Source: a virus. From it: DNA of 31,573 nt. Made by a program: the position numbers and the translations under genes. The first letter of the stretch is position 1. Each line of letters opens with the position of its first letter. Below the pieces are notes generated by a model, which saw nothing but the letters and a program-made list of their open reading frames with translations, had not been told where the DNA came from and did not search any database. Below are positions 1-31,573 of the stretch, piece after piece. The stretch is from IMG/VR virus record IMGVR_UViG_3300050821_004891, positions 1 to 31,573 of that record, one strand, 5' to 3'.

Positions 1-2
1 GG

Positions 3-53
3 AACAATGGGCGTTGCGGTGGGGCCTTCCACCGCAAGCCCTGGAAGAGTTAG
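3..53 (+). CDS. 3' end of an unidentified upstream gene (partial)
   Basis: Reading from base 3, sixteen codons run to a TAG at 51-53. The peptide ends GGAFHRKPWKS. The codons end mostly in C or G, like the rest of this genome, and the frame stops 35 bases before the likely start of the nuclease gene, as expected for the preceding operon member. A competing frame from base 1 runs to a TGA at 82-84 but has poorer codon choice. Function cannot be inferred from this fragment. Confidence 0.4.
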   Translation, partial: NNGRCGGAFHRKPWKS

Positions 54-88
54 CCATTGTGACTTCACAGACTGGCGGGTATGAAGGC

Positions 89-472
89 ATGTCTGAAAGC
101 GCTGTCCAGTCTCGTGTTAGGTTGGAAGCATCCAAACACGGGGTTCACCTATGGCGCAACAACAACGGGGCCGGGCAGATATCGAACCGGGACGGCACCA
201 AGGGGCGTTTCATCCGGTGGGGCCTTGCAAACGACAGCGAACAACTGAACAAGGTGTTGAAGTCAGGCGACCTTATAGGGGGCCGGCGGACTCTCATCAC
301 GCAGGCTATGGTTGGCCAGACTGTTCTACGTTTCACATCCCGCGAGTGCAAAGAAGGTGACTGGAAATTCTCAGGCACCGAAGAAGAGACAGCCCAGCTC
401 AAATGGGCCACGCTCATCAACAGCCTGGGTGGTGACGCCAAGATGGTGAGCGGTCCCGGTAGCTTTGGTTGA
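89..472 (+). CDS. VRR-NUC type PD-(D/E)XK nuclease
   Basis: This 127-residue protein matches the small phage VRR-NUC nucleases of the PD-(D/E)XK superfamily, which cut branched or flapped DNA during replication and recombination. Visible features are an N-terminal SESAVQSRVRLEASKHGV helix, RNNNGAG near residues 23-29, RWGLAND at 43-49 and SGDLIG at 59-64, whose D61 is a likely metal ligand. RECK at 85-88 is the E-x-K motif, and Q103 lies in AQLKW. An in-frame TTG at 14 would add 25 residues, but family members begin close to MSESAVQ and the previous gene seems to end at 53, so ATG 89 is preferred. GAAGG lies almost on the start codon, so the true ribosome site is unclear. It sits directly before a helicase-primase, consistent with a replication role. 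Confidence 0.78.
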   Translation: MSESAVQSRVRLEASKHGVHLWRNNNGAGQISNRDGTKGRFIRWGLANDSEQLNKVLKSGDLIGGRRTLITQAMVGQTVLRFTSRECKEGDWKFSGTEEETAQLKWATLINSLGGDAKMVSGPGSFG

Positions 473-507
473 CGGCTCCGTCACGCCCCGATAAGGTAGC
501 CCGCATT

Positions 508-783
508 ATGAAAGACAAAATACTTGCCGCAGCGGTCGCACTAGCCGAATCGTTGCCACTCCACGCTGTCACACGTGCTGACATTGCCAAGAAAGCGAAA
601 TGCGCGCCCAGCCTCGTGAGCTATTACATGGGAAACGCGGGCGTGACTCGAATCAACATTGTAACCGAAGCCGTCAGGGCAAAGAATGTGAAGGTGATTG
701 CGGGAGCGGTATCGATGTGGGAAATATTTCCCGGCATACCGTCATCTCTGAAGCGCGCGGCGCTGAAAGTCATAGCCCAGTAA
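508..783 (+). CDS. Small TetR-like helix-turn-helix protein
   Basis: The 91-residue protein from ATG 508 begins with a helix (KDKILAAAVALAESL), followed by a TetR-style DNA-binding unit. TRADIAKKAKCAPSLVSYYM corresponds to the two recognition helices ending in the usual S-x-S/Y-Y-hydrophobic pattern. The TetR ligand domain is missing; a short C-terminal tail ends in LKRAALKVIAQ, as in other small phage regulators of about 90 residues. A TTG at 469 overlaps the previous stop (TTGA) and would add 13 residues. ATG 508 is preferred because the helix-turn-helix homology starts there and AAGG lies upstream. It is probably a phage transcription regulator; its operators are not identifiable here. Confidence 0.6.
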   Translation: MKDKILAAAVALAESLPLHAVTRADIAKKAKCAPSLVSYYMGNAGVTRINIVTEAVRAKNVKVIAGAVSMWEIFPGIPSSLKRAALKVIAQ

Positions 784-831
784 AAAGCCCAGGCGCCAGC
801 GGCAAGCATGGCGCCCAGGAACACCGCACGC

Positions 832-3366
832 ATGAATATAGTAGATGCCCTTGGACCGGCCGCCAACTGGAAATGCTTTGTCGTTTACCAGCTCGTCCCG
901 CAACCAGGGTCTTGGAAATCGGACAAACGGCCTGTGGACCCGCTCACTGGACGCGTTTTCGACAGCAAGACGGGCGCACATCTGAATCCGGCTAATTGGA
1001 TAACTGCCCACGAAGCCGCCCTATGGGCTACGAGTCTTGGCCAGGGCTACGGCGTGGGCATCGTCATATACGAAGGATCGGGCCTATTCTGCATAGACTT
1101 GGACGATGCTGTGGACGCCCAGGGCCAGTGGAGCCCGTGGGCGCAACAGGTTGTGGGCCGCTTTCCTGGGGCCGCCATGGAGCTTTCCGCCAGCGGTAGG
1201 GGTCTGCATATCCTGGGTCGCTATACGGGCGCCCTGGAGTCCCACAGCTCGAAATGCTCACCCCTGAAGACCGAAGCCTATACCAAGGCGCGCTTCATTG
1301 GACTGACGGGCACCTACTGGCAAGGGGACCTTCAATCCGACCACACCAAGGCCCTGACCAATCTGTTGCTCGAATATTTTCCACCCCGGCCGGAAGCGAC
1401 CGACGCGGAATGGACTAGCACCCCCTGCGCGAAGTGGAGCGGGCCGGCGGATGACAGCGAGCTGATCAATAAGGCCGTGCGCTCCCACGGGGCTGGGGTC
1501 GTGTTCGGGGGCAAGGCGGCCTTCATCGACCTGTGGATCGCGAACCCGGACAAGCTGGCCAGGACGTTCCCCAGCTCCACCGGTGACGACTGGGACCGCT
1601 CCAGCGCTGACCTTGCCATGGCCAACCATCTGGCCTTCTGGACCGGCAACAACTGCGAACGCATGGCCCGGCTGATGAAGGCTTCAGGACTCGCGCGTGA
1701 TAAGTGGGAACGCGAAGATTATTTCCAGGGCACCATACTGAATGCTTGCGCAACTCAGAAAGAGTGGTATAACGACAGACAGGGGCGACCGAATCAGCCG
1801 AACCCTTCGGCTGCTCAAGTTCCTAACGCGGCAACTGGTGCATCAGGACCCGCAGAATCGACCGGGATAGGTGTAAGCCCGGTTATTTTACCAACACCGT
1901 CCGCCGTCCCCCAAGCCGTTGCCCAGGCACCGCTAACGGGGACCCTTGTCGAAATCAACACCCAGGGTATTGTCGGCCTACCGGGCGTCATCCTTCCGAC
2001 TGTCAAGACTCTGGGGCCAGGAGAATGCCCGCCCCCTGGGACGATGGTCGGCACGGAAGAACAACAACAGATGTTCCACGGCTGCGTGTACGTTGAGGAC
2101 ATTAACATGGCCATGATGCCAGACGGCACACTGTTGGATTCCACGCGCTTCGACAACCGATTTCCAGGCGTTACGTTTATCACCACGATTGACGGCTGCA
2201 AGCCTGAGCGCTCAGCCTGGACGGCCTTTGTGCAGTCAGAAGTCCACGCATTCCCCAAGGTCCGGGGTCTTTATTTTGCCCCGCTATCGCCCCCAGGCGA
2301 CGTTGTATGGAAGGAAGGTATGCAATACATCAACAGTTTTGTCCCCGTTGACATCGAAGCCGCGCCTGGAGATTACGCGCCATTCTGGAACCACCTGAAG
2401 AAGCTGTTGCCCAATGGGCGTGATGCTGAAATCCTGCTTTACTACATGGCCGCCGTGGTACAAAACCCTGGCGTGAAGTTCCAGTGGTGGCCATTCATCC
2501 AAGGAGTCCCTGGTAATGGTAAGAGCTTCGTTTGTGAAGCTCTCGAAAGATGTGTTGGAAGTAAGTTCACTCACGCTGCGGACGCCAGTAAACTTGGTGG
2601 CCGTTTTAATGCGGCTTTTTATGGGAAGCTCTTCGTGCGAATCGACGAAGTTAAAATAGACCACAAGCACGGAAACGTGTGGGAATCCCTAAAGCTCCTC
2701 ATCACTCAAGATAAGCTGGAAATAGAAGCCAAGGGTGTTGACTCCGTCACGCGCGAAGTTTGCTTCAACGGCATGTTACTCTCTAACCACAAGAATGGCG
2801 TACGTAAAACCGAGGAAGACCGACGCATATGCGTGTTCTACTGCGCCCAACAGCTCAAAACCGACTTGGCCCGTGATGGCCTGGATATGCCCTACTTCAA
2901 TGCCCTGTGGGATTGGGCCAACGCTGGCGGCTGGGAAACCATCCGTTGGTTGCTGCTCAATACGACCATACCCGATGAGTACAACCCGGCCAAGGCGTGC
3001 CGCCGCGCACCCGACACCACCAGCACCAACGAAGCCATCATGGAAGGCTGGGGTGTAGCCGAGCAGGAAGTCCTAGAAGCCATCAACACTCAGCAGGAAG
3101 GCTTCAAGGGCGGCTGGGTCTCATCGGCGGCCCTGGACCGGCTCCTGGGCCGTATCGGTAAAGACAACACCATCCCGCGCAGGGCTCGCGGTCAGCTCTT
3201 GAGCACCATGGGGTATGTGCTGCACCCAGCACTTCCAGGGGGCCGTATGCCGGTCAGGATGCCAGACGGGTCCATGCCGCTCCTGTTCCTAAAGGCTGGC
3301 CACCCGGCCTTGGCTGAGACCCAACCGCTACAGATCGTGGCCGCATACACCGGGGCACAGAAATGA
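832..3366 (+). CDS. Primase-polymerase / SF3 helicase fusion (DUF5906-type)
   Basis: This 844-residue replication protein combines priming and unwinding. The N-terminal part (about 1-190) resembles an archaeo-eukaryotic primase/prim-pol domain, with the acidic metal motif CIDLDD (87-92), the SASGRGLHI motif (119-127) and the KARFIGLTG strand (152-160). A proline/alanine-rich linker (about 320-400) follows. The C-terminal part is a superfamily 3 helicase: Walker A GVPGNGKS (558-565), Walker B-like LFVRIDEV (600-607) and sensor LLSNHK (649-654) with following RRICVF. An ATG at 808 would add eight residues. ATG 832 is preferred because it carries the leader AGGAACACCGCACGC that recurs before other genes. 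The organisation resembles phage DUF5906 and NrS-1-like primase-helicases that start replication without host DnaG/DnaB. No separate polymerase gene is visible here. Confidence 0.85.
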   Translation: MNIVDALGPAANWKCFVVYQLVPQPGSWKSDKRPVDPLTGRVFDSKTGAHLNPANWITAHEAALWATSLGQGYGVGIVIYEGSGLFCIDLDDAVDAQGQWSPWAQQVVGRFPGAAMELSASGRGLHILGRYTGALESHSSKCSPLKTEAYTKARFIGLTGTYWQGDLQSDHTKALTNLLLEYFPPRPEATDAEWTSTPCAKWSGPADDSELINKAVRSHGAGVVFGGKAAFIDLWIANPDKLARTFPSSTGDDWDRSSADLAMANHLAFWTGNNCERMARLMKASGLARDKWEREDYFQGTILNACATQKEWYNDRQGRPNQPNPSAAQVPNAATGASGPAESTGIGVSPVILPTPSAVPQAVAQAPLTGTLVEINTQGIVGLPGVILPTVKTLGPGECPPPGTMVGTEEQQQMFHGCVYVEDINMAMMPDGTLLDSTRFDNRFPGVTFITTIDGCKPERSAWTAFVQSEVHAFPKVRGLYFAPLSPPGDVVWKEGMQYINSFVPVDIEAAPGDYAPFWNHLKKLLPNGRDAEILLYYMAAVVQNPGVKFQWWPFIQGVPGNGKSFVCEALERCVGSKFTHAADASKLGGRFNAAFYGKLFVRIDEVKIDHKHGNVWESLKLLITQDKLEIEAKGVDSVTREVCFNGMLLSNHKNGVRKTEEDRRICVFYCAQQLKTDLARDGLDMPYFNALWDWANAGGWETIRWLLLNTTIPDEYNPAKACRRAPDTTSTNEAIMEGWGVAEQEVLEAINTQQEGFKGGWVSSAALDRLLGRIGKDNTIPRRARGQLLSTMGYVLHPALPGGRMPVRMPDGSMPLLFLKAGHPALAETQPLQIVAAYTGAQK

Positions 3367-3530
3367 ATCAGTACTATGAGTGGGGCGCCGTGGGAATGGT
3401 GCATCAGCGCACGGGCAAATTCATGTGGGCCAACCCGGAAGACACTTACTACAAGGTGCTGAGCTTCATGGCCACAGCGTTCTGGGACGGGCACCGCTGG
3501 GTCTATATCATGAGCCGGAAGCCGCGTTAA
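3363..3530 (+). CDS. Small protein of unknown function (55 aa)
   Basis: The ATG overlaps the stop of the primase-helicase (ATGA at 3363-3366), and the frame runs to a TAA at 3528-3530. The protein begins MNQYYEWGAVGMVHQRTGKF, is rich in aromatic residues (five Trp, five Tyr) and ends basic (MSRKPR). Codon usage matches the neighbours. The overlap implies translational coupling to the helicase. No family is recognised. It is the last gene of the left rightward block; the opposite-strand operon ends about 90 bases further on. Confidence 0.65.
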   Translation: MNQYYEWGAVGMVHQRTGKFMWANPEDTYYKVLSFMATAFWDGHRWVYIMSRKPR

Positions 3531-3535
3531 GTCTG

Positions 3536-3603
3536 CCTGGGGTCGTGGATGTGCGCCACGCCATCGGGGTATGACGGCCCTAACAGGAGCTAATCACCCC
3601 AGG
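3536..3603. repeat. Nested inverted repeat at a convergent gene junction
   Basis: CCTGGGGT at 3536-3543 is the exact reverse complement of ACCCCAGG at 3596-3603. Inside it, CGTGG (3544-3548) pairs with CCACG (3556-3560). The element lies in the 87-base gap between two converging operons, where a bidirectional terminator is expected. There is no U-run on either strand, so a canonical intrinsic terminator is not supported. Confidence 0.35.
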
Positions 3604-3617
3604 AGACCACCGCGCAA

Positions 3618-3956
3618 TCAACAGGCTGTTGAGTCGTACGTTACCGTTGTGGAACGAGCCGTATGCCGCTTACGAACTACTGAGCGATTACGGTCTTGGA
3701 CATTGCGACTGAACGAGCCTATGAAGACGTTACCGACAGTATACGCGCCTTCATCGCCTTTGCGACACATGACGTAGTAGCCCTTACGGTTGCCACGCTT
3801 TCCCCAGTGACCGGATTTCTGCCAAATGGCCCACCAATGATCAAATGTCAGATTGAATTCAATGCCTCGGGACGCTGCGTTGTGCTTGTGCACGCTGTAC
3901 TGACCTTTAGGAGTCGCGCGCCATTTCCGGGATCGTTCGCCTTGTGTCGGTGTCAT
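3618..3956 (-). CDS. HNH-like/treble-clef conserved phage protein
   Basis: The 112-residue basic protein carries the pattern YSVHKHNAASRGIEFNLTF, then WWAIWQKSGHW, then YYVMCRKGDEGAYTVGNV. The Y-V-M-x-R-x-G-D-x-G-x-Y-x-x-x-N-V pattern is familiar from small phage proteins related to HNH or homing-endonuclease DNA-binding modules, although no complete HNH catalytic triad is evident. ATG at 3956 is chosen over an upstream TTG because AAAGG lies seven bases before it. The start lies inside the preceding 38-residue gene, a 50-base overlap. It is the last gene of the leftward operon. Function is inferred only from the motif pattern. Confidence 0.6.
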   Translation of the reverse strand: MTPTQGERSRKWRATPKGQYSVHKHNAASRGIEFNLTFDHWWAIWQKSGHWGKRGNRKGYYVMCRKGDEGAYTVGNVFIGSFSRNVQDRNRSVVRKRHTARSTTVTYDSTAC

Positions 3957-4023
3957 CTTCAAACCTTTCAGGGTACATGAGACGGAAGCCCAGAGACTCC
4001 CACCATTGCCAAAATTTCTTCAT
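3907..4023 (-). CDS. Microprotein of unknown function (38 aa)
   Basis: An ATG at 4023, preceded by GGGGAA at good spacing, opens a 38-codon frame that begins MKKFWQWWESLGFRLMYPER and ends with TAA at 3907-3909. The first half is aromatic and amphipathic and could lie on the membrane surface; the second half is charged. The last 50 bases are read in another frame as the start of the downstream HNH-like gene. The good ribosome site and the filling of an otherwise empty gap support a real gene. No homologue is recognised. Confidence 0.55.
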   Translation of the reverse strand: MKKFWQWWESLGFRLMYPERFEDDTDTRRTIPEMARDS

Positions 4024-4084
4024 CACTGCTTCCCCTGGTGACGTGATGCTGATCACATCACATAATACCGAGGGGGCGCAAGCG

Positions 4085-4339
4085 CTACACGTCGAAGGCT
4101 TTCCCCTCGGGGGTCAGCCGAACTTCACCATGTCGAATCTTGGCAGCCAGGGCACGACGTTGTTGCCGGTTCATTCCCTGCCTGTTGGGGCGCTCCTTGT
4201 TGCGCTGGGCGTCCGTCTTGGTCATCTCGCTGGTGTGACGCATTTCCTCGATGACGCCTGTAGCGTGCGTGGGAAAGCGCTGGAGCGGCACGGCCATGGC
4301 CGCAGCCAGGGCCAACCCGATGTGTACTTTGCGTTTCAT
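4085..4339 (-). CDS. Small basic protein of unknown function (84 aa)
   Basis: The ATG at 4339 overlaps the upstream stop (ATGA). The protein begins MKRKVHIGLALAAAMAVPLQ, which resembles a short signal or membrane-anchor sequence. It continues into a hydrophilic part containing MNRQQRRALAAK, a basic segment often seen in phage hypothetical proteins. A later start at MTKTDAQRN or at MNRQQRR cannot be excluded; if used, there would be no hydrophobic N-terminus. No function is assigned. Confidence 0.55.
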   Translation of the reverse strand: MKRKVHIGLALAAAMAVPLQRFPTHATGVIEEMRHTSEMTKTDAQRNKERPNRQGMNRQQRRALAAKIRHGEVRLTPEGKAFDV

Positions 4340-4509
4340 GGCGCCCACACGCATGCCGTAATGAGCTTCGTCCCATCGGCGCCGGTACCGAATTCCTGGG
4401 ACAGCTCGGCAGCGCGGGAATGGCACGCCTTGTCCGTAGGGTACGAGCTTTTGTGCTGGTCAATCATGGCTCCGTTGAGCCAGAAGGTTAAAACGAGTAT
4501 GTAGTGCAT
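4336..4509 (-). CDS. Small protein of unknown function (57 aa)
   Basis: An ATG at 4509 sits one base after the preceding gene's stop and opens a 57-codon frame ending in a TGA that overlaps the next gene's start. The protein begins MHYILVLTFWLNGAMIDQHK. The first 15 residues are hydrophobic, and the rest is polar with two cysteines (TDKACHSR and ITACVW). The operon spacing and codon choice support it. No family is recognised. Confidence 0.6.
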   Translation of the reverse strand: MHYILVLTFWLNGAMIDQHKSSYPTDKACHSRAAELSQEFGTGADGTKLITACVWAP

Positions 4510-4510
4510 G

Positions 4511-4696
4511 TTATTCCGCCTGTCGTTTGGTCATGAAACCAGGGGAGAAGCCGGCCCAGGCGAAACTGGATTCCGGTATCTTTCCTGTCGCGTACTCTAC
4601 CAGCCAATCATCCTGGCCGTCATCCGCCAACAGTTCCTCCCGCACTTGAGCGCGGCGGGCCATGTACTCTTCGAGGGTTTCAATGTGTGTGCTCAT
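4511..4696 (-). CDS. Small acidic protein of unknown function (61 aa)
   Basis: The protein begins MSTHIETLEEYMARRAQVRE and is mostly helical and charged, with a DDGQDDW centre. The start lacks a Shine-Dalgarno sequence. Instead, a -10-like TATACT lies only eight bases before the ATG, so the transcript could begin at or next to the start codon (see the promoter entry at 4705-4710). No function is recognised. Confidence 0.65.
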   Translation of the reverse strand: MSTHIETLEEYMARRAQVREELLADDGQDDWLVEYATGKIPESSFAWAGFSPGFMTKRQAE

Positions 4697-4704
4697 GGGG
4701 TTGC

Positions 4705-4710
4705 AGTATA
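4705..4710 (-). promoter_or_regulatory. Possible -10 element for a leaderless gene
   Basis: On the minus strand TATACT at 4710-4705 is followed by GCAACCCC and the ATG of the 61-residue gene at 4696. Transcription normally begins about seven bases after the -10 box, which would place the 5' end at or next to the start codon. No Shine-Dalgarno is present. No convincing -35 is visible at 16-18 bases. The downstream sequence closely matches the start of the TerS gene. Confidence 0.35.
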
Positions 4711-4748
4711 CCGACTCCCACGGGGCCGTCCGTGGCCCTGGTCACAGT

Positions 4749-5042
4749 TTAAAACCCTGGATAGTGCGGAAAGGTACCCCGTTCATTGAGGTGTCGGGTG
4801 AGGCTGTTGGCGTCATCAGCGGTGTAGCCCTGGCGTCTTCTGAGCCCCGCGATTCCTACGCGGAAAAACCAAACGTCACCGCGTTCTGCTCCAACGCCCG
4901 TACAAACCCAGTCCCATACCCAGGACCCCACGGGGGCCAGGACGCCATTGCAACCGCCACAGCGCCCCGTATTGCATTTACGAAGGTCCGCACACACCTG
5001 GGTTTCGAATAGGCCGCAGTCCACGCACATCAGCTCAGCCAC
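4749..5042 (-). CDS. Cysteine-rich, probably zinc-binding protein (97 aa)
   Basis: The first 35 residues contain CVDC, a further C, and then CNTGRCGGC, enough ligands for one or two zinc sites. A Trp-rich segment (SWVWDWVC) and a polar tail follow. GTG at 5042 is chosen because GAAGAAGG lies six bases upstream; the alternative ATG at 5030 would be 18 bases from that site. It overlaps the stop of the preceding gene by eight bases. Likely a small phage zinc-ribbon protein; the target is unknown. Confidence 0.65.
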   Translation of the reverse strand: MAELMCVDCGLFETQVCADLRKCNTGRCGGCNGVLAPVGSWVWDWVCTGVGAERGDVWFFRVGIAGLRRRQGYTADDANSLTRHLNERGTFPHYPGF

Positions 5043-5310
5043 GGCGCACCTTCTTCAGCTCGGCTTCTAAGACGCCCTGGGCATCGTTGAGCTTGCGTGC
5101 GGCCACAACCTTGGCCTGGGCCACCTGTTCGAACTCGGCCAGACGTTCCTTCAGCGTGACTTCGGTGGCTGCCTGCACTTTCGCGTTGGCCGCTTCCATC
5201 GCCAGGAAGGCCAGAGAGTACTCATTGGCCCGGTCACTGACATCCCTACGCGCGCGTTGAATGTCAGGGTGCTCAGGCTTCCTGTTAGGGGACTTCGGTT
5301 TCTCACTCAT
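5035..5310 (-). CDS. Predicted helical coiled-coil protein (91 aa)
   Basis: The protein starts with a basic, proline-containing stretch (MSEKPKSPNRKPEHPDIQRA). From about residue 20 it becomes a continuous Ala/Glu/Lys/Gln-rich helix with heptad-like hydrophobic spacing, suggesting a coiled coil. Its start overlaps the preceding stop (ATGA at 5310-5307). No function can be assigned from sequence. Confidence 0.65.
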   Translation of the reverse strand: MSEKPKSPNRKPEHPDIQRARRDVSDRANEYSLAFLAMEAANAKVQAATEVTLKERLAEFEQVAQAKVVAARKLNDAQGVLEAELKKVRRG

Positions 5311-5609
5311 ATTGTCAGCTCCAGTTCGTTGTCGGTTTCAATCCATAGGGCTGGTGCAATATCATTGCGACCAGTCCACTTAAATTCAAACTCCACCGCA
5401 GGGCCACGTGCCGGCCACCCCCATCCCTTCACGTCGCGGGCATACCAGCGTGTCACACCGTTGCCCGGTGTTTCTTCCTCCACCACGATAGGCGGCTTTC
5501 CCAGCGCGGCGCGTTTACGGTCCACAAACAACTTGCGCGTGATGCCGGCCGGCAACGTCACTGCGCCGATTGTGGGCGTCGCTGCCTCGGCTGTAGTGTC
5601 GTCACACAT
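5307..5609 (-). CDS. Protein of unknown function (100 aa)
   Basis: ATG 5609 is preceded by GGAGGAC with ideal spacing, so it is preferred over an upstream TTG. After a short acidic N-terminus (MCDDTTAEAATP) the protein has mixed composition, with a central basic segment (KLFVDRKRAALGKPP), a glycine/tryptophan stretch (DVKGWGWPARG) and an acidic end (IETDNELELTI). The predicted beta-rich second half could be a small domain. No family recognised. Confidence 0.65.
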   Translation of the reverse strand: MCDDTTAEAATPTIGAVTLPAGITRKLFVDRKRAALGKPPIVVEEETPGNGVTRWYARDVKGWGWPARGPAVEFEFKWTGRNDIAPALWIETDNELELTI

Positions 5610-5740
5610 GTTTGTCCTCCGAACCAATGAGTATCAACGGGTGCAGGTTTCTGCATGCGCTCCAGGCGCCGCAGAAATGCGGACTTGGGGGTGAGCCGCT
5701 TTTGGGGCTTATGGCTCACATAGCCCCATCGCAGTTTCAC
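5558..5740 (-). CDS. Small basic protein, GTG start (60 aa)
   Basis: A GTG at 5740 overlaps the upstream stop (GTGA). The frame encodes a basic protein beginning MKLRWGYVSHKPQKRLTPKS, with a helix FLRRLERMQKP. It fills what would be a 127-base gap, and the first 40 codons have the genome's usual GC-rich third positions. The last 50 bases overlap the next gene in another frame. Only a weak AGG precedes the start, so translation may rely on coupling. Confidence 0.5.
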   Translation of the reverse strand: MKLRWGYVSHKPQKRLTPKSAFLRRLERMQKPAPVDTHWFGGQTCVTTLQPRQRRPQSAQ

Positions 5741-5949
5741 CCTGTCACCAACACAATCAGGAACGTGATGGCCAAGGCCATGGAGAAGCCGCCCCGCACG
5801 TGGTCATTCGCCCACATGCCGAACAGAGCGATACCAACCAGGACAGCTATGGTGGCCGCGCTTAGATGGGGTATGTTGGCCGTGAGGACCGCCCCCATGA
5901 TGATAGCGCCAATGCACATACAGGCAAGCCATTCGTAAATCGGGCTCAT
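5737..5949 (-). CDS. Small membrane protein (70 aa)
   Basis: Two or three hydrophobic segments are visible at about residues 7-24, 32-46 and 55-69, separated by short polar turns (NDHVRGG). The protein is therefore predicted to be integral to the inner membrane. Size and topology would fit a holin, but no endolysin or spanin gene is nearby, and in this accessory operon a superinfection-exclusion or membrane-modifying role is equally possible. It is coupled to its neighbours by ATGA and GTGA overlaps. Confidence 0.65.
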   Translation of the reverse strand: MSPIYEWLACMCIGAIIMGAVLTANIPHLSAATIAVLVGIALFGMWANDHVRGGFSMALAITFLIVLVTG

Positions 5950-6260
5950 GTCAGCTTCCTTATGATGTCGTATTTTTCCGGTGAAACGAGAACGTTGACA
6001 ATTTCAGGGTCCATCCAATTAGTTAGGAACTGCGGGACTCCAGCGTTAGGCCCAAGGAACTCTGCCACCTCTTCAGGACTGCGCAACAAACGTACGTCAG
6101 AGATCTGTACGAGATTTTCGGACAGCAAACCACCGTAGGTGCGCTTGCGCGGCCACCCGCCCCGTGGGGGAAGGAAGATGGACTTGGTTGACAGCTCTTC
6201 AGCCAGGGCGGCGCTGGCCACCGCTCCAACAAAGCCCTTCAGGAAGCCCCTACGGTTCAT
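5946..6260 (-). CDS. Tat-signal protein carrying a capsid-like motif
   Basis: The 104-residue protein starts MNRRGFLKGFVGAVASAALA. RRGFLK is a near-perfect twin-arginine export motif, followed by a hydrophobic stretch and a likely ALA cleavage site near residue 20. The middle contains IFLPPRGGWP. The C-terminal third holds NAGVPQFLTNWMDP (72-85), then LVSPEK. The major capsid protein encoded at 24959-26080 has the matching NAGIPGFLTNWVDP (83-96), then LVAPMK. Over 29 aligned residues 16 are identical, although the codons differ at most synonymous sites. ATG 6260 overlaps the upstream stop and is preferred over GTG 6266. An exported or membrane-associated phage protein seems likely; the reason for the capsid-like segment is unknown. 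Confidence 0.75.
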   Translation of the reverse strand: MNRRGFLKGFVGAVASAALAEELSTKSIFLPPRGGWPRKRTYGGLLSENLVQISDVRLLRSPEEVAEFLGPNAGVPQFLTNWMDPEIVNVLVSPEKYDIIRKLT

Positions 6261-6994
6261 TTGCACAACCTATCCATTTCATCTAACAATTCCATGATTT
6301 CCGTAATCTTGGCCTTGACCACCTTACGCTCATCGGGCGTCAGACGCTTCAATACTCCAGCGTCAACAATCTTTGCGTTGGTCAACATTCTTGTTAATGC
6401 AGTAGATACATTGCGTAAATCATCGGAATAAGTAACTGCTCCCCCACGATATCTGTCGGTTGTTGGAAGTCTGTCCGCCGCCACCTTCAAACTTGAAGTC
6501 TTTTGAACCACCTGATGGACTTTTTGCAAGGGCGCCTTGTAAACCCTCACCATGGCCCGTGTTTCTTCCTCTTTCAAGCCTAGCTTCCTGGCGACTTCCG
6601 TCCTAGGGGATGGTTTGAAATTGCTAAACCCCAGCTTCCCCTTTTTATTTGTGGCTATCGGGATGCTACTGTATTGGCTCAGCAATTCACCACCCTTTCT
6701 CCATGCATCGGCCATCATCTTGTTCGCGTCGCGAACCATCTGCGGTCCAACTTCCTTCATGGTGCGCACAGCCGCCGCTATGGCTTCAGCGCGGTCCCTG
6801 TAGCGCAACAATTGGCTCAGGTCAGTGCATTTCGCAATCGCGTTTCGGGCGTTCATCACCACCGTGGGCAACGTAGCAGCATTGATGCGCGCGTTAGTAA
6901 TCTCGGTGGGCAATGGGCGTTTGATGATCACAGCCGGCAAATTGCTCGGGGTCACGTCAGCCCATTCAGCATCGATCACTGTGTTGTCGGTCAT
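6257..6994 (-). CDS. ParB/KfrA-flavoured DNA-binding-like phage protein (245 aa)
   Basis: A helical core (about residues 45-110) reads LLRYRDRAEAIAAAVRTMK, then MVRDANKMMADAWRKGGELL. This pattern is familiar from plasmid and phage proteins in which a helical region is followed by a recognition segment. The second part, SPRTEVARKLGLKEEETRAM (about 128-147), looks like a helix-turn-helix. The C-terminus is a long charged helix. This suggests DNA binding, perhaps in regulation, but no domain is certain. It is the largest gene of the leftward operon. Confidence 0.6.
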   Translation of the reverse strand: MTDNTVIDAEWADVTPSNLPAVIIKRPLPTEITNARINAATLPTVVMNARNAIAKCTDLSQLLRYRDRAEAIAAAVRTMKEVGPQMVRDANKMMADAWRKGGELLSQYSSIPIATNKKGKLGFSNFKPSPRTEVARKLGLKEEETRAMVRVYKAPLQKVHQVVQKTSSLKVAADRLPTTDRYRGGAVTYSDDLRNVSTALTRMLTNAKIVDAGVLKRLTPDERKVVKAKITEIMELLDEMDRLCK

Positions 6995-7218
6995 TTCGCC
7001 ATCCTCTTCAACGCCTTCCGCTCATCACGTAACGTCTTATGCGCCTTGCGCCAGTCAACACCCATGGCGTCCAACACCTTCCGTATTTCGTCCACGGTGT
7101 GGGTTCGGATACTCGTCAGATACTGGGCGCTGGTCCACTTAATTGGGGTACGCATGGCTATGTCAGTAGCGATCACAGCCAACCGATGAATAGCAGTCTC
7201 ATACTCCTTGGGGGTCAT
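6991..7218 (-). CDS. Small helical protein beginning MTPKEY (75 aa)
   Basis: The protein is predicted to be fully helical and is basic at its C-terminus (HKTLRDERKALKRMAK). Its start, MTPKEYETAIHRLAVIATDI, resembles the start of the adjacent upstream gene product (MTPKEFQQALCKRIVSRL), suggesting an old tandem duplication. It is linked on both sides by 4-base overlaps. Function unknown. Confidence 0.65.
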   Translation of the reverse strand: MTPKEYETAIHRLAVIATDIAMRTPIKWTSAQYLTSIRTHTVDEIRKVLDAMGVDWRKAHKTLRDERKALKRMAK

Positions 7219-7460
7219 GCTAGCTTCCCCGTCTCCGCTACGTTAGCCACAGTCGAAGCCGAACCCCTGCTGGCCGCAATGGAAGTCAGGAACAACATAG
7301 AGCTGAGTTGGTCTGAGCCAGATATCTCCAGGACCAAACATGCTCCACAAAGAAGCTCCAGGGCGGCCCGGTCTTGCTTCTTCCCAGGCTTGTGACCTTG
7401 GGCATGGAGCCGGGAGACAATGCGTTTGCACAGGGCTTGTTGGAATTCTTTGGGTGTCAT
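7215..7460 (-). CDS. Small helical protein beginning MTPKEF (81 aa)
   Basis: ATG 7460 is preferred because GAGGAA lies six bases upstream and the ATG overlaps the preceding stop. The N-terminus MTPKEFQQALCKRIVSRLHA is basic and helical; residues 31-60 are hydrophobic helix (ALELLCGACLVLEI), and the tail is small and polar. It shares its opening motif with the gene immediately downstream. Function unknown. Confidence 0.65.
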   Translation of the reverse strand: MTPKEFQQALCKRIVSRLHAQGHKPGKKQDRAALELLCGACLVLEISGSDQLSSMLFLTSIAASRGSASTVANVAETGKLA

Positions 7461-7720
7461 GGGGTATTCCTCACTTCCATAAATGTTCTGCAACCAAGGC
7501 CGCCATAGCTGAGGGTGTTGGGGCAATTCATACCCTCATTCCCAAAGTACCCAAGATGCTCCCGTTGAGTTTCCAACCATATGCCACAACGCGGGCACTC
7601 CAGGCGGACCATCGTAGCCTGATACTCCTTTTCCATCTTCACCGCGTGGGCTTCGTCGAGGGGCAAAATGCCCGTCTTGCTACGGCGCCGCGCTAACTCT
7701 TCTGGTGTTCTGTAGCTCAT
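7457..7720 (-). CDS. Zinc-ribbon-like protein (87 aa)
   Basis: An N-terminal charged helix (MSYRTPEELARRRSKTG, then EAHAVKMEKEYQATMVR) is followed by LECPRCGIWLE with a CxxC knuckle, then NCPNTLSYGGLGC providing two further cysteines. One zinc site of the C2-C2 type is likely. Such short ribbons occur in phage transcription or nucleic-acid-binding proteins. Its start overlaps the upstream stop (ATGA). Confidence 0.65.
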   Translation of the reverse strand: MSYRTPEELARRRSKTGILPLDEAHAVKMEKEYQATMVRLECPRCGIWLETQREHLGYFGNEGMNCPNTLSYGGLGCRTFMEVRNTP

Positions 7721-8181
7721 AACGGCGCTAGCTCCACGTTGGCAGCCTGTTCCGCAAAGTAAATCACGGTGTCAGGGCGGTTAGTAAACCGAATCTTGTC
7801 CAGCGCTTCCGTCATCAACACGGCCATGCGCACGTCTTCCCGAATGGTTTCGTAGGGCGTCCCCCACTCGCTGAAGTTATTCGTCCCGCCGAGTCCTTTG
7901 GGTACCAGGGCCGGGCCGTACAACGCGACTCGGACCCGGTTCAACAGGGCCAGCGCTGCGGATGTCGAGCACTCGGCGAATGTCGCGAAGAATCTGCGCA
8001 GGGGTTGCGGCAATAGGGAACCGATTGTCAAAGGGGCCGCCACTAAATCGGTCTTGGCCAGTGTATTCAGCGCTGGCCGCAGATTGTCCGGTGTTCCCCA
8101 CTTCACGGGGTCCGTGGCTACGATGTGGTGCCCTTCGTCCACTATCGCCATGCGGTACTTGGTCAACTGTTTGTCTGTCAC
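7717..8181 (-). CDS. Protein of unknown function, GTG start (154 aa)
   Basis: GTG 8181 is chosen because AGGAG lies eight bases upstream and codon use switches to this frame here. The protein begins VTDKQLTKYRMAIVDEGHH; its centre has VKWGTPDNLRPALNTLAKTD and a hydrophobic LRRFFATF segment, and it ends RPDTVIYFAEQAANVELAPL. The interval 8182-8266 directly upstream has strong coding character in a different frame that stays open through most of this gene (see the entry at 7877-8266). No family recognised. Confidence 0.65.
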   Translation of the reverse strand: MTDKQLTKYRMAIVDEGHHIVATDPVKWGTPDNLRPALNTLAKTDLVAAPLTIGSLLPQPLRRFFATFAECSTSAALALLNRVRVALYGPALVPKGLGGTNNFSEWGTPYETIREDVRMAVLMTEALDKIRFTNRPDTVIYFAEQAANVELAPL

Positions 8182-8266
8182 GGTTCGTGCTCCTATCGGT
8201 AGGACCCGGCCAGTCAATGGTGTCCTGGGCGCGGGTCTTGTGGTCGAGAGTGTTGTACGGGTCCAT
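7877..8266 (-). other. Alternative open frame overlapping the 154-aa gene
   Basis: From an ATG at 8266, two bases after the previous stop, a frame begins MDPYNTLDHKTRAQDTIDWP with very GC-rich third positions. After about 28 codons its codon quality falls while the frame shifted by +1 (GTG 8181) becomes typical. The frame nevertheless stays open to 7877. This could be a short N-terminal gene read into an overlapping frame, the first part of the 154-residue gene joined by a +1 frameshift, or a sequence error. There is no Shine-Dalgarno before 8266, so initiation would depend on coupling to the preceding stop. Confidence 0.35.
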
Positions 8267-8267
8267 A

Positions 8268-8405
8268 TTATTCGATGTCGTTTGCAGCGTCCCAGCCTCT
8301 GTACCATTCATCAAAATCCCAGGTGTTGCATCCGTAAGGATTGGCTGACCGAGCTTCACCCTGCGCGTGAGCTTCGAAACCGGTATGGTATGCCTCGCTG
8401 AACAT
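8268..8405 (-). CDS. RMF/CrpP-like microprotein (45 aa)
   Basis: A 45-codon frame beginning MFSEAYHTGFEAHAQGEARS continues with an NPYG motif, then FDEWYRGWDAAND before TAA at 8268-8270. The layout A-Y-x-x-G-x-x-A, then NPY, then W-x-x-G-W-x-x-A resembles ribosome modulation factor and the related phage/plasmid CrpP-type miniproteins. Ribosome modulation factor dimerises ribosomes; many phage homologues have no tested role. GAGTGAG lies nine bases upstream of ATG 8405. The call rests on the residue pattern alone. Confidence 0.6.
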   Translation of the reverse strand: MFSEAYHTGFEAHAQGEARSANPYGCNTWDFDEWYRGWDAANDIE

Positions 8406-8468
8406 GCCTGCGTACTCACTCTAGTTAACGTGCGTATTCGTTATGCGTGGGTGTACTGTAGGTGAGTG

Positions 8469-9200
8469 CTACACCGAAGTCTGTGACGCGCCGCTCAGTT
8501 TAGCCACGTATTCCCGCTGGCGCAATATGTTCCCTTCGCGCAATGCCAGCTCGTTGGTGAGCTTCAGCTTTATGGCCCCCAAGTCGGTCCACTCCTCAGC
8601 TGTGGGCGTCATGGCTTCCCCCAACACTTTATCTAGCACTGCTATCTGGCGCTTCAGCGTCTCCTGGCTGCTCACTTGGGATTCCAGCATTTGCTTGGCC
8701 AACGCCAATTGACTGTCACAGGCGTCCTGGGACGCCTTCTTCAACTCGCCCAGCGTAGGGAACTTGCCGAACCCTTTTTCCAAGTTCCACTTCAACCGTT
8801 CCACCGCAGTTTCCTTGTGACAATGGGTTGACAGATAATCATGGTTACTGGTGTTGGGCTGGGCACCCTGGAACTGAAACCGCGCACCCTCGGGGGCAAT
8901 CTGTACGGGCCACAACTTCCAACCCTTGCCAAAGCCTGATTTGACGCCTACGAAGGCCACCAAGTCACCATCACGGTGGATGGGGTACAGCGTGCGGAAC
9001 CCAAACAATGACAGCGCATACCCTTCGATCTTTACCCGGTCACCAACGGTATAGGTGGGCTCAACTGCGGCGGGTGCGGACTCGCTGGCGGGAGTTCCGC
9101 TCAGGTAGCTATCTTCAGTTACTCGTTGAATCACGTGGGCATCTCCAGTGTGGTGGGGTTCAATCGGACACCCTTCCCAGGATGTCCTGTTGAAGCTCAC
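8469..9200 (-). CDS. Protein of unknown function with C-terminal coiled coil (243 aa)
   Basis: The GTG at 9200 overlaps the upstream stop (GTGA), giving a start VSFNRTSWEGCPIEPHHTG. Residues about 48-130 look like a small beta domain (YTVGDRVKIEGYALSLFG, then LVAFVGVKSGFGKGWKLWPV). From about 145 to the end there is a long charged helix with heptad character (ELKKASQDACDSQLALAKQM). Such a beta-domain plus coiled coil suggests an oligomeric binding protein, but no family is recognised. A 63-base gap follows before the RMF-like gene. Confidence 0.65.
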   Translation of the reverse strand: MSFNRTSWEGCPIEPHHTGDAHVIQRVTEDSYLSGTPASESAPAAVEPTYTVGDRVKIEGYALSLFGFRTLYPIHRDGDLVAFVGVKSGFGKGWKLWPVQIAPEGARFQFQGAQPNTSNHDYLSTHCHKETAVERLKWNLEKGFGKFPTLGELKKASQDACDSQLALAKQMLESQVSSQETLKRQIAVLDKVLGEAMTPTAEEWTDLGAIKLKLTNELALREGNILRQREYVAKLSGASQTSV

Positions 9201-9823
9201 TTCTTCGCGCGCGGCTTGGTCTCTACGAATGTTGCAGGTACGGCAATGGCAACTTCGCCCCGCTTCATCCATTGGGCCAGGGCCTTGTCAGCCAAGCCAG
9301 GGCGTCCGCACCACTCCGAACCACCCAGGTAATGGTACTTTCCGTCAGATGAAATTTGTTTACTCTTGGCGATCCGGGCGTCGTAGTCGGCCAGTTCCTT
9401 GGCAATGCGCTCTTCAATACCGTTCTTCACATATTCCAGGGCTTCGGCCATCTGGCGAGCATCAGATTCGTCAGCCTGTTTGTCTGACTCCGCATACTTC
9501 TCTTCCAACGGGCGCCCTGACGAGTTAAAAACCCGGTCCAGGCGATACAGGTGCGCCCTATCCATTTTATGGCCGCCCGCAATCACTTCGGTGTAGTAGG
9601 TAAATCGGTCAGTGATGGTCTGGCGTGTGCCCTGGGCGAACACGGCCCGCTCATCGGTCAACCGGACTTTCACAACGATACAGTGCGTATACGTACGGCT
9701 TTGGCTCACGCGGGTAAAGGTAACGCCATCGATTGTCGCGGTATGTTTGAAGCTCACTTGGTCATCTCCGTTGGTTACTGTGGGCACAGTGTAGCGCTCA
9801 CCTACATCCGTGTCTAGACCCAC
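9197..9823 (-). CDS. Protein of unknown function (208 aa)
   Basis: The N-terminal half is beta-rich (FKHTATIDGVTFTRVSQSRT, VIAGGHKMDRAHLYRLDRV). The C-terminal half is helical and charged (LEEKYAESDKQADESDARQM). It ends with a lysine-rich tail (ETKPRAKK). GTG 9823 lies one base after the upstream stop. A second GTG at 9787 has a better ribosome site (TAGGTGAG nine bases upstream) and would remove 12 residues, so the start is uncertain. No family recognised. Confidence 0.65.
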   Translation of the reverse strand: MGLDTDVGERYTVPTVTNGDDQVSFKHTATIDGVTFTRVSQSRTYTHCIVVKVRLTDERAVFAQGTRQTITDRFTYYTEVIAGGHKMDRAHLYRLDRVFNSSGRPLEEKYAESDKQADESDARQMAEALEYVKNGIEERIAKELADYDARIAKSKQISSDGKYHYLGGSEWCGRPGLADKALAQWMKRGEVAIAVPATFVETKPRAKK

Positions 9824-9824
9824 G

Positions 9825-10091
9825 TCACACTTTTCGCTTCAAGAGCCGTAAATGCATTACTACGGCGCCCACGGTGGTGAAGAATATGTAAAAAGCGGCA
9901 ACCATGAGCCGCTGGCCCCAGCCCTGGGTATGGTGCAAGTAATCGACACTGAACCACAGGTTTATGATGAAGAGCCCGTTGGAGCACACCGACGCCAGGG
10001 CATGCTCACTCACACGGGTTGAATTGCGCGACCGGCTCACCCAGGTGAAGCATGCATTTTGCAACATCAACAGTACGGCCCAGATAATCAT
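9825..10091 (-). CDS. Small membrane protein (88 aa)
   Basis: ATG 10091 overlaps the upstream stop and follows GGGGGC. The protein has hydrophobic segments at about residues 1-15 (MIIWAVLLMLQNACF), 37-52 (SNGLFIINLWFSVDY) and 60-80 (LMVAAFYIFFTTVGAVVM), and ends in basic RLLKRKV. Three membrane spans are likely, with the C-terminus in the cytoplasm by the positive-inside rule. A holin is possible but unsupported by context. Confidence 0.65.
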   Translation of the reverse strand: MIIWAVLLMLQNACFTWVSRSRNSTRVSEHALASVCSNGLFIINLWFSVDYLHHTQGWGQRLMVAAFYIFFTTVGAVVMHLRLLKRKV

Positions 10092-10336
10092 GGTGCCCCC
10101 GCTGTCAGATCTACTGTCGCGTGCCACTTCATATTAAACCAGTCCGTGAAAGCATGGGCCGCCGTAGGGCCACGGCCAACAGTCTCCACCACTTCAGCGT
10201 TGTGTATCACTCTGCCCATGTACGCCCCTGGTCCTGGCAGGATGTTGAACGCATACCATACGCCCTTGTCCAACTCAATGTGTGGCTTCGTGCGCCCCAG
10301 CCCCCTGGATGCTCCAGGCAATAGTGAGCGCTTCAT
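10088..10336 (-). CDS. Small protein of unknown function (82 aa)
   Basis: The protein begins MKRSLLPGASRGLGRTKPHI and contains GVWYAFNILPGPGAYMGRVI and an aromatic C-terminal segment (DWFNMKWHATVDL). It is joined to both neighbours by ATGA overlaps. No domain or motif is recognised. Confidence 0.6.
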   Translation of the reverse strand: MKRSLLPGASRGLGRTKPHIELDKGVWYAFNILPGPGAYMGRVIHNAEVVETVGRGPTAAHAFTDWFNMKWHATVDLTAGAP

Positions 10337-10812
10337 GGCGTCACCTTAAAGTTGGATAAGTCAGGCATTGCCTGGACGCCAGACCCGTTGCACGTCTCGC
10401 ATTTCAACACAACAGGGATACGCCTGGGGTCAATGGTCTTGCCCTTGCCCTGACAGCCTGAGCACCACATGGGGAATGAGTGGTCCGTGGTCTCAAGGTG
10501 TTGGACGAAGTGCCCTATGCAGCCCTGCAGGTATTGATCGAGCTGGGGTAGGTACTTCTCCGACAACGCCAGTCGCCTGTCAATGGAAAAAGGGATAGAC
10601 CGCGCGATGAAGCGCACGTCTGTCGTCACCCTGGGCTTCGTGAGCGTGGGGTGGAGGCATTCGTTGCACGCGCCACTTCGGGTATAGCGTGGGGCGATGT
10701 GGCCCTTGCGGCATGGCTGACCCGTGAAGTAGTAGCTGGCCCCGCTGGCTATGGCTTCGTCACGGTTGCCAGGAAGATCTTCAACCCTCATGGATGGTTT
10801 TGATGCCCGCAT
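10333..10812 (-). CDS. Two-part zinc protein: phage YFTGxPC module plus DnaJ-like knuckles
   Basis: The 159-residue protein has an N-terminal motif YYFTGQPCRKGHIAPRYTRS followed by GACNEC. The YFTGxPCxxGH pattern is seen in many phage proteins associated with HNH-like zinc folds. Its C-terminal part has CSGCQGKGK and CETCNGSG, two CxxCxGxG knuckles like half of the DnaJ zinc domain. The middle is helical. AAGG lies eight bases before ATG 10812. Apart from a doubtful 25-residue frame it is the first gene of the leftward operon, so probably expressed early. A nucleic-acid- or protein-binding role is likely; catalytic residues are not evident. Confidence 0.65.
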   Translation of the reverse strand: MRASKPSMRVEDLPGNRDEAIASGASYYFTGQPCRKGHIAPRYTRSGACNECLHPTLTKPRVTTDVRFIARSIPFSIDRRLALSEKYLPQLDQYLQGCIGHFVQHLETTDHSFPMWCSGCQGKGKTIDPRRIPVVLKCETCNGSGVQAMPDLSNFKVTP

Positions 10813-10857
10813 ATACTCAACCTTTTTAATTAATAATAGATGGGAATATACTCTACC
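10811..10857. repeat. AT-rich direct repeats upstream of the leftward operon
   Basis: ATATACTCAACC at 10811-10822 and ATATACTCTACC at 10846-10857 differ at one base and start 35 bases apart. They flank an AT-rich stretch that stands out from the GC-rich surroundings. The first copy overlaps the start codon of the leftward operon's 159-residue gene. They could be paired regulator sites or promoter elements. Confidence 0.4.
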
Positions 10858-10875
10858 CCTTATCTATTACTATTT

Positions 10876-10953
10876 CTATCTCTTATTAATTTTCGTAAGG
10901 GGGTATAGGGAGGGTATCTCGAAATGAGCCATGACCATACTGATGATAATCAT
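10876..10953 (-). CDS. Possible leader peptide (25 aa)
   Basis: On the minus strand GGAGG sits six bases before an ATG at 10953, opening a 25-codon frame (MIIISMVMAHFEIPSLYPLT, then a basic end) to TAG at 10876-10878. The ribosome site is the strongest in this region. However, the frame lies inside the AT-rich divergent control region, and its start codon lies in an inverted repeat. It may be a regulatory leader peptide or coincidental. Confidence 0.3.
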   Translation of the reverse strand: MIIISMVMAHFEIPSLYPLTKINKR

Positions 10954-10957
10954 GGCT
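10927..10957. repeat. Inverted repeat in the divergent control region
   Basis: AGCCATGA at 10927-10934 is the exact reverse complement of TCATGGCT at 10950-10957, separated by 15 bases. The repeat lies between the two divergent operons, ten bases before the TerS -35 element. It is a plausible operator for a dimeric regulator or a small hairpin on a leftward transcript. Confidence 0.4.
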
Positions 10958-10966
10958 ATCCTCCAC

Positions 10967-10995
10967 TTGCCATAATCCGCTAGCGTGGGCATAGT
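10967..10995 (+). promoter_or_regulatory. Sigma-70-type promoter for the terminase operon
   Basis: TTGCCA (10967-10972), a 17-base spacer and CATAGT (10990-10995) form a recognisable housekeeping-sigma promoter. The ATG of TerS begins seven bases after the -10 box, so transcription would start at or next to the start codon. This is the only good promoter-like match found just before the structural operon. Confidence 0.45.
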
Positions 10996-11002
10996 GCACC
11001 CC

Positions 11003-11884
11003 ATGAGCACGAACAACCAAGATAGCCCCCAGCAACCCCTCCTTCCAGCTCCCGTGGGAATTCCCCAGGTTGTCATTGATGAGGAGGTAGTTAATAGAAG
11101 TCAGCTCACACCACAGCAAGAGCTGTACTGCGTGACATTGGTAGAAAATGGAAATCGTGGCTTTGCCTATCGTCGTGCGTACAACGTCGGAGTGGCCACC
11201 AAGCCTGGAACCATCTGGACAGAATGCAAGCGGCTGGAGAACAACCCGGCTGTGGTGCGCAGGCTGAATGAGCTACGTGACGCGGCGGCCGCCCTATCAA
11301 CGGTGAGTAAACAGCGGCTCATCCAGTTCTTATGGGATCGAATCATGGCTGATAGGCGTGACGTGGTGAATCATGTGCGCCGCTGTTGCCGCCGCTGCTA
11401 CGGCGAAGGCCATCAGTACCAATGGAAGGACGAAATGGAGTTTGCCCTGTCCCTGGCTGCTGTGATCGATTTCAACGGGCCGCTCCCAGGTGATAGCCCC
11501 CTGCGCAAGGAGCTACCTACGGATGAAGGTGGTTATGGCTTCGACCCCCACCGCGAGCCCGAGCCCACGTGCGACAGCCCTGATTGCATGGGTGATGGTT
11601 TCGGTAAGACTGTCATCTCTGACACCACCCAACTGTCAGGCTCAGCCGCCCTGATCTATGAAGGCGTCAAGGAGACAGCCCAGGGCATTGAAGTGAAGCT
11701 GGCAGACCGCAACGCTGATATGGCCCAGCTCGCCAAGCTGTTGGGTTGGTCCATTGAGAAGGTAGACCAAACCGTGAAGACCCAGGGCGGCCGTGAGCTA
11801 CCCGCCGATATGTACGATATACCCAGCACCGCGAGCCCTGAAGAGGCAAGCAAGCGTTATCTGGCGTTGGTGCAGGCGTCATGA
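11003..11884 (+). CDS. terS: Terminase small subunit
   Basis: The 293-residue protein has the layout of a Terminase_2/TerS protein, which recognises phage DNA and recruits the large subunit. There is an N-terminal DNA-binding part (LTPQQELYCVTLVENGNRGF, then A-Y-R-R-A-Y-N) and a mid-protein cysteine segment, CCRRCYGEGHQYQW (about 123-136), typical of this family. A second knuckle, CDSPDCMGDGFG, lies at about 192-203. The C-terminal helix LADRNADMAQLAKLLGW probably serves oligomerisation or TerL contact. GTG codons at 10985 and 10994 are possible upstream starts, but ATG 11003 suits the family. There is no Shine-Dalgarno; the transcript appears leaderless. The stop overlaps TerL by four bases. 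Confidence 0.85.
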   Translation: MSTNNQDSPQQPLLPAPVGIPQVVIDEEVVNRSQLTPQQELYCVTLVENGNRGFAYRRAYNVGVATKPGTIWTECKRLENNPAVVRRLNELRDAAAALSTVSKQRLIQFLWDRIMADRRDVVNHVRRCCRRCYGEGHQYQWKDEMEFALSLAAVIDFNGPLPGDSPLRKELPTDEGGYGFDPHREPEPTCDSPDCMGDGFGKTVISDTTQLSGSAALIYEGVKETAQGIEVKLADRNADMAQLAKLLGWSIEKVDQTVKTQGGRELPADMYDIPSTASPEEASKRYLALVQAS

Positions 11885-13632
11885 CCCAAGCGACTGTGGC
11901 CGACGTTGCCCCGCACATGGGGGACGACGGCGCCCTGGTGCAGATAGCCCCAGCGCACGCCCTGGATGCGCCCAAGGCTTTCGACTGGCGCAATCCTGAC
12001 TATGTCCCCATCTGGGGCCAGCGGGCCAGGGTGTTGCAAAAGCTGGCTGCTGACCCCTCTCTGGTGGCTGACTTCAAGGTGCATTACAAATGGCATCCTT
12101 GGGACATGGTGAACGACTGGGGTGTGACGGTTGATCCGCGCGTGGCCAGCATCCCAGGTCGTACGCCGCTCATGCCCTTCCTGCTCATGCCCAAACAGGT
12201 TGACTGGATGATATGGGCATTCAACCTGTGGCAAGGCAAGCTCCCCGACTTCCCAAAGGCTAGCGGTGGCACCACAGTGAAATCCCGCGATTGTGGGATA
12301 TCGTGGTGTTTTATGACGTTCGGCATAGCCCTGTGCCTGACATGGCGCAACATCAACATAGGTGTTGGGTCTGCCAAGGCTGACAAGGTAGACCGCACTG
12401 GCGACCCTGACTGTTTGTTTTATAAGGGCCGTATGTTTCTGCGCTATCTGCCCCCTGTGTTCAAGAATGGTTGGAGTGCTAAACGTGATTCAAAATACAT
12501 GGTGTTGGAATTCCCCTACACAGAATGCGCCTTTACTGGAGAAGCCGGGGATAACATCGGACGCGGTGGCCGAACGGCTATCTATGGTATCGATGAATCT
12601 GCCCACCTCGAAAGACCTAAGCTTGTCGATGCCTCGCTATCGGCTACCACCAACTGTCGAATCGATATCAGCAGCGTCAATGGCTCAGCCAACAGCTTTG
12701 CTGAACGTGCCCACAATGCCCATGTGCCCCGCTTTGATTTCTCCTGGCGCGACGATCCACGTAAAGACCAAGAATGGTATGACCAGAAGTGCCGCGAGCT
12801 AGACCCGGTTGTTGTCAGTCAGGAGATAGATTGCAACTTCAACGCGTCGGTTGATGGCATCATTATTCCCCAGGCGCATGTGCAGGCTGCGATTGACTTG
12901 GACTACATTATTGGCATCGAGCCTACGGGGCGGCGCCAGAGTGGCCTGGACATCTCTGACTTGGGTAAGGACAAATGCGCCCTGGCTGACCGTTATGGTT
13001 ATCTGTTAGAGCGTGTTGTGTCATGGCGTGGCAATGGCATCATCGACGGCCGTCAATGGGAACCGGGTGACAGCGTGGCCCTGGCCTATCACTACATGGA
13101 TGAAACACAAACAACACACCTGATTTATGATGCTGATGGTATGGGTGCGTTGTGTCGTGAGCCCATGCGTAAGCTCAACATCGTACGTGAGGAAGAGCGC
13201 CGCTACCCCATCACCTTCCATCCCTTTCGCGCCACCGCGCCCGTCATCGACCCTGAGAAGCCGTTCCCAGGCACCCAGCGCAAGGCCATCGACTACTTCG
13301 AAAACTACAAGGCCCAGTCATGGTGGTGGCTGCGTCGTCTGTTCGCGTACACCTATTCGGTCAAACTCTACTGGGACAAACACAAGAAGCTCCCGGAAGA
13401 TTTCACGGCTGACAACCTGATCGTGATTCGCGGGAGTATGGCTGAGCGCACCCGACTGTGCATGGAACTGAGCCAGCCCGTGTGGGTTCTCAGCAAGCAC
13501 GGGAAAATCATGGTGGACAAGACCCCGGACGAAGTACCCAGCCCGAACTTGGCCGACGCGGTCATGATGGTGTACGCTCCAAAGCGCATGGCGGTTATTG
13601 TCAAAGACCACCATTTGAACCGTGGCAATTAA
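11881..13632 (+). CDS. terL: Terminase large subunit
   Basis: The 583-residue motor-nuclease packages DNA into the prohead and cuts it. The ATPase part shows a variant Walker A, KSRDCGIS (134-141), a Walker B strand ending AIYGIDES (233-240) with the catalytic Glu at 239, and a coupling motif SSVNGSANS (264-272). The nuclease part has RNase H-like acidic positions: D357 in GLDISD, D417/D419 in YDADGMGA, and a late Asp in NLADAVMMVYAP near the C-terminus. The length is normal for a complete large terminase. The start overlaps the TerS stop (ATGA), so the two are made in a coupled ratio. Confidence 0.93.
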   Translation: MTQATVADVAPHMGDDGALVQIAPAHALDAPKAFDWRNPDYVPIWGQRARVLQKLAADPSLVADFKVHYKWHPWDMVNDWGVTVDPRVASIPGRTPLMPFLLMPKQVDWMIWAFNLWQGKLPDFPKASGGTTVKSRDCGISWCFMTFGIALCLTWRNINIGVGSAKADKVDRTGDPDCLFYKGRMFLRYLPPVFKNGWSAKRDSKYMVLEFPYTECAFTGEAGDNIGRGGRTAIYGIDESAHLERPKLVDASLSATTNCRIDISSVNGSANSFAERAHNAHVPRFDFSWRDDPRKDQEWYDQKCRELDPVVVSQEIDCNFNASVDGIIIPQAHVQAAIDLDYIIGIEPTGRRQSGLDISDLGKDKCALADRYGYLLERVVSWRGNGIIDGRQWEPGDSVALAYHYMDETQTTHLIYDADGMGALCREPMRKLNIVREEERRYPITFHPFRATAPVIDPEKPFPGTQRKAIDYFENYKAQSWWWLRRLFAYTYSVKLYWDKHKKLPEDFTADNLIVIRGSMAERTRLCMELSQPVWVLSKHGKIMVDKTPDEVPSPNLADAVMMVYAPKRMAVIVKDHHLNRGN

Positions 13633-13647
13633 ATCAAGGGCTTACAC

Positions 13648-13851
13648 ATGAATCCTCCTGTTGATGACCGGCGCACCCTGGATGCTGAGCCCACCCCGAC
13701 TGACCGTAAGGCCGTCAGGCTGGCCATTGCCACGTTCCTGGCCGGTCACAATTCCACCCTTACCCACGGTGGAGCTGACGGGGCTGAGGAAGCTGCAGTG
13801 GACCGTTGCTACCGTGTGGCGGACATGCTAATTGCGAAGTCCGGCCTATGA
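13648..13851 (+). CDS. Small protein of unknown function (67 aa)
   Basis: The protein lies between the terminase and portal genes and starts MNPPVDDRRTLDAEPTPTDR. A helix follows (KAVRLAIATFLAGHN), then a Gly/Ala-rich segment. AAGGGC lies eight bases before the ATG, and the stop overlaps the portal start. The position suggests a packaging or connector accessory role, but no family is recognised. Confidence 0.65.
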   Translation: MNPPVDDRRTLDAEPTPTDRKAVRLAIATFLAGHNSTLTHGGADGAEEAAVDRCYRVADMLIAKSGL

Positions 13852-15674
13852 AACGGATGCGCCCCAAGACCAAGGTGAGCGCGTCGCATCCCCAGCGTGC
13901 GCGCAATTCTGTTGTTGTGACACGCAAGGAGTTTGAAGAGTTGAAGCGTGCTCAACAGGCATACGACCATCTGAAAGTTGGTCTTGCGCGCACTGACGCT
14001 GACATTGCGCCCCGCCCCAAGGGCGTGAACGTGTCGCGTATGCATCTATCACGCATGTCCAACAGGCAACTGGCTGCTGATGGCTTCGCGCGCCTGGGGC
14101 CGGAGGACGATCCACGCTCAGCCATCGTTGTGGCTCGTCCGTTCGGTGCGCCCAACCTGTTGCCCAACGTAGTGCCCAAGGGCCGCAAGCCCAACCCGCT
14201 TCCAGGTGAAACCCCACACTTTGCGTTGGACTCGTCCATGGTTGCGCCCATGTACGCCTGGGCCAACAATTACTGTGCCCAGATCGGTTTCCCTGGTTAC
14301 CCATACCTTGCCCAGCTCGCGTTGCGTAGTGAGTACCGCGCTCCGGCTGAGACTACAGCCAAGGAGATGACACGGCGTTGGATACACTTCAAGTCCGCCA
14401 GCCAGGGTGACAAGACCGACAAAATCAACGCGCTCAAGGAGCTTTGGCGGCTCATGATGGTGCGCGATAAGATCCGGGCCGGTGTCTACAATGACATGAT
14501 TTTCGGACGCTACCAGCTATTCATGGACATCAAGGGCGATCAATCCGACATCGCCCGCCAGCGTCCACTCAACTTTGAAGCCGGCTTGGGCAAAGATTGT
14601 CTGTTGGGCATCCAGGGCATTGAGCCCATGTGGACCACGCCCTACAGCTACAACAGCATTGATCCAACACGTGAGGACTTCTACAAGCCGGTGTCATGGT
14701 TCGTGTTGGGCCGCAAGACGCACGCCACGCGCCTGTTGGATATAGTGAGCCGCCCCGTGCCGGACTTGTTCAAGCCGGCCTACAACTTCGGCGGCCTGTC
14801 CATGTCCCAGCTCATGGAGCCGTACGTAATGCAATGGTATCGGGCGCGCGACAGCGTGTCGGATGTCATGTATGCCTTCAGCACGTCGGGTATTGCCACC
14901 AACCTGTCAGCCTACTTGGAAGAGGACGACGGGGGCGAAGATAGACGCGCCGAGATGTTCAACAAGCTGCGCGGTAACCGTGGGCTTCTTGTCATCGACA
15001 AGGACACGGAAGAGTTTTTCCAGTTCAACGTGCCGCTGGGCTCGCTGGACAAGCTCATGGCGCAGTTTCAAGAGCACATGGCGGCGCCGTCTCACACTCC
15101 CCTGGTCAAGCTGTTGGGTGTCACCCCATCCGGGCTCAACGCATCCAGCGAAGGTGAAATCAAGGTTTACTACGACTGGGTTCACAGCGAACAGGAAGCC
15201 GTGTTGGACACCGTGTTGACTGTGCTCATGGTTGTTAGCCAGTGGCACCTGTTCGGCTCGTATGACCCGGACATCGTGTATGAATGGATTCAGATGGATG
15301 AGCCCACGCAGAAAGAGCTTTCGGAAATCCGCAAGGCCGACGCTGATGCTGGCGCCCAGTACATTGCCAATGGCGTCATCACGAACCAAGAGGAACGTGA
15401 GCGGCTGCAGAATGACCCGCAGTCTGGCTACAACAACCTGAAGGGCAACGCGCCAGAGATGACGCCTGACCAAGAGCACGAGACAAACATGGCGTCTATG
15501 CAACAGGAGCACTCCAGTGGTGAGGCCGACAAGGATCGCGACCATGCCACGGGTGAGCGTAAGGACGGTCAGAAGTTCGAAGAGCGCCAGGGCAAGGAAG
15601 GCAGGAAGCACGAAGCCGCCCAGGCCGACAAGGATAGGAAGGTGGCAGCAAAGAAGGCGGCCAAACCGAAGTAG
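13848..15674 (+). CDS. Portal protein (DUF1073-like)
   Basis: The 608-residue protein occupies the portal position and has the composition and motifs of DUF1073-type portals, which form the dodecameric DNA gate at the capsid vertex. Examples are HFALDSSMVAPMYAWANNYC with PGYPYLAQLA (about 120-155), MVRDKIRAGVYNDMIFGRYQ (about 205-224) and GLSMSQLMEPYVMQWYRARD (about 325-344). HTPLVKLLGVTPSGLNASSE (about 422-441) is a hallmark segment of this portal family. The last 70 residues are highly charged Glu/Lys/Asp helix, as in the tails of other phage portals. ATG 13848 overlaps the preceding stop; an in-frame upstream extension would overlap the 67-residue gene, so it is rejected. Confidence 0.88.
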   Translation: MKRMRPKTKVSASHPQRARNSVVVTRKEFEELKRAQQAYDHLKVGLARTDADIAPRPKGVNVSRMHLSRMSNRQLAADGFARLGPEDDPRSAIVVARPFGAPNLLPNVVPKGRKPNPLPGETPHFALDSSMVAPMYAWANNYCAQIGFPGYPYLAQLALRSEYRAPAETTAKEMTRRWIHFKSASQGDKTDKINALKELWRLMMVRDKIRAGVYNDMIFGRYQLFMDIKGDQSDIARQRPLNFEAGLGKDCLLGIQGIEPMWTTPYSYNSIDPTREDFYKPVSWFVLGRKTHATRLLDIVSRPVPDLFKPAYNFGGLSMSQLMEPYVMQWYRARDSVSDVMYAFSTSGIATNLSAYLEEDDGGEDRRAEMFNKLRGNRGLLVIDKDTEEFFQFNVPLGSLDKLMAQFQEHMAAPSHTPLVKLLGVTPSGLNASSEGEIKVYYDWVHSEQEAVLDTVLTVLMVVSQWHLFGSYDPDIVYEWIQMDEPTQKELSEIRKADADAGAQYIANGVITNQEERERLQNDPQSGYNNLKGNAPEMTPDQEHETNMASMQQEHSSGEADKDRDHATGERKDGQKFEERQGKEGRKHEAAQADKDRKVAAKKAAKPK

Positions 15675-15830
15675 CTTGACTGGGCCGTCAATCGTGGGTT
15701 AGGGTCCACCACGGTGCCTGGGAGAATGATTGCGTAAGCTGCTCCCGTAACCACCCAGCGAGTCCCCCGGTAAGATCGGGTCGCAAGATCCCTCGGCAGC
15801 CGGGCGCTGGGCGGGCCAGATGGAGGAATA
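15675..15830 (+). other. Structured 156-base intercistronic region
   Basis: This is the longest non-coding gap in the structural operon. It can form successive hairpins: TTGAC/GTCAA (15676-15680 with 15687-15691), GTGG/CCAC just after, GGGAG/CTCCC around 15720-15745, CCCG/CGGG around 15767-15780, a GCAA-capped GGGTC/GATCCC hairpin at about 15778-15792, and CAGC/GCTG at about 15797-15809. A TTGACT that could serve as a -35 lies at 15676-15681, but no good -10 follows. It may hold a processed RNA, an attenuator or an internal promoter. No tRNA cloverleaf can be drawn. Confidence 0.4.
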
Positions 15831-15929
15831 ATGGACCCTGTTGATTTCTTCTTCATGATGGTTTTGCACCTAGAGTCACAGCGGCTCTATGAGTGTATCA
15901 AACGCTTGGACGCGCTGAAGTGGCCATGA
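15831..15929 (+). CDS. Microprotein of unknown function (32 aa)
   Basis: ATG 15831 follows GGAGG with short spacing and opens a 32-codon frame beginning MDPVDFFFMMVLHLESQRLY, ending in a TGA that overlaps the next start (ATGA at 15926-15929). The first 13 residues are hydrophobic and the rest is a basic helix, so it may bind membranes or a hydrophobic partner. The strong ribosome site and the overlap support a real gene. Confidence 0.6.
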   Translation: MDPVDFFFMMVLHLESQRLYECIKRLDALKWP

Positions 15930-16171
15930 ACACCACCAACCCGGCCTTTGGCTACTGGTCAGGTGAGGACTTGCCGCCGCGTCGGCCCTATGAATACCAG
16001 ACATGGGGCTGGCCACCCAAGACCGTTGAGGGGTACAGTAACCCCTACGGGGCGGACGCAAATCCCAGCCAGCTCCATGGTGGGCGTCGGGGCTTCAAGA
16101 CTGACCGCGTAACGCATGACGCGGCCAACGCTTTCATCCGGGGTTCATATGTTGCTGGTAGCTCAGACTGA
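15926..16171 (+). CDS. Small protein of unknown function (81 aa)
   Basis: The protein begins MNTTNPAFGYWSGEDLPPRR and is rich in Gly, Pro and aromatics (YEYQTWGWPPK, SNPYGADANP), suggesting an extended or structural polypeptide. It precedes the Mu F-like head protein and is coupled upstream by ATGA; its end overlaps the start of the next gene by 23 bases. It could be a minor virion component; no family recognised. Confidence 0.65.
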   Translation: MNTTNPAFGYWSGEDLPPRRPYEYQTWGWPPKTVEGYSNPYGADANPSQLHGGRRGFKTDRVTHDAANAFIRGSYVAGSSD

Positions 16172-17015
16172 AGACGATATTGTTTGTGACCCGGTTTGGC
16201 CCAGCGCTGGTGAAGAGTCCAGCTACTACCACGCTCTTCTAACACCTATCAATGAAATGACCACCGAAATGGTGGCATTCCTGTCGAATGACTGGGAGTT
16301 TAGAAACGCAGTCAAGGTGCTGGCCCAGGACGCGAGCCCTGTTGATACCATCCGCCGCAGCCTGGATAAGTTCGCGGAACGTTGGACGGGTAAGTGGTCC
16401 AGCATGGAAGACCGCATTGCATCCAAGTTTGCCAGTGGCGCCTGGACGGCCACAGACAACGGGGTGCGTGCGAGCTTCGCCAGGGCCGGCTTCACTCTGA
16501 AGTTTCGACCCACGAAGCCCATGCTGTTGGCCTACAACACCCGCATACAGACCAACATCAACCTGATTCGCAGCATCCCCCAACAGTATCTGAAGGACGT
16601 GTCCCAGAAGGTGTGGGATGTCGTTACTACGACGGGTGATTTGAATCGGCTTACCCAGGACATCCAGGCCGTTGGTGGCGTGGCCCAGCGCCGTGCTGCG
16701 CTTATCGCCCGTGACCAGAACAGCAAGGCCAAGGCGGACTTCGAGAAGACGCGACGGTATGAAGTTGGCATCACCGAAGCTGAATGGCAGCATAGCGCCG
16801 CTGGTGTTGAGCCCCGTCCCACTCACTTGAAGGCCGGGCAACAGCGCACCATATTCAATGTCATTGTTGGCTGGTTTGACCCGGCCATAAACCGGCATAC
16901 GTGGCCGGGATATGAAATAAACTGTCGTTGCTCATCTCGCGCGCGCATTCCAGGGCTACGGCGCCGTAAGCATTACCAAGACCCGGAAGCACTCCGGGCG
17001 CAACTAGCGGAGTAG
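16149..17015 (+). CDS. Mu F / SPP1 gp7-like head morphogenesis protein
   Basis: The 288-residue protein shows the phage minor head protein pattern in its C-terminal third: ALIARDQNSKAKADFEKTRR, then W-x-H and GVEPRPTHLKAG, and finally W-PGYEINCRCSSRARIPGL with the paired NCRC cysteines. In SPP1 and Mu such proteins bind the portal and enter the capsid with few copies per virion. The N-terminal two thirds are helical. ATG 16149 is chosen with GGGG upstream. Position right after the portal agrees with the family. Confidence 0.82.
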   Translation: MLLVAQTEDDIVCDPVWPSAGEESSYYHALLTPINEMTTEMVAFLSNDWEFRNAVKVLAQDASPVDTIRRSLDKFAERWTGKWSSMEDRIASKFASGAWTATDNGVRASFARAGFTLKFRPTKPMLLAYNTRIQTNINLIRSIPQQYLKDVSQKVWDVVTTTGDLNRLTQDIQAVGGVAQRRAALIARDQNSKAKADFEKTRRYEVGITEAEWQHSAAGVEPRPTHLKAGQQRTIFNVIVGWFDPAINRHTWPGYEINCRCSSRARIPGLRRRKHYQDPEALRAQLAE

Positions 17016-17020
17016 AGATT

Positions 17021-17206
17021 ATGAATCACGACATGGCCACCACGAAGTTAGCTAACGGCGTGTATTTGTACGCGCACCCGGTTGACCCTGCCGTGTTGGT
17101 TGAATGCGTATGCGAGGGATGCAAACAGATTCGTAAGGACGCGAAACCTTATGTTGGCCCGTCTTATTGGTTCCAACCCGTTAAATATAGAGAGGTGCTT
17201 ATATGA
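17021..17206 (+). CDS. Small protein of unknown function (61 aa)
   Basis: GGAG lies nine bases before ATG 17021; an in-frame ATG at 17033 (MATTKLANGV) is a possible alternative. The short protein includes VYLYAHPVDPAVLVECVCEG and a single CVCEGC cluster that could bind a metal. It ends PVKYREVLI and overlaps the next gene by four bases. It opens an accessory island inserted between head genes. Function unknown. Confidence 0.6.
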   Translation: MNHDMATTKLANGVYLYAHPVDPAVLVECVCEGCKQIRKDAKPYVGPSYWFQPVKYREVLI

Positions 17207-17655
17207 AGACCATCGCCGGCGTCTTGTTCACCCTGTTCGTGTTGTTGGTTGTTGCCATCATGGGCGCCCACACCCTGAGCCACGCGGATGAGCCAGGATT
17301 GGTAAATGTGTCAGGGGCCATTCCGATTTGTAATGCGCAGACTTCGCCTTATCAACTATGTCTGGCCGCGTGCCCGACATCGGGTTGCCCCAAGGATATC
17401 TTCATGGTGCATGGTGATGGGACTATCACCACGGGCGATTCCAAGCCGGCCCTGTTTCTCCAGTCCATCAAGCTCAACGCCCTGGATGGCAAGGAGTTGG
17501 AGCGTCACAACATCAGCGGGCCTTATGACACCGTGGAAGAATGCAGCAAGGTCCAACAGGCCAATGCGCCCCAGCATCCCGTGGTGGAAGCTGGTGGTCC
17601 GCCTACCATCACCGTGTTCAGTTGCGTGGTGTTCAACGGTGACTCATCGGTATGA
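17203..17655 (+). CDS. Signal-anchored or secreted Cys-containing protein (150 aa)
   Basis: The protein begins with a lysine and a long hydrophobic stretch (TIAGVLFTLFVLLVVAIMGA), followed by HTLSHADEP, so it is either membrane-anchored or cleaved after about residue 28. The periplasmic part has six cysteines (ICNAQTSPYQLC, then CPTSGC, plus EECS and FSCVVF), enough for disulfides in the periplasm. GAGAGG precedes the ATG. It is not a recognised spanin. A cell-envelope role such as blocking superinfection is possible but unproven. Confidence 0.6.
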   Translation: MKTIAGVLFTLFVLLVVAIMGAHTLSHADEPGLVNVSGAIPICNAQTSPYQLCLAACPTSGCPKDIFMVHGDGTITTGDSKPALFLQSIKLNALDGKELERHNISGPYDTVEECSKVQQANAPQHPVVEAGGPPTITVFSCVVFNGDSSV

Positions 17656-18125
17656 GTCCGCAGGTTATAACCCTGCGACCCGGTGACACCATAGCCCTGG
17701 GTGGTGTCATTCGGCGCCTTGATGATGTTGACGAAGCCCGCGAGATACACGCCCTGGCCTTCCCTGCGGATGAATGGGTAGGTGATGAGCACGAATTCTG
17801 GGTAGCCTATGACGGTCAGGGTGTGGCCGGCTTCGCCAGCGCTGTCTTCTACGTTCCGCCTGATGGCAAGACCGTTTTCCTGTCACGTGCTGCTGTCGTG
17901 AAGCGGGCAGCCGGCATGGGTTTACATAAATCGCTGATATCGGCCCGCGTCCTGTGGGCGTGGGAGCAAGGTGCAGACCGGTGTGTCACCTACACCACCA
18001 TGCGGAACTATGCAAGCATGGTCAATCTGTTAGACTCTGGTTTTCGATTTTACGTCCCGGCCCCTCATTGTTGGTGGTACGGGAAGCATGTCCACTACTA
18101 CGAAAAGGTACGCACGCATGGGTAA
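17652..18125 (+). CDS. GNAT-family N-acetyltransferase
   Basis: The 157-residue protein fits the single-domain GNAT fold that transfers acetyl from acetyl-CoA to an amine. After an N-terminal strand-helix region, strand 4 (TVFLSRAAVVK, about 74-84) leads into the acetyl-CoA pyrophosphate loop KRAAGMGLHKSL (84-95, matching R/Q-x-x-G-x-G/A). N119 with ASMVNLLDSGFRFY (121-134) matches the later GNAT region. The substrate is unknown. It is coupled to its neighbour by ATGA. Phage GNATs in structural operons are recurrent, some next to nucleotide-metabolism genes. Confidence 0.8.
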   Translation: MSPQVITLRPGDTIALGGVIRRLDDVDEAREIHALAFPADEWVGDEHEFWVAYDGQGVAGFASAVFYVPPDGKTVFLSRAAVVKRAAGMGLHKSLISARVLWAWEQGADRCVTYTTMRNYASMVNLLDSGFRFYVPAPHCWWYGKHVHYYEKVRTHG

Positions 18126-18429
18126 AAAGATTACGACTCCGGTCATGCCCCCCAAGAGAAAAGGCAACACTATCGCGGGCTTCCGCGTAGAGAACATTCC
18201 CAGTGTCAGGATACCCGCGCGCATCAAAGCGGGCTTCGCGCTGATGAAGAAGGAAGGTCACGCGTACTTATACAACGCTGACTTCGCGCGCCTATCAGGT
18301 GTCAGCGCGGCAGACTTGAACACCTACCACGAACAATTCAGTGAACAAAACCACGAGCTGGGAAATTCGTCCCGGTCCAAGTTGGTTTGGTTCGCTACCC
18401 CCGCCTTGAAAAAGGCAGCATTGGAGTAA
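18118..18429 (+). CDS. HTH-like protein paired with the metallophosphatase (103 aa)
   Basis: ATG 18118 has AAAGG eight bases upstream and the ACGCACGC leader. After a basic N-terminus (MGKKITTPVMPPKRKG) the segment ALMKKEGHAYLYNADFARLS, then GVSAADLNTYHEQFSEQ, looks like a helix-turn-helix. It ends KLVWFATPALKKAALE. Small proteins with this layout commonly precede phage metallophosphatases, which suggests a functional pair. DNA binding is inferred from pattern only. Confidence 0.6.
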   Translation: MGKKITTPVMPPKRKGNTIAGFRVENIPSVRIPARIKAGFALMKKEGHAYLYNADFARLSGVSAADLNTYHEQFSEQNHELGNSSRSKLVWFATPALKKAALE

Positions 18430-18435
18430 GCGCCC

Positions 18436-19497
18436 ATGGGCACGTTGAAAGATTTTAAAGCGAAACACGACCAAGCCACCGTCATTGAAAACCTGAAGTC
18501 TGAGCTGGAGTCAGCCAAGGCGGACCAGCTCACGGCATCAGCGGTCCGTGACATCCTGGGCACCGCCAAGCTCAACACGGATGAGCTACAACTCCCCAAA
18601 TGGGCATATGAGCCCAAGACCGTGAAGTGCCCCGGCATCCCCAAACTGTTTCTCAGTGATTTCCATTGGGGTGAGCGGGTGTTCAGGAAACAGGTGGGCG
18701 GGAACAACGAATACAACCTGACCATCGCCCGCGCCCGGTTGACCAACGTCATCGACACCTTCATCTATTTGTGCAGCATCCTGTATCCTGAGATGAAGTA
18801 CCCCGGTGTCGTGGTGCCGCTGGCCGGCGACATGGTGTCAGGTGACATTCACGAAGAGTTGAGCACCACCAACGAAGCCACTACCATGTTGGTGTTGATG
18901 GACCTGTATCGTCACCTTGTGCCGGCTGTCACCCTCCTGGCTGACACATTCGGCAAGGTCTTCATTCCCTGCGTGACCGGCAACCACGACCGTGCCACCA
19001 AGAAGACCCAGGCGAAGAATCGCAACCACACCAGCTACAGTTGGCTGTTATATCAATTCCTTGCGGAACACTTTGCGGATGACGACCGCGTGACGTTCTA
19101 CATTCCCGATGGCTCAGACGCGCTTTACCGCGTGTATGGCATCCGTTACAACACCACACATGGGGACCAGTTCAAGGGCGGTGACGGCATCATTGGCCCG
19201 TTGGGACCTATCACCCGTGGTGATCAGAAGAAGCTCGCGGCTCGTCAGGCCACCGGCCAGGACTATGATGTGTTGGAGTTCGGCCACTTCCACCAGCGTA
19301 TCATCACGCCACGCCTGAGAGGCAACAACTGTCTGAAGGGCTATGATGAATATGCCATTTTCAACAACTTCAAATTTGAGCCGCCCAGCCAGAACATGTG
19401 GGTTACTCATCCTGACCACGGTATCACGTTTGACGCGCCTGTGTACGCGGATCGCAAGGGCCATGTAGCCAAGGCCAAACAATGGGTCAGTATCTGA
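18436..19497 (+). CDS. Calcineurin-like metallophosphatase (353 aa)
   Basis: All five metal-binding blocks of the calcineurin-like phosphoesterase fold are present: LSDFHWGE (73-80; D75, H77), AGDMVSGDIHEE (130-141; D132), GNHDR (182-186; N183, H184), THGDQ (241-245; H242) and FGHFHQ (282-287; H284, H286). The enzyme is therefore probably active on a phosphate ester or nucleic acid with two metal ions. An N-terminal helical region (1-60) is additional to the core. Its target is unknown; it is commonly encoded near phage head genes and follows the HTH-like partner here. Confidence 0.85.
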   Translation: MGTLKDFKAKHDQATVIENLKSELESAKADQLTASAVRDILGTAKLNTDELQLPKWAYEPKTVKCPGIPKLFLSDFHWGERVFRKQVGGNNEYNLTIARARLTNVIDTFIYLCSILYPEMKYPGVVVPLAGDMVSGDIHEELSTTNEATTMLVLMDLYRHLVPAVTLLADTFGKVFIPCVTGNHDRATKKTQAKNRNHTSYSWLLYQFLAEHFADDDRVTFYIPDGSDALYRVYGIRYNTTHGDQFKGGDGIIGPLGPITRGDQKKLAARQATGQDYDVLEFGHFHQRIITPRLRGNNCLKGYDEYAIFNNFKFEPPSQNMWVTHPDHGITFDAPVYADRKGHVAKAKQWVSI

Positions 19498-19515
19498 CGT
19501 AGGAGCACCGCACGC

Positions 19516-20097
19516 ATGACAGTAAAACACGGATTCAAGGGCGAAAAGCCCTACATCAGCACCTTCAAGGGTGAGCGTTTCTACTTGGACAGCCCGAAGT
19601 TTGATATTGATGAAGTCGGGCATGCGCTGGGCAACAACTGCCGCTATGGCGGCCAATGCCTGCGCTTCTACTCGGTGGCTGAGCACAGTTTGTTGGTAGC
19701 AATGTTGTGTGAGCAACTGGGGCTGGCTGATCCCTTCGAGGGTCTCTTGCACGACGGGCACGAAGCATATCTGTTGGATATGCCGAAGCCCTGGAAAGCC
19801 GTGTTGCCCGATTATGTGAAGCACGAGAAGCGGCTAGAGCTGGCATTGCGCCAGCAGTTCCGCCTGTCTGATACTATCAGCGAGGGTTGCAAGAAGGCTG
19901 ACTGGATCGCCCTAGCGGTCGAGTCGCGCGTATTGCTGCCCAGCAAGGGCGATGATTTCGAATGGCCCCCAGGTATTCGAGAGGAAGCCAACAAGCTCAT
20001 GGACTTTCAATTGAACTACTGGGCGCCCCCTGTAGCGCGGGACCACTTCATGGCCACATTCGCTGAGCTGGGTGGCCCCCGTGGTTTTCATCGTTAG
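19516..20097 (+). CDS. HD-domain phosphohydrolase, YfbR/COG1896-like
   Basis: The 193-residue protein has the H...HD...D metal signature. H36 and the CRYGGQCLRFYSVAEHS block supply H57; the core LLHDGHEAYLLDMPKP has H79, D80 and E83; KADWIALAVESR supplies D129. Related phage and bacterial proteins are 5'-deoxynucleotidases or dNTPases. It is followed by a dATP/dGTP diphosphohydrolase-like gene, so control of the dNTP pool is likely. The leader AGGAGCACCGCACGC matches that of the primase-helicase. Phages with 2-aminoadenine DNA also use an HD dATPase, but no purZ is in the window. Confidence 0.82.
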   Translation: MTVKHGFKGEKPYISTFKGERFYLDSPKFDIDEVGHALGNNCRYGGQCLRFYSVAEHSLLVAMLCEQLGLADPFEGLLHDGHEAYLLDMPKPWKAVLPDYVKHEKRLELALRQQFRLSDTISEGCKKADWIALAVESRVLLPSKGDDFEWPPGIREEANKLMDFQLNYWAPPVARDHFMATFAELGGPRGFHR

Positions 20098-20103
20098 TTG
20101 GTT

Positions 20104-20109
20104 TATACT
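20104..20109 (+). promoter_or_regulatory. Possible -10 element before the DUF5664 gene
   Basis: TATACT at 20104-20109 lies in the 47-base gap between the HD gene and the DUF5664 gene, 35 bases before ATG 20145. The same hexamer appears at the divergent control region and before the 61-residue gene at 4696. No clear -35 exists at 16-18 bases, so the call is weak. A promoter here would boost the enzyme and the head genes behind it. Confidence 0.25.
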
Positions 20110-20144
20110 GCTCACGGCCATTCCCCTACCGGAGTTACCCACAC

Positions 20145-20852
20145 ATGCTTCCGACAGGCTACAAGGCGCGAAAAGCGCTTCCCCTCTATACATACCTGAC
20201 ACAGTATCATCCTGATGCCATCCTTGAGTTGGTGAAGGTGGCTGTGGCAGGCAACGAGCAACACAACAAAGGAGAGCCCTTACACTGGGCACAAGGTAAG
20301 TCCATGGACCAGCTCAACACGGCCACGCGTCATGTGTTTGACCATGGCCAGGGAAACGTCTATGACACGGATGACATTCCCTACTTGGAAGCGGCCGGGT
20401 TGCCCAACGAGCCCGGCACCATGCACCTTGCCAAAGCGGCATGGCGCCTGTTGGCCGAAATTCAGCTCTTATGTGACGCGCGGGCGATGGGCCTACGCGT
20501 TGAAGAGATGGTGAGGGGCACTCACGAATTCCGGGATGGCATGATGCCGGAATCGGCCCCACCAGCTCCCGAAGACGAGAAGGATTACCCGCGCATGGGG
20601 AGTCACGTCCACATAGCTCCCGTGGGAACTGTCGCGCCCATGGAGTTCCAAGACCCTCCCCCGCCCAACGCCTTCATCCCCATCCGACTTCCAGGGGAGT
20701 CGCAGTTTCCAGCACCCACGGTGGATATTCCCATGCCGGCGGTGCAGCCCCTACGAGTGGCCACCACAGGCCGTATCCTGGCGTGCGGGTGCTTCGGTTC
20801 ATGCACTGGCCAGACTCCAAACTGTCCCAACTGGATCGCCAAGACCTTCTAG
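20145..20852 (+). CDS. DUF5664 dATP/dGTP diphosphohydrolase-like protein
   Basis: Residues 5-120 carry the family pattern: YKARKALPLYTYLTQYHPDA (6-25), VKVAVAGNEQHNKGEPLHWA (30-49), DQLNTATRHVFD (55-66) and HLAKAAWRLLAEIQLL (94-109). All-alpha enzymes of this type remove pyrophosphate from purine dNTPs, trimming the nucleotide pool. The remaining 115 residues are proline-rich and low in structure; they end in a cysteine knot-like CGCFGSCTGQTPNC, unusual for the family, which may add a metal site. CGGAGTTACCCACAC precedes the ATG. Confidence 0.75.
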   Translation: MLPTGYKARKALPLYTYLTQYHPDAILELVKVAVAGNEQHNKGEPLHWAQGKSMDQLNTATRHVFDHGQGNVYDTDDIPYLEAAGLPNEPGTMHLAKAAWRLLAEIQLLCDARAMGLRVEEMVRGTHEFRDGMMPESAPPAPEDEKDYPRMGSHVHIAPVGTVAPMEFQDPPPPNAFIPIRLPGESQFPAPTVDIPMPAVQPLRVATTGRILACGCFGSCTGQTPNCPNWIAKTF

Positions 20853-20862
20853 TTGACTTGCG

Positions 20863-20895
20863 CATATCCCACAGGCTGGTACCCTGTGGGATATG
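20863..20895 (+). repeat. Perfect 13-bp palindrome containing a start codon
   Basis: CATATCCCACAGG at 20863-20875 is the exact reverse complement of CCTGTGGGATATG at 20883-20895, with a 7-base loop CTGGTAC. The final ATG is the start codon of the DUF2213 protein (20893). No Shine-Dalgarno lies outside the stem. As RNA, the 13-bp stem would bury the initiation codon; as DNA, it would be an operator-sized palindrome for a dimeric repressor. A TTGACT (20853-20858) precedes it. Confidence 0.7.
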
Positions 20896-22134
20896 TCAAA
20901 TGCTTCCCCTCAGTTCGCCCTGGATCGCTCCATGCGTACCCAGGACCCATTTGGCCGGCTGAAGGTCGAATGGACCAATATTTCCAAAGCGAACGTTTGC
21001 CCATACCTGGGTAAAGAAATCCCTGGGTATCAAGCGCTTGGCCTGGATGCGGCCAAGGTGTACATGCTATGGCGTCATCCTGATGAGCTGGCCAAGGCCG
21101 CTCACACGTTCGACATGGTTCCGCTCATGGATGAGCACATTGTCACTGATGCGGACAATCCGGAGCTTCACGCAGTAGCGGGCACCATCGGCTCAGGCGT
21201 CCGGTTCAAATATCCCTATCTTCAGGCGCCGATGGCCATCTGGGTAGGCGATTCCGTAGATGACGTGAAGACGCGCAAGAAGCGGCAATTGTCTTGCGGA
21301 TACGGCTATGAACCCGACATGACCCCCGGCCACACTCCAGAAGGAGTTGCGTACGATGGGGTGATGCGACATATTATCGGAAACCATGTCACCATCGTGA
21401 AAGCTGGGCGGGCTGGCCCGGACGTGCTGGTGGCGGATGAAGACCCTTTTATCGGAGATGAACCAGTCATGTTCAAGCGCAAGTCTGTAGTTGAAGCTGT
21501 GGTTGCCGCCCTGGCTGGTGTCACCGTTTCCCCCGAACAACAGACCGCCCTGGACGCGGCCCTGGACGCGGTCATTATTCCGTTGGAAGCGCTGGCCACG
21601 GACAAGGCGAACACTGCGGCCAAGGATGCGCTGAAGAAGATGGTCCACGGCGAAAGCTGCGACTGTGGCGCGGCGGGCTGCGGCTCCAAGGCCCCCGCCA
21701 AAGATGACACCGGCAAGGTCGGAAATATCAACCCGGCAACTGGCCGGGCGCCCGAAGGTGGAGCGCCCAACCCAGCCGCCGCAAAGGACGAAAAAGTGGA
21801 TACCGTGACGAAAGACGAAGCCACCAAGCTGGCCAATGACGCGGCGGCTGCGGCGGTCAAAGATGCCCTGGACAAAGAGCGTGCGTTGGTCGCAGCTCGC
21901 CAGGACGTGGCCGATGTCGTGGGCAACGTTGCCCTGGATAGTGCGGAAGCCGTTTACCGACACGCGCTGACCAAGGAGAAGGTGACCGGCGCCGACACCA
22001 TTCATGCTTCGGCACTCCCGACCGTGTGGGGCATCCATAAGGCCCGCAAGACGGCCGGCGCTTCCCAGGCCCTGGATGCCCAGATTGCCCCCAGCGCCGA
22101 TGCGAAGGCGGCCCTGGCTTCCATCGGCCTGTAA
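20893..22134 (+). CDS. DUF2213 prohead protease/scaffold fusion
   Basis: The 413-residue protein matches DUF2213 phage proteins, believed to be assemblin-like prohead proteases fused to a scaffold. Residues 1-185 hold the protease part: PLMDEHIV (77-84, H82), YPYLQAPMAIWVGDSVDDVK (107-126), KKRQLSCGYGYEP (129-141, S134 a likely nucleophile) and RHIIGNHVTIVKAGRAGPDV (159-178, H165). The rest is Ala/Lys/Asp-rich helix with a CDCGAAGCG cluster, as in scaffolds that leave after capsid assembly. Its start lies in a palindrome. The next genes are the cement proteins and capsid protein, the expected order. Confidence 0.82.
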   Translation: MSNASPQFALDRSMRTQDPFGRLKVEWTNISKANVCPYLGKEIPGYQALGLDAAKVYMLWRHPDELAKAAHTFDMVPLMDEHIVTDADNPELHAVAGTIGSGVRFKYPYLQAPMAIWVGDSVDDVKTRKKRQLSCGYGYEPDMTPGHTPEGVAYDGVMRHIIGNHVTIVKAGRAGPDVLVADEDPFIGDEPVMFKRKSVVEAVVAALAGVTVSPEQQTALDAALDAVIIPLEALATDKANTAAKDALKKMVHGESCDCGAAGCGSKAPAKDDTGKVGNINPATGRAPEGGAPNPAAAKDEKVDTVTKDEATKLANDAAAAAVKDALDKERALVAARQDVADVVGNVALDSAEAVYRHALTKEKVTGADTIHASALPTVWGIHKARKTAGASQALDAQIAPSADAKAALASIGL

Positions 22135-22149
22135 TCGGAGCACACCCAC

Positions 22150-23190
22150 ATGGGCTTCCAGAATCGAGTCAACCTACAGCCGCCCCCGGCCGTCGCTGGC
22201 GACTTCGCGGGAGCCAACCCGCGCATGTCGGTCACGGCACCACCGGGCGGTTACACGGCGGCCCCTGATTATCCGGCCAGCTTTGGTGGCCCGACCACGG
22301 AAGCCCTTATCGTTGGCCGGTTCGCATGGTTCAACTACGCCACGGATGACAGTGTGGTGGATGGCCAGCTTCCGGCCGGTGGACTCGCGTCCAACTATTT
22401 CCAGCCCAACAGTGTCCTGGGCTTCGTTCATCGTGAAGACCAGACTGTCATCACCAAGTTTCTGAGTGAACAGCGCATTGGTGTGCAGCAGGGCTTTCCG
22501 GTTACTGGCATTGTCCAGGGTGACGTGTGGGCTGACTTCTTCGGTCAGACACCAGCGACGGCCGGACAGGTGGTCTATGCAGACCCTGTGACCGGTAAGG
22601 CGTCGGCGGGCGCTCCCGGCCAGGGTGTGACCATCACGGGTGCCACGGGCGCCATTGTGGCGGCCACGGGCGTCATGACCATTGCAGGCTCACCCTCGGG
22701 TACAGTCGCGGTGGGTCAGGTGGTTGTTGGCGCAGGCATCCCCAAGGGGACTTTTATTACCGCGCTGATTTCCAGCACGGGTGGTGCGGGCACGGTCCAG
22801 TTGAATCAGGCCCCCGCCGGCAACATCTCGGCGGAGACCATCACCCTTTACGGCAAACAGCAGACCCGCTGGAAACTCGCGCAGCCTGTCCAGGGCGCCG
22901 CGACCTTCACGGGCCAGTTCCTGGGTGATGGTGCCAGTTCTCCTGGCCCATTCGCCTTTCCTGAGCTGACGGTGACGGGCAGCGTGACCAATGGACCCAT
23001 CCAGGCCGGAATGCTGCTGTCCGGGGCAAATGGTGATATCACGGCGGCCACCATCATTACCGGTCAGGTGTCGGGCACCATCGGCGGAGATGGTGTCTAC
23101 ACCACCAATCTGGCGTACGTCCAGAGTGCCAGCGAGACCATGACCGCGAGTCAGGGCACACTGGGCAAAATTTCCACGTGGCAGGCGTAA
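22150..23190 (+). CDS. Capsid cement/decoration protein, paralogue 1 (two insert modules)
   Basis: The 346-residue protein begins MGFQNRVNLQPPPAVAGDFA and has the core IVGRFAWFN (54-62), GFVHREDQTVITKFL (91-105) and PVTGIVQGDVWADF (117-130). It ends GTLGKISTWQA. These ends and core motifs recur in three more genes nearby and resemble the Gp24-type structural cement family that stabilises capsid surfaces. Two beta-type repeat modules of about 60 residues are inserted at about 172-233 and 272-334. CGGAGCACACCCAC precedes the ATG. Confidence 0.75.
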   Translation: MGFQNRVNLQPPPAVAGDFAGANPRMSVTAPPGGYTAAPDYPASFGGPTTEALIVGRFAWFNYATDDSVVDGQLPAGGLASNYFQPNSVLGFVHREDQTVITKFLSEQRIGVQQGFPVTGIVQGDVWADFFGQTPATAGQVVYADPVTGKASAGAPGQGVTITGATGAIVAATGVMTIAGSPSGTVAVGQVVVGAGIPKGTFITALISSTGGAGTVQLNQAPAGNISAETITLYGKQQTRWKLAQPVQGAATFTGQFLGDGASSPGPFAFPELTVTGSVTNGPIQAGMLLSGANGDITAATIITGQVSGTIGGDGVYTTNLAYVQSASETMTASQGTLGKISTWQA

Positions 23191-23196
23191 AGCACC

Positions 23197-24171
23197 ATGA
23201 CTCAGGTTACCAACAGCGGCTTTCAGTCCATCGTCAACGCCCAGCCGGCTCCGGGACAGGCGGGTGACTTCTACGGCGTGAATATTCGTGCGGTGGTCCT
23301 GGGCTCCAACATTCCGTACGGCACCCCCGGTGCTGGCGGTCAAGGTGCTGTGGGTCAGCTCGTATCGCCCCCTGGCGGTCTGACCGTGGGCAATTTTGCC
23401 TGGGCCGACTTGAACACGGGCGCGGTGTCGCAGGGGTTTGACCCCAACGGTCAGCTTGGCTTCCTTCATCGTGAAGAGCAGGCCATCATTGTCACGTACC
23501 TGGGTATTTCCACGTACGTGGTCAATCAGGGCTTCCCCATCACTCTATTCAGCCAGGGCAGCTTTTGGGCGAAGTTCGCGGGTGGCGCGAGCCCCGGCCA
23601 GAAGGTCTACGCGGACCCGGCCACGGGCGCACCCATCGCGGCCAACACTACGCCTGTCGCGGACAGTCTGACGGGCTCCATTGGCTTCAGCGGCACCGGT
23701 ACTCTGGTGACGGCCACGCCCAACCTGACCATTGCTTCGGTTGTTTCCGGCATCCTGTCTATTGGCGACACGGTGACAGGTACGGATATTCCCGCCAACA
23801 CCACCATCTTGTCGCAGACTTCTGGCACTCCTGGTGGTGTTGGCGTCTATGTGATGAGCGCCAATGCCAGTGGTACCGTATCCAGCGCTGAAGCCATCAC
23901 TTCGACTTCCACGGTGTTGGACGCCACCGCCGTAGCTTCGGGCACCCTGGGCGCCGGTGACGTGTTGAGTGGTTCCGGCATCACCACGGGAACCCAGATT
24001 ACCGGCCAGCTTTCAGGTACGCCCGGTGGTGTGGGTACCTATCGCATCAGTGTGGCCCAGGGGCCGATTGCCGGCGAAGCCGTCACGTCCAATGCCATCC
24101 TGACCAACTTCATTGTCAAGCGTACGTGCGGCGCCGGTGAAGTGGCCGTCATTTCGAGTTGGGGAACTTAA
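23197..24171 (+). CDS. Capsid cement/decoration protein, paralogue 2 (two insert modules)
   Basis: The 324-residue protein shares the frame of its neighbours: SIVNAQPAPGQAGDF near the start, GLTVGNFAWADLNTG (61-75), GFLHREEQAIIVTYL (88-102), GFPITLFSQGSFWAKFAGGA (112-131), GQKVYADP and the C-terminal GAGEVAVISSWG. Two clear repeats of the form LTIASVVSGILSIGDTVTGT, then QTSGTPGGVGVY, occupy about 177-237 and 241-299. Such modules are widespread in phage surface proteins. It probably decorates the capsid exterior. Confidence 0.75.
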   Translation: MTQVTNSGFQSIVNAQPAPGQAGDFYGVNIRAVVLGSNIPYGTPGAGGQGAVGQLVSPPGGLTVGNFAWADLNTGAVSQGFDPNGQLGFLHREEQAIIVTYLGISTYVVNQGFPITLFSQGSFWAKFAGGASPGQKVYADPATGAPIAANTTPVADSLTGSIGFSGTGTLVTATPNLTIASVVSGILSIGDTVTGTDIPANTTILSQTSGTPGGVGVYVMSANASGTVSSAEAITSTSTVLDATAVASGTLGAGDVLSGSGITTGTQITGQLSGTPGGVGTYRISVAQGPIAGEAVTSNAILTNFIVKRTCGAGEVAVISSWGT

Positions 24172-24174
24172 ACC

Positions 24175-24954
24175 ATGGGCTTTCAGACTCAAGTCAACAT
24201 CCAGCCGGGCGTTGGTCAAGCAGGCGATTTCGCCAGCGCTAACCTGCGCACCGTTGTGGAAGCGGGACCGGGTGGCTTCATTGCCGCTGCCCCGCCGCGT
24301 TCCCCCATCGTTGGCAACTTTGCCTGGGGTAATCAAAACCCGGCCTTGGTTGACTTCAGCAACATGACTGTGCATGGAAATCCCGGTACGGGCGTGGCCG
24401 AAGGCATGCAGGCTGTTGGCAGCTACCAGGGTGAAACCGGTGTGGAAATTGGCTTTGTGCATCGCGAAGCTGAAATTCCCATGTACCAGTATCTGGCTCC
24501 CACCACCTACGCCTATGTCGTGGGCCAGATTATCACCCTGTACAACAACGGTGACTTCTGGGCGCTCTTTGCAGCCGGCGCCACCGTGGGCCAGAAAGTG
24601 TTTGCCAACTACAAGGATGGCTCGGCATATGCGGCGGCCACCGGTACGTCCACGCAGACCGCCACCAGTTCTTCATCGTCCCTGGCCAATACGGGCGTGT
24701 TGACTGTTGGGGGCACCTTCACAGGCAGCGTGAACGTTGGTGACGTGTGGACTGACACAGCCAGCGGTCAAGCGTTTGCCATCCTCCAACAGCTTTCGGG
24801 TACGGCGAACGGCGCCGGTACGTATCAAACCAGTCTCGTAGGCGTCACGATTTCCGCGACAGCTTTCACGGCGGCTGGTAGTGTAGAGACTGCGTTCTTT
24901 GTTGACTCACCGGCTGCGGCTGGCGAGCTTGCGAAAATCACCACCTGGGGATAA
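24175..24954 (+). CDS. Capsid cement/decoration protein, paralogue 3 (one insert module)
   Basis: The 259-residue protein begins MGFQTQVNIQPGVGQAGDFA, nearly matching paralogue 1, followed by IVGNFAWGN, GFVHREAEIPMYQYL, VGQIITLYNNGDFWALFAAG and GQKVFANYKDG. It ends AAGELAKITTWG. Only one repeat module is inserted (about 175-238, including LTVGGTFTGSVNVGDVWTD). The short spacing to the previous gene and the match of the ends point to tandem duplication followed by divergence. Confidence 0.75.
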   Translation: MGFQTQVNIQPGVGQAGDFASANLRTVVEAGPGGFIAAAPPRSPIVGNFAWGNQNPALVDFSNMTVHGNPGTGVAEGMQAVGSYQGETGVEIGFVHREAEIPMYQYLAPTTYAYVVGQIITLYNNGDFWALFAAGATVGQKVFANYKDGSAYAAATGTSTQTATSSSSSLANTGVLTVGGTFTGSVNVGDVWTDTASGQAFAILQQLSGTANGAGTYQTSLVGVTISATAFTAAGSVETAFFVDSPAAAGELAKITTWG

Positions 24955-24958
24955 ACCA

Positions 24959-26080
24959 ATGCGCGTTGTATTTGACCAAAAAGCGTTCCATGCGGCTATG
25001 AAGGCCGGGCACGGCGCCGCGATTCTTGCGCGCGCTGCGGAAAGACGGGGCCTTCATTTCCATGATCGTAGCATGGAGGAACTGGCCGTCACCGCGCTTC
25101 GCGTTGCGGCTCGTGATTCCATCGAGATCACTGACCCTGATACCGGCAAGGTGACCCGCGAATGGGGTGCGTTTGACGCGCAACCTGAGCTGGTGACGGT
25201 CGCGAACGCCGGCATTCCTGGCTTCCTCACCAACTGGGTTGATCCCAAGTTGATTGAGGCGTTGGTCGCGCCAATGAAGGCCGCCCAGATTTACGGGGAA
25301 GAGAAGAAAGGTGACTGGACCACGGAGGACATTTATTTCTCCGTGATCGAGTCACAGGGTGAGGTTTCCAGCTATGGCGATTTCAGCGCCAACGGCAGTG
25401 TGGAAATCAACGCGAACTTCCCGCAGCGTCAGTGCTACCACTACCAGACTTTCACCCAGTGGGGTGAGCGGGAAATGGCGAAGGCAGCTCTGGCCAAGAT
25501 CGATCAGGCCAGCCGGCTGAACATCGCCAGCGTCCTGTTGCTCAATAAGTTCCAGAACGCCAGCTACTTCTTCGGCATCAGCGGGTTGCAGATTTATGGC
25601 GGCCTGAATGACCCCACGCTGTATGCGCCGATCGCGGCCACCAGCCCCTGGAGCCAGTCTGGCACGACCAGCGCCATCATCTACGACGACATCCGCCGTC
25701 TGTTCCAACAGATCCAGGCCCAGGCCAACGGCTTGGTGTCGCAGGATATGCGCATGGTCCTGGCGATGAGCCCGACTCAGGAAGTGAATCTGGCCAAAAC
25801 GAACGAGTTCAACGTCAACGTTCATGACCAGCTCAAGAAGAATTTCCCGGCCATCCGCATTGTGTCGGCTCCGGAATTCTCCACCCAGTCGGGTGAGCTG
25901 GTGCAGTTGATCGTTGAAGAGTTGGAAGGTCAGGAGACCACCACCTGTAGCTTCACGGAGAAGCTGCGGGCTCACGCGGTGGTGCAGGATACTTCGAGCT
26001 GGAAACAGAAGAAGAGCCAGGGCACCAGCGGCACTGTCGTCTTCCGCAGCTTCCTGATTGGTCAGATGACCGTTTCGTAA
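24959..26080 (+). CDS. Major capsid protein (DUF2184-like)
   Basis: The 373-residue protein is the expected main shell subunit. Characteristic blocks include NAGIPGFLTNWVDP (83-96), GEEKKGDWTTEDIYFSVIES (113-132), GEVSSYGDFSANG (134-146), FPQRQCYHYQTFTQWGERE (153-171), LNIASVLLLNKFQNASYFFG (183-202) and SGLQIYGGLNDP. These match DUF2184 capsid proteins of HK97-like folds. ATG 24959 follows GGGGATAAACC. It sits among cement paralogues; residues 83-111 are echoed in the Tat-signal protein at 5946-6260. Confidence 0.88.
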   Translation: MRVVFDQKAFHAAMKAGHGAAILARAAERRGLHFHDRSMEELAVTALRVAARDSIEITDPDTGKVTREWGAFDAQPELVTVANAGIPGFLTNWVDPKLIEALVAPMKAAQIYGEEKKGDWTTEDIYFSVIESQGEVSSYGDFSANGSVEINANFPQRQCYHYQTFTQWGEREMAKAALAKIDQASRLNIASVLLLNKFQNASYFFGISGLQIYGGLNDPTLYAPIAATSPWSQSGTTSAIIYDDIRRLFQQIQAQANGLVSQDMRMVLAMSPTQEVNLAKTNEFNVNVHDQLKKNFPAIRIVSAPEFSTQSGELVQLIVEELEGQETTTCSFTEKLRAHAVVQDTSSWKQKKSQGTSGTVVFRSFLIGQMTVS

Positions 26081-26089
26081 TGTGACACT

Positions 26090-26608
26090 GTGGGCGCCTT
26101 CTATCGCAATTCCCACGCGGTGGAAGGCGCCTTCGCTTCATACAACCCCCGCTTTCAGATCCTTGCTGGCCAGGGCGCTCTAGTTGCGAATCCAGCCGGT
26201 GTAGCCATTGGCCGCTTCGCCTGGGCTGATTTGACGGCCGGGCTTGTCTATTCCGCCCAACAGCATGCGACGGATGTTCTGGGCTTCGTATATCGTCCCT
26301 CTTTGGATAATCAATACTGGCCGACATACGATTGGCGTCGGACTTACTGGGATCGCACCCAGCGGGCCTGGATTTCTAGGGGCGGCTTTGAGCTGACCCT
26401 TGCACGACGCGGGGACTTCTGGGCGCGATTCCTGGGTGGGGCTTATATCGGGCAGGACGTTTATGCTAACGTTCTGGACGGCTCCTGTGCCGCTTTTAAT
26501 CGTGGTACCGGCCCGGTAACTGGGTACGTTCAGACTCCGTGGCAAACGGTCAGCGAAAGCGCTCCAGGGGAATTATCTATAATTTCAAGTTGGAGTTTCT
26601 TCTCATGA
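26090..26608 (+). CDS. Capsid cement/decoration protein, paralogue 4 (no insert)
   Basis: The 172-residue protein retains only the shared core: AFASYNPRFQILAGQGALVA, AIGRFAWADLTAG, LGFVYRP, then RRGDFWARFLGGAYIGQDVY and the C-terminal PGELSIISSWSF. It carries an unusual Trp/Tyr/Arg-rich stretch (YWPTYDWRRTYWDRTQRAWI) in place of the usual REEQ helix, and no repeat module. It begins with GTG nine bases after the capsid stop and has no Shine-Dalgarno, so expression may be low or coupled. Confidence 0.65.
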   Translation: MGAFYRNSHAVEGAFASYNPRFQILAGQGALVANPAGVAIGRFAWADLTAGLVYSAQQHATDVLGFVYRPSLDNQYWPTYDWRRTYWDRTQRAWISRGGFELTLARRGDFWARFLGGAYIGQDVYANVLDGSCAAFNRGTGPVTGYVQTPWQTVSESAPGELSIISSWSFFS

Positions 26609-27084
26609 GCAACGGCAATGCACGCGGCACGCAATCCCCCACCATCCCAACACCCCCGGTGAATCCCAATAGCGGTACCAACAGTACGGCCAACACCCCC
26701 AGCAACCAGACCAACAGCACCACAACGGTGACGGTCTACTGCAAGCTTCCCAACGGCTTCCTGATCGAATTAGGGGAGCGTGATGACCCCGACTATGTGT
26801 CGGTTGGCCTGAAGGGCATTTCCCACATGCGCACGGCCGGCGCAGAATGGGGCATCACCGAAGGCGTGGCCAGAGATGTTTGGGAACGTTTCAAGAAAGA
26901 AAAGAAGGATTTCAAGATTATCAAGGGCGGCTTTATCTTTGCGCAGGATGACGCGAAGGACGCGGCGGCCCAGGGCAAAGCCATGGCCGAGCTGAGGACC
27001 GGTCTGGAAAAGCTGAAGCCCAAGAATTTGCCAGTGGGCATGAAGGATGTGGAAAGGAAAGTTGAGCGCTACGTCGGAGCATAA
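26605..27084 (+). CDS. Conserved structural-operon protein (159 aa)
   Basis: ATG 26605 overlaps the preceding stop and has GGAG nine bases upstream. The first 50 residues are low-complexity Pro/Asn/Thr/Ser, as in flexible virion linkers. The rest is a folded part containing CKLPNGFLIELGERDDPDYV and WGITEGVARDVWERFKKEKK. It lies between the capsid genes and the DUF4054 connector, where many phages carry a small accessory head protein. Function not assigned. Confidence 0.65.
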   Translation: MSNGNARGTQSPTIPTPPVNPNSGTNSTANTPSNQTNSTTTVTVYCKLPNGFLIELGERDDPDYVSVGLKGISHMRTAGAEWGITEGVARDVWERFKKEKKDFKIIKGGFIFAQDDAKDAAAQGKAMAELRTGLEKLKPKNLPVGMKDVERKVERYVGA

Positions 27085-27089
27085 CAGTC

Positions 27090-27647
27090 ATGGCCGTTGT
27101 TGCATGTCCGCCAAATACTCCCCCGGTCCACGGGGTAGTGCAATTTGTCTTCAGCGAATTCGCTACGCAAATGCCAGAGTTCGCTGGAATCAATCAGGCG
27201 TGGGCAGCAACGGCCTTTACTGATGCCACGTTTCTACTAAGCAACAGTTGCCGGTCCCCGATCCGGGACGCAAATAAACGCCAGTACTTCCTATACCTAC
27301 TCACGGCCCATGTTTGCTTCTTGCGCTTCGGTAGCAACGATGGCGCCGGCAATGTGACCCCTGCGCCCGGTATCGTGGGCAGAGTCAGTGACGCCCACGA
27401 GGGTAGCGTGTCGGTCCGCGCGGAGTACAGCGCCACCAACGTCCCCCAGGGCCAAGCTTTTTACATCCAGACACGTTGGGGTGCTTTGTATTGGCAACAG
27501 ACGGCCAAATACCGGGCCTTTCGCTATGCGCCCCCGCCGGCTACGTCATGTGGCCAGTGCGGTGGCCCGTTGGGCATGTGTTCGTGCGGTATTGGTATTG
27601 GCCCCGTGGGTACGGGATTTCCGGGGTATAACGGCGGTTGCTCATAG
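27090..27647 (+). CDS. DUF4054-like head-tail connector protein
   Basis: The 185-residue protein has the family features: an N-terminal EFATQMPEFAGIN, the helix RQYFLYLLTAHVCFLRFG (about 64-81), GRVSDAHEGSVSVRAEY (about 97-113) and QTRWGALYWQQTAKYRAFRY (about 127-146). Proteins of this type bridge the portal to the tail in contractile and siphovirus particles. The last 38 residues add a Gly/Cys-rich tail (CGQCGGPLGMCSCG) that may bind zinc. Confidence 0.75.
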   Translation: MAVVACPPNTPPVHGVVQFVFSEFATQMPEFAGINQAWAATAFTDATFLLSNSCRSPIRDANKRQYFLYLLTAHVCFLRFGSNDGAGNVTPAPGIVGRVSDAHEGSVSVRAEYSATNVPQGQAFYIQTRWGALYWQQTAKYRAFRYAPPPATSCGQCGGPLGMCSCGIGIGPVGTGFPGYNGGCS

Positions 27648-27650
27648 GTC

Positions 27651-28154
27651 ATGGCTCAACAAACTGTTTGTTGGAACGGCGGGGACAAGATGCGCAAAGC
27701 GCTACAGTCTATCGCTGACAAGTTGGGCACTGCGGGCAAGGTGCAAATTGGTTTCTTTGAGGATGCCACTTATCCGCCAGCGTACACCACGCGCCAGAAG
27801 TTCCGCATAAACGGCGGGAAGCGTAAACCGGTCCCGGTGGCCCAGGTGGCATTCTGGAACATCTATGGGACGAAGAAGACCCCACCCCGTGACTTCATGG
27901 GTGCAGCCATTCGAGCCAATCAGAGTTACTGGCCGCAGGACATTGCAGACTTGGCCAAAGCCCATAGTTATGATGCTCGGAAGGTGTTGGAATTGATGGG
28001 CGAAAGCATCAAGGATGACATCGTGCATTACATAGAAGTCTGGTCACAGCCACCTAACTCAAAGGTGACCGTGGCAATCAAGGGGTTTAACAAACCCCTG
28101 ACAGACGAAGGCATCATGAAAGCCAACGTTGGTTTCAGGGTGACAGGTGTATGA
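27651..28154 (+). CDS. HK97 gp10-like tail-completion/connector protein
   Basis: The 167-residue protein contains KVQIGFFEDATYPP and VPVAQVAFWNIYGTKKTPPR, where a V-A-x-x-A-x-x-N-x-x-G-T segment followed by PPR is the typical core of HK97 gp10-like and virion morphogenesis proteins at the head-tail junction. A helical middle and a C-terminal GFNKPLTDEGIMKANV complete it. It ends in an ATGA overlap with the next small gene. Confidence 0.7.
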   Translation: MAQQTVCWNGGDKMRKALQSIADKLGTAGKVQIGFFEDATYPPAYTTRQKFRINGGKRKPVPVAQVAFWNIYGTKKTPPRDFMGAAIRANQSYWPQDIADLAKAHSYDARKVLELMGESIKDDIVHYIEVWSQPPNSKVTVAIKGFNKPLTDEGIMKANVGFRVTGV

Positions 28155-28306
28155 ACAACATTCTAAATCGGCTGTACGCACGCGTGTGGCGCAAATGGTT
28201 GACGACTTACGAAGGTATCATAAAGGTTGATGGTGTTTTATCGTGGCGTTCCTGTTGGGCCACATTGCCCAACGGTAAGCATTGCAAGTTGGTCCACCTA
28301 TTATGA
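28151..28306 (+). CDS. Small basic protein of unknown function (51 aa)
   Basis: A short frame begins with an ATG in the previous stop (ATGA at 28151-28154) and ends in another ATGA at 28303-28306. The protein begins MNNILNRLYARVWRKWLTTY; it is basic and aromatic and contains two cysteines later (SCWATLPNGKHC). Precise end-to-end fit between two tail genes argues that it is real. No family recognised. Confidence 0.65.
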   Translation: MNNILNRLYARVWRKWLTTYEGIIKVDGVLSWRSCWATLPNGKHCKLVHLL

Positions 28307-28701
28307 ATCTTCACGGCATAGTGCGCGGCGCCATCACAACCGTTAACCCGGACTTGCTGGTGCCATACTACAAGTCCAATGGCTTCACGCAAGACGCGAC
28401 GTTTGCCCAGGTGCCCGCGTATGCGGCACCCGTCAATGTACCCATCCAAGTCCAGGCCCTGACCGGGCGCTGGCTCGCGCATAAGGACTTGGTGAATATC
28501 CAGGGCGTCCTACGCTCCGTACACATGTACGGCAATACCCAGGGCATTGTACGCGCGGACCAGAAAGGTGGGGACTTGTTGTATTTCCCACAAGTGCCGG
28601 GTGGCGCGTCCTACTTCTGGAAGGTTGCAGCCGTGTTGGAAACGTGGCCCGACTGGTGTCACCTTGCCGTTGTCATGCAGACCTTCACGAGCTTGCCATG
28701 A
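28303..28701 (+). CDS. Tail-completion/neck-type protein (132 aa)
   Basis: The protein contains QVPAYAAPVNVPIQVQALTG, then LVNIQGVLRSVHMYGNTQGI and DQKGGDLLYFPQVPGGASYF. This arrangement is shared by small phage proteins located between gp10-like and neck genes. It is beta-rich and probably forms part of the head-tail joining ring. ATGA overlaps on both sides. Confidence 0.65.
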   Translation: MNLHGIVRGAITTVNPDLLVPYYKSNGFTQDATFAQVPAYAAPVNVPIQVQALTGRWLAHKDLVNIQGVLRSVHMYGNTQGIVRADQKGGDLLYFPQVPGGASYFWKVAAVLETWPDWCHLAVVMQTFTSLP

Positions 28702-29225
28702 ACATCAGCATTACGTCGGCTCAGCTCTATACGATCATCGGCCAGTTTGTCCAAGCTGTCATTGGCACAGATCCGGCTACGAGCCAGACCGTGGTCGTGA
28801 CCCGTGGGCAAATAAACCTCGTGGCCATGCCTGACTCGGCCTTCGTCAACATGCAGCTCTTCACCATGGGACGGCTGAGGACTAACGTCCATACATACAC
28901 CGTTGACCAGCAAATGGAAGTCGAAGTGGGTACGAAGGTGAAGGTGCGGTTGGACTTCTACGGCCCCCTGGCGGAAGACTGGTCCAGGGGCGTGACGGCC
29001 CTATGGCGTGATGACTATGGCTGCGCGTTCCTAGCGAGCGTGGGCGCTCCCCTCTACGACGGAGACCCCATGCAAGCCGCCCTGGTCAATGGGGAAGAGC
29101 AGTACGAAAACCGGTGGATCGTCGAAATGTACCTACAGTACAACCCGGTGATTACGGTTCCTCAGCAATCCGCGACCACCTTCAAAGTCAAGGTGAAAAA
29201 CGTGGACGAGACCTTCCCGCCGTAG
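28698..29225 (+). CDS. LIC_12616-like neck protein
   Basis: The 175-residue protein starts MNISITSAQLYTIIGQFVQA and contains GQINLVAMPDSAFVNMQLFT, RRTNVHTYTVDQQ-like middle residues (RLRTNVHTYTVDQQ) and GAPLYDGDPMQAALVNGEEQ. These features fit the LIC_12616/neck family found just before contractile tail sheath genes. It may act as a tail terminator or neck ring. ATG 28698 overlaps the preceding stop. Confidence 0.65.
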   Translation: MNISITSAQLYTIIGQFVQAVIGTDPATSQTVVVTRGQINLVAMPDSAFVNMQLFTMGRLRTNVHTYTVDQQMEVEVGTKVKVRLDFYGPLAEDWSRGVTALWRDDYGCAFLASVGAPLYDGDPMQAALVNGEEQYENRWIVEMYLQYNPVITVPQQSATTFKVKVKNVDETFPP

Positions 29226-29231
29226 ATTCGT

Positions 29232-29260
29232 TTGGCGTGACATAATCCGGGTGGTATGCT
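29232..29260 (+). promoter_or_regulatory. Possible promoter for the tail genes
   Basis: TTGGCG (29232-29237), a 17-base spacer and TATGCT (29255-29260) match the sigma-70 plan within the 73-base gap before the sheath gene. The sheath is needed in large amounts, so a dedicated promoter is plausible. A leader of about 30 bases would contain the CGGAG ribosome site. Confidence 0.4.
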
Positions 29261-29298
29261 TCGATTAGACATAGTTCCAGTCAGTCGGAGCCTACCCC

Positions 29299-30828
29299 GT
29301 GGTTGCAAAATCCATTCCCGCCAGTGCGGACGTGACCGTTATCCCAGGTGTCCTGGGCACAGGTGGCAGCGCCCTAGTGCTCAACGGACTGATTGGTACC
29401 CTGTCCACCCGCGTGCCCATCGGTACCGTACTATTTCTGGCCGGGCTCCAGGCTGTCCAGAATTTCTTCGGTGTGAACAGCGCCGAAGCCGCAATGGCCA
29501 AGATTTACTTCAGCGGCTTCAACAACGGAACGCTGTTGCCGCGAACCCTGGGTTTTGCCCAGTACAATGAAACCGCCGTGGCCGGCTACCTGCGTAGTGG
29601 GCCGGGGCTCACTTTGTCAGCCATCCAGGCCGTTACGGGCGTCCTCACCGTCTCAATCGACGGCACGCCCTACACTACCGCCAGCATCAACCTTTCAAGC
29701 GCCACGAGCTTCAGCAATGCGGCCACGCTCATCCAGACCGCTCTTGTGACGGCTGGTGCCACGACCGCTACCTGTACCTACGACAGTCAACTGGGTGAGT
29801 TCCTGATTACCTCGGGCACCACCGGCGGCTCCAGCTCCGTGGGTTTCGCCACGGGGTCCTTTGCCGCGCCCATGTTCCTCACGCTGGCCACCGGCGCCGT
29901 TACGTCGGCCGGGGCCGCCATCGCCAACCCAGCCGCCTTCGTGGCCATGGTGCAGGGTCAGACCCTCAACTGGGCCGGCCTTACCACGAGCTTCGACCCC
30001 GACAATGGAGCGACCGGTGGCCCGGTCAAGGTCGCCTTTGCTCAAGCCATCAGCGCGGTGAGCCCGGCTGGCAACGAAGCCTTCTTCTACGCAGCCGAAG
30101 ATACGGACGTGACCGTGACTCAGGGTGCGGCCCCCACGAGCTTTGCCGGCGTGACTTCGGCGCTCAATGGTCGTGTGGCGCTCTATACCCCCGTGGGGGC
30201 CACGTACGGGCTCCAGGCCGCCTTCATTCTCGGTTGCGCTGCCAGTACCAACTGGAGTGCCACCAACGGCAACATCGACTACAAGTTTCGGTCCAATCCG
30301 AACTTGACCCCTGTCGTCACGGACTTGACCATTTCGACCAATCTGGACGCGAACGGGTACAACTACTACGCAGCTGTTGCGACCCGCAATCAGACTTTCC
30401 AGTATCTGCGTCAGGGTCAGATTTCCGGTAACTGGGACTGGATTGACGAATACGTGGCCCAGATTTACCTCAACAGCCAACTGCAACTTGCGTTGCTGGA
30501 GTATGAGACCAATACGCCCAGTGGCGCTCCCTACAATCAAAGTGGCTACGCGTCGCTTCGCGGCGTGCTCAAAACGCCCATTCAACAGGCCGTCACTAAT
30601 GGCACCATTGAATCTGGTGTTGTGTTGTCGAGTTCACAGATCCAATCGCTCATTCAGGCGATTGGCAGTGACCAATCCAGCACACTGTACGCCCAGGGCT
30701 GGTACCTCCAGATTCTGGACCCAGGTGCTCAGGTGCGCGGTGTACGTGGGACGCCCGTCATGACTTTCTGGTACACCAGCGGCGGCTTCGTCCATCAGCT
30801 CACCCTGTCTTCCACTCTCGTCCAGTAA
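29299..30828 (+). CDS. Contractile tail sheath protein (DUF3383-like)
   Basis: The 509-residue protein starts with GTG 29299, preceded by CGGAG with eight-base spacing. The N-terminal part includes LFLAGLQAVQNFFGVNSAEA, and the middle is a Thr/Ser/Ala-rich domain (LTLSAIQAVTGVLTVSIDGT). The C-terminal half has YNYYAAVATRNQTFQYLRQG, GNWDWIDEYVAQIYLNSQLQ and SGYASLRGVLKTPIQQAVTN, hallmarks of DUF3383 sheath proteins. The sheath surrounds the tail tube and contracts to drive injection. Its presence identifies a myovirus. Confidence 0.85.
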   Translation: MVAKSIPASADVTVIPGVLGTGGSALVLNGLIGTLSTRVPIGTVLFLAGLQAVQNFFGVNSAEAAMAKIYFSGFNNGTLLPRTLGFAQYNETAVAGYLRSGPGLTLSAIQAVTGVLTVSIDGTPYTTASINLSSATSFSNAATLIQTALVTAGATTATCTYDSQLGEFLITSGTTGGSSSVGFATGSFAAPMFLTLATGAVTSAGAAIANPAAFVAMVQGQTLNWAGLTTSFDPDNGATGGPVKVAFAQAISAVSPAGNEAFFYAAEDTDVTVTQGAAPTSFAGVTSALNGRVALYTPVGATYGLQAAFILGCAASTNWSATNGNIDYKFRSNPNLTPVVTDLTISTNLDANGYNYYAAVATRNQTFQYLRQGQISGNWDWIDEYVAQIYLNSQLQLALLEYETNTPSGAPYNQSGYASLRGVLKTPIQQAVTNGTIESGVVLSSSQIQSLIQAIGSDQSSTLYAQGWYLQILDPGAQVRGVRGTPVMTFWYTSGGFVHQLTLSSTLVQ

Positions 30829-30839
30829 GGTGTTAGGCC

Positions 30840-31277
30840 ATGCCCCGAACAATCACATCAGCCAACGCGGTCCTGACGATTACCTGCCCTACCGTGTTCC
30901 CGATCCCGCAGGTCATCGAAGGCTTCGCTACGGAGGACGCCTGGAGCATCGCGCCGTATGAAACGGCCCGCGCGGTCAAGGGCGTGGATGGCAAGAAGTC
31001 TGCGGGCTTTGTCCCGGCCAACAAAGAGATGGATGTCCACCTACAGGCGGACTCTCTTTCTCGGCTCGTATTCCAACAGATTCTGGGCGTCATGAACGCC
31101 ACACACGAAATCGTTCTGTTCGATGGCAACTTGGTGATTCCGTCCACGCTGGAAGTGTGGGAATTCTCCAACGGCAACCTGGGGCCGAATGTCCCTGGCC
31201 CCCCATCTGGCAAGAAGATCCTGGAGCCCACGGTGTGGCAGATTACCTGGGATGACATCCAGCCCGCCGGTCTGTAA
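30840..31277 (+). CDS. Tail tube protein (DUF3277-like)
   Basis: The 145-residue protein follows the sheath gene, the classic position of the tube subunit. It contains EDAWSIAPYETARAVKGVDG, KKSAGFVPANKEMDVHLQAD, SLSRLVFQQILGVMN and LEPTVWQITWDDIQPAGL, a beta-sandwich pattern of tube proteins of this myovirus group. It is probably polymerised as rings inside the sheath. Confidence 0.75.
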   Translation: MPRTITSANAVLTITCPTVFPIPQVIEGFATEDAWSIAPYETARAVKGVDGKKSAGFVPANKEMDVHLQADSLSRLVFQQILGVMNATHEIVLFDGNLVIPSTLEVWEFSNGNLGPNVPGPPSGKKILEPTVWQITWDDIQPAGL

Positions 31278-31304
31278 TTACAACACAACACGGGAGCCGC
31301 ACGC

Positions 31305-31573
31305 ATGGCCCTACGTACGAAACTGGTGACAATTGACACACCGGCACAGCCGGCTGTGCCTGAAACAGTAGTAGATGGGAAGAAGGTCCCCGCGAAGCCG
31401 GCCAAGGATGCCGGACGCGACCACGGTAAGAGCTACCTCATCACGGAAATGGACGCCTTCCGTGCGGAGTGGTGGGCCATCAAGCTGGCCCTGGCGTTGG
31501 GCAAGGCGGGGATGGAGCTACCTGAGAATGTCCAGGGCATGGCGGCCATTGCGGTGGCAGGCATGGGGGCGCT
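31305..31573 (+). CDS. Probable tail assembly chaperone, 5' part
   Basis: ATG 31305 is preceded by CGGGAGCCGCACGC, the leader type also seen before the primase-helicase and HD genes. The open frame starts MALRTKLVTIDTPAQPAVPE and continues through GKSYLITEMDAFRAEWWAIK and helical LALALGKAGMELPENVQGMA to the window end. Position after the tube gene and the predicted helical content fit a tail assembly chaperone that is often extended by frameshifting. Its end is not visible. Confidence 0.55.
   Translation, partial: MALRTKLVTIDTPAQPAVPETVVDGKKVPAKPAKDAGRDHGKSYLITEMDAFRAEWWAIKLALALGKAGMELPENVQGMAAIAVAGMGA

Follow-up and report, generated by a model that had tools for sequence, protein, structure and literature searches.

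A small gene in a 31,573-nt stretch of viral DNA (IMG/VR record IMGVR_UViG_3300050821_004891, positions 1 to 31,573; hereafter the window) encodes a protein, P0002, that sequence comparison assigns to a family of small phage proteins. Its members combine a twin-arginine type signal and, in most cases, the motif FLPPxGGW with a tail that varies. By the same comparisons, this tail is in many members a piece of a coat protein, of the family to which the phage's own coat belongs. We regard this descriptive core, in which signal and motif precede a variable tail that often appears to be a coat piece kept at the protein level, as very nearly certain. In the open-access literature searched (subscription papers lay outside it), we found no phage protein described in which a signal peptide is joined to part of the coat of the same phage.

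P0002 and the capsid of its phage

The original prediction had drawn attention to 5946-6260, and what it described there is real, with one correction: the coding strand is the minus strand (6260..5946), and the plus strand in this interval is interrupted by stops. The product, MNRRGFLKGFVGAVASAALAEELSTKSIFLPPRGGWPRKRTYGGLLSENLVQISDVRLLRSPEEVAEFLGPNAGVPQFLTNWMDPEIVNVLVSPEKYDIIRKLT, has MNRRGFLK at its very start. The ATGA overlaps with both the preceding and the following gene (Table 1) make P0002 look like a real gene and place it in a compact operon.

Table 1 Positions in the window of P0002, its parts, its neighbours and the capsid gene
Feature	Position	Strand	Basis or remark
P0002, 104-aa twin-arginine/coat-segment protein	5946..6260	minus	ORF; ATGA overlaps on both sides
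P0002 twin-arginine type signal, residues 1-23, MNRRGFLKGFVGAVASAALAEEL	6192..6260	minus	PF10518 E 0.0037, under the curated cut-off
P0002 platform motif FLPPRGGW, residues 29-36	6153..6176	minus	Conserved family-wide
P0002 coat-like segment, residues 72-96, NAGVPQFLTNWMDPEIVNVLVSPEK	5973..6047	minus	BLASTP, shuffles
P0002 possible longer coat-like region, residues 52-96	5973..6107	minus	51% identity to L183 coat, 45 columns
Upstream gene, 245 aa, same strand as P0002, ATGA overlap	6257..6994	minus	
Downstream gene, 70-aa predicted membrane protein, ATGA overlap with P0002	5737..5949	minus	
Major capsid protein, phrog_264, HK97-fold relatives in E217 and Pa193	24959..26080	plus	
Capsid N-arm segment matching P0002, residues 83-107, NAGIPGFLTNWVDPKLIEALVAPMK	25205..25279	plus	

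The predicted twin-arginine signal (RRGFLK) is present by motif only. NRRGFLK at residues 2-8 follows the pattern (S/T)RRxFLK, with N replacing S/T, and the scores stay under the curated cut-offs of both Pfam (TAT_signal, 17.6 bits vs 22.7) and NCBIfam (TIGR01409, 13.3 bits vs 16.7). Among eight family members, four matched the Pfam signal model and five the NCBIfam model at E ≤ 0.05. P0002 shares with Tat signal-bearing proteins (PF10518, TIGR01409) the RRxFLK motif, a short hydrophobic stretch and an alanine-rich end, but it differs from them in its sub-cut-off scores, in carrying no known cofactor-binding or enzymatic domain, and in being phage-encoded with a coat piece for a tail. The signal would bring proteins of this type to, or across, the inner membrane. 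A member-like ORF near position 4785 of contig L145 (IMGVR_UViG_3300009500_000096) has RP for RR (VNRPGFIAML...RSIFLPPLGGW), a natural variant in which Tat targeting may be lost.

The capsid-like C-terminal segment was borne out. Pairwise BLASTP aligned residues 72-96 of P0002, and no more of the protein, with residues 83-107 of the phage's own capsid (15/25 identical, E 3e-10), and with the module shuffled 5,000 times the best score was 58, against the 95 observed. The tail also matched its own coat at E 7e-9 when own coats were compared with short ORFs, and a search of the contig with P0002 returned only P0002 itself and the capsid gene. Elsewhere, capsids of the Acinetobacter AP22 type matched residues 70-96 (E 6e-5; tblastn, 50,697 phage records). 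P0002 had no capsid match in Pfam or PHROGs and no full-length HK97-fold domain, and no PDB match to its coat-like segment was significant. The significant database matches to the segment were all capsids, so that the motif is not generic. As had been noted, synonymous positions mostly differ: the same codon is used at 2 of the 14 identical residues with degenerate codons, where codon usage leads one to expect 5.5.

The solved relatives of this capsid are those of the Pseudomonas phages E217 and Pa193. Since the aligned stretch begins near residue 16 of the E217 chain, the matching segment lies in the N-terminal arm of the capsid. This placement was made by PDB sequence alignment, the predicted capsid model being poor in the N-arm; an AlphaFold model of P0002 alone was uninformative (mean pLDDT 39.5). 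P0002 shares a 25-residue stretch of the N-arm, at 60% identity to the phage's own capsid, with the phrog_264 kind of capsid (this phage; relatives E217, Pa193 and AP22), but it is a protein of 104 residues in which the short segment comes without an HK97-fold core and after a twin-arginine signal and FLPPxGGW. The idea that it specifically copies the capsid of its own phage is not supported in that form, because related capsids are as close or closer: identity to the segment is 68% for the L181 capsid and 64% for those of L182 and L190, against 60% for the phage's own.

A family with coat pieces for tails

Proteins with the same start, in which a twin-arginine signal precedes FLPPxGGW, are encoded in about 50 phage contigs. 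They have an RRxFL motif and, after a short stretch of hydrophobic residues, FLPPxGGW, while the tails differ between unrelated viral contigs. Members were gathered by a search with the signal part and by two DNA patterns that specify the FLPPxGGW region only; most in-frame ORFs found by these patterns also had the twin arginines. In this way 52 non-redundant members were collected, and the whole contig, in many cases a fragment, was fetched for most of them. P0002 has the RR signal and an FLPPxGGW-like motif, and it scored E 2.6e-18 against a 14-row family profile in which it is itself included. Narrow queries, with which prophages could be missed, returned only ordinary Tat proteins from 84,980 genomes and nothing from 398 Pseudomonadota genomes.

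Tails were compared with all six-frame ORFs of their own and of other contigs at a threshold of E ≤ 1e-4. Matches to the own contig were obtained for 14 of the 52 tails, as opposed to 13 of 1,530 pairings with other contigs. Where a coat was identified, 14 of 31 tails matched it, compared with 1 of 7,315 other short ORFs from the same contigs (Fisher P ~ 3e-34); the former fraction is somewhat generous, since some coats were recognized through the tail match, a bias from which 14/52 is free. Because members were collected by motif, the fraction of coat-like tails is not a population estimate. The single matching control ORF (contig G025, 3-308), truncated where the contig ends, adjoins a row of three members and may be a fourth. 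Among eight members scanned against PHROGs, one matched a major head protein (phrog_283, E 1.7e-6).

With segments of only 15-60 residues, chance similarity or a generic motif common to unrelated proteins might be suspected. We regard this as extremely improbable, given the E value and shuffles for P0002, the capsid identity of the significant database matches to its segment, and the ratio of 14/31 to 1/7,315. For the 14 strong tail-coat pairs, chance is already refuted.

Two isolated phages carry the gene. Tunturi_1 and Tunturi_2 infect Tunturiibacter, an acidobacterium (PMC11924767), and their gp97 and gp99 are family members. In Tunturi_2, where gp8 is annotated as the major head protein, the gp99 tail aligns with gp8 residues 5-56 (21/52 identical, E 1e-7). 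Tunturi_2, which is counted among the 14 own-coat matches, was not used in finding the pattern and is therefore an independent test of it. No relatives of gp99 were found in viral contigs. The predicted resemblance of a signal-bearing protein to the phage's own capsid is thus supported beyond the window, recurring with other capsid families and in isolated phages. In the original prediction, absence of the motif from homologues of P0002 was to count against a mimic. The outcome was unexpected: homologues of the signal part are without it, but many carry a different own-coat piece instead.

At least six coat families are involved. The tails target coats of phrog_264 (this phage and G002), of phrog_283 or the P22 type (G010, G020, G024, G025 and G031), of phrog_9953 (Tunturi_2, G011, G013 and G441) and of phrog_1357 (G028), an SU10-type capsid (G014) and a coat with no assigned family (G032). 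PF17236 is among the head-protein families targeted, and weaker matches include a phrog_371 coat (G027) and others. A further P22-type case, which came up only in the search that started from the coats, is contig L261 (IMGVR_UViG_3300046516_001361), where the tail of a member at 1711 matches the coat N-terminus with 27 identical residues in 58 columns (E 9e-14).

The pieces come from different regions of the coat. N-terminal arm pieces are found in this phage, G010, G011, G013, G014, G031, G441 and Tunturi_2, C-terminal strand pieces in G020, G024 and G025 (more weakly in G027 and L142), and central pieces in G002, G028 and G032 (more weakly in G001). Some phages have more than one: G011 has coat residues 16-61 and, weakly, 148-168; G025 has 422-469, plus 311-348 in a truncated neighbour; and G027 has 289-303, weakly, plus 135-181 in a neighbouring gene. 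This neighbour in G027 (IMGVR_UViG_3300021170_000017, near 9.4 kb) is a short ORF without twin arginines that adjoins the Tat gene (E 1.7e-6 to the coat), and coat-piece proteins may thus extend beyond those that carry a Tat signal. In G010 (IMGVR_UViG_3300037518_000144), a second twin-arginine protein without FLPPxGGW is encoded downstream of the portal-position gene (10425-10817, minus strand); it holds VRHVFAYDMGRYMHRFDILIG, which by eye is like a coat C-terminal strand and by BLAST is not significant.

For roughly half of the tails, no match to a coat was obtained. Seven members (G008, G009, G022, G026, G440, L143 and L147) have in common the module IIPxSDxxxWxEELAAGRxxYDxxTExMSLWE after FLPPxGGW, and a profile built from this module matched no other ORF in the member contigs. 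The motif LWVIGERSTELW in the tail of G018/L032 (IMGVR_UViG_3300025928_000141) matches ORFs of 534 and 637 aa in two other phages, perhaps a P22 gp10-like protein, and tails may therefore copy virion proteins other than the coat.

Age, distribution and gene context

Across 18 tail-coat pairs, the same codon was used at 125 of the 306 identical residues with degenerate codons, where codon usage predicts 119.9 (P 0.56). Since the agreement is no better than codon usage provides, the resemblance is old and held at the protein level, which extends to the family the protein-level constraint, as opposed to recent copying, that had been proposed for P0002. Saturation of the synonymous sites also rules out recent copying and assembly error, and an assembly artefact was rejected on this ground. 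Judged by these codons, the amino-acid resemblance is maintained by selection after the synonymous sites were randomized.

The same result bears on the possibility that the tails are functionless captured fragments, a mobile signal segment having been fused repeatedly to pieces of phage genes, with the highly expressed coat genes sampled most. The tails are indeed modular, tandem copies occur, some tails resemble non-coat proteins (G018) and many have no match. However, codon identity at chance implies old fusions whose amino-acid sequence has been kept, and the frame is open in every member, so that we consider this explanation very unlikely. The gp97 and gp99 proteins of Tunturi_1 and Tunturi_2 differ by one residue, which also speaks against it but carries little weight, the two phages being too close.

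Close tracking of the own coat by the tail is a further claim, which the codon result does not establish. The own coat ranked first in 11 of 14 cases within small coat sets, and for only some tails against 86 P22-type coats.

The gene is accessory: among loci that have a related P22-type coat and whose upstream sequence extends for 4.3 kb or more, it was present at four of 45 and absent from 41, in a survey that would miss copies farther away. A search of 23 contigs whose coats are related to that of this phage returned no family member; several of these contigs are short, and an empty result obtained without a positive control carries little weight. A scaffold or portal factor that the phages cannot do without would hardly be so unevenly distributed. 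As an aid to assembly, the protein would be anchored at the inner membrane by its signal, and its coat piece would dock in the coat lattice or the portal-scaffold complex, so that procapsids start, or are checked, at the membrane. The gene does lie in the head cluster of several phages, where the order, with roles taken from order and sequence, is terminase, small hydrophobic protein, Tat gene, portal, scaffold and coat in L142, portal, Tat gene, scaffold and coat in G032, and terminase, Tat gene and portal in G010; moreover, 24 of 31 Tat genes share a strand with the coat gene. A constant small-membrane-protein neighbour was looked for beside the family genes and not found. On the other side stand the absences from the P22-like loci and from the 23 contigs, the origin of the pieces in different coat regions, which offers no single docking surface, and the situation in the window, where the P0002 and capsid genes are on opposite strands, 19 kb apart, with P0002 well away from the head genes. 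On balance, a part in assembly seems rather unlikely.

A possible decoy for coat-binding factors

A coat piece can, in principle, bind either the coat itself or a factor that binds the coat. Directed at the coat, it might poison the assembly of related coinfecting phages, or the exported product might hinder their entry. The accessory, variable nature of the gene would suit such a role, as would the equal or better matches of some tails to related coats (the window, L261, G024 and G031). However, a fragment that poisons relatives should harm the phage's own coat too. Periplasmic fragments would not meet cytoplasmic coat, and coat protein is not known to enter the periplasm on infection. We therefore think interference with competitors improbable. 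P0002 had no match to a known anti-defence or superinfection-exclusion family among its Pfam, PHROGs and NCBIfam matches.

Over both assembly and interference, we tentatively prefer a decoy role, in which the protein is directed to the membrane and occupies a coat-binding factor; this reading is plausible while falling short of probable. The signal would take the coat-piece protein to, or through, the inner membrane, with the piece acting as bait for a factor that otherwise binds the coat. This factor would most likely be a host sensor that recognizes coat and triggers immunity, or possibly a satellite factor that hijacks the coat, and it would be kept at the membrane or carried out by Tat hitchhiking. 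The different pieces across phages, and the several within one phage, would correspond to different coat-binding partners. An uneven distribution and a diversity of pieces, with several in some phages, are more suggestive of conflict than of a central component of assembly. P0002 also need not be produced together with the capsid of its phage, given the opposite strands and the 19 kb between the two genes.

Recognition of coat by host immunity has precedents. Thoeris binding to the major head protein, activation of CapRel by a major head protein, and a T4 gp23 peptide sufficient to activate the Lit protease are described in PMC11312562, the works cited there and PMC9712102. As proposed here, a short coat peptide (Lit) or the coat protein is recognized by a host immune protein; there, however, the coat itself is the trigger, whereas the coat piece considered here has a gene of its own. 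The coat sensors known so far are cytoplasmic, so that an exported decoy would be odd unless it is retained at the membrane or drags its partners out. Export by Tat of partners without a signal of their own is described in PMC10924467.

Several findings weigh against a decoy: the half of the tails without a coat match, one of which resembles another phage protein (G018), the recurrent tail module that has no explanation, the position inside the head cluster in many phages, which fits an assembly role too, and segments that are not always nearest to the own coat. Capsid-derived proteins of another kind are Fv1 and enJSRV Gag, host-captured capsid fragments that restrict viruses. Like the coat pieces, they are encoded by a separate gene and kept by selection, but they are host genes acting against viruses, whereas the present genes are in phage genomes and combine short segments with a signal.

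The occurrence of the pattern across at least six coat families suggests that it answers a recurring need. A bolder and more doubtful proposal is that phages of many coat lineages have separately evolved membrane-targeted decoys, built from pieces of their own coat, that bind or remove host coat-sensing factors. If so, the pieces would be a record of the coat regions that hosts recognize. If the tails are bait, they would mark regions bound by hosts (or satellites) and could be used to fish out new coat sensors. The decoy reading is directly testable, since the gene is present in two isolated phages, Tunturi_1 and Tunturi_2.

Around the capsid gene of the window, three neighbouring genes on the plus strand (22150-24954) have a similar start, GFQxxVNxxPxxxxAGDF, and a fourth related-looking gene follows the capsid gene (26090-26608, plus strand). 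These look like repeated decoration or cement proteins.
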